Position numbers and translations under genes: made by a program. Positions 1-64,000 of a DNA stretch of 64,000 nucleotides are shown here, one piece after another. Numbering within the stretch: the stretch's first letter is position 1; every line of letters begins with the position of its first letter. The notes beneath the pieces are model-generated. The model saw only the letters and a program-made list of their open reading frames with translations, made no database searches and was not told the origin of the DNA. The stretch comes from Candidatus Melainabacteria bacterium. GTDB lineage: Bacteria > Cyanobacteriota > Vampirovibrionia > Obscuribacterales > Obscuribacteraceae. The DNA lies in contig RXJR01000024.1 in the NCBI GenBank assembly GCA_003963305.1, positions 1 to 64,000 on the forward strand. The letters are read 5' to 3'.

Positions 1-30
1 AACAACAACAACAACAACAACAACAACAAC
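1..30 (+). repeat. (AAC)10 trinucleotide microsatellite
   Basis: Ten perfect AAC units occupy the first 30 bases. They are in frame with the downstream coding region and would be read as poly-asparagine. The repeat touches the window edge, so its real length is unknown. Confidence 0.9.
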
Positions 31-1026
31 TTTACGTCGCTCGTGCAGCCACCGCCACTGAGTGGCACAAACAATAAGTTGACCAATCTGACGAACACAA
101 TAAACTCAGCAGCGCACCGAAAACAGCAGCAGCTTCAATCGTCGAAACACTTGCAATCTCCCCAGGCGCAAGTTGGACAAGCGCTTGCCAATCAAAGTAG
201 CCAACGACTCTCTCTTGTTGGTCAACCTGTAACCAGACACACGACACCACTTTCAGCGCCACTCCCACCCGAACTTTCGCACGCGAATGTGCCGCGCAAG
301 GTACAGTGGAACGGTAACTGCGGTCGAATCAGTCCGCGCGATATCTTCGTTATCATGCTCGTCAACCCACTCATGTGGCTTATGGTAAATTTCGGTTCCA
401 ACGCCCTGGGAATCGATGCGCAGCTTGCAGCGCATGCCGTTACGGTGCCGGCCGTCGTCACCAACGTGGACACTAACTTAAGCTCAAAAAATTACAGAGT
501 GGTTGATTACAAATACACATTCAACGGCAAGGTCTATCACCAATCAGAGGAGCGCAGCATTAGTGCTCCCGAGTATACGAAGGGAAGTACTTATCCAATC
601 GCAGTTCTGCCCTCAAACCCGACAATAAGAGAGCCACTGGGTGCTTCACCCGGCAAAAAGCTTAGCGTGGATAATACATTGTTCGCGCTAATGGCACTGG
701 TCAATCTTATCATTCTGACAGCACTACTTTCACCGGCGCTCTGGCAAAGAATGCTGGCAAGAACTGGACAGGCCTTTAGAGCCAGAGTCGACAGTACTCG
801 AGTACTCGGCGAGAAGCTTTGCGTGGCAGATTTGAGCTGGCTGATGAACGGTTCGACGGTTCGTCGAACCATTCAGATTTCAAAAGACGAGTACTTCTCC
901 TTATGCGCTGGCGACACAGAGATTATTCTGTGCGACAAAAACGCAAACAACGTTGTGCTGTATCGCTTCTGCCGTTACAACGCAGTACCGCCCAGGGCGC
1001 CGGCTATAACAGTAATCAATCCGTAG
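1..1026 (+). CDS. DUF3592-like two-TM membrane protein, 5' truncated by window edge
   Basis: The reading frame is open from base 1. A GTG at 43 is the first internal start codon, but the poly-Asn codons upstream are in the same frame, so the gene probably begins outside the window. The N-terminal hundred residues are low complexity, rich in Asn, Gln and Ser. A first membrane segment lies near residues 100-125 counted from GTG 43, followed by an extracytoplasmic domain with alternating V/Y strands and a YxxGxxYPIAVLPSNP stretch, then a second membrane segment near 225-245 and a cytoplasmic tail. Two helices flanking a beta-rich domain that ends in a LPxNP-type motif is the DUF3592 arrangement. 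Function is unknown. Its 3' end overlaps the convergent trpA by 11 bases. Confidence 0.65.
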   Translation, partial: NNNNNNNNNNFTSLVQPPPLSGTNNKLTNLTNTINSAAHRKQQQLQSSKHLQSPQAQVGQALANQSSQRLSLVGQPVTRHTTPLSAPLPPELSHANVPRKVQWNGNCGRISPRDIFVIMLVNPLMWLMVNFGSNALGIDAQLAAHAVTVPAVVTNVDTNLSSKNYRVVDYKYTFNGKVYHQSEERSISAPEYTKGSTYPIAVLPSNPTIREPLGASPGKKLSVDNTLFALMALVNLIILTALLSPALWQRMLARTGQAFRARVDSTRVLGEKLCVADLSWLMNGSTVRRTIQISKDEYFSLCAGDTEIILCDKNANNVVLYRFCRYNAVPPRAPAITVINP

Positions 1027-1846
1027 AAACTGTAGCCAATTTTTCAGTGCAGGCGTCAGCCAGATCTTTGAAGAGCTCAGCCAGCTTAACGCTGAACTGG
1101 TCACCCGATTGATTGACGACTTCAATAACTCGAGAGCCGACTATGACACCGTCGACTCCAACCTCAAGCAATGCTGTAGCAGTTTGCTTGTTGGAGACAC
1201 CAAAACCAGCACAGATGGGCAACGGAGATTGGCTCTTCAAGCGTCCGATTAATGACTTGAGATTGGAAAGATTATTGGCAGACTTGTCTGTACCGGTGAC
1301 GCCCAATCGAGACACGAGATAAATGAAGCCACCAGCATTAGTGGCAATCTTAGCCAACCGCTCTTCCGTTGTTACTGGTGAAACGATAAATATCAAATCA
1401 ACATCGTTGGCTTTTGCGATCGGCAAGACCTCGTCCGCACTCTCAACTGGCAGATCGGCAATCAAGACTCCGTCTATTCCTGCAACTTTTGCCTGTTGGA
1501 AGAAAGCCTCCACGCCAAAAGCCAATATGTTGTTGTAATAGACAAGAATTCCAATCGGAATCTCTCCATCTATTTTTCGCACTTCACTGATCAAGAAAAA
1601 AGCATCTGCTGTCTTGAAACCAGACTCGAGCGTGTCGAATGCCGCCTTGGCAATTACCGGACCGTCAGCAACCGGGTCGCTAAAAGGAAACCCCAGCTCC
1701 AGCGCAGATGCACCAGACTCGATCATCGTTTTAATAATGGCTAAGGACTTTTCCTTGTTCGGCCAACCCAGCACCGTGAACGGCATAAACGCCTTCACGT
1801 TTTCCGTTTTGAGCTTCTCGAAACGTCTCTCGTAACGCTTACTCAT
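1016..1846 (-). CDS. trpA: Tryptophan synthase alpha subunit
   Basis: Cleaves indole-3-glycerol phosphate to indole and glyceraldehyde-3-phosphate; the indole is channelled to TrpB. TIM-barrel protein of 276 residues from the ATG at 1846, close to the usual 265-270. The catalytic glutamate and aspartate are visible as Glu50 (in ELGFPFSDP) and Asp61 (in VADGP), equivalent to Glu49 and Asp60 of the Salmonella enzyme. Later barrel motifs [15 protein letters not shown] and CAGFGVSN are present. The frame stays open 19 codons upstream, but those codons lie inside trpB. ATG 1846 overlaps the trpB stop as ATGAGTAA, which suggests translational coupling. Last gene of the trp operon. Confidence 0.96.
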
Positions 1847-3005
1847 GCCTGAGAACCTCCGCCAGATCTTTGTCACCGCGACCGGATAAATTGATGAGCA
1901 CACGACTGCCAGGTTTCAACTCCAGGCAAAGCTTCTTTGCATACGCCAGGGCATGAGCGCTCTCAAGCGCTGGAATAATGCCCTCTCGCCTCGACAATTC
2001 ATTGAATGCAGCCAGTGCTTCTTTGTCGTCGACTGAAACATAGCGAGCGCGATTGATCTCTTGCAGGTAAGCGTGTTCAGGGCCGACAGAAGGATAATCG
2101 AGCCCGGCCGCAACGCTATGAGCCTCGATGATTTGTCCATCTTCATCTTGCAAAACCATGCTCTTCATGCCATGCAAACAACCCGGCTTGCCTTTGCTCA
2201 AGACAGCACCGTGTTTGGTGCTAGACAAACCATGCCCACCCGGTTCAACGCCAATCAATTTAACATCTGCATCATCCAAAAACGCAGAAAACATGCCGAT
2301 CGCGTTGGAACCACCGCCGACGCAAGCGATCACGTAGTCTGGCAATGTCTGATAGCGTTCGAAAAATTGTTGACGCGCCTCTCTGCCGATAATACTCTGG
2401 AAGAACTTGACCAGTGTCGGGAATGGATGCGGACCAGCAGCTGTTCCAAGCAAGTAGTGCGTATCGCCGAGGTTGCTTATCCAGTCGCGCAGCGCTTCGT
2501 TAATGGCATCCTTGAGCGTCTTGCTTCCTGTTGTGACCGGATGCACCGTCGCTCCCATCAATCTCATGCGCTGAACGTTGGGCTGCTGTCTGGCAATATC
2601 GACCTCACCCATATAAATTTCTGTCTGCAAATCGAGCAAAGCACCTGCCATGGCACATGCGACACCATGCTGCCCAGCTCCTGTCTCGGCAATGATGCGC
2701 TTCTTGCCCATTGATTTAGCAAGCAGCGCTTGCCCCAGGGCATTGTTTGTTTTGTGCGCGCCACCATGCAGCAGGTCCTCACGCTTGAGAAAAATGTCGG
2801 CGCCCCAGAGGCGAGAAAGATTTTTGGCATAGTAGAGAGGAGTTGGACGTCCTGCATAATCTCGAAAGAGATTGCCGAGTTCGCCCATGAAGCCTTTATC
2901 TTCCTTAGCTACAAGAAAAGCCGACTCCAATTCTTCCAGCGCCGGCATGAGCGTTTCGGGCACATAAACGCCGCCGTAAGTACCAAAATATCCAAGCGTC
3001 TTCAT
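1839..3005 (-). CDS. trpB: Tryptophan synthase beta subunit
   Basis: PLP enzyme that condenses indole with serine to make tryptophan, in complex with TrpA. 388 residues, usual length for TrpB1. The PLP lysine is Lys85 in [12 protein letters not shown], the phosphate-binding loop is GGGSNAIG, and the C-terminal LSGRGDKD motif is present. The start ATG at 3005 overlaps the trpF stop by one base (TGATG). Trp operon, sixth position. Confidence 0.97.
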
Positions 3006-3667
3006 CAGGAAATTGCCTCATTGACCAGATTCGCACCAGTTCCAAAACTATCTTTGACGGCATCGCAGAATGCGATCATCTTGTCCATCGCTTTCAGCCC
3101 GGGAGCAGTTTCGACACCAGATGCAACATCTAGTGCATAAGGATTAAGTCGGTTCAAAACCCGCCTCACATTCGTGTGATTCAACCCACCTGCAAAGAAG
3201 TAGGGGCGGCTCACATTCAGACTTTCCACGAGTTCAATTGCTTCATCGAGCCATTCAGAGAAATCCAAATCTTTCGGCTTATCAAAAAGTATGTAAGAAC
3301 AAGACTTGTACGCATCTATTAGACGTTCCAGATCAAGAGCCTTGCTGCCAGCCTGCAACTCGATTACCTTAATCACCGGCATTTGCAACGTTCGGCAAAA
3401 ATCTGGTGACTCCGCTCCATGAAGTTGAATAAAGTCAAATTTGTGTATTGAGGCTATGCGCTTGATCTCATCAAGCGAGCTGTTCTTAAAGACAGCAACA
3501 GTCCTGGCGCGCCCCGCAATTGCCTGCGAAATATCTGCGGCAGCAACTTCATCGACTTTACGGGCGCTGCTGTCGACAAAAATCAAGCCCAGATATGTCG
3601 CTCCAGCAGTTATTGCATTCAAGGCATCGGTCGAATTGGTGATGCCGCAGATTTTGACTAGAGTCAT
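3005..3667 (-). CDS. trpF: Phosphoribosylanthranilate isomerase
   Basis: Amadori isomerase converting phosphoribosylanthranilate to CdRP. A 220-residue TIM barrel with the N-terminal VKICGIT motif holding the catalytic Cys7, and the C-terminal phosphate-binding motifs [10 protein letters not shown] and DVASGVET. The usual central loop LLDxxxGGTGxxFDW is altered: the sequence reads [15 protein letters not shown], with the likely general-acid Asp kept but the glycine-rich part missing. Start ATG 3667 overlaps the trpC stop as ATGA. Confidence 0.94.
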
Positions 3668-4455
3668 GATACGACTCCTGCTTTCGGCTGCAAACTCACA
3701 AACTCTGATAACAAAGCATCCATATTGTCACTCTTCATGAGAGCCGAACCGATCAAAAAATTTGAACAATAGGGAAGCAATCTCTCAATGTCTGCTCGCG
3801 CTAAAATTCCGCTTGCGGAAATTAAAATCGTACCTGCCGGTATGGACGCCGCAAGACGCTCAGTCGTGCTCAGATCCATCTGGAATGTGCCTAAATCACG
3901 ATTGTTAATCATCATGATAGTTGGTTTGACTCGCAAGGCTCTTTGCACTTCTTCAGCCGTCTGCACTTCAACAACGGCATCCATTCCCAGGGAAGTGATG
4001 CACTGGTAAAGGCTGCGCAACTGAGCGTCGCTGAGAATTTTCACGATCAGCAAGACCGCACTGGCACCAGATTCCCGAGCTTCAAAGCACTGATATGGTG
4101 TAATCACAAAATCTTTGCAGAGAGTAGGTAACTGGCTTTTACTATTGACTGAAGACAAGAGTTCAAGACTGCCGCCAAAGTATTTGGCATCAGTCAACAC
4201 AGAAATTGCTCTGGCGTGGCGGCTGTAACAATTGATTATTTCATCAACATTGACTTGCTCGCGCAATACGCCAGCCGACGGCGATTTCGGTTTGAGTTCG
4301 CAAATCAAGTTCACCCCGGGCTGATTTAGCGCAGCAGCAAATTCGTGATTTGCCTTAGCAACACGCAGTCGGATTGAATCGAGCTCACGTCGCCGCATGC
4401 GCTCAGACAATTCGGATTTCTTATTCTCAACGATTTCAGCTAGCGAACCAGGCAT
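3664..4455 (-). CDS. trpC: Indole-3-glycerol phosphate synthase
   Basis: Closes the indole ring by decarboxylation of CdRP. The frame extends upstream to 4578, but ATG 4455 is chosen because GGAGGG lies just upstream with a short spacer and the resulting 263 residues match the family. The active-site motif CELKPKSPSAG carries Glu53 and Lys55, and later strands LCKDFVITPYQ, INNRDLGTFQMD and ISASGI follow the IGPS pattern. It overlaps the end of trpD by 20 bases. It is not fused to TrpF, unlike in enteric bacteria. Confidence 0.95.
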   Translation of the reverse strand: MPGSLAEIVENKKSELSERMRRRELDSIRLRVAKANHEFAAALNQPGVNLICELKPKSPSAGVLREQVNVDEIINCYSRHARAISVLTDAKYFGGSLELLSSVNSKSQLPTLCKDFVITPYQCFEARESGASAVLLIVKILSDAQLRSLYQCITSLGMDAVVEVQTAEEVQRALRVKPTIMMINNRDLGTFQMDLSTTERLAASIPAGTILISASGILARADIERLLPYCSNFLIGSALMKSDNMDALLSEFVSLQPKAGVVS

Positions 4456-5395
4456 AAGCCCTCCGGCATTCCTCATATTTAGCCGCCACAGCGCCTGTGA
4501 GCAGAAGCTCTTTAGCCAGAGCCACGCCATCGTCCATGATGCCGACCTTATCCGCCACAAGGAATCCGGCAGCGGCATTGGCCCAGACCAAATTCATGAA
4601 GTAAGGCTCCGCGCTGCCGACAAGAACCTGGTGAAAGACTTCGTGGCTGTATTCAGGAGTCATAATGTCCTGATCTTCCTCGATGTCATCAACAGGTGGC
4701 ACAGTCATCGTCTCCGCCTTGCCATTAAAGATGTGAATATAACTACTGGTGGTGCAGGGATCGAATTCATCCAGCCCCCGCTCGGATCGCACCACAATTG
4801 CCCGCTCGGTAAACGAATCCGAAAGCAAATAGTCGGCCACCAGCCGCTGGATCAGTTCATCACTCGTACCCATGACGCGCCTTTTTGGATTGAGCGGATG
4901 CAGCAGGGGACCAATCGAGTTGAAAATACTGGGACCCGGCAAGGTGCGCCGAATTGCTGACAGTTTCGCCAGCGCCGGATAGTAATGAGGGGCGTAGAGA
5001 AAGACCAGCCCAACATTATCAAGCAATTCATTGATATGCTCGTAAGGTATAGAAGCGGGTATGCCCAGAGCTTCCAACAAATCGAAACTGCCGCTCAGAC
5101 TGCTCGAGGCTCGATTGCCGAACTTCGCCACTCTAACGCCACCAGCAGCCAGCACAAAGGCCACTGTTGTCGATGTATTGAAGTGAGGTAATCCGCTCCC
5201 GCCAGTGCCACTGCAATCAAGAGCATCTGTCGCTCCGTCGAACTGCAGAGCACATTTTTCTTTCAGCGATCTGATGAACGAGGTCAATATGCGCAAGTCG
5301 ATTCTGTCGCTGCTCAAATCGATCAAAACCTGTCGAATCTTGTCGTCAGGCAGTTCGCAATCGACCAGGCTGGTTATGGTATCTTCGCTCAGCAT
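4436..5395 (-). CDS. trpD: Anthranilate phosphoribosyltransferase
   Basis: Transfers phosphoribose from PRPP to anthranilate. 319 residues, a little shorter than the usual 335-345. The PRPP/Mg region reads DCSGTGGSGLPHFNTST, followed by VAKFGNRASSSLSGSFDLLEALG, which is diagnostic. The second metal motif is GLDEFDP. The canonical GTGGD loop has Ser in place of Asp. Start ATG 5395 overlaps the trpG stop by seven bases. Not fused to TrpG. Confidence 0.94.
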   Translation of the reverse strand: MLSEDTITSLVDCELPDDKIRQVLIDLSSDRIDLRILTSFIRSLKEKCALQFDGATDALDCSGTGGSGLPHFNTSTTVAFVLAAGGVRVAKFGNRASSSLSGSFDLLEALGIPASIPYEHINELLDNVGLVFLYAPHYYPALAKLSAIRRTLPGPSIFNSIGPLLHPLNPKRRVMGTSDELIQRLVADYLLSDSFTERAIVVRSERGLDEFDPCTTSSYIHIFNGKAETMTVPPVDDIEEDQDIMTPEYSHEVFHQVLVGSAEPYFMNLVWANAAAGFLVADKVGIMDDGVALAKELLLTGAVAAKYEECRRAYAWFAS

Positions 5396-5979
5396 TTGTC
5401 GATGAAATTCTCCAACATCTTCTGCCCTTGCGGCGTACCAATCGACTCAGGGTGAAACTGAACTCCATAAAGACGGTCAGATTTGTGCTGCAAGGCCATG
5501 ATCAGCCCCTGACCTTCCTCTTGCGCTGTCACGGTTATTTCGACAGGCACTGTGGACAGTTCAGCAATCAGAGAATGATAGCGCATCGCCTCGAATTCAT
5601 CCCCGATACCATCGAAAAGCGGTGAAGTGCTCTTCACTCGAATTTTACTTGTCTTTCCATGAATGATCTGGGGCGCCCGAACGACTTTGCCACCGAGATG
5701 ATGCACAATGCCCTGATGCCCCAGGCACACTCCCAATACGGCTGATTTCAGGCTCTTGCGATTCAAAATTACGTCTTTGCAAACGCCGAAGTCCGAATCG
5801 TTTCCGGGGTGTCCGGGACCAGGCGAGAGCACGACATGGTCCGGATTCAAGTTACGAAGCTCTTCGAATGTGATCTCGTCATTGCGAAATACTCTAATCG
5901 GCTCCGAGATAAGAGGTTGCAACATCTGGAATAAATTGAAAGTGAACGAATCATAGTTGTCAATGATTACCAGGCTCAT
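5389..5979 (-). CDS. trpG: Anthranilate synthase glutamine amidotransferase subunit
   Basis: Class I glutamine amidotransferase of 196 residues that supplies ammonia to TrpE. Motifs in order: IDNYDSFTFNL at the N-terminus, LSPGPGHPG oxyanion region, GVCLGHQGI with nucleophile Cys85, and VQFHPESIGT with the catalytic His and Glu. Such subunits can also serve PabB; the position between trpE and trpD supports the Trp role. The start overlaps the trpE stop as ATGA. Confidence 0.96.
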   Translation of the reverse strand: MSLVIIDNYDSFTFNLFQMLQPLISEPIRVFRNDEITFEELRNLNPDHVVLSPGPGHPGNDSDFGVCKDVILNRKSLKSAVLGVCLGHQGIVHHLGGKVVRAPQIIHGKTSKIRVKSTSPLFDGIGDEFEAMRYHSLIAELSTVPVEITVTAQEEGQGLIMALQHKSDRLYGVQFHPESIGTPQGQKMLENFIDKC

Positions 5980-7481
5980 TTGCTGCTCACCTCCGCATAT
6001 TTAACGGCTTGCAGCAAGCTCTTCGCCTTATTGCGGGTCTCTCGGTACTCCATTGTCGGATCGGAGTCATAGACGATTCCCGCCCCAGCGTTAACGTGCA
6101 CCTGATTGTCTTTTACAAGCGCTGAACGAATGGCAATCGCGCCGTCCATGTTTCCAAGCAGGTCAAAATAACCCACTGCTCCGGAATAAATGCCACGCTG
6201 CTCCGGCTCCAATTTCGAAAGTAACTGCATGGCGCGGATTTTAGGCGCACCAGATACAGTACCAGCAGGAAAACAACTGCGAAAGGCGTCGAAACAAGTC
6301 TTTTCTTTAGAGAGCACGCCGTATACTTCGGTGAACAAATGCATTACGTGCGTATATCTGGTCAGACAGGCGATCTCACCGACTTTGACCGTGCCGGCGG
6401 TGCAGACTCGCCCCAGATCGTTTCGGCCCAGATCGACAAGCATGCGGTGCTCCGCCATCTCCTTCTCGTCGGCCTTGAGCTCCTGGGCCAAACGATGATC
6501 GGCATCGTCGTCAACACCGCGCGGACGAGTGCCGGCAATGGCACGCAGCAAAACATGTCCGTTCTGAGAGCGCACAAATGTTTCGGGCGATGATCCCAGA
6601 TAGACGAAGTCAGGACATTTTAGAAAGTATGCATAGGGTGATGGGTTGGTGGCCTGCAGCGCGCGATAAATATTGATAGCAGGAATAGAACAAGGCGCAG
6701 AGAACCGCTGCGAGAGAACAATCTGGAAGGCCTGACCCTCGGCGATAAATTCTTTCGTCGCGGCTACGGCATCTGTAAATTGCTTCTCGCTGAATGGACC
6801 GGTGACGTTATGAAAGATCTGTTCTTCATTTAATGCCTGCGAAGGAATCTCTTGCGGCGGCAACTTGACCGGCGAGAGAGCCTGCTCCAGAAGCTGCCTG
6901 GCGTGCGCCTCTCCGCGATGCGAAACAAATGAAACTTTTCGATATTGTTGGTCGAAAATTACTACCGAATCGTACAATCCATAACGGGCGTCTGGCACCT
7001 CGTATGGCGCAGATTGCTGACGCGGGATATTCTCCAGTGCCGTAACCACACCGTAGCCCATATAACCAACCAGACCGCCGATGAAGGGCAGCTCGAGCTT
7101 CTGTATGATCGAACCTTTCAAGAATTTTCGCAGCTCTTCCTCGCTGCCGAACGTAGACTTTACGAATTCATCCACCTGCAAACGTAAAAGCTCAATTGGA
7201 TCGACCGCATCGATAGTGCTCACTTGCCCGCGATGATCGGCGGTCTCAGCCACCCCATCCTTTAGAGAGATAGTGCGAATCGGATCGATCCCGACCAGTG
7301 AGAAACGCGCTAACCGTCCGTCGCCTTCGGTACTCTCAAACAAAAATCCGTCTTTCGAGAGCTGACTGAGGTTGTGGAAAACAGAAACAGGCGTGCCAAA
7401 GTCAGACGCGACGGTGATAACGGCAGTATTGATAGCGGTTTTGATGTCAGATTCCAGATTCTGAGTTCCTGATTTGTTCAT
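5976..7481 (-). CDS. trpE: Anthranilate synthase component I
   Basis: Makes anthranilate from chorismate with TrpG ammonia; first enzyme of the branch. About 501 residues. The N-terminal FESTEGDGRLARFSLVG region corresponds to the LLES-type tryptophan feedback site. The C-terminal chorismate-binding domain has IVLSQRFS, GSSPETFVR, IAGTRPRG, LVDLGRNDLGRV, FPAGTVSGAPKIRAM and NAGAGIVYDSDP. A GTG at 7493 is in frame, but AAGGAAG overlaps it and is well placed for ATG 7481, so 7481 is preferred. Transcription into the gene is controlled by the attenuator directly upstream. Confidence 0.96.
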   Translation of the reverse strand: MNKSGTQNLESDIKTAINTAVITVASDFGTPVSVFHNLSQLSKDGFLFESTEGDGRLARFSLVGIDPIRTISLKDGVAETADHRGQVSTIDAVDPIELLRLQVDEFVKSTFGSEEELRKFLKGSIIQKLELPFIGGLVGYMGYGVVTALENIPRQQSAPYEVPDARYGLYDSVVIFDQQYRKVSFVSHRGEAHARQLLEQALSPVKLPPQEIPSQALNEEQIFHNVTGPFSEKQFTDAVAATKEFIAEGQAFQIVLSQRFSAPCSIPAINIYRALQATNPSPYAYFLKCPDFVYLGSSPETFVRSQNGHVLLRAIAGTRPRGVDDDADHRLAQELKADEKEMAEHRMLVDLGRNDLGRVCTAGTVKVGEIACLTRYTHVMHLFTEVYGVLSKEKTCFDAFRSCFPAGTVSGAPKIRAMQLLSKLEPEQRGIYSGAVGYFDLLGNMDGAIAIRSALVKDNQVHVNAGAGIVYDSDPTMEYRETRNKAKSLLQAVKYAEVSSK

Positions 7482-7510
7482 GGTAGGTTGCACTTCCTTT
7501 TATCCGAGAC

Positions 7511-7555
7511 AAAAAACAAACGACCGCAAGCTCCATAACAGGTAAGCTTGCGGTC
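7511..7555 (-). terminator. trp operon attenuator (terminator hairpin, segments 3:4)
   Basis: Read on the minus strand, GACCGCAAGCT (7555-7545) and AGCTTGCGGTC (7532-7522) form a perfect 11-bp stem with a 12-base loop, followed at once by GTTTGTTTTTTG (7521-7510). This is a strong intrinsic terminator placed 30 bases before the trpE start, in the leader of the gene it precedes rather than after a gene. Segment 3 also takes part in a competing antiterminator, so it is an attenuator. Confidence 0.92.
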
Positions 7556-7650
7556 AATGAATTCGGTTTGGTGTTCGAAAGCGACTACCAACCGGGCATA
7601 AGCTTACCTGGCTGTTGCGACCAGCGCCACCAACCTTTAAAGCCAGGCAA
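7539..7650 (-). promoter_or_regulatory. trp attenuator competing RNA segments 1:2 and 2:3
   Basis: Segment 1, TTGCCTGGCT (7650-7641, minus strand), can pair with segment 2, AGCCAGGTAA (7613-7604), over 10 bp with one G-U. Segment 2 in the form CAGGTAAGCTT (7610-7600) is exactly complementary over 11 bases to AAGCTTACCTG (7549-7539), which includes the 5' arm of the terminator. The first three Trp codons of the leader peptide (7632-7621) lie between segments 1 and 2. A ribosome stalled there would mask segment 1 and favour the 2:3 antiterminator. Without stalling, 3:4 terminates. Confidence 0.88.
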
Positions 7651-7671
7651 ATTTGTCTCGAGTTGGATCAT
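7585..7671 (-). CDS. trpL: trp leader peptide, 28 residues, four Trp
   Basis: A short reading frame beginning ATG 7671 and ending TAG 7585-7587. It encodes Trp at positions 14, 15, 17 and 28, the core being GWWRWSQ. A weak Shine-Dalgarno (CGGAAC) lies just upstream. It sits before the attenuator in the classical arrangement: leader codons, antiterminator, terminator, trpE. The peptide has no enzymatic role; ribosome stalling on its Trp codons when charged tRNA-Trp is scarce would allow read-through. The same frame is open further upstream, but only this segment has the expected position and composition. Confidence 0.88.
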   Translation of the reverse strand: MIQLETNLPGFKGWWRWSQQPGKLMPGW

Positions 7672-7712
7672 TGTTCCGAGCAGTGCTTTCCGGTTTCTAC
7701 CTTCGAGCTGCC

Positions 7713-7740
7713 ATGGTAGCACAAGGGTAGAGAATGGCAA
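7713..7740 (-). promoter_or_regulatory. Candidate promoter for the trp leader
   Basis: On the minus strand TTGCCA (7740-7735) is separated by 16 bases from TACCAT (7718-7713). An overlapping alternative is TTGAAA (7751-7746) with TACCCT (7729-7724), also 16 apart. Both lie between the end of the TPR gene at 7799 and the leader ATG at 7671, where a trp promoter is needed. Neither is a consensus match and no operator was recognised. Confidence 0.35.
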
Positions 7741-7798
7741 GCTGTTTTCAACTTTTGCAAAGTTAATGACTGTCTTGAGAAGTTTACGGGGCACCCGA

Positions 7799-9457
7799 TT
7801 ACGGAACGAAGTAGCTGACGATCCATAACGCGCCGATGAACAAGAAGACAAAACCAATGCGCGTCCCCATCGAAACTCCATTGTTGCGCTCCCCAGCAGC
7901 CTTGCTTGCCCGTCCCATGAGGAAAAACATAAACGCCATACCAATACAAAAAATTGGTGTGAAATAATGCAGCAACCAGATCGGTGTATTACTCGGCAGA
8001 CGCACGATGCACAATTTGGGAGGTCTGCCGGCTTGGGAAGCGTTGATAGGCTCCGGCAAAAACTGTTTACCGTTGCTGAATGCCACTAAATAGATCGTTC
8101 CGGGAACGGAGCCTGCAATGAATTTGCTGTTGCGATCGAATGCGTGAGCAAAGAATTTACGCACTTCGCCGCCGGGCAATTTTTCAATCGCGCGTAAACA
8201 GTGGATACCACCGCCATACGGAGCCGCTTCTCTCAGCCATTTTCCATTTTCAGCAGACTCGAGAATTTTCTCGAGCGGTAAATTGTTCACAGGAACGTCG
8301 ACAAAATCCTGCACATTCTCGCTGCCACTCTCGAGCCGATCGATAGAGGGAGTCTCAGGTCTGAGGCTGACGGGATTCTGCGATAGTTCTCCCAATTGAA
8401 TTTCGCCCTGACGGCTTGGATATTCGCGTCGCTGTTGAAACCAGGAGCTGGCAATCTTCGAAATCAGTTCAAGCTGGCGCACCACCTTTAGCTCAGGTCC
8501 GTTCTTAGCGTATAGAACCGTACCGTCCTCGCGTTGCAAACCAAGGGGCGTCTCTTCGAACCAGATTTCTCTGTTCAGCAGCGAGCTCAGAATGGACTCC
8601 TTGAAGTCCATCAGATCTGGTCCCATGGCGGTGACAGTGGCAACAAAGGTTTGATTTCCAACTTTGTAGGTCGGGTCACCATTTGCCGAAATAACAAGGT
8701 CAATCTGACCGTCCGAAGTCTTGTATGCAGTGCCCTTCAGATGATTCAGTTGTGTTGGTTTCGTTGAACTGGTGTTCAATACATTGAGCATCATGAAACC
8801 ACAGAAAATCAAAACACCGACGACAATGAGCGACATCACAACGCCACTGGCTCGCTGCATCGAAATCAGCAGGCTCTGCATTGCATCGCTTTTAGTTCCA
8901 TCTTTCTTCTTGCCCGGCCGCGAACGTGGAAGATCCGCTGGAGGTGTTGGAGGTTCGACGTCTTTGAAGCGACTGGAGCGAGTTGCACCTGTCCTGACCG
9001 GCGCCGACTCAATACTTTCGGATGGAAGAGCCTTCACTTCAGGCAAAGGTCTGTTCAATGTTGCCATAGATGACTGCGACATCGTGTTGGCGCGTCGAAA
9101 TAACGTCTCGGCATCGGCGTCGAGTCCGAGCTGCTGATAAGTCGATGCCAGACGCAGCACCATATCAATAACCATTGGGTGCTTGCGCCCAAGCACCTTT
9201 TCGCCGATGACGAGCAACCGCTTGTAGTGCGCCATCGCCTCGGTGTAACGGCCCATCTGATAATAAATGTCACCGAGACTTTGCAGGCAGGCGATAGTAT
9301 CGGGATCGCTGGCACCGAAATTGCGTTCCAGCACCTCGAATGCCCTGCGGTAGATAGGCTCGGCAGCACTGTAGTTCTTCTGCTTAAACGCCTGCGCGGC
9401 ATACTCTAACGATGCTACGACATCGCTAAGTTCTCGTTCTGAATCTCCGGCAGGCAT
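7799..9457 (-). CDS. TPR-containing membrane protein
   Basis: 552 residues of unknown function. Residues 14-135 contain three or four tetratricopeptide repeats with the 42-residue spacing typical of kinesin-light-chain-like TPRs (AEPIYRRAFEVLERNFG, TEAMAHYKRLLVIGEKVLG, ADAETLFRRA). A basic Pro-rich linker is followed by a membrane helix near 205-227, an extracytoplasmic domain of about 230 residues, and two more helices at the C-terminus near 485-505 and 530-550. The TPRs probably face the cytoplasm as a protein-binding platform. No catalytic motif was seen. It precedes the trp leader on the same strand. Confidence 0.75.
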   Translation of the reverse strand: MPAGDSERELSDVVASLEYAAQAFKQKNYSAAEPIYRRAFEVLERNFGASDPDTIACLQSLGDIYYQMGRYTEAMAHYKRLLVIGEKVLGRKHPMVIDMVLRLASTYQQLGLDADAETLFRRANTMSQSSMATLNRPLPEVKALPSESIESAPVRTGATRSSRFKDVEPPTPPADLPRSRPGKKKDGTKSDAMQSLLISMQRASGVVMSLIVVGVLIFCGFMMLNVLNTSSTKPTQLNHLKGTAYKTSDGQIDLVISANGDPTYKVGNQTFVATVTAMGPDLMDFKESILSSLLNREIWFEETPLGLQREDGTVLYAKNGPELKVVRQLELISKIASSWFQQRREYPSRQGEIQLGELSQNPVSLRPETPSIDRLESGSENVQDFVDVPVNNLPLEKILESAENGKWLREAAPYGGGIHCLRAIEKLPGGEVRKFFAHAFDRNSKFIAGSVPGTIYLVAFSNGKQFLPEPINASQAGRPPKLCIVRLPSNTPIWLLHYFTPIFCIGMAFMFFLMGRASKAAGERNNGVSMGTRIGFVFLFIGALWIVSYFVP

Positions 9458-9521
9458 CCACTAATCTCGGGTACTGTCATAAAAAACATACCCGAAATCG
9501 GTGGATAATCCCAGGAAATAG

Positions 9522-10037
9522 TCACCGATTCCGACTTGTCTGACTGCTCTGAGTGCCATGGTAATTGAAGAAGCTTCCGCTTAAAATGGCTCGGCGAGCG
9601 GCTTGAATGTCGGCTTCAGACATAGCATAAGAGCCGACAGACCTGACCATGGCTCGCCCTCCTCTCGGCAACATACCGGTCTGGTTAGAGTCGGCAGCGT
9701 GTGAGTTGTAAGCATTAGAGACACCACTCTGTGCAGCAGTCCAGGAGTCTACCGTTGAGTTTGGTGCAGATACCCCGTTTGAATAGTCAAACGGTTGGTT
9801 GGAAAATCCGGGGTTGTTTCCGGCAGCAACGCCGCCTGAAATGTTCTCTCCTTGATTGATTGCTGGGTAGTCGAAGTTGTACTGAGAACTAACCGATGGC
9901 GCTGCACCGGGTGCTTTATAGGCAATCTGATTTCTTGCCGAACTCGGCACCGCGTACATCTGCCCTTGCGCTTGTGCGCATTGCGGCAGAAGCGCGCAAA
10001 CGAGAGCTAGCAGCATTGCTGCTAAAAGTGGTTGCAT
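9522..10037 (-). CDS. Small secreted protein, unknown function
   Basis: 171 residues. A clear Sec signal peptide ends at an AQA/Q site near residue 24. The mature part is rich in Ser, Asn, Ala, Gly and Gln, with no cysteines and low predicted order, resembling an extracellular or cell-surface filler protein. The start ATG 10037 has GGGAGG seven bases upstream. A well-formed promoter with repeated upstream boxes precedes it. The protein encoded at 11230-11805 has a similar style, suggesting a loose family, but no conserved domain was recognised. Confidence 0.7.
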   Translation of the reverse strand: MQPLLAAMLLALVCALLPQCAQAQGQMYAVPSSARNQIAYKAPGAAPSVSSQYNFDYPAINQGENISGGVAAGNNPGFSNQPFDYSNGVSAPNSTVDSWTAAQSGVSNAYNSHAADSNQTGMLPRGGRAMVRSVGSYAMSEADIQAARRAILSGSFFNYHGTQSSQTSRNR

Positions 10038-10111
10038 AGTAACCTCCCAAGTTGCAAGGCAACTTCGGCAGTGAGAATCTGGTAATGGAGCTAATCGGGC
10101 TCCATGTCAGT

Positions 10112-10140
10112 TATATACGGGTACGAATATTTTTGGACAA
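10112..10140 (-). promoter_or_regulatory. Sigma-70-type promoter of the small secreted protein gene
   Basis: On the minus strand TTGTCC (10140-10135) lies 17 bases from TATATA (10117-10112). This optimal spacing and near-consensus -10 sit about 75 bases upstream of the start at 10037. The repeat cluster 10141-10204 lies immediately upstream of the -35. Confidence 0.65.
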
Positions 10141-10204
10141 TCGGTCAGAAATTTCGGTCAAGAATTTTCGGTCAAAAAAAAATTTCGATCAAGCGTTTCG
10201 GTCG
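10141..10204 (-). promoter_or_regulatory. Five direct repeats upstream of a promoter (activator-site candidates)
   Basis: The plus strand has TCGGTCA at 10141, 10154 and 10168, TCGATCA at 10185 and TCGGTCG at 10198, mostly preceded by TT or AT. Start-to-start spacings are 13, 14, 17 and 13 bases. On the minus strand they read TGACCGA and end right at the -35 box of the downstream promoter, the position expected for an array of activator-binding sites. The cognate regulator is unknown. Confidence 0.5.
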
Positions 10205-10301
10205 GCATCATCATACGATCTGCCACCAAATATAGTGCTTCGCCCTGGAGCGCAAGTCGGCGAGGACATGACCCACGCCCCAGCTACGAAGCTCCTGAAC
10301 C

Positions 10302-11018
10302 TTAGTGGAAGGTATCGACGTCAGTTTGCGCTTGAATCAAGCGCCAATATTTGGCCAGGTCGGCACTTGGTTCTGGTGGTCTTCTAAATCCTTCTCCAGT
10401 CCCGTATGGATTGTGAATAGTCCAGGAATCTTTTACTGCTTCGGCATATTTCTTAGCATCGGCATCGATCTTAGCAATTTGTTCGGGAGTCATGTGAGAA
10501 CGTACTTCAGCGGTAATCTTCTTCTCTTGCTCTCGTGCGCGCTGCTGCACCAATTCATGCATTGGGCACTTAGGGGCCTCGGGGAATTCACCAGGCATAA
10601 GTGTCATTTGCAGTCCCCAGTTGCTCACTGCATCTTTATACTTCTGAATCGCTTTCTCTTCCTCTTCGTAAGCCTTGTACTTGGCTTGCTCCTTTGGATC
10701 TTTGCTGTTCTTCATGCCTTCGACGACCTTTTCCTGGATCTGCTCGTCGAGTGTCTGGTGATGCTTGCCAAAAAATTCCTGTACACCATGCCAGACTTTT
10801 TCCAAGCCGGTGGCATGATCTTTGGCTTCCTGTCCGAACCCTGTCAAATCAACTTGCGGTAGAAATTGCGAAACATCCTTCAAACCCTTATCGAGCTGTT
10901 TGAAAATGTGCTGGCTGCCTTGATCGTAAATTCCAATACGTGTGCTCTCCAGAACGTCAATTTTTTCTGCAGTGCGCACGCGTTCGGATGGATCTTCTAG
11001 TAATTGTTTAAAGCTCAT
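10302..11018 (-). CDS. Charged soluble protein of unknown function, possible Pho-type regulation
   Basis: 238 residues from ATG 11018, chosen because AGGAG lies eight bases upstream; the frame runs on to 11066 without support. There is no signal peptide or membrane helix. The sequence is strongly helical and rich in Lys, Glu and Gln, with a central segment of alternating charge (roughly residues 85-145) and a Pro-rich part carrying CPMHELVQ. No family was recognised. A Pho-box-like promoter precedes it, so a role in phosphate response is possible but only inferred. Confidence 0.65.
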   Translation of the reverse strand: MSFKQLLEDPSERVRTAEKIDVLESTRIGIYDQGSQHIFKQLDKGLKDVSQFLPQVDLTGFGQEAKDHATGLEKVWHGVQEFFGKHHQTLDEQIQEKVVEGMKNSKDPKEQAKYKAYEEEEKAIQKYKDAVSNWGLQMTLMPGEFPEAPKCPMHELVQQRAREQEKKITAEVRSHMTPEQIAKIDADAKKYAEAVKDSWTIHNPYGTGEGFRRPPEPSADLAKYWRLIQAQTDVDTFH

Positions 11019-11058
11019 GATGCAGCTCCTGGTAAAATCGGGCGGGCCACAAGATTCT

Positions 11059-11074
11059 GACAACAAATGTTGTC
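11059..11074. promoter_or_regulatory. Palindrome GACAAC-AAAT-GTTGTC in the 5' leader
   Basis: A perfect 6-bp inverted repeat with a 4-base spacer. It lies between the putative -10 element at 11113-11118 and the start codon at 11018 of the charged protein gene. It could be an operator or a small mRNA hairpin. Confidence 0.35.
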
Positions 11075-11112
11075 GGGGTGTTTCTTATGGAGAGAAAGGC
11101 ATCTCTGAGGCT

Positions 11113-11158
11113 AATATATGCGACCGCTCGTGACAACCTTGTGACAACTGCGTGACAC
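11113..11158 (-). promoter_or_regulatory. Pho-box-like promoter: three 11-bp direct repeats plus -10
   Basis: On the plus strand GTGACAAC, GTGACAAC and GTGACAC begin at 11130, 11141 and 11152, exactly 11 bases apart. On the minus strand they read GTTGTCAC repeats, very like the E. coli Pho-box half-site CTGTCAT/GTTGTCAC. Eight bases past the last 11-bp unit comes TATATT (11118-11113). No -35 hexamer is needed in PhoB-dependent promoters, where the box replaces it. The downstream gene is the charged protein at 10302-11018. Confidence 0.5.
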
Positions 11159-11162
11159 TCGG

Positions 11163-11181
11163 AAAAGCGGAGAGCCTCCGC
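11163..11181 (-). terminator. Intrinsic terminator after the secreted protein gene
   Basis: On the minus strand GCGGAG-GCT-CTCCGC forms a 6-bp GC-rich stem with a three-base loop followed by TTTTCC. It lies about 50 bases past the stop codon at 11230. A second, plus-oriented hairpin (CCTCCG 11175-11180 with CGGAGG 11196-11201, then ATTTTTT) overlaps it. Confidence 0.5.
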
Positions 11182-11229
11182 CTCGAAAATGAAGACGGAG
11201 GATTTTTTCAGACTCGCATTGCACTGCAG

Positions 11230-11805
11230 CTAGTTGGGATAGCCCCAGGCGTCCGGCAGCGCGCTGCGATGACCGGTCGTCAATCCGGGGTTATAGATTC
11301 CGCGCTCGATTCTATGACTCTCGTCGAATCCGTAGAACGGAGGGGGTCCGTCGTAGCCCTCGTCTCCATAGATCAAATCAGCATTGCCGGCGGAATTGCG
11401 CACAAAGCTATCGGTCGATGTGGGAGGCAAAAACATCAGGCGTCCGAAAGTGCGATCGAGAATCGCTGTTCTCGCCGGAGCCATGACAACTCCCTGCGTC
11501 CCCGTCGTGCGCGGTGCGCCATGAACAGGTCGGCGTGTCGGGCCTGACGCGTTGCCGTAGGTTCCGCCCGTTCCTGATGTGCCGACTCCACCTGAAACAC
11601 CCGACTCAACACTCTGAGAATAATTGGCCGACGCAGCAGAAAGACTGGAGGCACCCAGATCGAATTCCTGATAAGCCCCTGAAACTGGTGCGGCATAAGC
11701 GATGTCTGATTCGGCAGCCTGCGCGGGGGCATTAAAGAACATGAGGGCTGCAAATCCAAGAACTTGTAATTCAATTTCTCGTCCTGATTTGTTTTTTCGA
11801 TGCAT
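11230..11805 (-). CDS. Secreted Ser/Gly-rich protein, unknown function
   Basis: 191 residues from ATG 11805. This start is preferred because it gives a normal signal peptide: a basic N-terminus (MHRKNKSGR), a hydrophobic core, and an APAQA/A cleavage site near residue 31. The mature protein is rich in Ser, Gly, Ala and Tyr up to about residue 110, then turns into a Pro/Arg-rich C-terminal half. No domain was recognised. Composition and size resemble the secreted protein at 9522-10037. The frame is open upstream to 11868, without a good ribosome site. Confidence 0.65.
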   Translation of the reverse strand: MHRKNKSGREIELQVLGFAALMFFNAPAQAAESDIAYAAPVSGAYQEFDLGASSLSAASANYSQSVESGVSGGVGTSGTGGTYGNASGPTRRPVHGAPRTTGTQGVVMAPARTAILDRTFGRLMFLPPTSTDSFVRNSAGNADLIYGDEGYDGPPPFYGFDESHRIERGIYNPGLTTGHRSALPDAWGYPN

Positions 11806-11889
11806 TGCTTTATCTCTCGAGAGGAACGACATCCTGCACATGTCCATGATGAGAGACTGGAGCATCATAAGACTGGAATAAGCCGTGAA

Positions 11890-13590
11890 TTATTTGGGTA
11901 TGTGTTCAGACTGGCTCGACTGGACTGAGATGGGCGCGGTTGAGACCTCTAAGAGGCTGTATTCACCTTCGTCTTTGACTTTCCGAAGCCCCGGACATAC
12001 CGCCGGTAAAAGGTCTGAGACGCTGCTTTCCGCAATCAGCACATGCGGCGCCGGCGTGTCTCGCACAAATCGCAGGTAATCATCGACGGTGGAAAGACTG
12101 TTTATAGGTTTGCGCACATAAAACAGAGAGCCCGGAGCAAATCGTAAGAAACTTCCGACGCTTGAATTCTGAGCGGCGACAGTGCGGTACAGAGAGCGAA
12201 GAGATCTATTTTTCACCTCGTCATAGCAATGCAACGATGCGGCCAGCGAAGCAGTAATACCCAGCGACAGACCACAAACACTGATAGTCAAAACTTGAGC
12301 TGAGCGACGCGCCCTGTGCGCGAAAAAAGTGACAAAAGGAGCAATCGCCAGAGAGAGTGCAAGAACCAAAAGGTCATTTCGATCACATCTGAATCTAAAC
12401 AGCAAAGCAGCCCCGACTGGTGCTGCAAGCAAAATGAAATTGGCTATCGAGGCTGATAGCACTATTCTTGAGGTTTTTCCAAGTCGAATCAAATAGTCCA
12501 TCGAAATAGCCACAAGCACCGACATTGGAACGGCGCAAGGCACAATGTAAGTAGCCAACTTCGCTGAAGACAGGGAGAACGCCGTCAGGATCACAGCTAT
12601 CCAGACCATAGAAAATCGCACCAGCCTGGAACGAATCCGAGTAGCAGGGCCAAATAATTGACGGACCGGTGAGACGAAACCAGTAAGAAACGAAGTCCAC
12701 GGCAATGTACCGACCGCAAACACAACCAGATAAAAGTACCAGGGCTCCTGGTGACTGAGAGCTCCCTGCAAGCGGGAGAAATGCTGCCTTACGAAAAACT
12801 CCTGAAAGAAGGCACCCCGTGTATGCACGCACTCGTAGAGGTACCACGGCAAATTCACAGCCATAATTATGGCCAGAGCGCTGAACACGCCGAATGATGA
12901 GAGCCCGGCAAACAACTTGAAAAAGTAATCTGCAAAAGGCGGTTTTGCTGAGGCTGCCGAATGGTTCGACGACAACACCGCAGATGGTGCCACAGCAGCC
13001 CCAATCAGCTGTTTCAAAAGTATTATTGCAACAACCAAAACTATAGCAATTGGGCCTTTAATCAGAACGGCTAATGCCAACAGGAAATAGCCCAGAAGTA
13101 AATAATGCCCATTCGCGCTGGTGCAGGCATAGTAAAAAATAGACAACAGCGAACTGCTCAAACATGCACTCAGAGGCATATCGGTCAAGCTAAGACGCCC
13201 GACAATTCCGAAAAGTGGCATCGTCAGCAAAACCAGCGCACTGAAAAAGCCGACCCGACGAAGATGTAGTTTCGAAAGTATATATCCAGTAAAGAGCGCT
13301 GAGGCGATAGCAGCAAGTGCCGACGGCAATCGAGCCGCGAATTCGCTGATTCCAAATAACTTGTAAGCACCGATTATTAGCCAGTAAATGCCAATCGGTT
13401 TCTCGAAAAAAGTGTGGAAATTCAAATAGGGAGTAAGGAATTCCCGCCTTTCCAACATCTCACGGGAGGCTTCAGTATAAAAGCCTTCGCTTGGATCAAT
13501 AACACCAAATAAATTCAACGAAAGGAGCAGACCCAGCGACGCCAGCGCGAAGCTGATTATGACCCATTTCTGATACTCTCTAGAAAGCAT
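11890..13590 (-). CDS. ArnT-like GT-C glycosyltransferase (PMT family)
   Basis: About 566 residues with roughly a dozen membrane helices. The first extracytoplasmic loop reads IDPSEGFYTEASREML, then LTPYLNFHTFFEKPIGIYWLI. It matches the DE/SExxY and FEKPPxxYW signatures of the ArnT/PMT_2 family, which transfers lipid-linked sugars to lipid A or other periplasmic acceptors. A soluble C-terminal domain follows the helices. ATG 13590 is preferred; an in-frame TTG at 13605 is possible. The substrate cannot be told from sequence. The gene upstream ends within about 35 bases on the same strand. Confidence 0.82.
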   Translation of the reverse strand: MLSREYQKWVIISFALASLGLLLSLNLFGVIDPSEGFYTEASREMLERREFLTPYLNFHTFFEKPIGIYWLIIGAYKLFGISEFAARLPSALAAIASALFTGYILSKLHLRRVGFFSALVLLTMPLFGIVGRLSLTDMPLSACLSSSLLSIFYYACTSANGHYLLLGYFLLALAVLIKGPIAIVLVVAIILLKQLIGAAVAPSAVLSSNHSAASAKPPFADYFFKLFAGLSSFGVFSALAIIMAVNLPWYLYECVHTRGAFFQEFFVRQHFSRLQGALSHQEPWYFYLVVFAVGTLPWTSFLTGFVSPVRQLFGPATRIRSRLVRFSMVWIAVILTAFSLSSAKLATYIVPCAVPMSVLVAISMDYLIRLGKTSRIVLSASIANFILLAAPVGAALLFRFRCDRNDLLVLALSLAIAPFVTFFAHRARRSAQVLTISVCGLSLGITASLAASLHCYDEVKNRSLRSLYRTVAAQNSSVGSFLRFAPGSLFYVRKPINSLSTVDDYLRFVRDTPAPHVLIAESSVSDLLPAVCPGLRKVKDEGEYSLLEVSTAPISVQSSQSEHIPK

Positions 13591-13623
13591 CGTCTTTGAT
13601 TCCAACCAATATTCCGTTCAGAT

Positions 13624-13914
13624 TTATTCAGTTAATGCAGTCAGGACCGCGCTGGTAGTTTCCTCAGCGCACGGGCTATTCATCGAACTTACGGTTATGA
13701 GCAGCTCCGTACAGTCGTCGCAACCGGGCACACAAGTAATAACAATGCTGTGAGAGCCGCGATCGAACAACTGCCCGGTTAGACCGTCCTGGCAGGTTTC
13801 CACAATGTTCCACCCCAGACTTTCGAGCCTTTTTGCAAAGTGCCTCAGCGCCTGCTTTGAACCTGCGGCAAATGTGACCTTTTTGTCAACGACGCATACA
13901 TCAGGTGTGTACAT
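13624..13914 (-). CDS. Small cysteine-containing protein, unknown
   Basis: 96 residues from ATG 13914, supported by GAGGG eight bases upstream; longer starts would overlap the next gene. It contains five cysteines, including VPGCDDC in a predicted beta-hairpin and one near the C-terminus. The pattern of short strands and helices suggests a small compact domain. No family was recognised. It lies 10 bases after the fatty-acid-hydroxylase-like gene and is probably cotranscribed with it. Confidence 0.55.
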   Translation of the reverse strand: MYTPDVCVVDKKVTFAAGSKQALRHFAKRLESLGWNIVETCQDGLTGQLFDRGSHSIVITCVPGCDDCTELLITVSSMNSPCAEETTSAVLTALTE

Positions 13915-13924
13915 CTCATGACCC

Positions 13925-14518
13925 TCACGATACTTTCGAGGAGTGACGCAATGATCTTTGTCGCGGCAGTAAACCGGCGCGATAGAATTTCGCAATATCG
14001 GCATATGTGGGACGAACTGTCGTTCCCAGAACGAAATCTGCGAATGGAAATACAACGTTCATGTTTTTTGATGGATACTTATGATGCATCAGGTGGTGGC
14101 GCGCCAAATATTTATAGACAGGCCACTGACTGAAAAAACGCCCCTCAGGCTTGTGCATCTCCAGATGAATCAAGTTCCAGATCATGTGATGCAGCGCCAC
14201 CACTAGAACAAAAACAACCGCTCCAATTTTTGATATCAACGAAATAAACAGCGCAAATATCAGGGACTCGGCAACGCCTTCAGGAACACTCAAACGAATA
14301 CCCTTGTCTTCGCCTTTAGCCACAGGGCTATCTGTAAAGGCAACAGCATATGTTGAATGGTGCAAACCAGCGTGATGACGAAACACTTTTTCCAACGCTG
14401 GAATTTTGCTGGCCAAGAAAAAGCGCTGGTGCATAATGCGTGCGTGCACCTGGTGTTCAACGAACGACATGAGCACGCAAGAAAAGACAAACCATACAAA
14501 ACACTGGACGAAGAACAT
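13925..14518 (-). CDS. Fatty acid hydroxylase / sterol desaturase superfamily membrane protein
   Basis: 197 residues with about four membrane helices and the histidine clusters that bind the di-iron centre: EHQVHARIMH, HHAGLHHSTY, HHMIWNLIHLEMH and ARHHLMHHKY. The closing NMNVVFPFADFVLGT is typical of the superfamily. These enzymes hydroxylate or desaturate lipids in the membrane using O2; the lipid substrate here is unknown. ATG 14518 has GAAGG six bases upstream. Shorter than most family members (230-300 residues) but all His boxes are present. Confidence 0.82.
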   Translation of the reverse strand: MFFVQCFVWFVFSCVLMSFVEHQVHARIMHQRFFLASKIPALEKVFRHHAGLHHSTYAVAFTDSPVAKGEDKGIRLSVPEGVAESLIFALFISLISKIGAVVFVLVVALHHMIWNLIHLEMHKPEGRFFSQWPVYKYLARHHLMHHKYPSKNMNVVFPFADFVLGTTVRPTYADIAKFYRAGLLPRQRSLRHSSKVS

Positions 14519-14620
14519 CGGATACCTTCAAAACCATGATCAAAGCTAAGCGGACAAGCAAGTGATCTCATCTTCAGCGTAATAGGGAAAGGTGTGTTTC
14601 TGGTGTAGAAAGTGAATTCG

Positions 14621-15913
14621 TCAGGCTAGCGGCAACAAAATTTTGAAAGTCGACCCCTGACCGGATTCACTGGTAACACTGAGGGAACCTTTATATTTTT
14701 GAACGATCGTTTGAGCGATCGACAGTCCTAAACCACTGCCAGTACTACCTGTAGCGATATTCGCGGCGTTTGCACCTGTGGTTCCTGAGCGTGCTTTATC
14801 GGCTCGCCAGAAGCGGTCGAAGATTCTTGTCTGGTCCTCAGGACCGATGCCGACACCAAAATCTTGAACCTCAATCTGGACAAGGGATTTGTGCGCTTTC
14901 AAAAAGACCATCACCTTCGATTCCGATGGCGAATACTGAATGGCATTTTTTACAACGTTGGACAAGACCCTCTTGACGTCGACGTCAGATACTGAAACCT
15001 TCAAATCGGGGTTCTCGACGTGAGGAACAATCTGAATATTTTTTTGCTCAGCAAAAATAGATAATTCGGCAAGCACTTCAGTAAGCAACACTCCCAAGGT
15101 GGAACGCTCCTCCACTTGCGGTTCAATTGCCTCTACTCGAGCCAAGAGCAAAAGATCTTGCACGGTTCTATTCATCTGCTGCGCCGCATCGGAGATGGAA
15201 GAAATCAATTGTTTCTCCTGAGGTTCCAGCTGCGAATACTGGGCCAGAACATCAGCGTTCATCTTAATGGCAGTGATCGGTGACTTTAATTCATGAGACG
15301 CATCAGCCGTAAATTGAGAGAGCTTCTCAATTACGTTTCGCGCACATTTTAATGCCTCTTTCACAATCAGCCAGGTTGCCAGCGCCGTAAGTCCAAGACT
15401 GGACAGGAGCGCGAAGACAAGCCCATTTCGCAATCGCTCGCGCGCACGGTCAGTAAATTCCATAGACATGCCCGTACGAACATAGCCAACCAATTTCCCT
15501 TTGCGAAATACAGGTTCTGTAAGCAGTATTGCGTGCGGTTCCTTTTGCGTTTCAAAACCGGCCGTTACTGACAATGGCAAATTGAGCTTGATTCCGCCCT
15601 TCGAGGCTAGCAACGTCCCATCGTCGCTATACCATTGCAGGCCGAGGCTCTGTTGATTGACTACAGGTCCATGTTGCTCGAGAACATCCGGTATCTTGCC
15701 CTCCCTGTCAGTAAACGCATGCTCTCGAGCCTCCTCATCAGGCGGCTCGATTGATGTACTGATTGTCCGACTGAAGGTTTGCAGGTTCTTCTTGTCCTCA
15801 ACTTCAAGTTGATGACTCACCCACCAGTAAACAGCCACAGCAAAGAAACTAAATAGAACAAGAAAGACCGTAATGATAAGTGCAGTTAAACGGCGACCCA
15901 GGGCATCAAGCAT
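14621..15913 (-). CDS. Sensor histidine kinase, HAMP-less
   Basis: 430 residues. TM1 at about 10-32, a periplasmic sensor of about 130 residues, TM2 at about 165-185, then almost directly the HisKA domain with phosphoacceptor His207 in DASHELKSPITAIK. HATPase motifs are NVVKNAIQYSP (N box), DFGVGIG (G1), FDRFWRADKARS (F box) and GSGLGLSIAQTIV (G2). Only about 20 residues separate TM2 from the H box, so there is no full HAMP domain. The start overlaps the response-regulator stop by eight bases. The divergent RND metal-efflux-type pump suggests metal or envelope-stress sensing. Confidence 0.93.
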   Translation of the reverse strand: MLDALGRRLTALIITVFLVLFSFFAVAVYWWVSHQLEVEDKKNLQTFSRTISTSIEPPDEEAREHAFTDREGKIPDVLEQHGPVVNQQSLGLQWYSDDGTLLASKGGIKLNLPLSVTAGFETQKEPHAILLTEPVFRKGKLVGYVRTGMSMEFTDRARERLRNGLVFALLSSLGLTALATWLIVKEALKCARNVIEKLSQFTADASHELKSPITAIKMNADVLAQYSQLEPQEKQLISSISDAAQQMNRTVQDLLLLARVEAIEPQVEERSTLGVLLTEVLAELSIFAEQKNIQIVPHVENPDLKVSVSDVDVKRVLSNVVKNAIQYSPSESKVMVFLKAHKSLVQIEVQDFGVGIGPEDQTRIFDRFWRADKARSGTTGANAANIATGSTGSGLGLSIAQTIVQKYKGSLSVTSESGQGSTFKILLPLA

Positions 15914-16583
15914 TTTTTCTAAGCCTGTATCCCATGCCGTACACGGTCTCTATAATATCTTTGGAAGCTCCAACGGCTTTCAGTTTGCCGCGCAGCCCTT
16001 TCATATGCGTCTTAATGATATCGTCGCTGATTGACGTATTGTGTCGCCACAAAAGATCGATCAGGTCCTGCTTATCATAGACTTTCGAAGGGTTGGCTAG
16101 AAAGTGGGCCAGAAGCCGATATTCAGTAGGTGTCAGCTTGATCGGAGTACCACGAAAACGAGCGATGCAGGCATTTTGATCTACTTCCAGATCTTCATAG
16201 GACAGAATCGGGCGATCGAGTTCGCGCCCACGCCTGGAAATAGCTTTGATTCTCGCACTCAACTCACTGAGCTCGAACGGCTTAGCAAGATAATCATCGG
16301 CGCCCATTTCCAGTCCGGCAATTTTATCTTTCGTTGTATCGCGGGCAGTAATCATGATGATGGCGGAATTACATCCTGCGTTGCGTAGCTGATGAGCTAC
16401 GCTCAGTCCATCCAATTCAGGCAGCATGATATCAAGCAATATAAAGTCGAATTGATTTTCCAGCGCCATAGCCAGGCCGGTAGACCCGTCGTAAGCGACT
16501 TCTACTTGATGATGTTCGTGCTTCAGATGCAATTGAAGTGGATGTGCAATGCGAGCATCATCTTCAACAATCAAGATATTCAT
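15906..16583 (-). CDS. OmpR/PhoB-family response regulator
   Basis: 225 residues. Receiver domain with acidic pair Asp8-Asp9, phosphoacceptor Asp51 in LLDIMLPELDG, Thr in MITARD and Lys in LAKPF. The C-terminal winged helix shows LTPTEYRLLAHFLANP, TSISDDIIKTHMKGLRGKL and VYGMGYRL. Binds DNA direct repeats as a phosphorylated dimer. Cotranscribed with the kinase and divergent from the RND pump gene, its likely target, by analogy with CusRS/CzcRS. The first gene of its operon. Confidence 0.95.
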   Translation of the reverse strand: MNILIVEDDARIAHPLQLHLKHEHHQVEVAYDGSTGLAMALENQFDFILLDIMLPELDGLSVAHQLRNAGCNSAIIMITARDTTKDKIAGLEMGADDYLAKPFELSELSARIKAISRRGRELDRPILSYEDLEVDQNACIARFRGTPIKLTPTEYRLLAHFLANPSKVYDKQDLIDLLWRHNTSISDDIIKTHMKGLRGKLKAVGASKDIIETVYGMGYRLRKNA

Positions 16584-16947
16584 TATCAGAATTGTAATCG
16601 ATAAACATACTGCACATTATGTAAATGCGCACCATTTCCACACTTTCGAAAGGTAAGCGGATTAATTATTGTGATGGTGTCATGACAAAGGCAATGCTCC
16701 AGGCCCGATGTCGGCGTAAAGATTCTGTCAAGAATTTAAGAGAATCATCCTTCCTGTCAGCCCAAGAGCACCACAGGTACTGACTCAACGTCTTGTCGCG
16801 CAAAAGAGGCAATGTCCAGCACACAAACTCTGCACAATACTCAGCTATACAAAAATAGTTAGCTCTGATTTCGCTGGTGGCTGGCGCGCTGCGCCAGGCT
16901 GTCAGCGTGCGCATTTCGACGACTTACTGCGGTCTCAAGGAAGTCCC
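16584..16947. other. Divergent intergenic region between the two-component system and the RND pump
   Basis: 364 bases without a convincing gene. It contains an imperfect inverted repeat GATTCT...AGAATC around 16729-16753 and a perfect hairpin CTGGCGC-GCT-GCGCCAG at 16881-16897, 51 bases before the pump start. TATACA near 16850 might be a -10 box for the pump. No direct repeat clearly matching an OmpR-type site was identified. Confidence 0.4.
16881..16897. promoter_or_regulatory. Perfect 7-bp hairpin in the RND pump leader
   Basis: CTGGCGC and GCGCCAG are exact inverted copies around the triloop GCT. Located in the probable 5' untranslated leader of the pump gene, with no T run after it, so it is not a terminator. 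It may be an operator or a translational control hairpin. Confidence 0.35.
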
Positions 16948-19900
16948 GTGAATAAATTTTTTGAGCACACACTGCACAAACCTTTTTTAGTGCTGGTGCT
17001 TGCGGCAATTTTGATCGCCTGTGGTCTCGCTGCATATCAGAAGCTTCCACTAGAAGCGTACCCAGACGTGGCAAACATGCAAGCGCGCGTGATCACGCAG
17101 GTCCCCGGTAAAGCGGCGGAAGAAGTAGAAAAATTAGTAACGATTCCAATCGAGAAGGAATTGAACGGAATTCCTCACTCCGACCCGCCTCGCTCTATTT
17201 CAATTTTCGGACTCTCAGTAATAACTGTTGTCTTTGACGACACAGTCGATCCGTACGTAGCCAGACAACAAGTACTGGAAAGGCTTGCCAATGCTGCCGT
17301 ACCGAGCAATGTGCAACCGCAGCTCGATCCAAATGCCTCGCCGGTGGGCGAAGTTTTTCGCTATACGGTGGAAGGGAAACACTGGTCTTCAATGGACCGC
17401 AAGGAAGCGCAGGACTGGATTCTCAATCGCAAGTTCAAATCAGTACAAGGAATAGTCGATTCGACCGGCTTTGGTGGACCGTCAAAGGTTTATCAAGTAG
17501 AAATCGACCCTGGCAGATTGAGGGCGACAGGCATTTCTCAGTCACAAATAGCGGCTGCAATTACCAGTTCAAACGGTTCCACCGGCGGAAGTTATATTGT
17601 TCAAAACGATCAAAATTACATGGTTCGAGGTCTGGGTCTGCTGCGGTCAGTTAAAGACATCGAAAACGTCGTTATCACCGCCAACCAGGACAATGTGCCA
17701 ATACGTGTTGCCGACGTAGCACATGTAAGCCTGGGTGCCGCAATCAGAAAAGGACAGGTAGGAAAGAACGAAGACGACGACGTCGTTGAAGGAATTCTCC
17801 TGATGCGTCGCGGTGAGAATCCATCTGACGCAGTCGACAATATCAAAGCACACTGGGACGAAGTGGCTCGCTCGCTGCCTGAAGGAATGCACCTGGAGCC
17901 GCTTTACGATCGTACCGCGCTGGTCAAAAGAACCATCAATACTATCGGAGAAAACGTCGCCGAAGGAATTGTTCTCGTCGTAGTTTTGCTCATGCTTTTC
18001 CTATTCCAGGTGCGGAGCGCACTGATTTGCGCCGTAGTGATTCCACTGGCATTACTCTTCGCATTCTGCATGTTGACGTTCTGCAAAGTGCCGGCAAACC
18101 TCCTATCACTGGGCGCCATCGACTTCGGAATCATCGTTGATGGTGCAGTTGTAATGGTTGAAAACATCATTCGTCACCTCTCCCATTTGAACGAACAGAA
18201 TAAATACGGCGGCGTGGATGTGCGTCACACAATCGTTCACGCGGCCGTAGAAGTAGCCAAACCGATTCTGTTTTCGACATCGATTATCGTCATGACGTTT
18301 CTGCCGATTCTAAGCTTCGAAAGAGTGGAAGGAAAGCTCTTTCGACCGCTCGCGGTGACCATGAATTTCAATTTAATCGGAGCCGTAATCGCCACTATGA
18401 CGGTTATTCCAGTGCTCTGTTATTTGATATACAGGCGCAGACTGCCGGCTGAAAGAGAAAGTCCGATTATGGCATGGCTGGAGAGACTGTATTTGCCGGT
18501 TTTAAACTTCGCCATCAGTCATCGCATCATGATCAGTATCGTTGCATTCAGCGCCCTCCTCTTTTCGCTCTGCCTGACGCCGTTCCTGGGCTCGGAATTT
18601 TTGCCTGAGCTGGAAGAGGGCAACATCTGGATGCGCGTCACAATTCTGCCGACCAGCGCATCGCTCGACAAAGCCGTGTCAGTAGCCAGAGAGATCAGGC
18701 ACGTGATCAAAGAGTACCCGCAGGTCACCAACGTGGTATCGCAAGTGGGATCACCCGACGACGGGACAGATCCAAACACGTACTCGACTATCGAAATCCT
18801 CGTTGACCTGAAACCACAGTCTGAGTGGGGTCCTGAATTCAAAACCAAAGAAGCTCTGGTCAAGTCGATCGAAGCAAAGCTTGACCACGAGATGCCGGGA
18901 TTCTTATACAACTTTTCGCAGTACATCAAAGACAACATGGATGAAGCCATCGGTGGTGTCAAAGGAGAATTCGGTGCCAAAATCTTTGGACCGGATCTCA
19001 ATACCTTGACGGAAATAGGCAAACACGTCCGCAGAATTGTGGCCAGCGTGCCAGGCATGGTCGATGTCGCAAACGATCAATTGTTGGGACAACCGCAGCT
19101 TATCGTGACGATCGACAGGGAACGAGCCGCAAGATATGGCATTACTTCAAATGACATTCTGGATATTGTGGAAACGTCAGTTGGCGGTAAAAGTATCACT
19201 GAAGTGATTGATGGCGAGAAACGATTCCCGGTCGTCTTGCGATTCCAGAAGGCATATCGAGAGAATGAAGCAGATCTGCCGAACATTCTAGTCACCACTC
19301 CGGCGGGGCAGAAGATTCCGCTCGGACAATTGGCCAGCATATCAGAGCAAGCGGGTGCGACGGCAATTCTGCGCGACGAAAACGAGCGGCGCATTGCAGT
19401 CAAGGCTAACATTCGCGAGCGAGACCTTGGCTCGGCGGTGCTGGAAGCGCAAAAAGAAATCGCCAAAAACGTGATTCTGCCCCCTGGCTACCATATCGAA
19501 TACAGCGGTCAGTTTGATAGAGCGCAAGAAGCAATGGCCAGGCTGGCTGTGGTTGTGCCAATCACCCTGGGACTGATTTTTCTTCTTCTCTACACTGCTT
19601 TCAACAGCGCATACATTGCGGCGCTCGTTATGCTGACGGTACCGCTTGCTGCGACCGGCGGCATTATTGCTCTGTTCCTTTCAGGAACTCACTTCAGCAT
19701 CTCGGCAGGTGTCGGATTTATCGCGCTTTTCGGAGTGTCGATTCAATGCGGTGTAATTCTCGTATCCAAAATACGCGAAATGTGCGGCATCGAGTCGTTC
19801 GATAGAGAGGCGCTGGTGGCCGCATGTCTGATCAGATTGCGTCCGGACATGATAGCAACACTGGTGGCACTCGGCGGGCTGATCCCGGCAGCGCTATCAA

Positions 19901-20094
19901 ATGGAATTGGCTCACAGAGCCAGAAACCATTTGCAATAGTGATAGTGGGTGGCATCCTGCCAGCCACCTTGCTAACACTTGTTGTTCTGCCATCGTTATA
20001 TAGCTGGTTCGCATCCGGCTGCAAGATAACGTGGCGCTGGCCGGTCCGAGTACCTCCGGAACAACCACACACGGAGCCGAATTCGAATTTCTGA
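16948..20094 (+). CDS. HME-type RND efflux transporter (CzcA/CusA family)
   Basis: 1048 residues, the usual RND length, with 12 membrane helices and two large periplasmic loops. The TM4 signature LGAIDFGIIVDGAVVMVEN contains Asp392, Asp398 and Glu405, the spacing of the proton-relay residues D402/D408/E415 of CzcA, which places it in the heavy-metal efflux branch rather than the drug branch. The GTG start follows AAGGAAG with a seven-base gap. No periplasmic adaptor or outer-membrane channel gene lies beside it, so partners must be encoded elsewhere. Divergent from a two-component system that may control it. The metal cannot be assigned. Confidence 0.92.
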   Translation: MNKFFEHTLHKPFLVLVLAAILIACGLAAYQKLPLEAYPDVANMQARVITQVPGKAAEEVEKLVTIPIEKELNGIPHSDPPRSISIFGLSVITVVFDDTVDPYVARQQVLERLANAAVPSNVQPQLDPNASPVGEVFRYTVEGKHWSSMDRKEAQDWILNRKFKSVQGIVDSTGFGGPSKVYQVEIDPGRLRATGISQSQIAAAITSSNGSTGGSYIVQNDQNYMVRGLGLLRSVKDIENVVITANQDNVPIRVADVAHVSLGAAIRKGQVGKNEDDDVVEGILLMRRGENPSDAVDNIKAHWDEVARSLPEGMHLEPLYDRTALVKRTINTIGENVAEGIVLVVVLLMLFLFQVRSALICAVVIPLALLFAFCMLTFCKVPANLLSLGAIDFGIIVDGAVVMVENIIRHLSHLNEQNKYGGVDVRHTIVHAAVEVAKPILFSTSIIVMTFLPILSFERVEGKLFRPLAVTMNFNLIGAVIATMTVIPVLCYLIYRRRLPAERESPIMAWLERLYLPVLNFAISHRIMISIVAFSALLFSLCLTPFLGSEFLPELEEGNIWMRVTILPTSASLDKAVSVAREIRHVIKEYPQVTNVVSQVGSPDDGTDPNTYSTIEILVDLKPQSEWGPEFKTKEALVKSIEAKLDHEMPGFLYNFSQYIKDNMDEAIGGVKGEFGAKIFGPDLNTLTEIGKHVRRIVASVPGMVDVANDQLLGQPQLIVTIDRERAARYGITSNDILDIVETSVGGKSITEVIDGEKRFPVVLRFQKAYRENEADLPNILVTTPAGQKIPLGQLASISEQAGATAILRDENERRIAVKANIRERDLGSAVLEAQKEIAKNVILPPGYHIEYSGQFDRAQEAMARLAVVVPITLGLIFLLLYTAFNSAYIAALVMLTVPLAATGGIIALFLSGTHFSISAGVGFIALFGVSIQCGVILVSKIREMCGIESFDREALVAACLIRLRPDMIATLVALGGLIPAALSNGIGSQSQKPFAIVIVGGILPATLLTLVVLPSLYSWFASGCKITWRWPVRVPPEQPHTEPNSNF

Positions 20095-20132
20095 GTTAAA
20101 ACTCGGAAACCCTGCACTGCTGATTCCAAGAA

Positions 20133-21830
20133 TCACTTCTGCCTGTACAGGCTCAGCCTGCTGCCATCAGGCAGTTGATGACTGCCGACCTGGGTAAAGT
20201 GCTCTCCTGTTTGAACGAAGCGTATCAACTGCTCGAACGCCTTTTTCGATGCCGGATCAACAAAACCCTGGTAGTGATTTTCGCTTTGCAATAAATACCA
20301 CTGGTAATACAAGGCTTCAGCAGGCGTAAAGTGCACCTCGTCACCACCAATGGTGTAATTTCGAGAAGTCGTCGGAACGACAGTGCTGTTTAGATCATGT
20401 GCGATCAACTCAAAGGTATGCACATTTAAGTCTGGCGAGTTGGAAAGAATATTCAAATAAACCTTATGGCCTTTATCTACTTTCTCAATCTCTCTCATTG
20501 CCCAGTATTGACCCCAATCGACGTCCGGGCGCGGATTGACAAAGGTTATCCCGAGTCGCGGCTCAGAAATTGTGTTCCCGGCGGCTCTGCCGAAGTTGCT
20601 GATCCACTGCGGCGATGATAGCGGATAAGGTGCAAACTCCAGAGAGATTATTTGCAATGTCGCAGCTGCAAGAATCAACCAACCACATCTCTTCAACAAG
20701 GTATTGCGATTCTCGATTAAGAGACCAAGGAAGCAGCCTGAAACAACTGCAGCAGTAATCAGAGCTGGTGCAATGTATTGAGGTTTTGGCAAAATCCAGC
20801 CCAGTGTGCTAACCGCAGCCACACCACCTATCGCAGAGAACAGTAGAGGATAGAGTTGTCGCGCGACAATGTTTCGCGCGGCAAACAATCCCACAATAAA
20901 CACTGCCATCAAAAGCGGTGACATTGTGGCTGGAAGAACTTGCGCATAGTGCAGCAAATTCTCAGCGAATGATTGTGTATGTGTGATATGCACGGCGCAA
21001 TCATCAGCCATCAATCGAGCTTTTGCCGCGTTCAAAAGAAACCAGGGAGCACTCAGGGCACCGGTGATAAAACCAGCCATTACTAATTTGCCCGCATCCG
21101 CATACGATTTCCTGTGTCCAATAACGCGCTCAAAAAAAACAACTGCCGCCGGTAGGATAAGATAGGCGACGGCTATCTGCTTGGTCATGCAAGCTGCGCC
21201 CAAACAGAGACCCGCTAACAGGGCGCGTTTCCAGGTCGGATTAACCCGAAAGTGGAAAAGGGAGAACAGTCCTAATCCAACCATAGCTGTGAGCGGGAAA
21301 TCGAGCCAGAAGGCGCGATTGAGTAGAGCCAGCTCAGGATAGAGATTGATGATGACTGCTGAAAGCACTGCCGCAACATAAGAGCGAGTCAAGTGTTTTG
21401 TAATACCGTAGGTGCTGAGCGTAAGCACCACATTGAACAAAGTCAGCACAGCGATATCGACAGCCCGACTCGAGCCCCAGATTGCCTTAAACAGACCATT
21501 TGTCATATGTGCAAAAGGCGGGTAAAAACTGTTTACTGTAAGAAAGTGATGCCACCATTCTGGTTGCAGCAGCCGCGGGTGCCTGAATAAATCGGCGTAA
21601 GCGAAAGCATTGAGAATATGTCCCGATTCATCGATAGTCGGAATTCTGTGCTCAAACGCAAACCAAATCGGAACCAGAGCTGCAAAGAACAAAACTGTTG
21701 CCGGCAACAGAAAGATTCTCAACTGCCGCCACGGAGCATCAGCCGACTCGGATTTCGAGGCGACAGTAACATCATGATCGATCGTGTTGGACACGGGAAC
21801 ACTAAACCTGGCGGGAAAAACCGATGCCAA
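20133..21830 (-). CDS. GT-C family membrane glycosyltransferase (PMT/GT39-like)
   Basis: 565 residues with 10 or more membrane helices after an approximately 45-residue cytoplasmic N-terminus. The first periplasmic loop has IPTIDESGHILNAF, the acidic DE pair being the expected catalytic site, followed by an SFYPPFAHM region. Family members transfer a sugar from polyprenyl phosphate to lipid, glycan or protein acceptors. Substrate is unknown. The start is the first in-frame codon (TTG); a GTG at 21794 is an alternative. It is convergent with the RND gene, with only 38 bases between them. Confidence 0.75.
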   Translation of the reverse strand: MASVFPARFSVPVSNTIDHDVTVASKSESADAPWRQLRIFLLPATVLFFAALVPIWFAFEHRIPTIDESGHILNAFAYADLFRHPRLLQPEWWHHFLTVNSFYPPFAHMTNGLFKAIWGSSRAVDIAVLTLFNVVLTLSTYGITKHLTRSYVAAVLSAVIINLYPELALLNRAFWLDFPLTAMVGLGLFSLFHFRVNPTWKRALLAGLCLGAACMTKQIAVAYLILPAAVVFFERVIGHRKSYADAGKLVMAGFITGALSAPWFLLNAAKARLMADDCAVHITHTQSFAENLLHYAQVLPATMSPLLMAVFIVGLFAARNIVARQLYPLLFSAIGGVAAVSTLGWILPKPQYIAPALITAAVVSGCFLGLLIENRNTLLKRCGWLILAAATLQIISLEFAPYPLSSPQWISNFGRAAGNTISEPRLGITFVNPRPDVDWGQYWAMREIEKVDKGHKVYLNILSNSPDLNVHTFELIAHDLNSTVVPTTSRNYTIGGDEVHFTPAEALYYQWYLLQSENHYQGFVDPASKKAFEQLIRFVQTGEHFTQVGSHQLPDGSRLSLYRQK

Positions 21831-22193
21831 GATCCTACGACAATGTGTGAACCGAAGTCCGTGCGTAAAAGCAACTTAATGACGACAGCAAAACGCCTGA
21901 AGAGAGCCCTCTCAGACTGTCGAGCCGAGCGTCTGCTCCAGAAGCCACCAGGGTGGGAGATTCAAGGCTTAAAGTGTAGTGCCCAAAGCCACCGAAAGCA
22001 GCCGAAGTATGATAACTTCTCTAGCGAATTCGAGACATTCCTTAGCAAGGCGTGCGTCTCGCAGATGCTTTACTACTGCTCAAGTCAGTATTTGCTCAAG
22101 CCAGAGGCTGCAGCACTGTCCATTTCGGTTAAGGCGAAAGAAAATCCCAGGAAAGTGACGAGGTAGGCGAGACATTTCGACAATGGGGATAGC
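21831..22193. other. Divergent intergenic region
   Basis: 363 bases between the divergent GT-C gene and the sugar operon. GGGGA at 22184-22188 is the ribosome site for the oxidoreductase. TATGAT near 22007 could be a -10 box, but no matching -35 was found. A plus-strand frame across it looks random. Otherwise nothing was recognised. Confidence 0.4.
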
Positions 22194-23192
22194 ATGAACG
22201 TAGCGATTATTGGATGCGGACTGATTGGCCACAAACGAGCGAAAAACTTGAACGGGCACAACCTGGTCGTAGCTGCAGATGTGGACATGGACAGAGCCGA
22301 AGCGCTGGCGCGCCTCTACCCTGAAACGATTCCGATGCAGTCATGGGAAGCGGCAGTTTCGCACGAGAACGTTGAAGTTGTGATCGTTGCGACCACTCCT
22401 GACAATCTAGCACGCGTCACCCTGGCTGCACTGCAAGCAGGCAAGCATGTGCTCGTAGACAAACCAGCAGCGCGACACTATGAGGAGCTGGACGCGGTTG
22501 TCGAACTGGCTGAACAGAAGAATCTCAAAGTCAGAACCGGCTTTAATCACAGATTCCACCCCGCCATACGCAAAGCAAAAAAGATCGTCGATTCCGGCGA
22601 GATTGGGCAATTGATGTTCATTCGCGGTCGCTACGGACATGGCGGACGACCAGGTTACGAGAAAGAATGGCGCGCCGATCCTGCCATCGGTGGTGGTGGC
22701 GAGCTGCTGGACCAGGGCATGCACATGATTGACTTGTCGCGCTGGTTTCTTGGCGATTTCGTGCACGTCGATGGCTACGTCAAAACATACTTCTGGCAAA
22801 TGCCGGTGGAAGACAACGGTTTCATGATGCTGCGCACTAAACGAGATCAAATGGCATGGTTACATGTGAGCTGGACCGAGTGGAAGAACACTTTCTCTCT
22901 GGAGATTTACGGACAGCACGGTAAGCTACAGATTGACGGACTGGGCGGCAGCTACGGTACAGAGCAGCTTGCCTTCTACAAAATGTTGCCGCAATTAGGT
23001 CCTCCAGAAACGACCATCTGGCAATTTCCAGGAGAGGACCTGTCGTGGAGCCTGGAATTTAAAGAATTCATCAAAGACATAGAGCAAGACCGCGACCCGG
23101 AACCGAGCGCCAGAGATGCAAGAGAAGCGCTGCGCATCGTAAATACGATTTATGAGAGGACCGTCGAAGCAGTTGCAGGGGGTATTCAATGA
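22194..23192 (+). CDS. Gfo/Idh/MocA family NAD(P)-dependent sugar oxidoreductase
   Basis: 332 residues. N-terminal Rossmann fold with VAIIGCGLIGHKRA, acidic DVD after beta-2, VIVATTPDNLARVT, then LVDKPAARHYEELDAVV, whose DKPA-type lysine is the family catalytic signature. The C-terminal beta-sheet domain binds the sugar. Such enzymes oxidise or reduce sugars and sugar nucleotides. First of three overlapping genes with an HddA-like kinase and an HddC-like nucleotidyltransferase, so a role in making an activated, possibly modified heptose is inferred. Confidence 0.88.
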   Translation: MNVAIIGCGLIGHKRAKNLNGHNLVVAADVDMDRAEALARLYPETIPMQSWEAAVSHENVEVVIVATTPDNLARVTLAALQAGKHVLVDKPAARHYEELDAVVELAEQKNLKVRTGFNHRFHPAIRKAKKIVDSGEIGQLMFIRGRYGHGGRPGYEKEWRADPAIGGGGELLDQGMHMIDLSRWFLGDFVHVDGYVKTYFWQMPVEDNGFMMLRTKRDQMAWLHVSWTEWKNTFSLEIYGQHGKLQIDGLGGSYGTEQLAFYKMLPQLGPPETTIWQFPGEDLSWSLEFKEFIKDIEQDRDPEPSARDAREALRIVNTIYERTVEAVAGGIQ

Positions 23193-24166
23193 TTATCGCG
23201 CGCAGTCCGCTTCGCATATCAATCGGTGGTGGTGGCACAGACCTGCCTTCATACTATGAGCAACACGGCGGATTCCTCATAGCAGGCGCAATCGACAGAT
23301 ACGTCTACATCACACTGCATCAGACATTCGGCGATGACATGATCATCAAGTACTCGCAGATGGAAAGAGTCCGCGATGTCGAATCCATTCAACATCCGAT
23401 TATTCGCGAGGCTGTGAAACTACTCGAAATTGAAGAATTGAACCTCGAATTGACGAGCATGGCAGACATACCAGCGGGCACGGGACTTGGTTCCTCGGGC
23501 AGTTTCGCGACCGCGCTGTTGAAAGTTTTGCATCACTACAAAAAGAATCTGATCCATCCGAAAGAACTGGCAGAGCAAGCCTGTCATATCGAAATTGATT
23601 TATTGAAAGAACCGATAGGGAAACAAGATCAGTACATAGCCTCATATGGCGGTATCAATTGCTTCGAATTCGCCAGAAACGGAGAAGTTAAAGCCTGGCC
23701 CCTCAAACTATCGAACGAAGATCTGTTCAACTTCGAAGACAACCTGCTGCTCTTCTTTACCGGCTACTCTCGCTCAGCCGGTTCAATCTTGGAAGAACAA
23801 GATAAAAAGACGAAAGGTTCAGATAGCGAAATGGTAGAGAACCTGCACTTCGTAAAAGACCTCGGTCTGCAGATCAAAGATGCGCTCGAAAGCGGCAACT
23901 TGCATCAATTTGGGCTGCTCATGAACGAGCACTGGCAGTACAAGAAACGGCGATCCGGTGCGATGACCAACAAAGACATCGACGACTGGTACGAACTGGC
24001 ACTTAAAAATGGCGCAGTCGGTGGCAAACTGATCGGCGCCGGTGGCGGTGGCTTCCTAATGTTCTATACGGAAGAAAAGGTGAAGCTTCGTCACTCCATG
24101 CGCAACGCCGGGCTCACGGAAGTGCGTTTCCGCTTTGATTTCGAGGGAACAAAAATTGTCGTCTGA
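23189..24166 (+). CDS. hddA: GHMP kinase, HddA-like (heptose 7-phosphate kinase)
   Basis: 325 residues. The N-terminus MIIARSPLRISIGGGGTDLPSYY is nearly diagnostic for D-glycero-alpha-D-manno-heptose 7-phosphate kinases. The ATP-binding GHMP motif is IPAGTGLGSSGSFATAL and the C-terminal motif KLIGAGGGGFLMFY. It would phosphorylate heptose 7-phosphate at the anomeric position. The start overlaps the oxidoreductase stop as ATGA. Other sugar kinases of this subfamily exist, so the exact substrate is inferred from the nucleotidyltransferase next door and the GmhB-like gene at 28585. Confidence 0.82.
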   Translation: MIIARSPLRISIGGGGTDLPSYYEQHGGFLIAGAIDRYVYITLHQTFGDDMIIKYSQMERVRDVESIQHPIIREAVKLLEIEELNLELTSMADIPAGTGLGSSGSFATALLKVLHHYKKNLIHPKELAEQACHIEIDLLKEPIGKQDQYIASYGGINCFEFARNGEVKAWPLKLSNEDLFNFEDNLLLFFTGYSRSAGSILEEQDKKTKGSDSEMVENLHFVKDLGLQIKDALESGNLHQFGLLMNEHWQYKKRRSGAMTNKDIDDWYELALKNGAVGGKLIGAGGGGFLMFYTEEKVKLRHSMRNAGLTEVRFRFDFEGTKIVV

Positions 24167-24878
24167 CTTTCCGCCAACGATCATACTGGCTGGCGGCGTT
24201 GCCACCAGGCTCGGTGCCATCGCGGAAACGACGCCCAAGGCAATGATGCCCATTGCCGGAACGCCGTTCATAGATTATCAGCTCAGACTGCTTGCCGAAC
24301 AACATGTAGACGAAGTCATACTGAGCGTTGCACATCTTGCCGGACAGATAGAAGAATTCGTCGGCGACGGTTCTCGCTATGGCATTTCGATCAAGTACGC
24401 GTACGATGGTCCCAAAAGACTGGGCACAGGTGGCGCAATTCTCGCAGCGCTTGACACAGTCCCGGATAATTTCGGCATTCTATACGGCGACACCTATCTG
24501 GACATTGAATTCGCACCTGTATACAAAGCCTTTCTCAAGAGCGGTAAGAAGGGCTTGATGACAGTGCTTCAGAACAAAAACAGCTGGGACAAAAGCAACG
24601 TCCTATTCGAAAACGGTGAAATAAAGGTTTACCGCAAACACAATCCGACTGCTGAAATGCAGCATATTGACTACGGTTTGTCGATTTTAAGCAAATCCTG
24701 CTTCTCAGAATTCAAACCGGACGAAACCTTTGACCTATCGCAGGTTTTCGAACGCTGTATCGACCTCGGCGATATGGCGGGCTTCGAAGTAAGAAAACGT
24801 TTCTACGAAATCGGAACCCCAGCCAGTCTCGCCGAAACCGAACAATATCTGTTGGACCGTGCCCAGTCTCGCAATTAG
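24156..24878 (+). CDS. hddC: Sugar nucleotidyltransferase, HddC-like
   Basis: About 240 residues. The signature IILAGGVATRLGAIAETTPKAMMPIAGTPF is the NTP-transferase loop, followed by LGTGGAILAALD and an LYGDTYLD metal site. Closest style is HddC, which makes GDP-heptose from heptose 1-phosphate and GTP. The TTG at 24156 is preferred because GAGG lies nine bases upstream; an earlier TTG at 24135 is possible. It overlaps the kinase gene by 11 bases. GmhA, the first enzyme of the pathway, is not in this window. Confidence 0.8.
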   Translation: MSSDFPPTIILAGGVATRLGAIAETTPKAMMPIAGTPFIDYQLRLLAEQHVDEVILSVAHLAGQIEEFVGDGSRYGISIKYAYDGPKRLGTGGAILAALDTVPDNFGILYGDTYLDIEFAPVYKAFLKSGKKGLMTVLQNKNSWDKSNVLFENGEIKVYRKHNPTAEMQHIDYGLSILSKSCFSEFKPDETFDLSQVFERCIDLGDMAGFEVRKRFYEIGTPASLAETEQYLLDRAQSRN

Positions 24879-24905
24879 ACACAGTGGGTCCCCGCCCCGA
24901 ATGTG

Positions 24906-24961
24906 GAGCGCAGGCATCCTGGTGCCTCGAAAATTGAGCGCGCGCATCCTGCGTGCCCCTC
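24906..24961 (+). repeat. Two degenerate REP-like palindromic units
   Basis: Two copies starting at 24906 and 24936 share GAGCGC-nn-GCATCCTG-n-GTGCC, 30 bases apart. They match the 25-bp palindromic unit at 63060-63180 (GAGCGCACGCGTCCCGCGTGCC) with G-to-A and C-to-T changes in the core. They lie just after the hddC-like stop codon, in an intergenic gap, as REP elements do. Confidence 0.5.
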
Positions 24962-25057
24962 TAACCCGACTTGCGTGCCCCAAAAACCCCGCACACCACC
25001 AGTGCGTGCTCTATACTTATCAAATCACAGAACAACAAAGCCGAGAGGAGTTGTAAA

Positions 25058-26032
25058 TTGGGTTCCTGGGATGTAAGCAGCTTTGGAAACGACGGCGCCC
25101 GTGACTGGCTCCAGGAACTGCTGCAAGCCAAAGGTGCAGACCGGGTCTTCCGTGCCCTGATGGCAGCAAGCAGACTCAGCGCTAACGACTACCTGCAATC
25201 AACGGAGTGCGAATGCGGCATCGCGGCAGCAGAAATAGTGGCTGCCGGCGCTGGCAATCCATCATCAAAGCTTCCTCCTGAAGCCGTGGAATGGGTAAAA
25301 GACCGCAACTTTATTCCCGGCGCAGAGATAGTAGATATGGCATTGCGCGTTGTAGAGCGCGTCAGCAAAAACTCAGAACTGAAAGAACTCTGGGACGACA
25401 CTGACTCGGCCGAAGAATGGTATCGCATCATCGAAGACTTGACAAAGAGACTGCGCGAGAGCGAGGTCTATGCGACAAAACTAGCAGAGAGTATGCAGCA
25501 AGCAAGTTCGACCGTGGAAGGCACAAACCAACTTTGCGATGAAGCGCTGGCGCTTATATCGAGAGGAGACCACGAAGGTGCCGTTGCAAAATACGATCAA
25601 GCGTTGAAACTCGATCCAAATGCTCAGCTTGCTTATTTGGGAAAAGGCACGTGCTATCTGTCTCTCGGACGCTATGAGAAAGCCGTCGACAGCTTCGAAC
25701 GTTCACTGCGCATCGGAAAGGAAGTCACGCAAGCCTACCATCTGCGAGCACAAGCTTATTTCCACCTGGAGCGCTATCACGAGTGCATAGACGATCTGAC
25801 CACACTCATAGCGAAGAAACCTGATGGATGGGATGCTTACTGGATTCGAGGCATAGCCTATGAAACCCTGGGACTATATTTGAAGGGCGCTACAGACTTC
25901 ACAAAAGTAATTGAACTGAATCCGAATTTCGAGGAAGCGTTCGGTCGAAGGGCTGATTGCTACGAGGCTCTGGGCAGCTTCGACATGGCAGCCAAAGACC
26001 GCGAACGCATGAAAAAGATGATGGCTAAATAG
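25058..26032 (+). CDS. DUF4259 domain protein with C-terminal TPR repeats
   Basis: 324 residues from TTG 25058, which has GAGAGGAG seven bases upstream and begins GSWDVSSFGNDGARDWLQELL, the expected DUF4259 opening (GxWxxxxFxNDxAxDW). The DUF4259 part spans about residues 1-115, a linker helix 120-165, and then four TPR units (AVAKYDQALKLDPNAQ, AVDSFERSLRIG, ECIDDLTTLIAKKPD, GATDFTKVIELNPN) to the end. DUF4259 usually stands alone. Cytoplasmic, with no signal peptide. Function is unknown; the TPR part implies protein binding. Confidence 0.75.
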   Translation: MGSWDVSSFGNDGARDWLQELLQAKGADRVFRALMAASRLSANDYLQSTECECGIAAAEIVAAGAGNPSSKLPPEAVEWVKDRNFIPGAEIVDMALRVVERVSKNSELKELWDDTDSAEEWYRIIEDLTKRLRESEVYATKLAESMQQASSTVEGTNQLCDEALALISRGDHEGAVAKYDQALKLDPNAQLAYLGKGTCYLSLGRYEKAVDSFERSLRIGKEVTQAYHLRAQAYFHLERYHECIDDLTTLIAKKPDGWDAYWIRGIAYETLGLYLKGATDFTKVIELNPNFEEAFGRRADCYEALGSFDMAAKDRERMKKMMAK

Positions 26033-26055
26033 CAAGTAGCAGAGCGGTAGGACTT

Positions 26056-26847
26056 GTGCGACACACATTGAATCGCATCAAAGGGCGCTTGCAACGAGAG
26101 ATTGAATCTCGTCGCAGTTTCGACCGCGTCGCAATTTTCAATCACATTCCGAAAACAGCAGGAATGTCGTTCCATCAATTCATTAAAGACAACCTGCCCA
26201 GCAATTCCGTTTTGGATTTTTACACGCTCGACAATCGTGACAGACTGGTCGAGTACGCAAGTCAGCCGCAGTCCCGCTATGCGGCAATCGTCGGACATCT
26301 GCCGTTCAGCTTCTTCGTAAACCTGACACTACCGGCGAAGCCACTGCACATTACCGTGCTGCGTGAGCCGGTGGCTCGACTGATTTCATATTATTACTAC
26401 ATCCGCACCAGTGAAAGTCACTATTTGCATGACTGGGTAGTCAATGAAGATATTTCACCGCAAGCGTTTTTCGAAAGCAAGCCGACGATGGAAATAGATA
26501 ATCTCCATCTGCGCTTTTTGTGCAGCACCGATTGCTCGAACGTTCCTATAGGCGGTTGCACACGTGAAATGCTTGAAGAAGCAAAAGACAATGTGAAAAA
26601 TCGATTTGCAGTGGTTGGTCTTCAGGAATATTTCCCCCAGAGTCTCGAGCTGACGGCAAGAGTCATGGGCTGGAAGAACATCACGAATCCTGAAATCAAT
26701 CGAGCGCCTGAAAAATCAAAGGCAGCGGAGAAAGACGCGCAGACAATCGAACTAATTCGCTCTATGAATGAGCTGGACATCGAACTTTACGAATATGGTC
26801 AGGAGCTTTTCGTAAAGAAGTGCGCGGAGCTTGGAATCAAGCTCTAG
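26056..26847 (+). CDS. Sulfotransferase family protein
   Basis: 263 residues. FNHIPKTAGMSFHQFI is the 5'-phosphosulfate-binding loop of Sulfotransfer_2-type enzymes, and TVLREPVARLISYYYY the 3'-phosphate-binding motif. It would transfer sulfate from PAPS to a carbohydrate acceptor. The GTG start is used here; a TTG two bases earlier is out of frame. It is convergent with the acyltransferase gene. Likely acts on a surface glycan, given the neighbourhood. Confidence 0.82.
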   Translation: MRHTLNRIKGRLQREIESRRSFDRVAIFNHIPKTAGMSFHQFIKDNLPSNSVLDFYTLDNRDRLVEYASQPQSRYAAIVGHLPFSFFVNLTLPAKPLHITVLREPVARLISYYYYIRTSESHYLHDWVVNEDISPQAFFESKPTMEIDNLHLRFLCSTDCSNVPIGGCTREMLEEAKDNVKNRFAVVGLQEYFPQSLELTARVMGWKNITNPEINRAPEKSKAAEKDAQTIELIRSMNELDIELYEYGQELFVKKCAELGIKL

Positions 26848-26849
26848 TT

Positions 26850-26869
26850 GCATGTCCTTCAGAACATGC
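26850..26869. terminator. Weak hairpin between convergent genes
   Basis: GCATGT (26850-26855) and ACATGC (26864-26869) form a 6-bp stem with an eight-base loop in the 35-base gap between the sulfotransferase and the DUF374 gene. There is no proper T run on either side, so termination function is only possible. Confidence 0.3.
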
Positions 26870-26882
26870 TTACTTCCAGGCG

Positions 26883-27590
26883 CTAACTCTGATTTGTCAT
26901 CTTCCAAAAATTGTCGGCGACAGTGCGCATAGCCTGCAGTTGCCTCTCAAGTTGCAATCGCAGCGACTCACGCTCGTCATCAGTAGAGCCATCACGCACC
27001 ACTATAGGATCACCAAAAACATGCAAGATAGGGCTACCGAAGTGAGTGGCCATGAAACTGTCCCACCCCCACATGTACATGGCGTTACGAGACGAAGCAG
27101 AGAAGGGAATAATCGGCAGTCCTGTAATTTCAGCCATCTTGATGATGCCCGGTTTTACTTCGTATGCCGGTCCGCGCGGTCCGTCGATCATAACGACAAG
27201 ATGCTTTCCAGCTTCTGCTGCTTTGACCATCTGCAATCCGCCTTTGACGGCTCCTTGCTTCTGTGAACCGCGAGAAGCGGTCAAACCAAGATTGGTGATA
27301 GTTCGGGCGATAATTTCTCCATCGCGACTGGGACTGATCAAAATTGTTACTCGCGAACGCACGTCCTGAAAACGCAGTAAGCCGATCATTCTTCCGTGCG
27401 GAACAGCAAATAAAGCAGAATTGCCTGCGTCGAGGAAAGCTTTGGCTTTTGGCGAGTAGACGCGCTGAGTAGTGTAACTGCTATCGAAAAAGTGGATTCC
27501 GTTAGTGCAAAAGCCTTCCAACGCACTCAAGCGCAAGCCGTCGGTAAATGGCAACTTGCCGAGAATGTTGCGTACTCGAAATTTAGCCAT
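26883..27590 (-). CDS. DUF374 lysophospholipid acyltransferase family protein
   Basis: 235 residues. The family pattern is complete: AVPHGRMIGLLRF (HxR), ILISPSRDGEIIA, GSQKQGAVKGGLQMV, VVMIDGPRGPAYEVKPGIIKMAEITGLPIIPF. DUF374 proteins belong to the LPLAT superfamily and are commonly found next to LPS genes such as waaA, where they are thought to acylate lipid A or a precursor. The ATG overlaps the upstream stop by one base (TGATG). Third gene of the gmhB-kdoO-like operon. Confidence 0.85.
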   Translation of the reverse strand: MAKFRVRNILGKLPFTDGLRLSALEGFCTNGIHFFDSSYTTQRVYSPKAKAFLDAGNSALFAVPHGRMIGLLRFQDVRSRVTILISPSRDGEIIARTITNLGLTASRGSQKQGAVKGGLQMVKAAEAGKHLVVMIDGPRGPAYEVKPGIIKMAEITGLPIIPFSASSRNAMYMWGWDSFMATHFGSPILHVFGDPIVVRDGSTDDERESLRLQLERQLQAMRTVADNFWKMTNQS

Positions 27591-28522
27591 CAGACTCGAT
27601 TGTAAGCGCGCTTAAGAATATTGATTGGTGCTTTTTCCGGAAGCACGAGATCTCGCTTGTCGACTATAATCGTCTGCTCCATGGCATATCGCCCCGAGAG
27701 CACCGAGTGGCTGACCATGTCGGTGAAAACAATCCAGGAAGAATTGGGCGGAAATTGCCACAAATCCTTGCGCGTCTTTTCCTGAAACTCACTGTTCTCT
27801 TTCAGGAAATTGTGAAAGTCGAGCATCCAGCTATCGTATGGAGAAGTGCCGTTTGCCTTCAATCCCAACATTTTTTTGAAAGCGGTAAGAGCTGTAGGCG
27901 CATCCGGCGTGACTTTGTTCAAATCTCCGGGAACTCGCACATCAGATTGAAACTGCTCGACCAGCTTTTCAAACGTCTCAGATGTGTTCCAGACGCGGTT
28001 CTCGGTCGGGTTGATGTTGATAAAGGTGCGTAAAATTCTGTCACCAAATATGGGGCGCGTCGGGAACGAATCGACATGCAATAAGTCGTTTCGAGCGCGC
28101 AGACGCATCTTTCTGCCCTTCTCTTCGATTGGTCTGAAGCTGGCAAAATCGATTTTCCAGTGCCTCGCATATGGGGCGAGAAAGCTTGTCAGAAAGCGAA
28201 TAGATTGGGAGTGAAAGTCCGCCATGATGCGCCGCAGTTGCTCAGCTTCCTCTTTGGTCGGCGAAACAAAGCCCGTGACGCGATCTTCTTTCGGTCGATA
28301 AGCGATGTTTTTGTGATAATCAGCGTCCTTCTGCTTTTGAGCAAGTAAAAATGCGCGATCACTTTCGCTGAACTTGAACGGTGATTCGGGGAAATAAATG
28401 ACACCACCCTTCTCCAAAAACTGACACGCAGTTTCGGCGCCGGCTTGATCTCGTTTGACCGAGATTTTGGAACTGCCATCGGTCATGAAGACCTGGTAGT
28501 CGATAGATGTTGTTGCTGTCAT
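27590..28522 (-). CDS. kdoO: Kdo hydroxylase-like Fe(II)/2-oxoglutarate dioxygenase
   Basis: 310 residues. The sequence resembles KdoO, the Kdo 3-hydroxylase of Burkholderia and Yersinia that converts Kdo in lipid A-core to Ko. Candidate iron ligands are His149 and Asp151 (LLHVDSFPTRP) and His272 (MVSHSVLSGRY); Arg278 would hold 2-oxoglutarate. There are no membrane helices. It lies between gmhB-like and DUF374 genes, consistent with LPS inner-core modification. The family call rests on overall recognition and the HxD...H...R set; other 2OG oxygenases cannot be excluded. Confidence 0.7.
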   Translation of the reverse strand: MTATTSIDYQVFMTDGSSKISVKRDQAGAETACQFLEKGGVIYFPESPFKFSESDRAFLLAQKQKDADYHKNIAYRPKEDRVTGFVSPTKEEAEQLRRIMADFHSQSIRFLTSFLAPYARHWKIDFASFRPIEEKGRKMRLRARNDLLHVDSFPTRPIFGDRILRTFININPTENRVWNTSETFEKLVEQFQSDVRVPGDLNKVTPDAPTALTAFKKMLGLKANGTSPYDSWMLDFHNFLKENSEFQEKTRKDLWQFPPNSSWIVFTDMVSHSVLSGRYAMEQTIIVDKRDLVLPEKAPINILKRAYNRV

Positions 28523-28584
28523 ATTTCACCGCTTACTTATCTTTGTTGACATCGGCTTTGTTAAGTCAAACTACAGCCAGACAC

Positions 28585-29118
28585 TCATGACAAGTTCAAA
28601 AATGGAGGGAGGTCAAAAACCTCTGTCAGTTGGGTTACCACGTAATCAGGCACACATGCGCCAAGAGCGTTATAACCTTGTTGTAAGTATACCGTTCCAA
28701 TGCCGGCAGCCTTGCCGGCTAAAATATCCTTATAGCTGTCGCCAATGATAATCGCTTCATCGGCGCGCCGGTCGTACTTTTGCAAAAGCCCTGAAATCAT
28801 GCCTGGTTTTGGCTTTCGGCAGTCGCACTGATCCCGATCATCATGTACGCAATGAAGAATTTCTGTGAACTTAAATCGCGCCTTCATTTCGGCGATTATC
28901 TGCTCCAGGTCAGCCGCCGCGATAGCGCCCCGCCGCACATCGGGCTGATTTGAGACCACGAATACACTCAAGGAACTACTGTCGAGACGCCTGTAGAATT
29001 CAATGAAGTCCGGGCGTATAACGAACTCGGAAAGCGTCCGCGGCGAAGAGACAACGTCCTCGCGCATGACGATTTCGTTTATGATTCCGTCTCGATCTAG
29101 AAAAAGTGTCTTGAGCAT
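28585..29118 (-). CDS. gmhB: HAD phosphatase, GmhB-like
   Basis: 177 residues of the HAD-IIIA histidinol-phosphatase type. DxD nucleophile and acid are Asp8 and Asp10 in FLDRDGIINE; motif II SNQPDVRRG; a zinc-loop-like HCVHDDRDQCDCRKPKPGM; motif IV GDSYKDILAGKAAGI. GmhB removes the C7 phosphate from heptose 1,7-bisphosphate. With HddA- and HddC-like genes 4 kb away on the other strand this supports a GDP-heptose route. First gene of a minus-strand operon with the Kdo-hydroxylase-like gene. Confidence 0.85.
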   Translation of the reverse strand: MLKTLFLDRDGIINEIVMREDVVSSPRTLSEFVIRPDFIEFYRRLDSSSLSVFVVSNQPDVRRGAIAAADLEQIIAEMKARFKFTEILHCVHDDRDQCDCRKPKPGMISGLLQKYDRRADEAIIIGDSYKDILAGKAAGIGTVYLQQGYNALGACVPDYVVTQLTEVFDLPPFLNLS

Positions 29119-29158
29119 CGGTCACCGATAAAAGCGAAGCCAGAGGAGATCATACAGC

Positions 29159-32100
29159 GTGTCTGACAGGCTAAAGAAGCTATTTAAGCCTGAAACGCTT
29201 GTGCCGGTCCTGATTTTGCTTGCGCTCTTGAACATACTATTTTTTCCGGTTATCTGGGGAAACAAGACACTGATTCATAGCGCCGGCGATGCCTCCAGTA
29301 TTATGCCGTATGGCGCTTATGAGCAAAACAAAGAAGTGCGTCAGAGCCGCCGTTCAAATGACGATGGCGCTCCGGCCTGGTTCTCAGAGCCCAGCTACGC
29401 ACTTTTGCATAACCAATACTTCAAGCTAATGATTCCACCGTTATGGAATCCCTACAACGGCTTCGGCGCACCGCTGCTGGCGAATATGCAATCACAGCCG
29501 TTTAACCCTCTCGTTTTGATCGCCTGTCTGGCGCCCAGCCCACGCACTGATGACCTTTTCGTATTGGCGCGACTCTTGCTCGCCGGAGTTTTGACCAACC
29601 TCTATCTGCGCCGGCTCATTGGAGCCTATGGCTCCATATTTGGTGCAATTTCTTTCATGCTGACCGGTTACATGATTATGTTTTTGAACATGCCGGAAAT
29701 AAGCGTCTCGATGTGGATGCCGGGGTTATTTCTCGGGCTGGAGCTTTTAGCCGAATCCATCTCGTTCAACCGAGTCATCTTGAGTGGATTTTTCACCGCT
29801 ATGATTCTTCTTGGTGGCATGCCAGAAGTGGCATTTCTAGAGCTTTTCATCGGCGGCATATATCTGCTCATCCGCGTGCTCACTCTAAAGACCGGCTGGA
29901 AAACGAGAAATCGATTCTTTCTTGCGTATGCGCTGAGCTGCATTATCGGGCTTGGCTTAGCCGCTCCTCAAATACTGCCTTTTCTGGAATATATTCGAGA
30001 ATCGTTCAACTCACATGCCGGAACAATTGGCTCAGGAGAAGCGTCCGGGCCTGGTTCAGTCTTTCAGCAGAATTTTCCGGCGCACTTTCTGAACTATCTT
30101 GCGCCCCTCATTTATGGACCACTCGGGGAAGCAAAAGTCCGCCCAGGTTTTGGATACGATGGATTTAACGGATATTGGGGCGTGCTCTGCTTTGCGTTTG
30201 CAATGGTGGCTGTTTCATTCGCTTTGGATAGAAACGCTGGAAAGAGTGCAGCGGCAAAACCCATAATTCTTTTCTTTGCGGGCGCTGCAACCATCCTGCT
30301 TTGTAAGAAATTCGGCGTTCCCTTTATCAATCTTCTAGGTGCACTGCCACTCTTCAAACTGGTTGTATTTTGGAAATACAGCGAGCCCATTCTGGGCTTC
30401 GCTATGGCCACACTCGCGGCGATTGGATTCGATTTGCTATCCACAGGCAGATTGCAAAAACGCACTCTGCTAATTGGCTTTTCGACGGCGACCGCCATTC
30501 TGCTGGCTACGGCTCTCTACGACAAGCGCTTCTTGTGGGGAGACCATGTCGTTCATATGGTCTTCAACAAGATACTGTCCATCTCGATTGCACTTTTGTG
30601 CATCGCATGTGGTATCAGCCTGCTGTCAACAGCAAAGCCGCTATTGCGCCCTAAACTCTGCCGCTTTTTGCTAATTCTGCTTTGCACCGATTTATCTACT
30701 TGCTTTTTGCTACCAATGTTTTACTGGTTCCATCAGCTTGCAGACCAGCAAGCAAATCCATACAAAGGCGCTCCGTATGTAACCTGGCTCAAATCCAATT
30801 TGAATGACTCCGAGCGAGTGCTGGGATTCGATGGAGTGCTCTTTCCAAATTGGTCTAGTGCATTTCAGCTGCGAGACATTCGTAACCTGGATGCAATGTA
30901 TCCAGCCAGATATCTTAATTTCATTCGCAATTTCTTGACGGAACACGAGCCAACTGAGCTTGCAGACTTCAACCTGACAAATCGATTCAACGGTACGGAA
31001 AAGCTCGCTGATCCGCTCTTTGCCAGCGCCGATCAATTCAAACTGGATAGGCTCTGGTATCTTTCTTCAATTCGGTATCTGCTAGCAACTAGAGATCACT
31101 TTCAAGGGAAACCGACTGAAATTATTCAGTCAATTGTCGATCGCTCGAAAGCCGAACCACAGTTCCTAAGACTGGATGCATTCACGATCGACAACCAGAC
31201 GAAGCACGTCTTATTTCAGCATCCACGCGGCTCTCGAGCCCTAGACAGCGTGGATTATCAATGCATCGTTGATAGAACCAAACCATTTTTAAATTTCTCC
31301 ATCGCGATCGATCCACAGGTGCGCGATATAGCAGACAGTGATGGCATGACCTTTGCGGTGCACGTAATTGCAAGCGCAAAAGACATCAATGTTTTTAGCC
31401 GCAACATAGAACCGAAGCGCAAAGATGCCGATCGGCACTGGCTCTCAGAATCGGTTGATTTATCTAAATTTGCGGGTCAATCAATCAAATTAGTATTCGA
31501 AGTCACGCCTGGTCCGGGCACGAACACATCAGGCGACTGGGGCGGCTGGGCGGACATTCAGCTTTCCAACTCGACACTCGCTCCCTCCAAACCGACGGCA
31601 GACAACACCGCAGAAGCCGCTCCTCAACTTGTTTACGACAAGGAGGTCAAAATATTCAAAACAGCAACTGCTTTGCCTCGCGCATCGATGTTTTACCAGG
31701 CATTAATAGCAAAAGACGATTCAGAGACCCTAACAAAACTAAGATCGAAAGACTTCAACATCCACTCGACTGTACTCTTGTCGCCCGATCAAATAGAGCC
31801 AGCGATGCTTCCGCCGGTTATAACAAACGAAGAGTTACGCAGCCAGAAGATAATCCTGGATACGCCGCTGACAGTAAAAGTTGCGGTGGATTCGAAACAC
31901 GACGGAATTCTGATGCTGAACAACCAGTTTTACCCGGGCTGGACCGTGTACGTCGATGGTAAGCCTGATGAGTTGCTGCGCGCAGATTACTTGTTCGACG
32001 CAGTGCTGGTGAAGGAGGGTCAACACGAAGTGCTATTTCAGTACGAACCGCTTTCGTTTTACGGAGGCGCCTGCCTCTGGGCGTTGACACTCTTCAGCAT

Positions 32101-32161
32101 CTCGGCATACGCCTTCTTCATCGGTCGACGAAAGACAAGCGCCAATGACCATTCCGCTTGA
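29159..32161 (+). CDS. Large YfhO-type membrane protein (GT-C-like)
   Basis: 1000 residues. An N-terminal set of about a dozen membrane helices, an early loop with HSAGDASSIMPYGAYE, a large extracytoplasmic beta-rich region from about 500, and a closing NNQFYPGWTVYVDGKPDELLRADYLFDAV segment followed by a last helix. That C-terminal motif is the hallmark of the YfhO family, proposed to glycosylate lipoteichoic acid or other surface lipids. The GTG start has AGAGGAG upstream. Divergent from gmhB. Confidence 0.78.
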   Translation: MSDRLKKLFKPETLVPVLILLALLNILFFPVIWGNKTLIHSAGDASSIMPYGAYEQNKEVRQSRRSNDDGAPAWFSEPSYALLHNQYFKLMIPPLWNPYNGFGAPLLANMQSQPFNPLVLIACLAPSPRTDDLFVLARLLLAGVLTNLYLRRLIGAYGSIFGAISFMLTGYMIMFLNMPEISVSMWMPGLFLGLELLAESISFNRVILSGFFTAMILLGGMPEVAFLELFIGGIYLLIRVLTLKTGWKTRNRFFLAYALSCIIGLGLAAPQILPFLEYIRESFNSHAGTIGSGEASGPGSVFQQNFPAHFLNYLAPLIYGPLGEAKVRPGFGYDGFNGYWGVLCFAFAMVAVSFALDRNAGKSAAAKPIILFFAGAATILLCKKFGVPFINLLGALPLFKLVVFWKYSEPILGFAMATLAAIGFDLLSTGRLQKRTLLIGFSTATAILLATALYDKRFLWGDHVVHMVFNKILSISIALLCIACGISLLSTAKPLLRPKLCRFLLILLCTDLSTCFLLPMFYWFHQLADQQANPYKGAPYVTWLKSNLNDSERVLGFDGVLFPNWSSAFQLRDIRNLDAMYPARYLNFIRNFLTEHEPTELADFNLTNRFNGTEKLADPLFASADQFKLDRLWYLSSIRYLLATRDHFQGKPTEIIQSIVDRSKAEPQFLRLDAFTIDNQTKHVLFQHPRGSRALDSVDYQCIVDRTKPFLNFSIAIDPQVRDIADSDGMTFAVHVIASAKDINVFSRNIEPKRKDADRHWLSESVDLSKFAGQSIKLVFEVTPGPGTNTSGDWGGWADIQLSNSTLAPSKPTADNTAEAAPQLVYDKEVKIFKTATALPRASMFYQALIAKDDSETLTKLRSKDFNIHSTVLLSPDQIEPAMLPPVITNEELRSQKIILDTPLTVKVAVDSKHDGILMLNNQFYPGWTVYVDGKPDELLRADYLFDAVLVKEGQHEVLFQYEPLSFYGGACLWALTLFSISAYAFFIGRRKTSANDHSA

Positions 32162-32286
32162 CTATTTCGATCAAAATGGTTAAAATGTACAAAATAATCA
32201 ATTTGGACATAATCCTGAAAAACCGCAACTATGGCTAACTCCCCTGGACTTTGAATCCAAATGTCATCTGCAATCCGAGGCTGGCT

Positions 32287-32556
32287 ATGAAGACGATCAC
32301 GGCGACCGAGCTGAAAACAAAAACGGGGGCGACTCTGGACGCAGCACAAAGAGAGCCAGTTGCCATCGAAAAAAATGGACGTCAGGTTGCTGTCATCATC
32401 CCCAAAGCCGATTACGACCGCCTTATGAAGCTTGAAAACGAATATTGGTTGGCACGAGTTGAAGCCGCCGAGAAAACTGGTTACATCGGAACAGAAGCCA
32501 CAACAGCATTCTTCAAAGAGAAACTAAAAGGCGATGCTGAAACCGGATCTGACTAA
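32287..32556 (+). CDS. Phd/YefM-family antitoxin
   Basis: 89 residues from ATG 32287, with GAGG six bases upstream. The N-terminal DNA-binding fold reads ITATELKTKTGATLDAA, then EPVAIEKNGRQVAVIIPKADYDRL, the Phd/YefM signature. The C-terminal tail would wrap the toxin. It overlaps the RelE-like gene by 23 bases. Such antitoxins repress their own operon. The upstream AT-rich stretch (32165-32220) may hold the promoter. Confidence 0.88.
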   Translation: MKTITATELKTKTGATLDAAQREPVAIEKNGRQVAVIIPKADYDRLMKLENEYWLARVEAAEKTGYIGTEATTAFFKEKLKGDAETGSD

Positions 32557-32800
32557 TGATGCAATGCGATTCCTGAAAAAGCGTGATGGTAAGCAGTTTA
32601 TGCAAATATTTCAGGCAATCACAGCTCTCTGCAATGAACCGCGACCAACCGATTCAATTTCGATGGGGAACGGCGCCCACTTCAGAAAAGACGCAGGCGA
32701 GTTTCGGGCAATTTACAGATTCGACGAAAACACTCTTTATGTAACCGTCGTCGGTAATAGAAATGATAGTGCTGCTTATCAAGAATTTGACAGAAAGTAA
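32534..32800 (+). CDS. RelE/ParE-superfamily toxin
   Basis: 88 residues. The core FRKDAGEFRAIYRFDENTLYVTVVGNRND follows the RelE/ParE pattern (R-x-x-x-GxxRxxYxxxxxxxxVxxVGxRxxxxxY). Members cleave ribosome-bound mRNA or inhibit gyrase; the exact activity cannot be told. Translated from an ATG inside the antitoxin gene, as usual in type II modules. Confidence 0.85.
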   Translation: MLKPDLTNDAMRFLKKRDGKQFMQIFQAITALCNEPRPTDSISMGNGAHFRKDAGEFRAIYRFDENTLYVTVVGNRNDSAAYQEFDRK

Positions 32801-32919
32801 TACGCACGCCCTTCGTGCTGTGCCCGTTAACTTGACGTAGCCGGCAATATATCTAATTTCTGCCAAAATCATCGCTGGCGCTTGAGTATAGGCAGCCATT
32901 TGAGTAAGCTTGTGCGGTT

Positions 32920-34383
32920 ATGAGTCAATCATCGAGTACCTCCACCTTAGTTTTGACCGCCCCCGGCATAAATGTTGCCGGTTACCTCACATCAGAGTCG
33001 GGCGTGGCTGAAGGCGCACGTGGATATGTGAAAGCGCTTCAGCACTTGAATTACAACATTGCCCTCAATAATTTCGAAGTTGCGGCAAGCAGAAAAGAAG
33101 ACAAAACGTTTACGACTTTTGCCACTAACAACCCGCATCCAATCAATCTTGTTTGCGTGAACGCCGACCAGCTCCCGGCGTTTATTCAACAATTCGGCGC
33201 AGACTACTTCAAAGACAAATACAACATTGCTGTCTGGTGGTGGGAAACTCCTGAATTTCCAGAGGAATGGTGGGAGCATTTCAATCATTTCGACGAAATT
33301 TGGGTAGGCAGCTCATACATTCAGCGGACTCTGGCAAATGTAGCGCCGGTGCCGATCGTCGTGGTTCAGCCCGTCGTCGAACCAAAAGCATTTTCTGTTG
33401 ACAGAAAGAAATTTGAACTGCCGGAAGACGAATTTTTGTTTTTGTGTGTTTTCGATTTCCTTAGCAGCTTCGAGCGAAAGAATCCCCTTGCCACCATCGA
33501 GGCTTTCAAAAAAGCATTCTCTCCAGAAGAGCCGGTGAGACTGGTTCTTAAATGCATCAACGGAGAAAGGAACCCCAAATTATTAGCCGAATTACAAGAA
33601 CGCGCTAATGGACTGAGAGTGACAGTTTTGGATCGTTATTTGTCGCCTGATGACAATCAACTCCTGAGTAATTCCTGCGATGCATACGTTTCGCTGCATC
33701 GCGCTGAGGGGCTTGGATTCCCGATTGCAGAAGCCATGCTGAATAAGAAACCGGTCGTCATTACTGGATGGTCCGGCAACATGGATTTCAACTCCATCGC
33801 CAATTCTTACCTCGTTTCATACGAATTAATTGCAAACCAAATTCAAGTTGGACCCTACAAAATTGCGGATACGTGGGCGAATCCAAGCCCTGAGCATGCG
33901 GCGCAACAGATGCGTTCTGTTTATACAGATGCGATAACGCGCGAGAAGATGGTCGCCAACGCCTTCAAAACGGCATCGGATTACTTCTCACGGCAGACAG
34001 TTGGTGAAATCATCCAGACCAGACTGACAGCTGTTGCGGCATTCAATCGACCAACTTCAGAGCCTCCGACTGACGCAAAAATATGCGACATCGATGCGCT
34101 AACAGAACAAAGACTCAAGATAATTGAATCTGGTGAAGACCCAGCCGACACAAGCGCTTCCAAGTCGCGGATTCGCAAGGTAATGATGAATTTCGTTGAG
34201 AAGAGCGGCTATCTAAACCGCATCTACAGCGCTCTTTTCCGAAAAATCTTTACCGACTCATCTAAAATCCAAACCAAAGTTGAGCTGATTGATTCTCGCA
34301 CCAGACGAGCGGTCGCGGATGCAGATCGCAGAATAGCGATTCTGGAAGAACGAATACGAGAATTGGAAAAACAAAATCAATGA
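32920..34383 (+). CDS. GT4-type glycosyltransferase with C-terminal coiled coil
   Basis: 487 residues. GT-B fold with INVAGYLTSESGVAEGARGY near the N-terminus and the retaining GT1/GT4 E-x7-E motif HRAEGLGFPIAEAMLNKKPVVITG at about 265-285. A linker of about 90 residues leads to a charged C-terminal coiled coil (about residues 455-487). It probably adds a sugar to a cell-surface glycan in the cytoplasm. Not obviously in an operon with its neighbours. Confidence 0.85.
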   Translation: MSQSSSTSTLVLTAPGINVAGYLTSESGVAEGARGYVKALQHLNYNIALNNFEVAASRKEDKTFTTFATNNPHPINLVCVNADQLPAFIQQFGADYFKDKYNIAVWWWETPEFPEEWWEHFNHFDEIWVGSSYIQRTLANVAPVPIVVVQPVVEPKAFSVDRKKFELPEDEFLFLCVFDFLSSFERKNPLATIEAFKKAFSPEEPVRLVLKCINGERNPKLLAELQERANGLRVTVLDRYLSPDDNQLLSNSCDAYVSLHRAEGLGFPIAEAMLNKKPVVITGWSGNMDFNSIANSYLVSYELIANQIQVGPYKIADTWANPSPEHAAQQMRSVYTDAITREKMVANAFKTASDYFSRQTVGEIIQTRLTAVAAFNRPTSEPPTDAKICDIDALTEQRLKIIESGEDPADTSASKSRIRKVMMNFVEKSGYLNRIYSALFRKIFTDSSKIQTKVELIDSRTRRAVADADRRIAILEERIRELEKQNQ

Positions 34384-34402
34384 CTCTAGAAATGGTGACA
34401 GC

Positions 34403-35101
34403 GTGGTGCACTTAAGACATGACGAACGGCATTTCACGGACAATGATACGGTGCGAGACATCGTCATTGGCATGTCTGACGGGTTAACGGTTCCGTTCGC
34501 TCTTGCGGCTGGATTGTCCGGCGCCGCGCTGAACTCAAGCCTTGTAGTCACTGCGGGGCTGGCAGAAATCGCCGCCGGCTCCATTGCAATGGGACTGGGC
34601 GGATACATGGCTGCAAAAGGCGATGAGACCCACTATGCCCAAGAATTGCACAGAGAAAACCGAGAAGTGGCTGAGATTCCTGAGGCCGAGAAAGCCGAAG
34701 TCAAAGCAATTTTCCACGAATACGGACTATCAGACGACGAGATCAAACCAATCGTAGAGACCCTCTCGGCAAGACCAAATGACTGGGTGAAATTCATGAT
34801 GCGCTTTGAATTGAACATCGAAAAGCCGGACCCTCGCCGCGCGCGCATCAGCGCATTCACAATCGCTGCTTCCTATGTAGCCGGCGGCATTGTGCCGCTC
34901 GTTCCCTACATGCTGGTGTCTAACGCAAATACTGCGTTGCTTATCTCAGTAGCTTGCACGCTCATAGCACTGTTCATTTTCGGCTTCGTCAAAGGGAACT
35001 TTACCGGCGTGCCACCACTGAAAAGTGGAACAGAAACGCTGCTCATCGGCGGAGCGGCGGCCGCTGCAGCGTTTGGCATTGCGAAATGGGTTAGTCATTA
35101 G
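34403..35101 (+). CDS. VIT1/CCC1 family iron/manganese transporter
   Basis: 232 residues. Hallmarks are VIGMSDGLTVPFALAAGLSGA in the first helix and AEIAAGSIAMGLGGYMAAKGDETHY in the second, followed by a charged cytoplasmic metal-binding helical domain (about 85-145) and three more helices. The family moves Fe2+ or Mn2+ out of the cytoplasm. The GTG start follows GGTGA by four bases. It begins 20 bases after the glycosyltransferase. Confidence 0.9.
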   Translation: MVHLRHDERHFTDNDTVRDIVIGMSDGLTVPFALAAGLSGAALNSSLVVTAGLAEIAAGSIAMGLGGYMAAKGDETHYAQELHRENREVAEIPEAEKAEVKAIFHEYGLSDDEIKPIVETLSARPNDWVKFMMRFELNIEKPDPRRARISAFTIAASYVAGGIVPLVPYMLVSNANTALLISVACTLIALFIFGFVKGNFTGVPPLKSGTETLLIGGAAAAAAFGIAKWVSH

Positions 35102-35112
35102 TAATTGAAACT

Positions 35113-35574
35113 ATGTCCCTAGATTCACAAAAATACGCTCGTGAACTTCGTGCCCTCATGGAAAAAGATGAATGCATTGCTTTTTTCACAGTCTCACACC
35201 CAACGCTCAGTACTCAACAAATCTCTGAGTTGCTCCAGTTGGAGCCGGTTTATGCGCTCGAAGATGGAGACACCATCTATGAATCCAAACGTCATCATAT
35301 AACTCAAACCGGTTCATACTGGCGCATTGAGGTGTGTGAAACCGGTTGCCGGATCTCGTCGGAGCAACTTTTATCCGATCTAATAGCTCATTTATCAGGA
35401 AAGTTACCGACAATCAGGCGCCTACAAAATGAAGGTGCAAAAATGTCGCTGAACCTCCACTACACTTTAGCTTCTAATGTCTCATCACTTGAGTTATCCC
35501 CGGATTTGCTGACTCAGCTGTTCCAGCTACGGATCAGGCTTCGTGTCATGACGATAAAACCGGTAGACGAATAG
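35113..35574 (+). CDS. DUF4279-like protein
   Basis: 153 residues, soluble. The order of elements is a beta strand CIAFFTVSHPTLSTQQISELLQLEPVYALEDGD, a W-containing strand TGSYWRIEV, then a helix LLSDLIAHLSGKLPTI and closing strands. This resembles DUF4279, a small domain often found near polymorphic toxins as a possible immunity protein. No toxin was recognised beside it. Family assignment is tentative. Confidence 0.5.
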   Translation: MSLDSQKYARELRALMEKDECIAFFTVSHPTLSTQQISELLQLEPVYALEDGDTIYESKRHHITQTGSYWRIEVCETGCRISSEQLLSDLIAHLSGKLPTIRRLQNEGAKMSLNLHYTLASNVSSLELSPDLLTQLFQLRIRLRVMTIKPVDE

Positions 35575-35690
35575 ACAAACCAGACCGGAACCTAGTACTA
35601 AAATCAAAGGACAACGCGCTTTCAGCGTACTTTTACCAGTGACGGAATCAATAATCAGCACTAGCATTTAAGAACTAAAAGGGTTCGCTG

Positions 35691-37004
35691 ATGCTTGACC
35701 GTAGTCATAAATTTCTAGTGAACACTTGTCTATCGCTGTTTTGTGTCACCACAAGCCTGGGAATTCTGAGACATCTAATTTGTCTTCACAGATTTAAAGT
35801 CGAATTCAATGATTCAACGGCAAACATAATTGCCTTTTGTCTTGTGGTACCTCTAGTCGTGGCATTGAAGATTCGCACGGAAAGAACGGATTGCTTCAAC
35901 ACAGCCATCCTTACAGAACTACACCTTAACAAAACGTCCGTGAAAATATTTGTAATCATGAGAAACGTTTTTCTCGTAGCGGGGTGCATGACATTACTTT
36001 TGTTCAGCACGTATTTTTCGTACTTCGGATGGCGCTTTTACGGAACAGAAGTGACAGCAAACATCCTAGACACACTGGGTTACTACGAACTAGCAGAACA
36101 AGTCTATCGCTCTGTTAACACTAGCCAGCAATATTCGTCATTTGCAGTTTGGCACACAGTGCGAATAGATGATAACTGCGAAGATTTGCTAACCGAAGAA
36201 CGGAGAAACCAAGTCATAAGCCAAATCTACGGCAAAAACAGTATTCAGATGGCCGATCGATATTACTATCTGGGACGGGTGGCTGAATATCAAGATTCTT
36301 ACGCACAGGCAGAGAAGTGGCTGCAGAAATCGGCAACGGTCTATCTGCGGAATCGAAAGTTCTCTAAGTTGATCGATGCACTTACTCAAATGACCTTCTC
36401 AATAAGCCAGGTCCGCGAAACATATGATGAGGACTGCCACAAACTAGTCAAAGTTGCAGCTGAGATAATGCCTTTGACGAACGAACCTCTAAATTCCACA
36501 TCCCAAGTTCTGCTGCCATACTTCGCTAGACGAATGAATGACGCCCCGCTGGCGAATTATCTGTACGAAAAAATTGGCGTGTTAAATAGTACGAGCGCAG
36601 AATATTCTGACACCGCATCTGCTCAAGATAAGACTACAGACTTCCTTTGTATCCTTTTCTCTGTGCTCACGTCTGGCGTTGGTTCGCTGCTCCTAACAGA
36701 GATAATGCTTCTCGAACGAATCGAATCCGCAAGAAAGCGGCTCCTAAAGACCTTTCAGGATTCAGATGAAAGAATTAACGCACTCAACGAACTTATTATC
36801 CTGCATCTATTCCGCCAAGAAATAGACAAAGCCGCACACCTTAGCGAGCATCTAATTCCTCTAGCAGAGGAAAGCACCAGTGTACAAACGGTTTCGAAAA
36901 CACTGGCGTCACCGATGAGAGTTCGGGTTTGCGTAATCTCGCGCGAATTAGTCCGCACAGTTATAGTCTCATTAATATTGTGCTGGTACTATTGCATATC
37001 CTGA
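35691..37004 (+). CDS. Membrane protein with TPR-like helices, unknown
   Basis: 437 residues. Three membrane segments in the first 120 residues, then a helical region with TPR-like units (GYYELAEQVYRSVN, RYYYLGRVAEYQDSYAQAEKWLQKSA), another membrane segment near 320-340 and a final one at the C-terminus. The start ATG has AAAGGG about seven bases upstream. By eye the gene is richer in A and T than its neighbours, which may indicate transfer. No family was recognised. Confidence 0.6.
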   Translation: MLDRSHKFLVNTCLSLFCVTTSLGILRHLICLHRFKVEFNDSTANIIAFCLVVPLVVALKIRTERTDCFNTAILTELHLNKTSVKIFVIMRNVFLVAGCMTLLLFSTYFSYFGWRFYGTEVTANILDTLGYYELAEQVYRSVNTSQQYSSFAVWHTVRIDDNCEDLLTEERRNQVISQIYGKNSIQMADRYYYLGRVAEYQDSYAQAEKWLQKSATVYLRNRKFSKLIDALTQMTFSISQVRETYDEDCHKLVKVAAEIMPLTNEPLNSTSQVLLPYFARRMNDAPLANYLYEKIGVLNSTSAEYSDTASAQDKTTDFLCILFSVLTSGVGSLLLTEIMLLERIESARKRLLKTFQDSDERINALNELIILHLFRQEIDKAAHLSEHLIPLAEESTSVQTVSKTLASPMRVRVCVISRELVRTVIVSLILCWYYCIS

Positions 37005-37089
37005 TGCACTCTTTCGGAGGGATAGCGTTAGAAATCATCGAAATTGGTGCGAAACTAACCAGTATGATTGCTGCGAGAACAGATTTTGG

Positions 37090-37800
37090 ATGTCGAAAAA
37101 GATAAATCTAGCGGTCCTGGCAGCACTGATTGTTTTGACGATTTTCGCTGTATCTGTCGCCAACAATCCAACATCGCTCGCTGAATGGCAATTGCGCACG
37201 AAGTATCTGAACAAGGTTGTAAAACTGCCGGTTCCATTTTTTCCTCAGGAGCACAACCTGAGCTGCGAGATTGCTTGCTTAAGAATGGCTTTGAACTATC
37301 AGGGTGCACCGGTTAGCGAACAAGAACTGATCAAAATGTTGCCATTCGATGCTACGCCGAAGAAAGGTCGAACCTGGGGCGACCCGAATAAGGGCTTTGT
37401 CGGGGACATAGACGGCGAGATGTGCGTAAACGGTTATGGAGTGTACTGGGAGCCGATCGCTCAAGTTGGGCGACATTGGCGTAAAACCGAAGTTATAGAA
37501 GAAGGTACCGCACAAGACTTAGCAGCGAATCTTACAGCGAAAAGACCGGTAATAATTTGGGGACATTCCGGTGCAGGAGTTTCCCATTCAACTGAGTGGG
37601 AAACTCCACTCGGAAAAACAATTTCTGCATTGCAAGATGAGCACGCACGAGTTGTGACTGGATTTGCCGGCGATCAACAGCACCCCGACGTCTTTATTGT
37701 CCTGGACCCAGTTCTGGGTGAACTGTTCTGGAATCGAAAAGAACTCGAAAAGAACTGGCATTCGCTAGGAAATCACGGTGTCGTCGTTTATGCACAATAG
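37090..37800 (+). CDS. C39-like cysteine peptidase, membrane-anchored or secreted
   Basis: 236 residues. A hydrophobic N-terminus (residues 6-24) acts as signal or anchor. The papain-like C39 triad is visible as Cys59 (NLSCEIACLRMAL), His185 (DEHARVVTGF) and Asp206 (VLDPVLGE), with VPFFPQE just before the cysteine as usual. Stand-alone C39_2 domains are not attached to ABC transporters; their substrates are mostly unknown. Convergent with the sulfotransferase that follows. Confidence 0.82.
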   Translation: MSKKINLAVLAALIVLTIFAVSVANNPTSLAEWQLRTKYLNKVVKLPVPFFPQEHNLSCEIACLRMALNYQGAPVSEQELIKMLPFDATPKKGRTWGDPNKGFVGDIDGEMCVNGYGVYWEPIAQVGRHWRKTEVIEEGTAQDLAANLTAKRPVIIWGHSGAGVSHSTEWETPLGKTISALQDEHARVVTGFAGDQQHPDVFIVLDPVLGELFWNRKELEKNWHSLGNHGVVVYAQ

Positions 37801-37834
37801 AGACGCAGCGCGCCCTTTAAAAGGAAAAGATCCG

Positions 37835-38827
37835 CTACCAGTTCAAATCATCAGCATAGCCCAGCTCAATCAAGAGAGAGCCTGCCAAATTCTTAAAAAT
37901 CACCTTCTGCTCATCACTCATCTGGGTGATCCACTTTTTGCTAAAGTCAGTAAGCGGTTGATTAATTTGCCAGTTTCGATACTGCTGATGTGTTGCACTG
38001 CTGATTATGTCCGGCTTCTCTAGATTGTCGCTGTACCATCGTTCTGGTCGAAGCTCTGTATGAACGATTTCCGGTTCAAACTCCTCGCCGATAAAATCAA
38101 AGAGGTCGGCGAGTGTACGAGTCGAGTTGGTGACAAGGTCTTCGTACTTCACCATCATGACATTTGGATTGTCTAAGTACTGCTCAGCTACACGATATTC
38201 CTCAACCCAGCGCTTCACGGCTTGCTCAAAGCACCCCCAGGTCTTTGACTGCGACAGCGCAACGTCCCTGCCATCCCTCAACATAACAACCACTTTTGCA
38301 TCCGGGTAGTAGTTGAAAATGTCTTTCAAATACCAGAGGTGCTTCGGCGTCTTCTCTGCCCATCTTTCCGCACCAGTTTTTAGCGTTAGTTTGTTCCACG
38401 AAATAAAGCGACGCAATTTGCTGAGTAACCCCAGCCAGATGAAACAATCAGACTCTCCTTCAACCGCGTAAATATGACTGTGATTGGAAAGAATCTTGAG
38501 CATAATGGAAGTGCCGCTGTGCCCAGACCCAACAACAAAAATCGGCGAGAACAGCTTACGCCTGCGAGATTGACTGATCCCGAAATATGACTTTTGCAAA
38601 ACAGAGGTTGAAAGTCGGGGAATTCTGGTAGCCTCGGCGCGACGACTGATACCAGATTTAATGGCGAGAAAAACGCTACGCGCATTGAAGGCTAGTGGAA
38701 TCGCAGGCTCTTCTACAGGTGCCAGGTTAATGGACCGATACCGTTCATTTAGAAGCTCAAGCTCGCGCATTGTCGGCTCTTCCAACCGCCTTTTTTTCTC
38801 TTCCAGGAATTGTCCAATGCTATGCAT
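37835..38827 (-). CDS. Sulfotransferase family protein
   Basis: 330 residues. PAPS-binding loop FVVGSGHSGTSIMLKIL near residue 95 and the 3'-phosphate motif VVMLRDGRDVALSQSKTWG near 178, then WVEEYRVAEQYL and a C-terminal YxNWQINQPL region typical of Sulfotransfer_3 enzymes. Probably sulfates a surface glycan; it is the second sulfotransferase in the window and unlike the one at 26056 in detail. Confidence 0.85.
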   Translation of the reverse strand: MHSIGQFLEEKKRRLEEPTMRELELLNERYRSINLAPVEEPAIPLAFNARSVFLAIKSGISRRAEATRIPRLSTSVLQKSYFGISQSRRRKLFSPIFVVGSGHSGTSIMLKILSNHSHIYAVEGESDCFIWLGLLSKLRRFISWNKLTLKTGAERWAEKTPKHLWYLKDIFNYYPDAKVVVMLRDGRDVALSQSKTWGCFEQAVKRWVEEYRVAEQYLDNPNVMMVKYEDLVTNSTRTLADLFDFIGEEFEPEIVHTELRPERWYSDNLEKPDIISSATHQQYRNWQINQPLTDFSKKWITQMSDEQKVIFKNLAGSLLIELGYADDLNW

Positions 38828-39093
38828 TGTCTGCGTTTCCGTTGGTCCCCTAAGAAGGGGCTGCCCATTATCTTAACGCCGATAACACTTTCCCGAAGTG
38901 TTGCGTTGTATTCTTTTGTACTGCAACGAGACGCAGATTGCTATCACACCTTCAGGTGATTTATGCCTGAGGAGAGGCGTTTGTGCATTATGGAAAGTGC
39001 GAAATCAACCAATTTTCAACTTGTGCTTAAAAACGTACAGCAAAGTTCAAACTTGATAGGCACCACCAAGTAACCACACGAAAAGGAGCGAAA
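38828..39093. other. Intergenic region
   Basis: 266 bases between the methyltransferase stop and the sulfotransferase start, both on the minus strand. CCCCT-AAGA-AGGGG at 38849-38862 is a perfect 5-bp hairpin in the sulfotransferase leader. AAAAGGAG at 39080-39087 looks like a plus-strand ribosome site but leads into the antisense of the methyltransferase. Nothing else was recognised. Confidence 0.3.
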
Positions 39094-39840
39094 TCAGTGG
39101 TTAATCAGAGGTTTCTGTCTTGGCTTGAAAGTAATTCCAATAATCAAATTGATGTCGACTATCGGCAGCATAAAAGGGAAATATTCCTGATGCACCGGTT
39201 CAAAATAACGCGATACTTCTTTGATAATTTCGTCCGGAATACTGATATGTTCGCTGTCAATAAACCACTTATACGGCTGCCCATATCGCTTGCGGAACAT
39301 CTGCTCGGTCGAAACAAATCGAGCAAGGTTGTACGCGACTCCACCTTCGCAAGGAATCACAACGCTGAAAATGCCCTTCTCTTTGTCGCACAACCTGTAC
39401 ATCTCTTTGACCGCTGAAGGCAAGTCAGGAAGATGCTCCAGAACGTGGATAGCGATAATGCGGTCGAAATATCCATCTTCGAAGTCCAGACGTCCCTGGC
39501 AATCACCCTGCCGTGCATCTATGTCGGGAAAACGGGCGCGAATCTGCTCAACCATGTTGGTACGCAGTTCAACCGGTATGTAATTCCGGCGCTGCTCTGC
39601 GGTGAGCTTTTCGAACTCCAGATGCTCGCCGAGCCCAGCGCCGATTTCCAGCGTGCGAACGAATCCGGCCGGCGAGTTGCGCACGGTATAGCCGTGATTG
39701 AATTTTTCCAGCGGCACAAACGACTTTTGGGATGCAAGTTGCTCATGCCAGTAGCGCATGAAATCATCTTTGGTGGCAAGCTGCTCGGCTGTCAAAACCG
39801 GCAACTGTTTCGGCCAGGTGTATGAGCCCTTCAGCTTCAA
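39094..39840 (-). CDS. Class I SAM-dependent methyltransferase
   Basis: 248 residues. Motif I is RTLEIGAGLGEHLEF, an acidic residue at the end of beta-2 (PVELR), motif post-I QGDCQGRLDFEDGYFDRIIAIHVLEHLPDL, and a C-terminal cap. This is the UbiE/COQ5-like Methyltransf_11 pattern. Overlaps the upstream GT2 gene by four bases, so the two are a transcription unit. Substrate is unknown; a lipid or glycan is likely from context. Confidence 0.85.
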   Translation of the reverse strand: MKLKGSYTWPKQLPVLTAEQLATKDDFMRYWHEQLASQKSFVPLEKFNHGYTVRNSPAGFVRTLEIGAGLGEHLEFEKLTAEQRRNYIPVELRTNMVEQIRARFPDIDARQGDCQGRLDFEDGYFDRIIAIHVLEHLPDLPSAVKEMYRLCDKEKGIFSVVIPCEGGVAYNLARFVSTEQMFRKRYGQPYKWFIDSEHISIPDEIIKEVSRYFEPVHQEYFPFMLPIVDINLIIGITFKPRQKPLINH

Positions 39841-40616
39841 CGCGCTTCCTCGAGTACGAACAAACGAGTTTTCGAAACCGGCTGCTTATCAGCATGCAAT
39901 GAAGGAATAGCAATCATTTTCTGAAAGAGTTCCAGACTTCGGCCGATTCCAATCGGCAATCTTGTCTGTTGGTCGTGTGTCCATTTGACACCAATTTCCT
40001 TCACAGTAAGACCCATTTTCATGGCCACATAAAGCAGTTCTGCATCAAAATAGGCGCACTCATAGACGACATGCGGGAATAACAACTTCACAGCATCGGC
40101 CGTGAACATTTTGAAGCCACATTGCGTATCTGGATAAGGCATCCTCAATATAGCGCGTTGCAAATACCCAAATCCGATGCCAAGCTGCCGCCGCGGAAAC
40201 GCCTGCGGAGTTCCTATTCTCGTGTCTTGATGCGAACGTGAACCGATAATCACATCGCCACCCTTCTCAATTTCGGCGAGGAAATTGGTGAGATATTCAA
40301 TTGGCACGGCATAATCCGCATCCATGAACAATCTATAATCTCCCAGGGCGTTAATCATACCGTATTTAACTGAAAACCCCTTGCCTCGATTTTTGGGCAG
40401 AGAAATCAGTCTGATGCCGCCATAGCGAGCCGCAGCATCTTCCACGACCTGCTCGGTGCCATCGGTGCTGCCATCTGTCACGACGATAATTTCGCTGCTA
40501 TAAGCTTGCTGCGCAAGGAATGTCGCGGTTTTCATCAAAGTATGCGGCAGCCGCGACTCTTCGTTATAAGCCGGGATGATGATTGAGACTTTGACGCGAG
40601 GCTTCCGCACGGGCAA
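39837..40616 (-). CDS. GT2 glycosyltransferase, dolichyl-phosphate glucosyltransferase (ALG5)-like
   Basis: About 259 residues. GT-A fold with SIIIPAYNEESRLPHTL, IVVTDGSTDGTEQVV, NRGKGFSVKYGMINALGDYRLFMDADYAVP (DxD) and PYPDTQCGFKMFTADAV. The last motif is shared by ALG5/DPM1-type enzymes that charge polyprenyl phosphate with glucose or mannose. That would supply the lipid-linked donors needed by the GT-C membrane enzymes in this window. The start is a TTG (40616) or GTG (40610), limited by an upstream in-frame stop. Confidence 0.83.
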   Translation of the reverse strand: MPVRKPRVKVSIIIPAYNEESRLPHTLMKTATFLAQQAYSSEIIVVTDGSTDGTEQVVEDAAARYGGIRLISLPKNRGKGFSVKYGMINALGDYRLFMDADYAVPIEYLTNFLAEIEKGGDVIIGSRSHQDTRIGTPQAFPRRQLGIGFGYLQRAILRMPYPDTQCGFKMFTADAVKLLFPHVVYECAYFDAELLYVAMKMGLTVKEIGVKWTHDQQTRLPIGIGRSLELFQKMIAIPSLHADKQPVSKTRLFVLEEAR

Positions 40617-40802
40617 AACACCGAACTAGTGACAGTCAACTAATGATAGCCTTGAGATCTTGCAAGCACATTGCATCCCCTTAATTCGTGAGAATTCGTA
40701 GCTTAAGGCTGCTTCAGGCGGCGGTGCGGATGTATTTTGGGCTCAAACAACCTTGAGCATTGGCATCAGACCTTGATATAGTCGCCTCGGGTTGGACTTG
40801 AG

Positions 40803-42950
40803 ATGATTAGCCAGAACACGAGCACTGTGCCAATGCAGTCGGAGCAGCAGTCGCGCACAACAATGCGGCAACATACGGTTTTTATCGCCCCGTTGATTGG
40901 CATAACGCTGCTTTTCTTTTCGCCCGTGTTGCTTCACGCACATTGGGGATTATTTGATGATCCGTCGCTAATTTTGCAGTCAAGTCGCCGTTTGATGGAT
41001 GACCCATCAACTCTGAGTTACATCCTTGCCGCTCAAATGCGTATGGGCATCTTTTACTGGGTAACAGTGCTGTGGCGGCTGTTTCCCGAGAATCCGACCG
41101 GATTTTTTGCAACCAACTTCTTGCTCATATCGGGCGCGCTGACAATGCTTTACGGCATCTGCTACAAACTGACCGGCAACGCCAAAGTCAGCGCCTTAAG
41201 CACTGCAACTGTTCTCGCCTCGCCGTCATTGTTCGAAGTGATTTATACGCTGGATAAACAAGAAGTATATTTTCCATTCCTATTTTCAGCAGTGGTCCTG
41301 CTACACCTTGTGGCATCGAAGTGCAAACCAGTGCTTCTGCCACTGTTCGCAGTGCTTTCGGCGCTTTGCGCAACAGCCGCTTACCTGAGTAAAGAAACGA
41401 GCATCATTCTTGCTTTGTTCAGCGGCGTGCTTTTATTCGCCAATGTTATATTCGCGAGAGGCAACAAGAGAGAGGCGCTGGCTCGCCACGTTTTGATGTT
41501 TGTCGCGACGATTGCGCCATTACTGGTCTTGAAGTTTATGGTCTTTCCAACGATAAACGACAAGTACGTCGTAATGACTTTTGATATCCATAAGCTTTTA
41601 GCAAAGGCATGGCAGTATGCCGTGGTTGTACCAGACTTCTTTGCCATGCTTATATTCACCACAGGCAGTGGCATCCACCTGGCGTTCAGCAAGAAGTTCT
41701 ATAAGTCGACCGAATCATGGTCCGGCTTTGTTGCCCTTCTTGCAGCGGCACTTGCCTCGGCTGTCGCGCTGATAAGCTTCGACACATTCGCAGGCGTTTT
41801 GATGTACATATGGCTGCCGATCTACTTTTTCCTTGCTCCCTGTCTGGCATTTTCCGTCGTCAATTTACCGAACACTCTAACAGCGGGAAAGCAGATCACT
41901 AACGGATTTATCGCAGGGCTCGTACTCCTGCTCTTAAGCCAAATTCCAACAAGAGTCTTGCAGGCACAATATCAATTTTCGTTCGACGCGATGACATCGG
42001 AGCTGGCACGAAAGTTGAGCATTATCGCCAGTGATTCAAAAGAACCCATCATCTGTGCAATGCCTACTTACAGCGTAGGCGAGACAGAAATTCCAGAGCA
42101 AATTGAGACACACGTACGCAGCATTTTGCAGAAACGATATTACGAAACAAAGTCGGAGAAGACTTCCGGGCAAAAGTTCACGATGCTGAACTTCCTGTCC
42201 CCCGACTGCAGCAATGTTCACGAAGCGGGCGATCCACCGAACACCTATAAACTCGCCGAGTTCAGAGGACATTCACTTTCATATACCAATGAATGTCCGC
42301 CGGAATATGTGGGCTGGACAGGATTCCAGATCTTGAACGGAGCGACGCCGTTTCAGCAGTGGGTAAAACGGCCCTTCGGAAAGAATGATCTGTTAATCGT
42401 CCCTTACGGTGAAGTGACGCCAGATGCGATTCAATATCGAGGTACCGGCATATTTGCTCATCCCTGGAAACTCAAACTGCTCAATTTCCCGCAACTCAAA
42501 CTGGAAGATGTTGGACACGTGGAGCGCAAATTGACCAATCCGATCGGACATAGACAGACGATGGGCTGGCGGATTTTGAAGGTCACTGAGGCTGAGCCTG
42601 TCACATTTGAGACTTCGACAGATGGATGGCTAAAGAATGACGGGAAGATTTTTTACCATCGGGACGCTGCTAAGCCAGTGCTCAAAATCACATCCAACCA
42701 GCCAGCACCGAAAGCTTTGACTATAGAACCAGCACCGAATACAGTGACTTTAGAAACATCAGCGAGCGGCGCGCCTGCAACAATTGTGCGAAGCAAGGAT
42801 GGCGACTCGACAATTATCGAAATTCCGCTCAAGCAGCAGCCGGAGAGCGGTGTGCTGAAGCTTCACTCGCTCGACGAAGGTTCGCGATTACACATTGATG
42901 CCGCGACATATGAGGTACAGCAGGCGCTCGAGCCTCGAGAGACTATTTAA
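40803..42950 (+). CDS. Large GT-C-like membrane protein
   Basis: 715 residues. About 10-11 membrane helices in residues 25-400 and an extracytoplasmic C-terminal domain of about 300 residues. The first loop has HWGLFDDPSLILQSSRRLM, with acidic residues where GT-C enzymes keep their catalytic Asp. No closer family was recognised. Its last eight bases overlap the convergent membrane protein gene. Confidence 0.6.
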   Translation: MISQNTSTVPMQSEQQSRTTMRQHTVFIAPLIGITLLFFSPVLLHAHWGLFDDPSLILQSSRRLMDDPSTLSYILAAQMRMGIFYWVTVLWRLFPENPTGFFATNFLLISGALTMLYGICYKLTGNAKVSALSTATVLASPSLFEVIYTLDKQEVYFPFLFSAVVLLHLVASKCKPVLLPLFAVLSALCATAAYLSKETSIILALFSGVLLFANVIFARGNKREALARHVLMFVATIAPLLVLKFMVFPTINDKYVVMTFDIHKLLAKAWQYAVVVPDFFAMLIFTTGSGIHLAFSKKFYKSTESWSGFVALLAAALASAVALISFDTFAGVLMYIWLPIYFFLAPCLAFSVVNLPNTLTAGKQITNGFIAGLVLLLLSQIPTRVLQAQYQFSFDAMTSELARKLSIIASDSKEPIICAMPTYSVGETEIPEQIETHVRSILQKRYYETKSEKTSGQKFTMLNFLSPDCSNVHEAGDPPNTYKLAEFRGHSLSYTNECPPEYVGWTGFQILNGATPFQQWVKRPFGKNDLLIVPYGEVTPDAIQYRGTGIFAHPWKLKLLNFPQLKLEDVGHVERKLTNPIGHRQTMGWRILKVTEAEPVTFETSTDGWLKNDGKIFYHRDAAKPVLKITSNQPAPKALTIEPAPNTVTLETSASGAPATIVRSKDGDSTIIEIPLKQQPESGVLKLHSLDEGSRLHIDAATYEVQQALEPRETI

Positions 42951-44763
42951 GCTCGAGAGGCAACGAATGAATAGGAATTTCCTGAGTATTTACAGGAGTC
43001 GAAGAAAGGTGCCGAAATTGCTTTGAAAAATCCAGCGACTTCAATCTATGTCCTTCTAAATCAACGAGAACTATCTGAGTAACCGGTGCTACGTTCTGAT
43101 GTTCGTCAACAACAAACGGATAAACCTGCTCTGTACCAGTTTTAGCCCAATTCTCAACAACTTCTTGCATACGATCAATTTCTGCAGGCCGCTTGGATGG
43201 TGTACCGGAATATGTGACAGTACCCGGATCTACGTCGTATACATACCAGAGGGTCTCAAACGCGCGCCCCGAGTTGAAACCTGACCAGAAATTTCGCCAA
43301 CGTCCAGTCAATTCGCTTGTCGCGCGGGGAATGCGGACATAAACTTCATCGCCTTGTTTGACTGTGGGATGCAAGGCTTTGATTTGTCTTGCAACTTTCA
43401 GATCAAACTCATCGACCTCAGCAGCCTGCCTAAGTAGGCTGCAAAAAGCTTGTCCCTCTCTGACCGTGACGACCAGCGTAAACAAAGGCGCAATCATAGC
43501 GATGGCAATTACGATTGAACGCTTCCAGCCATTGGTCCGACGAGCCCAAAAACAAATTGCTTCAATTGACGCGCAGACCAGGAGCATGAGACCGATCGAC
43601 GGAATCCCAGTCAATCGCGATGGAGTAACCATGAAGTTAGATACAAAACCAATAAACGCTGAAATAAACAAGGCCGCTGCGCCAATAATTGCATTTTCTC
43701 CAACCGCTACCATATTCGGTGCCCAAGCTATTGTAGTACCAGCACCATAGATCAGAGCGAAAACAAAGAGACCGACCCCAAGCCAGAGCAGAACATTCAG
43801 CACTGGTTCATCTTTTGCATAGAACTCACGATAAGAATGAACGGCATTTTTTACATCCCTGGCATGCTTACGCCCGACCGTAGCATCGAGAGCGGACGTG
43901 AACCCAGAAGCTAAACGGGCCTCAAACGGAGCCTTGTTAATGGTGGATTTTTCAAAGAGAAATATCGGCTTATCTGCAGAGGCAAGGGTTCCGACATGTA
44001 TAAATGTCAAAATTAGCGGCAAACAGGCGAAAAACCAGTCCGATTTTTTAAGCTTTTTGATGTCTCGCTTTCTTCCGGCCAAAAGAATGAGCGAAATAAA
44101 CGGAACGAGAACCAGGAAAACTTCGTAAACATACAGAGAAGACAGAACGATGGCGGAAACCAATAAACTCTTAACTCGAAAGCCCAACTTGCTTTCCAGT
44201 GCCGCCATCAAGCCGAAAAACGCAGTCCAGACAATAGTGTACGCACCAGCAGACCACCAGGTAAGTGGTTCAAACTTACTCGCATAGCACAGATAGAATA
44301 CGGCTCCCGTCAGAGCAACAGTTGGGCTAAAAACCATACGCATATAGAAATATGCGGCAAAGGCTGAAGCGACGTAAATTCCGAGCCATATCAAATTGCC
44401 TCGTTCGATAGAATCGCCAGCCAGCTTGAACTCGTCGTATAACAACGCCACTACGTGCGAGCGCGAGCGCGTCCAACTCAAATAGTCGTATTGAAAATTT
44501 GTGCGCTTCAACATGAGACGATGCAGTACGCGGACGTCATCCCCATTTATAGGTGCCTTCCCTTGAGCGCCCCAACAAATAAATAGTGCAAAGACAGCGA
44601 TACAGCCCAAATGCAATATCGTGAGCAAGGTTCGGTTTGGGCGTCGAACTTTCCAGCCAGCTCCGTTCGGGCTGCCTGCTTGATTTAGAGGAGCAGGCTC
44701 GTTCGAAGCTGACCTCGAGCATACAGAATCGACTAAGCTTCTTTCTGCATCGACGCTGCTCAT
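42943..44763 (-). CDS. Large GT-C-like membrane protein
   Basis: 606 residues. A 45-residue cytoplasmic N-terminus, about ten membrane helices and an extracytoplasmic C-terminal domain of about 190 residues. The first loop reads APINGDDVRVLHRLM, with the paired Asp common in GT-C enzymes. The start overlaps the upstream SGNH-like gene stop by one base (TAATG), so the two are translated together and may act together on one glycan. Confidence 0.6.
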   Translation of the reverse strand: MSSVDAERSLVDSVCSRSASNEPAPLNQAGSPNGAGWKVRRPNRTLLTILHLGCIAVFALFICWGAQGKAPINGDDVRVLHRLMLKRTNFQYDYLSWTRSRSHVVALLYDEFKLAGDSIERGNLIWLGIYVASAFAAYFYMRMVFSPTVALTGAVFYLCYASKFEPLTWWSAGAYTIVWTAFFGLMAALESKLGFRVKSLLVSAIVLSSLYVYEVFLVLVPFISLILLAGRKRDIKKLKKSDWFFACLPLILTFIHVGTLASADKPIFLFEKSTINKAPFEARLASGFTSALDATVGRKHARDVKNAVHSYREFYAKDEPVLNVLLWLGVGLFVFALIYGAGTTIAWAPNMVAVGENAIIGAAALFISAFIGFVSNFMVTPSRLTGIPSIGLMLLVCASIEAICFWARRTNGWKRSIVIAIAMIAPLFTLVVTVREGQAFCSLLRQAAEVDEFDLKVARQIKALHPTVKQGDEVYVRIPRATSELTGRWRNFWSGFNSGRAFETLWYVYDVDPGTVTYSGTPSKRPAEIDRMQEVVENWAKTGTEQVYPFVVDEHQNVAPVTQIVLVDLEGHRLKSLDFSKQFRHLSSTPVNTQEIPIHSLPLELK

Positions 44764-45902
44764 TATTGAGTCCTGGATGCCGCTACGGTAGTCCGCAAAT
44801 CCTCAATCATGCGATCCGTTCTTATGTCTCTACCGACCTTGTCCAGGTGATAATGCCCACCGAAAATGTGCTCATCGGCAAAGGCGTACCTGTCAGCAGT
44901 GGCTAGAATTGGGATAGGGAACTTGACTTTGGCTTCCTCAATTACATTGTCTATATCGGTTTTGCCTTTTTGATACATCGACTCTGGTATCGAAGGCGGT
45001 ATCAGAACGAACTGAGCACCGTGAGATTTGCAGAAGGCGTCGAATTTTGAAACTTCATTGATCGTGTAGTCATCAATATGCTTCGGCGCCCGAATGAGGA
45101 TTTTACGCTCCATCGCATCCTTACCAACCGGCTTATCCAGGTGCCAAACGAGGTCACCACAACTGTTCAAATTTTTGGCGTTCAGAATAACTAAACCAGG
45201 ATTCGGTTTATTGTAAGACCATGTGGCTCGGTGCTGGACAATCTGCCTGGCGTGCGAAATAACGTACTGCAATTTCTGCAGACCGAGCGTGCGCAAATGG
45301 AAAAGGATTTTTCCTTTCTCATCCCACGTGCAGCCATTACACTTTAGAATCCACTCAATAGCTCGCGGACAGCCATCCAAAATATCAGCCATAATCATCG
45401 GACGCGCGAACTCCTGAGAGTAAGACTGGTACTCGGGAGAGAGCACGACAATATCACCTGGTTTGATCGAGTCCTTAATTTCCTCAAACAAGTAAGAAAG
45501 CGGAAACATCAGACAGAGTCCCATATCTACAACTTTGCGATTGAATACCTTGCCAATCTTCTCGCTGTCGACGCCGAATAAAACGTTGGAACCACCCGTC
45601 AGAATTATTTTTGGAGACCCGGCCTGCTCTAATACCTGGTGCTTGTTATTGAGAACAGTGAAGCAACAGATGTCTTCCAGGCTAGGTAGCGCAATCGCTG
45701 CCCAAAAAACCACTGCCCAGGCGAGCAAGTAGAACACCAATGAAACCGGCGTTCTCGGAGCACTTATTCGTCCGCTTACACCCCCTCCAGCACCATCAGG
45801 CGCGTTGTTCTGGTGCGCGGGTTCCGTCACGATTGGTTGAGGAAAAACGCCGGTTGAATTCACTGAGATTGCTACTCGAAAGTAATTCGGGTATTTTCGC
45901 AT
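44763..45902 (-). CDS. Membrane-anchored SGNH/GDSL-like protein (paralogue 1)
   Basis: 379 residues. One membrane helix near residues 53-72 after a 50-residue N-terminus, then an SGNH-hydrolase-like domain with candidate nucleophile Ser105 in ILTGGSNVLFG, a VDMGLCLMFPLSYL block, VVLSPEYQSY, VLIPPS and a C-terminal HYHLDKVGRDIRTDRM containing the possible Asp/His pair. Related proteins add or remove acetyl groups on polysaccharides (AlgX/DltD style). A close paralogue lies at 49645-50721. Exact activity is not known. Confidence 0.65.
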   Translation of the reverse strand: MRKYPNYFRVAISVNSTGVFPQPIVTEPAHQNNAPDGAGGGVSGRISAPRTPVSLVFYLLAWAVVFWAAIALPSLEDICCFTVLNNKHQVLEQAGSPKIILTGGSNVLFGVDSEKIGKVFNRKVVDMGLCLMFPLSYLFEEIKDSIKPGDIVVLSPEYQSYSQEFARPMIMADILDGCPRAIEWILKCNGCTWDEKGKILFHLRTLGLQKLQYVISHARQIVQHRATWSYNKPNPGLVILNAKNLNSCGDLVWHLDKPVGKDAMERKILIRAPKHIDDYTINEVSKFDAFCKSHGAQFVLIPPSIPESMYQKGKTDIDNVIEEAKVKFPIPILATADRYAFADEHIFGGHYHLDKVGRDIRTDRMIEDLRTTVAASRTQ

Positions 45903-46069
45903 CCTCTTATTGAAAACCTATGACAAAATGCTAACTTTTGAGCACAGTTCGCTGTTCCAGAACTCCAATCACAGACAAGCGCAGACTCTGTCGATAGCAT
46001 GCAAAACCAGCTTGATAATTTATTTAAACCCAACATGAGACAACGCTCATCGACACGGACTGAATTGCC

Positions 46070-46660
46070 TTGACCGCTTATGATCATGGTCTGAAAAGAC
46101 AGGTCAGTGGTGAGCAAGTGCAGCTAAAAGAAGTTGGAATCGAAGGCGCGTACTTGCTGGTGCCCCAGGTTGCGAGAGACGACCGCGGCACTTTCGCTCG
46201 CACATTCAGCTCAAAAGAGTTCGAACAGCTGGGGTTAGTAACGACACTCGATCAGTGCGCCATCTCGCACAATCCCCAGAAAGGAACTTTGCGGGGTCTG
46301 CACTACCAACTCAAGCCATTTCAAGAAATCAAAATTGTTAGATGTTCCCGTGGTTCGATATTCGACGTGCTTGTTGACTTGAGAGAAGAATCACCGACCT
46401 ACAAAAATTGGTTTGGTGTTGAGCTTTCAGAAAACAATTTGCAGATGCTCTATATTCCTGGTGGCTGCGCCCACGGCTTCATTTCACTGATTGACAACAG
46501 CGAAGTTTTCTATCAAATCTCCGGTTCCTATAACCCGGAATTTGCTCGGGGCGTACCGTGGAATGACCCCGCATTTGGAATTTCATGGCCGATTCAACCT
46601 ACTTTGATGTCGCAAAAGGACCGTGAATGCCTGCCATATCGAGAAAGGGAACGCGCGTGA
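46070..46660 (+). CDS. rmlC: dTDP-4-dehydrorhamnose 3,5-epimerase family protein
   Basis: 196 residues, cupin fold. Signatures are RDDRGTFARTF, NPQKGTLRGLHYQ with the catalytic His, EIKIVRCSRGSIFDVLVDLR, YIPGGCAHGFISL and NDPAFGISWP. It would epimerise a 4-keto-6-deoxy sugar nucleotide at C3 and C5 or C3 only. No rmlA, rmlB or rmlD lies nearby, so either they are elsewhere or the substrate differs. The start is TTG 46070 or GTG 46118; neither is decisive. Confidence 0.88.
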   Translation: MTAYDHGLKRQVSGEQVQLKEVGIEGAYLLVPQVARDDRGTFARTFSSKEFEQLGLVTTLDQCAISHNPQKGTLRGLHYQLKPFQEIKIVRCSRGSIFDVLVDLREESPTYKNWFGVELSENNLQMLYIPGGCAHGFISLIDNSEVFYQISGSYNPEFARGVPWNDPAFGISWPIQPTLMSQKDRECLPYRERERA

Positions 46661-47433
46661 GCTCAGGAAAAATCGTCATCGACATTGATGCTAATACAGT
46701 TTCACAAGAAAACGGGAACGAAGTTGCGACGTACAAGTTCGGCTCACCGGAAGCATTCAAACTGATTTCAAAAATCTGGCTCAGATGTGGATGGGACGTG
46801 AAATATGCCTATTCGTTTTCCTGGCTCGGGCGACCGATCATACAGTTGCCTGAGGACATGATAAGGGTGCAAGAAATCGTGTCCGAATTAAAGCCTGACG
46901 TTATCGTCGAAACTGGTATCGCTCATGGTGGCTCTCTCGTCTTTTATGCCACAATTCTCAAAGCGCTTGGAAAAGGAAAAATAGTCGGCGTCGACATAGA
47001 AATTCGAAAACACAACCGCGAAGCCCTTGAGCAGCACGAACTCGCTTCTTACCTGACCCTAATAGAAGCCGACTCGACCCTGGAGACAACGCTCCAAAAG
47101 GTTCGCAACGAGATCAAAGAAGACGACATCGTGCTGGTGATATTGGACTCTTGCCACACGAAAGAACATGTTGCCAAAGAACTGGAGAAGTACGCCCCAC
47201 TGGTTTCAGTAGGTTCGTACATTGTAGCGACCGACGGAGTAATGAAAGATTTTGCCGGTGCGCCGCGCTCTGAAAAGGACTGGAATTGGAATAATCCTCA
47301 AACTGCGATCTTTGAATTTCTGGAGAGGAATGAAAGCTTCATCCTGGACCAACCGAAATTTCCATTCAACGAAGGTTCCGTCACTGAGCCAATCACATAT
47401 TGGCCGAACGCTTATTTGAAGCGGGTAAAATAG
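46657..47433 (+). CDS. CmcI-family protein (cephalosporin hydroxylase-like)
   Basis: 258 residues from GTG 46657, which overlaps the epimerase stop as GTGA and has AAAGGG upstream; an ATG at 46627 is also in frame. The fold is a SAM-dependent methyltransferase-like Rossmann fold: DVIVETGIAHGGSLVFYA (motif I), VGVDIEIRKHN, LVILDSCHTKEHV and VATDGVMKDF. CmcI-like genes are common in polysaccharide clusters, where they probably methylate sugars. Coupled to the epimerase gene. Confidence 0.82.
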   Translation: MSSGKIVIDIDANTVSQENGNEVATYKFGSPEAFKLISKIWLRCGWDVKYAYSFSWLGRPIIQLPEDMIRVQEIVSELKPDVIVETGIAHGGSLVFYATILKALGKGKIVGVDIEIRKHNREALEQHELASYLTLIEADSTLETTLQKVRNEIKEDDIVLVILDSCHTKEHVAKELEKYAPLVSVGSYIVATDGVMKDFAGAPRSEKDWNWNNPQTAIFEFLERNESFILDQPKFPFNEGSVTEPITYWPNAYLKRVK

Positions 47434-47439
47434 CCCCGA

Positions 47440-48699
47440 TCAGATGACAACAAACTCAGGCCTTAGATTCATTTCTTGTAGTTGCTGACGAATTTCGTTG
47501 TAATAGTTTGGATTCATAATAAAAACCACATCGCAGGGATTACTTTGCAAATGTTCGGGCGCACATATCAACTGCCCCGTTCCGGCCACATATTTGCCCT
47601 GCTTTCTGGGGTTTATGTCAACAACGGTAGAAACTATTTCGGGGACCAGGCTCAGCTGATTCAGAAACGTAGAGCCCTTAGCCGCTGCACCCCAGACTGC
47701 CATGGACTTGTTGGCGGCTTTCAATGCGAGCACCTGCTTGCGCATTGCTTCTAACTTGTCCGTAAAATCTCTAGAAAAATCATCGTATAGGGTTGGGAGT
47801 GTTGTGTGTTCTAACCCGCTATTCGAAGCATTAATTGTCGCAATTGAGCCCGCTTGAGGTAAATCGGCTACAGGTAAGTCAGCAACAGGTAAATCGGACA
47901 CAGACAAATGCACACTCAAATATTGCCCGGAAAAAACTGATTCAATCCGCTCCACAGCAAAACCACATCGCTGCATCAGGCTCGCAATCGACCCTGCCGT
48001 AAAGTAGTTACAGTGCTCATAAAAAACATCCCAAAAGGCGAGGTTATCGCAAATCCACTCAAAACTTGGCACTTCAAAATAGAGATGAAGATTCTGTCGA
48101 TTGGGAATTGCCTGACGAATCATCGATACGAATTCGTATGGCTGCGCAATGTGCTCAAGAACATGTCGGCAAATAATCTGATCTGGGTTCCACCACTCCT
48201 CGTTACCAGGAAAGAAATCACGAACGAAAGAAAGCCCGGATACATCATCGTACTCGTTGACATAGCTTGGATCAAAGCCTTTGCCTTTGCCACCGGCGAT
48301 GTCGACGATCAACTTGAGAAAACTGCCCTTACCGCAGCCTATTTCCAAGAATCGTTTTCCACGCAGTGAATTGCGATCGACTAACAAACCTGCCACAGAG
48401 CGCATATGCTCTGAAAAATGTCCGGATTTATCTTGTGAATTCTCATAATCTTGGCAATAATCGAGCAAATTGCTGTCAAACTTCTCATTAAAAACAAAAC
48501 CGCATTGTCGGCATGCGACAAGATGCAGCCTTCCCGTTTTACATGCGATTGCCTGGTCATAACTGGAGTAAAGCAGGTTTTGGTGCACAGGTCCGTCGAC
48601 GCCCCGCAAAATAGTTATTGCAGAGAAACCACCACATGCAGTGCAGCAATACTCTCTCTGATTGGTCTCGACATTGGAAACTTGCTGTTCACTTTTCAT
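47440..48699 (-). CDS. Sugar C-methyltransferase-like protein with internal 5-residue repeat
   Basis: About 419 residues from ATG 48699, which overlaps the upstream epimerase stop as ATGA. Zinc-binding-like cysteines CCTAC...CRQCGF at the N-terminus, a SAM domain FLEIGCGKGSFLKLI with ICRHVLEHIAQP, and a C-terminal Rossmann half (SMAVWGAAAKGSTFLNQL). This is the Methyltransf_13/Methyltransf_14 layout of NovU/TylC3-type sugar methyltransferases. Residues near 275-290 contain DLPVADLPVADLPQAG, a short tandem repeat in a linker. Confidence 0.8.
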   Translation of the reverse strand: MKSEQQVSNVETNQREYCCTACGGFSAITILRGVDGPVHQNLLYSSYDQAIACKTGRLHLVACRQCGFVFNEKFDSNLLDYCQDYENSQDKSGHFSEHMRSVAGLLVDRNSLRGKRFLEIGCGKGSFLKLIVDIAGGKGKGFDPSYVNEYDDVSGLSFVRDFFPGNEEWWNPDQIICRHVLEHIAQPYEFVSMIRQAIPNRQNLHLYFEVPSFEWICDNLAFWDVFYEHCNYFTAGSIASLMQRCGFAVERIESVFSGQYLSVHLSVSDLPVADLPVADLPQAGSIATINASNSGLEHTTLPTLYDDFSRDFTDKLEAMRKQVLALKAANKSMAVWGAAAKGSTFLNQLSLVPEIVSTVVDINPRKQGKYVAGTGQLICAPEHLQSNPCDVVFIMNPNYYNEIRQQLQEMNLRPEFVVI

Positions 48700-49631
48700 T
48701 TTGGCACCACCCCATGAAAAGCAGGTGATGATTCGGAGCCAAGTTTGGCTTTCCACCATGCAATGGTAGCGTTCAGACCATCTTCAAGCGAATGCTGCGG
48801 TGCAAATAGCAACTCAGTACTTAATCGAGAAACATCGGCACGAACGATTTCCGACTCAACACGATCACTAGCAATGGCACCCAAGCGAATCAAATGCCGA
48901 CCATCCAACACGTCAGCGATGTGCGCGATAATATCCTTAACAGCCACTGCGCTGCCAGAAGCAACGTTTATCGGTCCGACAACATCTGATTCGATCAATC
49001 TAACAAAAGCTTCGGCCACGTCATAGACGTGCATGAAATCTCGGCGTTGCTCTCCGCTGGAGCAGTCAACAGTTCGCCCTTGCAAAATGCCGGTAACAAC
49101 ATGGGGAATCAATCGCAGTGGATGCTCGTGCGGTCCATACAGCCAAAATATTCGCCCCCACGCATCAGCAATACCTGACTCCCGAGCACGTTCGTGAATA
49201 TACCTGAAAGTCGCCAGCTTCGCCTTTCCGTACAGTGTGTCAGGCTCCGATTCTGTCACTGATTCACAACATGGGTTTTCATTCCAAACGTACTCAGCGA
49301 CGGAACCGGCGCCGACGAAACGTCTTCCACCATTACCGGCGAATAGATCGAAGAGTCCTCTAGTCGCCCGTTCCCAGTGGTGATTATCTAAAGAACTCCA
49401 AAACTTGCCAGGTTCCGTCGTCCAGGCTAAATGCATCAGATGGGATGGTTTGAGATCAGAGAGCAAACGGCTCACAGCCAGGTCATCCATCAAGTCAACC
49501 CTATGCCATACAGCACCAGAAATTTCGATAGGGTTTCTAGCGACGGCATGAACTTCATAACCGCGCTGACAGAGTCGTTCAGTCACCTCTCGCCCGATGA
49601 AACCATTCGCACCAGTAACCAGAACTTTCAT
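48696..49631 (-). CDS. NAD-dependent epimerase/dehydratase
   Basis: 311 residues, extended SDR. MKVLVTGANGFIGREV is the nucleotide site, the YxxxK pair is DTLYGKAKLA, and GAGSVAEY holds the Ser-type catalytic element. It acts on a sugar nucleotide, for example as a 4-epimerase, 4-reductase or 4,6-dehydratase; the product cannot be decided. Coupled to the methyltransferase downstream, which suggests a methyl-branched or deoxy sugar. Confidence 0.85.
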   Translation of the reverse strand: MKVLVTGANGFIGREVTERLCQRGYEVHAVARNPIEISGAVWHRVDLMDDLAVSRLLSDLKPSHLMHLAWTTEPGKFWSSLDNHHWERATRGLFDLFAGNGGRRFVGAGSVAEYVWNENPCCESVTESEPDTLYGKAKLATFRYIHERARESGIADAWGRIFWLYGPHEHPLRLIPHVVTGILQGRTVDCSSGEQRRDFMHVYDVAEAFVRLIESDVVGPINVASGSAVAVKDIIAHIADVLDGRHLIRLGAIASDRVESEIVRADVSRLSTELLFAPQHSLEDGLNATIAWWKAKLGSESSPAFHGVVPK

Positions 49632-49644
49632 TACTTCAATTCTA

Positions 49645-50721
49645 TTACTTTGATCTGTTGAGTTCGTTCACTATCGGCCGCAGGTCCTCAATGATTTTGT
49701 CGGCGCGGAGGTCACGCCCCTTCTTATTGAGATGGTATTGGTTGTTAAATATCATTTTGACAGGGAACGCATAACGAGCTGGAGTAGCCACGAATGGTGG
49801 CTTGACACGCTGATTACACTCAGCGAAAAGTGAGTCAACATTCGTCTTGAGAGCTTGATACTGAACCGTCGATACTGATGGCGGTATCAAAACAAAGCGT
49901 GCACCGCGCGAAGCGCAGTAGGCGTCGAAATCATTAAGCGTTTTCGCTTCACTATCACCGAGATGCTTGGAGACATAGAAAAGCACATCTGAAGGCTTGT
50001 TATCATTTTTCTGTTTCAAATGCCAGGTCAGATCACCACATCTGTCAATGTTCTCAGTGCTCAAAACACCGAGGCTGGTATTCCACTTTCCGTGTGACCA
50101 TCTGCAGCGATTCTGAACAATCTGCCGAATGTGATGCACTGCGAAATCCAGTTTGTCTAAGCCAAGCGTACGCAGATGGCTAAACAGAACGGGCCACTGA
50201 CTCTGGTCGAGGCAGTTGCTTCGCACAATCCAAAAAATGGCCCGAGGATAAATATCAAGAATATCTGCAACAGCAAGATTGTTCGAATATTCAGAAGAAA
50301 AATCAGCATATTCAGGCGACAGCACAACCAGATCGCCGGCGTGTACTTCGTCTTTCACTTCATCTAGAAGATATGCCAACGGAAACATCAGGCACAGTCC
50401 CATGTTTACTACCGGACGATGCAATCCAGCTTCAATTTTTGGTCCATCCAGACCGAACAAAAGATTCGAGCCGCCAACAAAAATAATCTTGGGGGACGGC
50501 GCCTTTTCCAAAATTTGATGCTTGTTCCGAAGCAGTCCAAAACACATCGGATCGTCCAAGCCCGGCAAGCAGATCGCCGACCACAGAACCGTTAAAAAGC
50601 AAAGAAAATAAAGTCCAATCGACCAGACCGCGGTAGACGCTCGAGCTGGCTTCGTGTATGACGCCGTATACCGTTCAGTTCCGACGTCTTGATATGTTTC
50701 TCGTGTCGTCAGCGAATTCAA
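49645..50721 (-). CDS. Membrane-anchored SGNH/GDSL-like protein (paralogue 2)
   Basis: 358 residues. Same architecture as the gene at 44763-45902: membrane helix near 33-53, SPKIIFVGGSNLLFG with Ser85, NMGLCLMFPLAYLLDEVKD, VVLSPEYADFSSEY, FVLIPPS, and a C-terminal QYHLNKKGRDLRADKI. The two are clearly paralogues, easily alignable by eye. TTG start with GAGG about seven bases upstream. Probably a glycan O-acetyl handling enzyme; activity is not proven. Confidence 0.65.
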   Translation of the reverse strand: MNSLTTRETYQDVGTERYTASYTKPARASTAVWSIGLYFLCFLTVLWSAICLPGLDDPMCFGLLRNKHQILEKAPSPKIIFVGGSNLLFGLDGPKIEAGLHRPVVNMGLCLMFPLAYLLDEVKDEVHAGDLVVLSPEYADFSSEYSNNLAVADILDIYPRAIFWIVRSNCLDQSQWPVLFSHLRTLGLDKLDFAVHHIRQIVQNRCRWSHGKWNTSLGVLSTENIDRCGDLTWHLKQKNDNKPSDVLFYVSKHLGDSEAKTLNDFDAYCASRGARFVLIPPSVSTVQYQALKTNVDSLFAECNQRVKPPFVATPARYAFPVKMIFNNQYHLNKKGRDLRADKIIEDLRPIVNELNRSK

Positions 50722-50895
50722 GGAAAACCTCTAAATCGTTGCGCCATTGTCGCATTGTCCTGCTGTAAACCCATGACAAACAACTAACATTTGCGGCAAA
50801 ATCGTTAACCAGATGGCATGGCTTCGGCTTTTTCTACTGACCCGACCAGGGCAGTTTTGCTAAAATTCGCACTTCGATGCCCGAATGGAGCACCC

Positions 50896-52161
50896 GTGAC
50901 GACTCCGACCCGCCCAGAAACTGAAGTACCGCGCTCTCACTCGCATCTAACGAGCTGCCGCATATGTGCCGGACAAGAGCTGCCCGTCATTCTGTCGCTT
51001 GGCGAGACGCCCCTGGCTAATTCACTTCTGAAGGCAGAACAGCTTGACCAACCGGAGCCCCGCTACGCTCTGGAGCTGGCGATGTGTCCGACGTGTTCGC
51101 TGGTCCAGATAAAAGAGACTGTAGCACCTGAACTTTTATTCAGAAACTATCTCTATTTCACTTCATTTTCAGAAACAATGCTTCGCCACGCCCAGGAATT
51201 GAGTCGAGAGGTGGTGACGGCTAAGAAACTCGGAGCGGAAAGTCTTGTTGTCGAAATCGCCAGCAATGATGGCTATCTACTGCAATATTACAAAGCGCTA
51301 AACGTGCCGGTCATTGGAATCGAGCCAGCCAAGAACGTTGCCGAAGTCTCGGTCGGCAAGGGAATTGAGACGATTACAGAATTTTTCAACGCCGAGTTGG
51401 CATCGAGTCTGGTTTCGGCTGGCAAGAAAGCCGACGTCATTCATGCTAACAACGTGCTTGCTCACGTTGCTGATTTGCATGGCGTGGTGAGCGGAATTTC
51501 CGTCCTACTTAAGGAAGACGGCGTTGCCATCATTGAAGTGCCCTACCTGAAGGACATGATCGACGGCACCGAATTCGATACCATATACCACGAGCACCTT
51601 TGCTATTACTCACTCTCATCACTTGCAGTTCTCTTCAGGCAGCATAACCTTTACGTCAATGACGTCAAAAGAATCCCCCTGCACGGCGGCTCACTTCAGC
51701 TTTTCATTGGGAAGAATGACAATCCAAGCCAATCAGTCAAAGATTTGATGGCAAGCGAAATTGATTGGGGCATGCGCGAACTTAATTTCTACAAGGATTT
51801 CGCTACCCAAATTGAGACTCTCAAAGCCAAATTGACGGAGCTTCTCGACAAACTGAAAACCGAGGGCAAGTCGATAGCCGCTTATGGAGCGTCAGCAAAA
51901 GGAAGCACGCTTCTGAACAGCTTCAACATCGGCAAACAATATCTGGACTTCATCGTCGATAGAAGCAGTGCAAAGCAAGGCTACTACAGTCCAGGCACGC
52001 ACCTTCCAATTTTGTCGCCGGAAGTATTATTGGAGCGCCAACCGGATTACCTGCTCTTATTAACATGGAATTTCGCCGACGAAATCATGCAACAACAAGA
52101 GCTTTATCGCAGCAGGGGCGGAAAGTTCATCGTGCCCATTCCCAGACTGAACGTAGTTTAG
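50896..52161 (+). CDS. Sugar C-methyltransferase (NovU/TylC3-like)
   Basis: 421 residues from GTG 50896, supported by GGAG six bases upstream; an ATG at 50818 is in frame but has no ribosome site. Four cysteines (SCRICAG and MCPTCSLVQ) form the N-terminal zinc domain; VVEIASNDGYLLQYY is motif I; VIHANNVLAHVADL and YHEHLCYYSLSSL follow; the C-terminal domain has IAAYGASAKGSTLLNSF. This is a full-length member of the dTDP-sugar C-methyltransferase family and resembles the protein at 47440. A candidate promoter CTGACC-18-TAAAAT lies at 50835-50865. Confidence 0.88.
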   Translation: MTTPTRPETEVPRSHSHLTSCRICAGQELPVILSLGETPLANSLLKAEQLDQPEPRYALELAMCPTCSLVQIKETVAPELLFRNYLYFTSFSETMLRHAQELSREVVTAKKLGAESLVVEIASNDGYLLQYYKALNVPVIGIEPAKNVAEVSVGKGIETITEFFNAELASSLVSAGKKADVIHANNVLAHVADLHGVVSGISVLLKEDGVAIIEVPYLKDMIDGTEFDTIYHEHLCYYSLSSLAVLFRQHNLYVNDVKRIPLHGGSLQLFIGKNDNPSQSVKDLMASEIDWGMRELNFYKDFATQIETLKAKLTELLDKLKTEGKSIAAYGASAKGSTLLNSFNIGKQYLDFIVDRSSAKQGYYSPGTHLPILSPEVLLERQPDYLLLLTWNFADEIMQQQELYRSRGGKFIVPIPRLNVV

Positions 52162-52191
52162 TTTTCTCTTTGACTTTCGAAGACCGATCGA

Positions 52192-53472
52192 TCAAGATTT
52201 CGTCTTGAGCAAGTCGCCGAAAGACTTGAGAAAACCTTTGCGTGGCTCGACATTCGGTACAGCGGTATCGGGCGTTTCAGCACTGGTCTTGTGAGTGTTG
52301 TCCTGAACGTATAAAGAATCTACATTCACGCTCATCGAAGCTACATGTTGAACCAGTTTATCAATTGTTGGATAAAGGTTCTCATTCGTATAACAAGAAA
52401 AGCTGATCAAATCTCGCCCGGCATCCATCGAATAGTTATTCACCAGCGTCTGTGGTCCCGGAAATTCAGTGGGGATTGTGAACTGGTCGATGGGAACAGC
52501 GTTTTTCCTGGCGATAGATTCAATCTCGGCGACAATTTGCTCTGTGCCGCTAGTATAACGCGTCGCCGCCTCACACATGCTACGTACAACACCAAGCATA
52601 TTCAATTCGATCGACTTATCGCCGGGAAAGAAATGCTTCTTAGTCTTGATTTTAGTGTCGGCCATGATCACTTCTGTTAAACGGCTTGGAACCAGAGTTT
52701 CATCAACAGGTGCATCCCAGAGCTTTTTGTTTTCGCTGTGGAACTGATCCACCGAGCTACTCGCCAGATGACTGAATGAGTAAGAAACCCCTGTGCTATG
52801 CTTCGATAAGCCCCATACCGAGAGCGGTCTGTACGAGTAGATATGATTCTCAGTGAAGTATGAATTGACTATTCCAGAATAAATATCAGGAACCGGGCTA
52901 AAGAAATATTTGCCGTGATCGGCGCAGAACTTGCGCATGAACGACATCGGCACAATGGCGTTGTACACACCCGGTGACTCATGGAAATTGTTTTCGTACG
53001 AGTAGAGTTTTCGCAAACTCTCTTTCGAATCACGCAACTCCACTTTCTTAGAGATGTGCATGTGCAGCACATTGCGATAAGGTTCTACGATCGTCGTTGG
53101 CCACATCCATACAATCGGCTTCCATGCCAGAATCTTATCGGGATACCACTGATGAATGCGCATTGCCAACTGTATGGCATCGGGCATGATTCCATCGTCA
53201 TCACCGAGAAAAAAGACGTAGTCACCAGTTACCTTGCTGAGCCCCAGCTCCCAGTTTTCAGACATCGAAAGTCGAACGTCTGAACGGTGATATTTGATGC
53301 GCGAGTCGTCGTATTGCTTAACCAGTTCATACGTCTCCGGAGAACTGCAGTTATCCATTACTACAATTTCGACGTTCTGCTGAGGCAGAGCCAGTGCAGT
53401 TCGCAGCGAATACTGCAGCACATCGTGCCGCTCCCGCGTCGGGATAACTATGGAATAAACTTTTTCAGCCAT
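52192..53472 (-). CDS. GT2 glycosyltransferase
   Basis: 426 residues from ATG 53472, with AAGGG upstream. GT-A fold with YSIVIPTRERHDVLQYSL, IVVMDNCSSPET and FFLGDDDGIMPDA, the DDD being the metal/nucleotide site. The C-terminal 150 residues are less typical and end in a basic helix (MKSFGDLLKTKS-like). It is the last gene of the long minus-strand glycan operon. The sugar and acceptor are unknown. Confidence 0.85.
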   Translation of the reverse strand: MAEKVYSIVIPTRERHDVLQYSLRTALALPQQNVEIVVMDNCSSPETYELVKQYDDSRIKYHRSDVRLSMSENWELGLSKVTGDYVFFLGDDDGIMPDAIQLAMRIHQWYPDKILAWKPIVWMWPTTIVEPYRNVLHMHISKKVELRDSKESLRKLYSYENNFHESPGVYNAIVPMSFMRKFCADHGKYFFSPVPDIYSGIVNSYFTENHIYSYRPLSVWGLSKHSTGVSYSFSHLASSSVDQFHSENKKLWDAPVDETLVPSRLTEVIMADTKIKTKKHFFPGDKSIELNMLGVVRSMCEAATRYTSGTEQIVAEIESIARKNAVPIDQFTIPTEFPGPQTLVNNYSMDAGRDLISFSCYTNENLYPTIDKLVQHVASMSVNVDSLYVQDNTHKTSAETPDTAVPNVEPRKGFLKSFGDLLKTKS

Positions 53473-53532
53473 CAAACTCGCCCTTCCAACCTCGGCAATT
53501 GTCGCATGCGGCATCAGCCAATAGTGAGCGTC

Positions 53533-54759
53533 TTAAGAGCCCTTAAATATTTCGAGGGTTCGATTCACCGCAACGTCCCAGGAGAACGTCTTTGTGGCAA
53601 GGCTTTCTGCCGCACCACCGATAGAATTCTTCAATGCATTGTCTTTACTAAGCCAATCAATCTTCGCGACTAAGTCGGAAACATCACCTGGAACCGCAAA
53701 AATGACATTCTGCTTATCCACGAAGAGGTTTTCAGTCGAATCACTCCTTGTAGCTACAATCGGCAAGCCGTGCGCCGCAGCGAACCAGAATGAACTATTA
53801 TGCTGGTTAAGGCCATTTGTGAATGGAAACACGCAGACATCCGACAAGCGCAGCCTGCTACTCGGCTCTGTGCTTCCATAGGGCGCATATTCTGACCAGA
53901 TCAGACGCTCGTAAATTCCAAGCTTATGGGCGAGACTTTTCAAGTCGTATAAGTAATCAGGTTTGCCCTCGCGGTCCAGAACATACTGCTCGGGCACATC
54001 TCCTACAATCATCAACTTAACGTTGCGTTCTTGCATGGAAAGTCGTTTCACGACCTCGAACAGAAGCTCCAGACCCTTGCCTGGATAAATGTATCCATAA
54101 AAGCTCAAAAGCAAATCACTATCGTTTTTCAGCCCAAGTCGCGTTCGCCCTATACGCCTATCTCTCTCAGACAACGGGGGGGTAACAGGCATTATGGGCG
54201 GTGGCGAAATGGTGGCTGACTTTGTGCCAACTTCCTCGTGACGTTTGATCAGCTCAGCTCTGTCTCGTTCACTCAAAGTAATGACAGCATCGCTATCGCG
54301 CAAAAGCGTACCGTATTCATAAGAGAGCGCACGGCGTCCAGCCAGAACGCTGGCAGCGAACCGAGAAGCGGACCGGGCGAAATTGCTGTGCTCGCGCCTG
54401 ATACCGCCTAATGACTCAATGTGAACCACCACACGCACGGACGGTGAGCTCTTCTTGATCATGTCCGGCAAGAAAGTAATGGCCGGGTGGTCGTGATACA
54501 TCCAGCCTGTAAAAACAATATCGACGACATCTGGTTTGTACTTACGCACCAGTGCAGCGCATTTCTGCACAACTCGCCAGTTCCAACGCTCATCGACCCG
54601 CTCGAGACGAATTCTATCGTCATGCAAAAAAGCGCCTTCCGACGTAATTATCGTGACATCCACGGCGCGGGAGGTTAGCTCGGAAGCCAGTCGATGAACA
54701 AAATCTGCGCCGCCTGTGCGAAGTGGCGGAAATGCTGCAGATACAATAAGCGCCTTCAT
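53533..54759 (-). CDS. GT4 glycosyltransferase
   Basis: 408 residues, GT-B fold. N-terminus MKALIVSAAFPPLRTGGADFVHRLASEL is typical of GT4. The middle carries SFYGYIYPGKGLELLFEVVKRL, and the C-terminal donor site has CVFPFTNGLNQHNSSFWFAAAHGLPIVATRS, a variant of the E-x7-E region with one Glu replaced. A cytoplasmic enzyme of glycan assembly. Confidence 0.85.
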   Translation of the reverse strand: MKALIVSAAFPPLRTGGADFVHRLASELTSRAVDVTIITSEGAFLHDDRIRLERVDERWNWRVVQKCAALVRKYKPDVVDIVFTGWMYHDHPAITFLPDMIKKSSPSVRVVVHIESLGGIRREHSNFARSASRFAASVLAGRRALSYEYGTLLRDSDAVITLSERDRAELIKRHEEVGTKSATISPPPIMPVTPPLSERDRRIGRTRLGLKNDSDLLLSFYGYIYPGKGLELLFEVVKRLSMQERNVKLMIVGDVPEQYVLDREGKPDYLYDLKSLAHKLGIYERLIWSEYAPYGSTEPSSRLRLSDVCVFPFTNGLNQHNSSFWFAAAHGLPIVATRSDSTENLFVDKQNVIFAVPGDVSDLVAKIDWLSKDNALKNSIGGAAESLATKTFSWDVAVNRTLEIFKGS

Positions 54760-54842
54760 GACTATGCCCAGAGCGAGAACAATGATTACACGAGAATCTT
54801 AGATGATCGCCGGTCGCCGTTCTAGAGAAGGGCGGGGCAAGC

Positions 54843-56609
54843 TTAATCTGGCGCAACCAACTCTGCATCAGTCGATAGCTGTAACTTCTTCTTGTAGAGC
54901 AAAACTGTGACCTCAATGGTAGTGGCAAGTAGCCAGAAGAAGAAAACAGTAATCGACAACATACGCGCTTGAGCCCAGGCGGAATCAGGCACGAATTGAT
55001 AATGTAATTCGGTACTTTGGGGCATGTCTACGGCGATGCGATGATCGTGCTCCAGCCGCTCGATGTCAGCCCCGTTGGCTTTTACATAGTTCCAGGGAAA
55101 TTGCTGGATATTCGTTTGCCCTATGCCAACAGGAGAGATTACCGGCTTGACCTCGCCAAAGACCTCGGTTGATGGCTCAAATGGGCAATTGTGATACTGG
55201 GCCACTTTATCGGGCGTCAACTCAGGAAACAGATTCGTTATTGTGTAAGCGTCAGAACCGTAGAATGAATCCGGCATTTTGAGAAGCGAAAAGCTAAATG
55301 TCCTGGTTCTGGCAAATTCAGCAACAGTATGCACCATTGCCTGTCGTGCAGAGTAGAGTTTGATGGAAAGCCCAGCAAAAGAGAGAATCAAAAGCGAGAC
55401 GAGCGCTCTTCTGTTCGTCAGCAAGTGCAACTTTCGGTCGCTCCTCCAAAAACAAAGAATGACTGCAATTAGCATCGAAAAGTTTATGTAGGTAACCATT
55501 CGATATGCAAACTGAATGGTCCGAAAGTTGTGCCCAAGCTTATCGAGCGTTCCCTTTGTCACGGAAGCCCAGAGCATGAGTACCATGATCACAGCGAAGA
55601 CACCGATGGCAACTACCGAGCGCCTGTTTCTGACGACGCCCTTTCTAAAAACCTCTGAGAGACAAGCAAGGAAAAACAAGAGCAGAGACACGTTTATCTG
55701 TGTATCAAGATGTGGTGTCATGACGTGATCGTCAGCCAGCTTATGCCTGTACGATTTAGTTTCAATCGGAAGCGGCACCAGGCGTGCGTAAAGAGAATCA
55801 AGGCTGTGATAGTAATACCCGACATGCTTAAAACTAGCGGCCAGTGCCATTTGCGGCGTAAACTTAGTGGTCGCCATTACCCACGGCAACAAAGAAAAAA
55901 CGCCGAGCACGACTGGAATAGCCAGAGCCAAAAGCACATCTTTTATCTTGACCCGGCCTATCCAGATGGTCGCGCCGACCAGGAGCGCCATGAAACAAGC
56001 GCCGTATAAAGCAGTGATTGGATGACTGCCAGCCGCTAGAACAAATACCAGCACGAAAACGTTGCACAGTGCGAAGCGCGTCAAACTGTCCTTCGCCTCT
56101 AAGACAAAAAACCAGATCGCAGCAGCACAAACGAGCAAGCCAGTAGCAAAAAACTCAGGAATTGCGCCCCGGTTGTACAGATTAGTCATGGGATAAATTG
56201 CCCATGTGACAAGAGTAGCCAGACAAAATCCGCTAAATCGATCGCTCGTGACCCGACTTGCCAATCTGTAGACAAGGAAAAACTGCAAAGCGTACAAACT
56301 CACAGCGATCAAACGAACGGTCAGATCGCCGTTCCAGAAAAGGCTGAGCGTGCCCATCAATGGAAAAAACAGGTACCCGTAAAAGACAGGATACGGCATG
56401 CCGATCAAGGTATATGTATGAATCACGTCAGGGAAATAGTGACGCTCAACCAGAAAAGAGGCGACGTAATTGATCAACCAGACCTGGTTGGGCCAATCTA
56501 CGGCGAAGACGGAATTCAAGTCAAGCAGCGGAATGCAGGGCAACGCGATGACGACGATACATGCGATCAGAAAACGCAAATTTATGCGTTGAGAAAGAGG
56601 TTCATCCAT
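54843..56609 (-). CDS. Large multi-pass membrane protein (GT-C-like, 6-pyruvoyl-tetrahydropterin-synthase-related type)
   Basis: 588 residues with about 12 membrane helices. The first loop contains NSVFAVDWPNQVWLINY and further on FPDVIHTYTLIGMPYPVFYGYLFFPLMG. The latter resembles proteins annotated as 6-pyruvoyl-tetrahydropterin synthase related, which are GT-C-like membrane proteins, not pterin enzymes. An extracytoplasmic domain near 430-540 precedes a last helix. Part of the glycan operon. Confidence 0.6.
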   Translation of the reverse strand: MDEPLSQRINLRFLIACIVVIALPCIPLLDLNSVFAVDWPNQVWLINYVASFLVERHYFPDVIHTYTLIGMPYPVFYGYLFFPLMGTLSLFWNGDLTVRLIAVSLYALQFFLVYRLASRVTSDRFSGFCLATLVTWAIYPMTNLYNRGAIPEFFATGLLVCAAAIWFFVLEAKDSLTRFALCNVFVLVFVLAAGSHPITALYGACFMALLVGATIWIGRVKIKDVLLALAIPVVLGVFSLLPWVMATTKFTPQMALAASFKHVGYYYHSLDSLYARLVPLPIETKSYRHKLADDHVMTPHLDTQINVSLLLFFLACLSEVFRKGVVRNRRSVVAIGVFAVIMVLMLWASVTKGTLDKLGHNFRTIQFAYRMVTYINFSMLIAVILCFWRSDRKLHLLTNRRALVSLLILSFAGLSIKLYSARQAMVHTVAEFARTRTFSFSLLKMPDSFYGSDAYTITNLFPELTPDKVAQYHNCPFEPSTEVFGEVKPVISPVGIGQTNIQQFPWNYVKANGADIERLEHDHRIAVDMPQSTELHYQFVPDSAWAQARMLSITVFFFWLLATTIEVTVLLYKKKLQLSTDAELVAPD

Positions 56610-56627
56610 TCGCTACCACTAACCAAT

Positions 56628-57671
56628 CTAGATTCGGAATGAACTATTCGCTCGGAGCATTGAAGAACACCATTTTAGGGCTTCCTTGAAAACATCGTAA
56701 TCTCGAAAGAAAATAGCATTACCCCAAGATCCTCTCACAGACTGATCGAGGTTGCAGTAGAACCGAGGCTCGACGTAAGCAGTGCCCGCCGGTCTGTAAA
56801 TAACAATGTGCCAGTTGTAGCCACGAGCCCGCAGGTGGGCGACAGTGTCCTGCATAAGACCGAACTCGCCGTTTGAAAAATAGTGCTCAGCATCCCAGAA
56901 CTCGGAGACGATCACAGCATATTTTGCCGTGCCCATTCCTCTAATTACTTCCAGGTCACCGCCTTCGGTATCAATTTTCAATATACTGATATCAGCAGGC
57001 AACTCTCCGCTGCCGTGCAAGCTCTTGAGCGAACGCACTGTTACGTCTATTGGCTCAGAATAGTTCATGCCTTCAGGCACAGCATGCTTAACCGTGGTGC
57101 TATAAACACTCAAATCCGGCTCCATTGTTTTGCTGAGCTCCTGGTCAGGCACTTCCAGCGCATAAAAAGATGTGACACCGTCTTTGGCGCCCACGGCGAT
57201 AGGAAATGACTTAAAGCCGCTTTGAACTTGCTCAAATCTTTCGCGCAAGCGCTCGAAAGTCTCCGGCATAGGCTCGAAAGCAAATACACGGTATCCGGCA
57301 GAGAGGAGCATAGCGCTGACATCACCAACATTAGCACCAATGTCTATAGCATTAGGACTGGGCAAATAAGACCGCAGATACTGCAGGAGAGCGACTTCAG
57401 GGTTGCTGCGACGATAATCCTCCAGACCGTCAGGGTACGAGAAGCGATCGCTGGCAGGCACAAGCTCACCAAAAATTTGTTCGTGATGTTGCTGCTCGAT
57501 TGTCTTCGCCTCTCTGGCGAGGTCGTGCATTTGGGCGTTCAATACGTCAATTTGACTGCGCAAGTCGGCCTGCCTGCTGCGAATGTCTTCTTGACCGCTC
57601 TTTAGTGTTTCGAGAGAGGAAAGAATGTGATCCTTGACGCTCTTTATTCTCTCAACTATTCCGTTGCTCAT
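56628..57671 (-). CDS. FkbM-family methyltransferase with N-terminal coiled coil
   Basis: About 347 residues. Residues 10-65 form a charged coiled coil. The SAM domain has NAIDIGANVGDVSAMLLSAG, RVFAFEPMPETFERL, VRSLKSLHG, ISILKIDTEGGDLEVIRGM and VIVSEFWD, the FkbM set. Family members O-methylate sugars. ATG 57671 or 57683 could be the start; both overlap the upstream GT2 gene. Confidence 0.85.
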   Translation of the reverse strand: MSNGIVERIKSVKDHILSSLETLKSGQEDIRSRQADLRSQIDVLNAQMHDLAREAKTIEQQHHEQIFGELVPASDRFSYPDGLEDYRRSNPEVALLQYLRSYLPSPNAIDIGANVGDVSAMLLSAGYRVFAFEPMPETFERLRERFEQVQSGFKSFPIAVGAKDGVTSFYALEVPDQELSKTMEPDLSVYSTTVKHAVPEGMNYSEPIDVTVRSLKSLHGSGELPADISILKIDTEGGDLEVIRGMGTAKYAVIVSEFWDAEHYFSNGEFGLMQDTVAHLRARGYNWHIVIYRPAGTAYVEPRFYCNLDQSVRGSWGNAIFFRDYDVFKEALKWCSSMLRANSSFRI

Positions 57672-58608
57672 GAGCTGCCGCATCCTTACTTACGGGTCTT
57701 CGAAAAACCCAATGATCGAGAGGTGCGTACCTGAAAAGCGCCTGCTTCAGCTTCACTTCTTCGAACCAGAGCTTTTCGTAAAAGGAAAAACGCTCGACAT
57801 CAGTCGACTTATTTACTGTCGAGTAATGCTCCATAAATATATCCGACATTATCTCTGGAGATGTATTCGTTCCAAAATATTCTTTTTGCAACTTGGCAAT
57901 TTCAGGCAGTCCTGTTGACTGCCACTCTTCAGTACTTTTCTGACCTGTGTACCACCTGAAGTAACCGAACACAGTGTCGACAGACTCGAACTTGGCTCCG
58001 TGCTTGAGAAACCTCAACCATAATTCATAATCCATCGCAAACTGATACGACTCATTCACTCGGGAGCCGGCCTTCTCGTAAATTGACTTAGTCCAGAAAC
58101 AACACTCCTGGGGCAGATAACAAGCCTGCACGAGTTGCTCAGCGTTAAATGGACGAAACGGGTAGGAGAGAAAAAAATAGCCGTTCACGTCTATGTAATA
58201 TCGCTTACCGTAAACCACATCCACATCCGGATTTTCGACCAGATGCTTGATCGCTTTTGATACTGTATCTGGTGCAGCATAACAATCGTCGGAATTCAAG
58301 TACGCAAGAACCTCACCATCTCCCATGGCAAAGCCTCTATTAATAGCATCGGCCTGACCCTTATCCTTTTCTTCGACGACGATCGAAATTCTGGACCGAT
58401 ATCGCTCCAGAATCTCATGCGTGTTGTCCTTGGAAAGAGAGTCCAGAACTATGTATTGCAGGTTAGGATAATCCTGCTCGATAACACTTAAAATGGTCCG
58501 TTCAATGAAGCCACCCTGGTTGTAGGAAGGCGTAACTATGGTCACTTTCGGCGTTGTAGAGCTGAATTGACAGGTCGACTTCGCAACAACCGGAGCGTTA
58601 TTGGTCAT
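57652..58608 (-). CDS. GT2 glycosyltransferase
   Basis: 318 residues. VTIVTPSYNQGGFIERTILSVIEQDYPNLQYIVLDS is the donor-binding start, DKGQADAINRGFAMGDGEVLAYLNSDDCY holds the DxD-type NSDD motif, and CFWTKSIYEKAG with AMDYELWLRF is the acceptor side (ED-like general base region). WcaA-type. The ATG overlaps the upstream HTH-protein stop as ATGA. Confidence 0.9.
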   Translation of the reverse strand: MTNNAPVVAKSTCQFSSTTPKVTIVTPSYNQGGFIERTILSVIEQDYPNLQYIVLDSLSKDNTHEILERYRSRISIVVEEKDKGQADAINRGFAMGDGEVLAYLNSDDCYAAPDTVSKAIKHLVENPDVDVVYGKRYYIDVNGYFFLSYPFRPFNAEQLVQACYLPQECCFWTKSIYEKAGSRVNESYQFAMDYELWLRFLKHGAKFESVDTVFGYFRWYTGQKSTEEWQSTGLPEIAKLQKEYFGTNTSPEIMSDIFMEHYSTVNKSTDVERFSFYEKLWFEEVKLKQALFRYAPLDHWVFRRPVSKDAAAHEQRNS

Positions 58609-59081
58609 GATCTGCTCGTTGGTGACCCCGACGTCGTCAGGAGACGCTTATTCTCATTCATCAAGCTTTCAACTCTGCCGGACAACTCAGCGTATCGCTC
58701 TTCCAGCTCCCGAGTTCTATGAATTGCCACTTCGTTCATACCGCCGAACTTGGCACGCAGCGCAAACACCGTAGTCAAAGGCAAGTCATGCTTTTTGCAG
58801 ACTTCGATGGCGCCAATACTGCTGTCAACATCTTTGATTACCGCAGCGATTTCGGCGTCTGACATTGTCTTGGTCTCGTCAGGACCTATTTCCTGAGCGC
58901 TGCCGCCGTTTACGACGTAACTTAAGCGCAAAAGCTCATCCAGGATTTTTTTGGTCGTCTTTTCATTGTGCTCAACATTGGCCCGCACCACTTCTTGCAT
59001 TTGCAGGCTCAACTCCAAATGCAGCCTGCGATAGAGCGGCCCGGTGAGCATGAAATACAATTTGTATAGAAAACTGCGCAT
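58605..59081 (-). CDS. Small protein with IS3-OrfA-like helix-turn-helix and coiled coil
   Basis: 158 residues. The first 60 residues are helical and unrecognised. Residues 72-115 read like an IS3/IS911 transposase OrfA HTH: SDAEIAAVIKDVDSS, then AIEVCKKHDLPLTTVFALRAKFGGM, where the (W)RAKYGGM-type ending is characteristic. Residues 118-148 form the matching leucine-zipper-like coiled coil with NENKRLL. No OrfB, inverted repeats or frameshift follow. It is embedded between GT2 and GDP-fucose-synthase-like genes with ATGA coupling, so it looks domesticated. Confidence 0.65.
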   Translation of the reverse strand: MRSFLYKLYFMLTGPLYRRLHLELSLQMQEVVRANVEHNEKTTKKILDELLRLSYVVNGGSAQEIGPDETKTMSDAEIAAVIKDVDSSIGAIEVCKKHDLPLTTVFALRAKFGGMNEVAIHRTRELEERYAELSGRVESLMNENKRLLTTSGSPTSRS

Positions 59082-60763
<1,682 letters not shown>

Positions 60764-60790
60764 TTTGATTCCCTCCATTTGCCTTCGCTC

Positions 60791-60810
60791 AAAAGATCAC
60801 TTGGTGATCT
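60791..60810 (-). terminator. Weak hairpin upstream of the nucleotidyltransferase
   Basis: On the minus strand AGATCAC-CAA-GTGATCT is a 7-bp stem with a three-base loop followed by only TTT. It lies 31 bases before the GTG at 60763 and 173 bases after the gmd-like stop. It might be a partial terminator for gmd or a leader hairpin of the next gene. Confidence 0.35.
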
Positions 60811-60982
60811 AAGAAATTCGGAGTATGACAGAGTTAACAGCGCTTGAAATTTCAATGCTTTTAACTAACTCATCCCACTTGACAATTCAAACAAGCTAAG
60901 TGAAAGCTGATTCAGCTCCATTCAGTGCACCTTTGCCCGTCAACTATTCAGTACATCGGCGGTGTCAGGAGAATCCACTTTG

Positions 60983-61972
60983 TCAGGCGCTAACGTGATC
61001 AGGCTCTTTACTCTTGAGCCTTTCGCGCCAGTAATTCAGCAGATCCGTCATCATCTGCTCAAAGGTGAATTCTTCGCTCCAACCGGTCGCCTGTTTAAAC
61101 TTTGTGGGGTCTCCACGCAATATTTCGACATCACTTGGACGCAATCTTGCTGGATCAATCTTAACTTCGATCTTTGTTTTCGTTTGTGACAGAAGGAAGT
61201 CAAGCATCTCACGAATCGTCCTAGACTTTCCGCTTGCAATTACATAAATCTCGCCCGGTTTACACTTGTTGACAGCCAGCCAGTACGCGCGTACGACATC
61301 TCTGACGTCCATCCAGTCACGCTGGGCGTTGAGATTGCCAACGTGAATGACTGGAAGCTTAAGCCCCAGCTCGATTTCGGCAATTTGCTTGGCAAAATTG
61401 CTGGTCACAAATACTTCGCCACGTCGAGGTCCTTCATGATTGAAAGTGCGGGTGCGCACTATCTTCATGCCATAACTCTCGTGGTACTGATACGCCATCA
61501 TGTCTTGAGTGACTTTGCTGACTGCATAAGGGCTGAGTGGGCGCAGATGATTATCTTCATTAATCGGCACTTCGTCTGGATATACTCTGCCGTACTCCTC
61601 GGAGCTCAAGGCGACCTGAACACGCGGATCAATGTTGGCATGACGAATCGCTTCGAGCAGGTTGAGCTGCATCTGCGTGTTGCCAATTAGTGTGTTGTTA
61701 GGATTTTTCCAGGAATCAGGGACGTAACTTTGAGCCGCCAAATGGAAGACATAATCAGGCTTCACAGTTTCGACCAGATTGAGCGTGCCGGATGAGTCTG
61801 TTAAGTCGCAGTCAATCAGAGTAATCTGATCTTTGATCTGGTTAATATTGGCGAGCGAACTGCGCCAGCGCTTGACGCCAAAGATCTCGACACCGGGCTG
61901 ATCTTTCAGCAGGAATTCGGCTAGATGCGAACCAACCATGCCAGTGATGCCAGTGATTAAAACGCGCGTCAT
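60983..61972 (-). CDS. gmd: GDP-mannose 4,6-dehydratase-like
   Basis: 329 residues. RVLITGITGMVGSHLAEFLL (NAD site), FGVKRWRSSLANI, HLAAQSYVPDSWKNP, SSEEYGRV (S-E-E catalytic set), SPYAVSKVTQDMM (YxxxK) and RTFNHEGPRRGEVFVTSNFAKQI. The HEGPRRGExFVT stretch and C-terminal RPSDVEILRGDPTKFKQATGW are those of Gmd/Rmd enzymes. First step toward GDP-L-fucose or GDP-D-rhamnose. It begins the long minus-strand glycan run and is divergent from the GT2 at 62061. Confidence 0.88.
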   Translation of the reverse strand: MTRVLITGITGMVGSHLAEFLLKDQPGVEIFGVKRWRSSLANINQIKDQITLIDCDLTDSSGTLNLVETVKPDYVFHLAAQSYVPDSWKNPNNTLIGNTQMQLNLLEAIRHANIDPRVQVALSSEEYGRVYPDEVPINEDNHLRPLSPYAVSKVTQDMMAYQYHESYGMKIVRTRTFNHEGPRRGEVFVTSNFAKQIAEIELGLKLPVIHVGNLNAQRDWMDVRDVVRAYWLAVNKCKPGEIYVIASGKSRTIREMLDFLLSQTKTKIEVKIDPARLRPSDVEILRGDPTKFKQATGWSEEFTFEQMMTDLLNYWRERLKSKEPDHVSA

Positions 61973-62060
61973 ATCGGCTCCAGAAAGGGCATAAGCGTCT
62001 GCGATAATACCATGAGGTCCCGCCCTTGCCGCTCTTATTTAGTTCTCACCGAGGCGCCCG

Positions 62061-63056
62061 ATGCTAGTTTCGATCTGTATGCCCACTTACAACGGCGAAC
62101 GATATATCGCCGATGCGATCCAAAGCGCTCTGAATCAGACTTACGCTGATTTTGAGCTTTTGGTTTCAGATGACGGATCGACCGATTTGACGGCTGACAT
62201 TGTCGGCGAATTCATGCGCCGCGACGACCGCATTCACTACTGGCGCAATGAGAGCCGCCTGGGGCTGTTCGCCAATTACAACGAGTGCATGACTCAATGC
62301 AAAGGTGACTTGATCAAATTGTTTGCACAAGATGATTTGCTCAGCCCGAAGGCGCTGGAAGTCATGGTTTCGGCATATGTATCGAATAAAGTGTCGCTGG
62401 TTTGCTGCGATAAAAACATACTCAACGATTCGCCGTCATCTTTTTCCGAGGTAGTGGAAACGGTTCTACCACCCGGTCTGGTGAAGGGCCGCACAGTCAT
62501 TGAGGAGTCATTGCGCAGCTACAGAAACTTAGTGGGCGAACCAGTGGCGGTGCTTTTCGATGCAAAGAAAGTCGGCAAAGGGTTCAGCGAAAGCTACTAT
62601 TCACTTGGGGATCTGGAATTCTGGTTTCGCATTTTGAAGAAGGGCGATCTGTTTCATGTGCCTGAAGAACTGGTTTCTTTCAGACAGCATCCCGAAAGCA
62701 CGACCTTTAAAAAACTCGAAGACATGACCTGGGTTCTGGACTTCTTCAGGCTCGGTAAAGAGTATGCCGAATATGTCCATCGCATCGGCATGACCGAAGA
62801 AGAATTTTTCGTCGGTTTTCTGGAACGCGCAGGCGAACTGATTGACCGCCTGGTGACAACCAACGAACTTTCGGTAAAAAACTTGAGCGGCTTCAAAGAA
62901 GTTGCTTTCCATTCGATGCGCAGGGCTGCTCAGCTGGCGGCCAAGGGGCGCGCTTATGACGCGCTGGTAAATAGCACCTCATGGCGAATAACGAGCCCTC
63001 TGCGCTACCTCAAGACGCGCATCGAAAACAACGCCCACATCGACCGCAAACTCTAA
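62061..63056 (+). CDS. GT2 glycosyltransferase
   Basis: 331 residues. VSICMPTYNGERYIADAIQSALNQTYADFELLVSDDGSTD is the donor-site start, KLFAQDDLLSPKAL the DxD-equivalent (QDD), and SLGDLEFWFRILKKG the acceptor side. The C-terminal segment has VNSTSWRITSPLRYLKTRIEN, a tail frequently seen in GT2 enzymes of polysaccharide clusters. ATG 62061 has GAGG seven bases upstream. The REP-like array starts three bases after its stop codon. Confidence 0.9.
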   Translation: MLVSICMPTYNGERYIADAIQSALNQTYADFELLVSDDGSTDLTADIVGEFMRRDDRIHYWRNESRLGLFANYNECMTQCKGDLIKLFAQDDLLSPKALEVMVSAYVSNKVSLVCCDKNILNDSPSSFSEVVETVLPPGLVKGRTVIEESLRSYRNLVGEPVAVLFDAKKVGKGFSESYYSLGDLEFWFRILKKGDLFHVPEELVSFRQHPESTTFKKLEDMTWVLDFFRLGKEYAEYVHRIGMTEEEFFVGFLERAGELIDRLVTTNELSVKNLSGFKEVAFHSMRRAAQLAAKGRAYDALVNSTSWRITSPLRYLKTRIENNAHIDRKL

Positions 63057-63059
63057 TAA

Positions 63060-63180
63060 GCGCACGCGTCCCGCGTGCCATGGAGCGCACGCGTCCCGCG
63101 TGCCATGGAGCGCACGCGTCTCGCGTGCCATGGAGCGCACGCGTCTCGCGTGCCATGGAGCGCACGCGTCTCGCGTGCTC
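63060..63180 (+). repeat. Left REP-like array: five 25-bp palindromic units
   Basis: Five tandem units begin at 63060, 63085, 63110, 63135 and 63160. Each has the perfect palindrome GCACGCG-TCC-CGCGTGC (units 1-2) or GCACGCG-TCT-CGCGTGC (units 3-5) with CATGGAGC between palindromes. The units contact each other without unique spacers, so this is not a CRISPR array. It lies downstream of the RAYT gene. Confidence 0.92.
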
Positions 63181-63213
63181 AACGGCAGACGTTTTGTGCA
63201 CCCAAATTGGCTA

Positions 63214-63834
63214 CTAATCTATTTGCAAATACGGGGGCACAATCCACACGGGTGTTTGTCGACCAGCACTCGTGTACTTCCACTCCTGCGGAGTCTTACA
63301 TAGACCAGCCTTTACGGGATTGTTCTCTATGTAATCTTTAACACGGTCAAAGTGTCGCGGATTTCGGACAACCCGGTCGTAGTATTCTTTTTGCCAAAAC
63401 GGTCCTTTCCTTCCAAGAATTTTGTTGGCTTCTTTTGCTGTATATGACTTCCAACCGCCTACGATTTCAGCCAGCCCATCAGCCTTTTTAGGAGTAAAAA
63501 GAGCATGAACATGATTTGGCATTACGACCCACCCATGCAGGTCGTAACGCTCCCCGTCAAAAAAGAGCATTGCTCGCTGGACTAAATCCGCAATTTTCGG
63601 TTGCATAAGCCATTTAGCACCCTCGCCCTGGTCAAGACAAGAATCCAGCATAAAAACCTCTTGTGATTTTCTTTGTTCTGGCGTAAGCCGTCCCTGCTCA
63701 ATGCTCCATCGATAAATCTGCTCTGGAGACAAAGAATCGAATAATCGAAAAGTTATGCTTTGCGGTACGGAACCGGCGTCGAAATGAGGTATATAGCCGC
63801 GAGAACGCCACTGCGGACTGCCCTTTGGATGCAT
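63214..63834 (-). mobile_element. REP-associated tyrosine transposase (RAYT, Y1 HUH type)
   Basis: 206 residues, coding on the minus strand. The HUH motif is HVH at residues 108-110 in VMPNHVHALFTP, the sequence following it GGWKSYTAKEAN, then GPFWQKEYYDRVVRNPRHFDRVKDYIENNPVKAGL. Tyr168 of DYIENNP is the likely nucleophile by family analogy. RAYTs cut and move REP/BIME palindromes as single strands and are usually single-copy residents, not self-mobilising elements. Here it is flanked on both sides by palindromic arrays, the classic REPtron layout. Confidence 0.9.
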
Positions 63835-63932
63835 ATGGTTACTCCAGTTGGTTTTGAAACTTCAACTAGACATACGCGGTTTCAATCGAAAAAGTTCAAT
63901 CTCTAGAACCATAAAGGAGATTTTGACGTAGT

Positions 63933-64000
63933 GCACGCGGGACGCGTGCGCTCCATATGCAGCGGGACGCGTGCGCTCCATATGCAGCGGGACGCGTGCC
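63933..64000 (-). repeat. Right REP-like array, inverted, running off the window
   Basis: Units begin at 63933, 63959 and 63984. The first has the perfect palindrome GCACGCG-GGA-CGCGTGC; the others have GCAGCG-GGA-CGCGTGC with one base lost in an arm. GCTCCATAT separates them. They are the reverse complement of the left array, so the RAYT gene sits between oppositely oriented repeats. The array continues beyond base 64000. Confidence 0.9.

Follow-up and report, generated by a model that had tools for sequence, protein, structure and literature searches.

The window (the whole stretch of DNA analysed, 64,000 nucleotides) carries on its minus strand a complete trpEGDCFBA operon, in which trpA was assigned by eye; upstream of it, at 7671-7510, we saw a short leader ORF with several Trp codons and four RNA segments whose pairings are mutually exclusive (Table 1).

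Table 1. Features of the trp leader region and of the operon downstream (positions in the window)
Feature	Position	Strand	Evidence or remark
Weak sigma-70-like promoter match TTGCCA-16-TACCAT, ~42 nt upstream of leader	7713..7740	-	Match to consensus only; mean 0.2 in shuffles
Leader peptide ORF, 28 codons, MIQLETNLPGFKGWWRWSQQPGKLMPGW, stop TAG 7587-7585	7585..7671	-	Strand read directly
Segment 1	7641..7650	-	Pairs with 7604-7613, 10 bp including one G-U, duplex -15.7 kcal/mol
Proximal regulatory codons W14 W15 (R16) W17	7621..7632	-	W14/W15 at 7632-7627, W17 at 7623-7621
Segment 2, inside leader ORF	7600..7613	-	7600-7610 exact complement of 7539-7549
Distal Trp codon W28, last sense codon, past segment 2	7588..7590	-
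Inner hairpin within 2:3 stem, from PGW codons and CCAAACCG	7564..7594	-	Fold of antiterminator
Segment 3, 5' arm of terminator	7539..7555	-	7539-7549 pairs with segment 2
Segment 4, 3' arm of terminator	7522..7532	-	3:4 hairpin -21.0 kcal/mol
T-rich tract after terminator hairpin, GTTTGTTTTTTG	7510..7521	-
trpE	5976..7493	-	ATG start at 7481 likelier than GTG 7493
trpG	5389..5979	-
trpD	4436..5395	-
trpC	3664..4578	-
trpF	3005..3667	-
trpB	1839..3005	-
trpA	1016..1903	-	Recognised by eye from sequence; true start probably within ORF

A preliminary description of this locus had claimed a leader of 28 codons with Trp at positions 14, 15, 17 and 28, and direct reading of the strand bears this out. 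The segment pairings that it gave hold as well: 1:2 extends over 10 bp (one of them the G-U pair), and an inverted-repeat search of 7400-7800 returned exactly two repeats of at least 9 nt, 7539-7549/7600-7610 and 7522-7532/7545-7555, each of 11 nt and 100% complementary; these are the exact 2:3 pairing and the 3:4 terminator stem, the latter followed by the T-rich tract. Folding of the leader region gave -70.3 kcal/mol (z = -5.2), an energy equalled by none of 200 shuffled sequences. A consensus terminator scan did not pick up the trp terminator because its loop is longer than 8 nt; the leader has a weak Shine-Dalgarno sequence. Among the features expected of ribosome-mediated trp attenuators, the locus has a leader ORF (predicted to be translated), a 3:4 hairpin with a U-tract, and the alternative 2:3 and 1:2 pairings.

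TrpE was looked for in 60 relatives; 36 genomes of the window's family were searched, and 24 of them had it. Reading of the upstream DNA showed, before trpE in 23 of the 24, a short leader in which two Trp codons adjoin (mostly WWxW) and a terminator, usually together with an antiterminator; the family terminators often have the arm ACCGCAGGCTTACCC. The sole TrpE-bearing family genome without a Trp leader was G010 (L152, G010:C26:73000-77000). The hexamer TGGTGG is invariant in all 23 aligned leaders, which had been collected by TGGTGG itself. From these 23 leaders a covariance model, R1, was built; its matches in the training genomes are circular, and the initial ORF search was independent of R1 but selected for Trp pairs. 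R1 added five family genomes (G064, G068, G069, G070 and G072), in each of which the leader was read, and gave no Trp-type match in any of the 12 family genomes without TrpE. The trp attenuator is family-wide, and two further families of the class have related elements.

Across the relatives 89.9% of cells in the terminator alignment are paired, and five of the nine pairs have changed on both sides; the terminator's covariation score was reached by none of 500 shuffles and dropped sharply once the partners were slid. Segments 2 and 3 change in concert as well, e.g. CCGGGTAAGC/GCTTACCCG, GGCAAGC/GCTTGC, GATAGGCC/GGCCTGTC and GACAGGCC/GGCTTGTC. The mean 2:3 complementarity was 19.4 for a genome's own segments versus 15.6 for cross-species combinations, with none of 5000 permutations as good; this result holds with one genome per genus, some kinship effects remaining in the test. 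The 2:3 pairing is weak in some relatives (L004, L014 and L018), and conservation of segment 2 could partly stem from its coding sequence, though the peptide varies there too. Alignment of related genomes, proposed in the preliminary description, has thus shown Trp codons conserved, the terminator kept and the antiterminator co-varying; relatives devoid of Trp codons or of complementary segments did not turn up, save for G010 with its missing leader.

The textbook example of coupling between transcription and translation is ribosome-mediated attenuation. At this locus, with charged tRNA-Trp scarce, a ribosome would stall at W14/W15/W17 and cover segment 1, leaving segment 2 free; segment 2 would pair with segment 3 once the latter is transcribed, no terminator would form, and RNA polymerase would enter trpE. 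With Trp plentiful, the ribosome would pass through segment 2 up to the stop codon; segment 2 would first be covered and would then re-pair with segment 1 behind the ribosome, so that 3:4 could form and transcription would end near 7510. Our guess is that a slow ribosome held at W28 would stay on segment 2, and that this may make the switch sharper.

Folds computed for given ribosome positions are consistent with this order of events. The antiterminator fold, inner hairpin included, has -25.8 kcal/mol. If the ribosome sits on the Trp codons before segment 4 has been transcribed, the 2:3 stem forms around the inner hairpin (-27.0 kcal/mol); once the ribosome has reached the stop codon, 3:4 alone remains (-21.0 kcal/mol). 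When all the RNA is present, 3:4 wins at equilibrium for both ribosome positions, that on the Trp codons included, so kinetics must decide which way the switch goes; E. coli trpL gave the same pattern under the same procedure, including the equilibrium preference for 3:4, which again makes the choice a kinetic one. Given the identity of the operon, the conserved Trp codons, the terminator and the co-varying antiterminator in relatives, we hold with high confidence that the element attenuates transcription of the trpEGDCFBA operon in the classical, ribosome-mediated way, which is the four-segment reading originally given to it.

The attenuator could be real and its released leader RNA or peptide could also act in trans, as has been reported for peTrpL of Sinorhizobium meliloti (PMC7298713). 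Family leaders exceed the E. coli leader (14 residues) in length and their tail, PGK..PGW, is conserved in many genera; the conserved tail is, however, accounted for by RNA pairing of segment 2 and of the inner hairpin, and we consider an additional role of this kind improbable. Still less probable is control by Trp through some other leader device, with the short ORF incidental. A T-box responding to uncharged tRNA-Trp and a TRAP-type protein are both known for trp operons of Firmicutes; however, no T-box or other Rfam family was found at threshold in the window or in 13 related loci, and it is Trp codons in an open frame that are conserved. The best match in the region was in fact to RF00513 Trp_leader, full-length and below threshold (21.6 bits versus a cutoff of 41; the E. 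coli control scored 93.1 bits), and none of the 13 related loci passed this cutoff. It is hardly credible, finally, that the hairpin is a mere terminator of the upstream gene (same strand, ending at 7799) beside an accidental Trp-rich ORF: short WW ORFs are common indeed, TGGTGG being present in 404 of them on both strands of 2.45 Mb (the window and most of the relative G004), but the combination of WW leader, terminator and 2:3 complement is found again before trpE in at least 16 genera and before a trpS copy, and WW leader and terminator vanish along with trpE. Within the same 2.45 Mb a terminator-like hairpin lies within 170 nt of 5 of the 404 ORFs, and the three strongest of these five belong to the leaders of the window's trpE, of G004's trpE and of G004's trpS; the attenuator is not a chance find.

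A classical attenuator of this kind has its counterpart in E. coli trpL (RF00513), with which it shares the leader ORF with tandem Trp codons, the position before trpE, the 1:2, 2:3 and 3:4 pairings, the U-tract and the sequence of folds obtained for the different ribosome positions. The layout differs because segment 2 lies inside the leader ORF: it starts 23 nt before the leader stop codon in the window, whereas in E. coli it begins 5 nt past the first base of the stop codon. The window leader also has 28 codons versus 14, a segment 1 that precedes the Trp codons, and an extra Trp codon past segment 2. A ribosome that translates the whole ORF would thus pass over segment 2 and clear it, and 1:2 could re-form behind. 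Of 27 family leaders, 24 have segment 2 within the ORF, as do all 13 leaders of another family, f5; the short leaders L127, L135 and L136 have the E. coli-like layout (for L127 segment 2 was badly chosen by the automatic procedure, and a separate comparison of pairings also puts segment 2 after the stop). A Trp codon at or past segment 2 was found in 16 of the 27 family leaders and 13 of the 13 f5 leaders. Stalling at a Trp codon past segment 2 would cover segment 2 and should favour termination.

Attenuators of Corynebacterium and Streptomyces, which precede trp operons, trpS2 and leuS (PMC1262725), are similar in their double or triple Trp codons, in their terminator and antiterminator hairpins, and in having trp operons and a trpS copy as targets; the phylum is different. 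His leader peptides found before hisS paralogues in Bacilli (PMC2965389) lie outside Proteobacteria and Actinobacteria and represent leader-peptide attenuation of aminoacyl-tRNA synthetases, as do the trpS and Asp-tRNA synthetase leaders described below; they differ in amino acid, gene and phylum.

The window's family includes Cyanobacteria bacterium REEB67, of the phylum Cyanobacteriota, and we take the lineage to be non-photosynthetic from the Melainabacteria placement of such genomes. The preliminary description had called a trp attenuator unusual for Melainabacteria; the non-photosynthetic Cyanobacteriota host stands, as the family member REEB67 shows, but the attenuator is no isolated oddity, since it is family-wide. 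Surveys place ribosome-mediated attenuation mainly in Proteobacteria and Actinobacteria. In 2010 leader-peptide systems were known in these two phyla and nowhere else, apart from the Firmicutes case of that paper itself (PMC2965389); a study covering the four attenuator families then in Rfam considered amino acid attenuators to be perhaps of gamma-proteobacterial origin, with few transfers (PMC3766115); as of 2016 there were no reliable data on attenuation in cyanobacteria (PMC4833913). In the open-access literature we found no earlier report of ribosome-mediated attenuators in Cyanobacteriota, and prior notice elsewhere is possible. The element is of a well-known kind in a phylum new to it; its layout is a variant, and it belongs to a broader group of related leaders. 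That a co-varying attenuator runs through a whole family in a lineage sister to the photosynthetic cyanobacteria, alongside the other specificities considered next, argues for an older or repeated origin of such systems and implies that transcription and translation are tightly coupled in this lineage.

R1 was applied to 240 genomes from the class and 386 from the phylum. There were no matches outside the class among the 386 phylum genomes; as R1 is narrow, absence elsewhere in the phylum is weak evidence. Several R1 matches (L162, L167 and L169-L171, and likewise L149 and L151) were discarded as plain terminators or unrelated sequences. Within the class, a Trp leader ...PQWTWWRLQNKRLQDWFLR stands before a DAHP synthase-trpE operon in family f9 (L153:1463-1692(+)). 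In f5, leaders such as MPNLNLNTQSWWHLFDKTGLLSWQ were found directly before a gene for a membrane-like protein in ~14 genomes (L155:1486-1649(+), L154-L168); these leaders carry the distal Trp codon, and their 1:2 hairpin is visible by eye. The protein (~400 residues) had no significant relative in Pfam, NCBIfam or PDB, and TrpE-like matches in f5 genomes, where checked, were at most weak; it is possibly a Trp-responsive uptake protein.

Trp leaders of the window's family are found before other genes too. Relative G004 has one with WWQ, MTFTQTTQKQIWWQLGTNKVQACVIQINSA, before an extra trpS copy (L142:1560-1740(+)), and similar trpS copies are present in relatives G002 and G026. The window's own genome has a second WWRW leader with a terminator (L141:2128-2277(-), G000:C1:172127-172261), which precedes a GNAT acetyltransferase gene and a lactonase-like gene.

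Weak R1 matches led to leaders rich in Asn and Asp, e.g. ...ASFNNNNNSDDNRL (L143:1335-1522, L144-L147 and L150), which show 1:2 and 2:3 (GCGGTCGGA/TCCGACCGC) pairings and a terminator. The gene after them encodes a non-discriminating Asp-tRNA synthetase (AspRS; NCBIfam name aspartate--tRNA(Asn) ligase). A second model, R2, built from six of these leaders, had matches in 32 of 50 family genomes, all 32 directly upstream of that genome's AspRS gene copy (codons were read in a minority of R2 matches); in the window's own genome the match is at G000:C1:504409-504521(+). An Asn leader in this position would fit feedback from tRNA-dependent Asn synthesis.

Leaders with other aromatic codons precede DAHP synthase. 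In G004 a Phe/Trp leader, MYNKTFFFWNFNEVHLQ (G004:C15:65717(-), L280 near 5717), has a 10-bp antiterminator with 2:3 = GGTTCATCTG/CAGATGAACC. Two tandem aromatic (Tyr/Trp/Phe) leaders, each with its own terminator, are present in G023 and G032 (MTTFNYYWYKKVCLG then MTFNASPTTTWYSYWTRGRPR, and MTTFNAYYWYKKVRLG then MNFNAYWYSYWTRGRPG; L009:809-1130(-) and L007:780-1130(-)), divergent from trpE; their alignment was too poor for a covariance model. A Tyr-rich leader in G004, MIYNNSQPYYYYSYPQGVG, with a strong terminator 25 nt before a TenA/PqqC-like gene (G004:C8:24813(+), L248 near 4813), is a candidate, as its 2:3 pairing is poor and the gene was recognised by eye. Besides the trpE and trpS leaders, a scan of 2.39 Mb of G004 gave few convincing ones, those before DAHP synthase (Phe) and the TenA/PqqC-like gene (Tyr).

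One could speculate, and we do so tentatively, that a broad network of ribosome-mediated attenuators, old in the lineage, exists in non-photosynthetic Cyanobacteriota and responds to Trp (trp operon, trpS, acetyltransferase gene, membrane protein), Asn/Asp (non-discriminating AspRS), Phe/Trp/Tyr (DAHP synthase, with tandem leaders) and perhaps Tyr (TenA/PqqC-like gene). In such a network the trp leaders would have a read-through layout, with the ribosome translating segment 2 and the distal Trp codon being a second checkpoint to enforce termination when starvation is mild. Sensing codons would name the amino acid answered by a gene without known relatives, such as that of the f5 membrane protein; thus metabolic information on uncultured bacteria may be obtained from leader codons.

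Records from Bacteroidetes-like, Balneolaceae and rumen bacteria (L042, L079 and L106) also have, ahead of trpE, short ORFs with WWW and strong hairpins; since such leaders occur in other phyla, trp attenuation probably extends beyond the classical ones.
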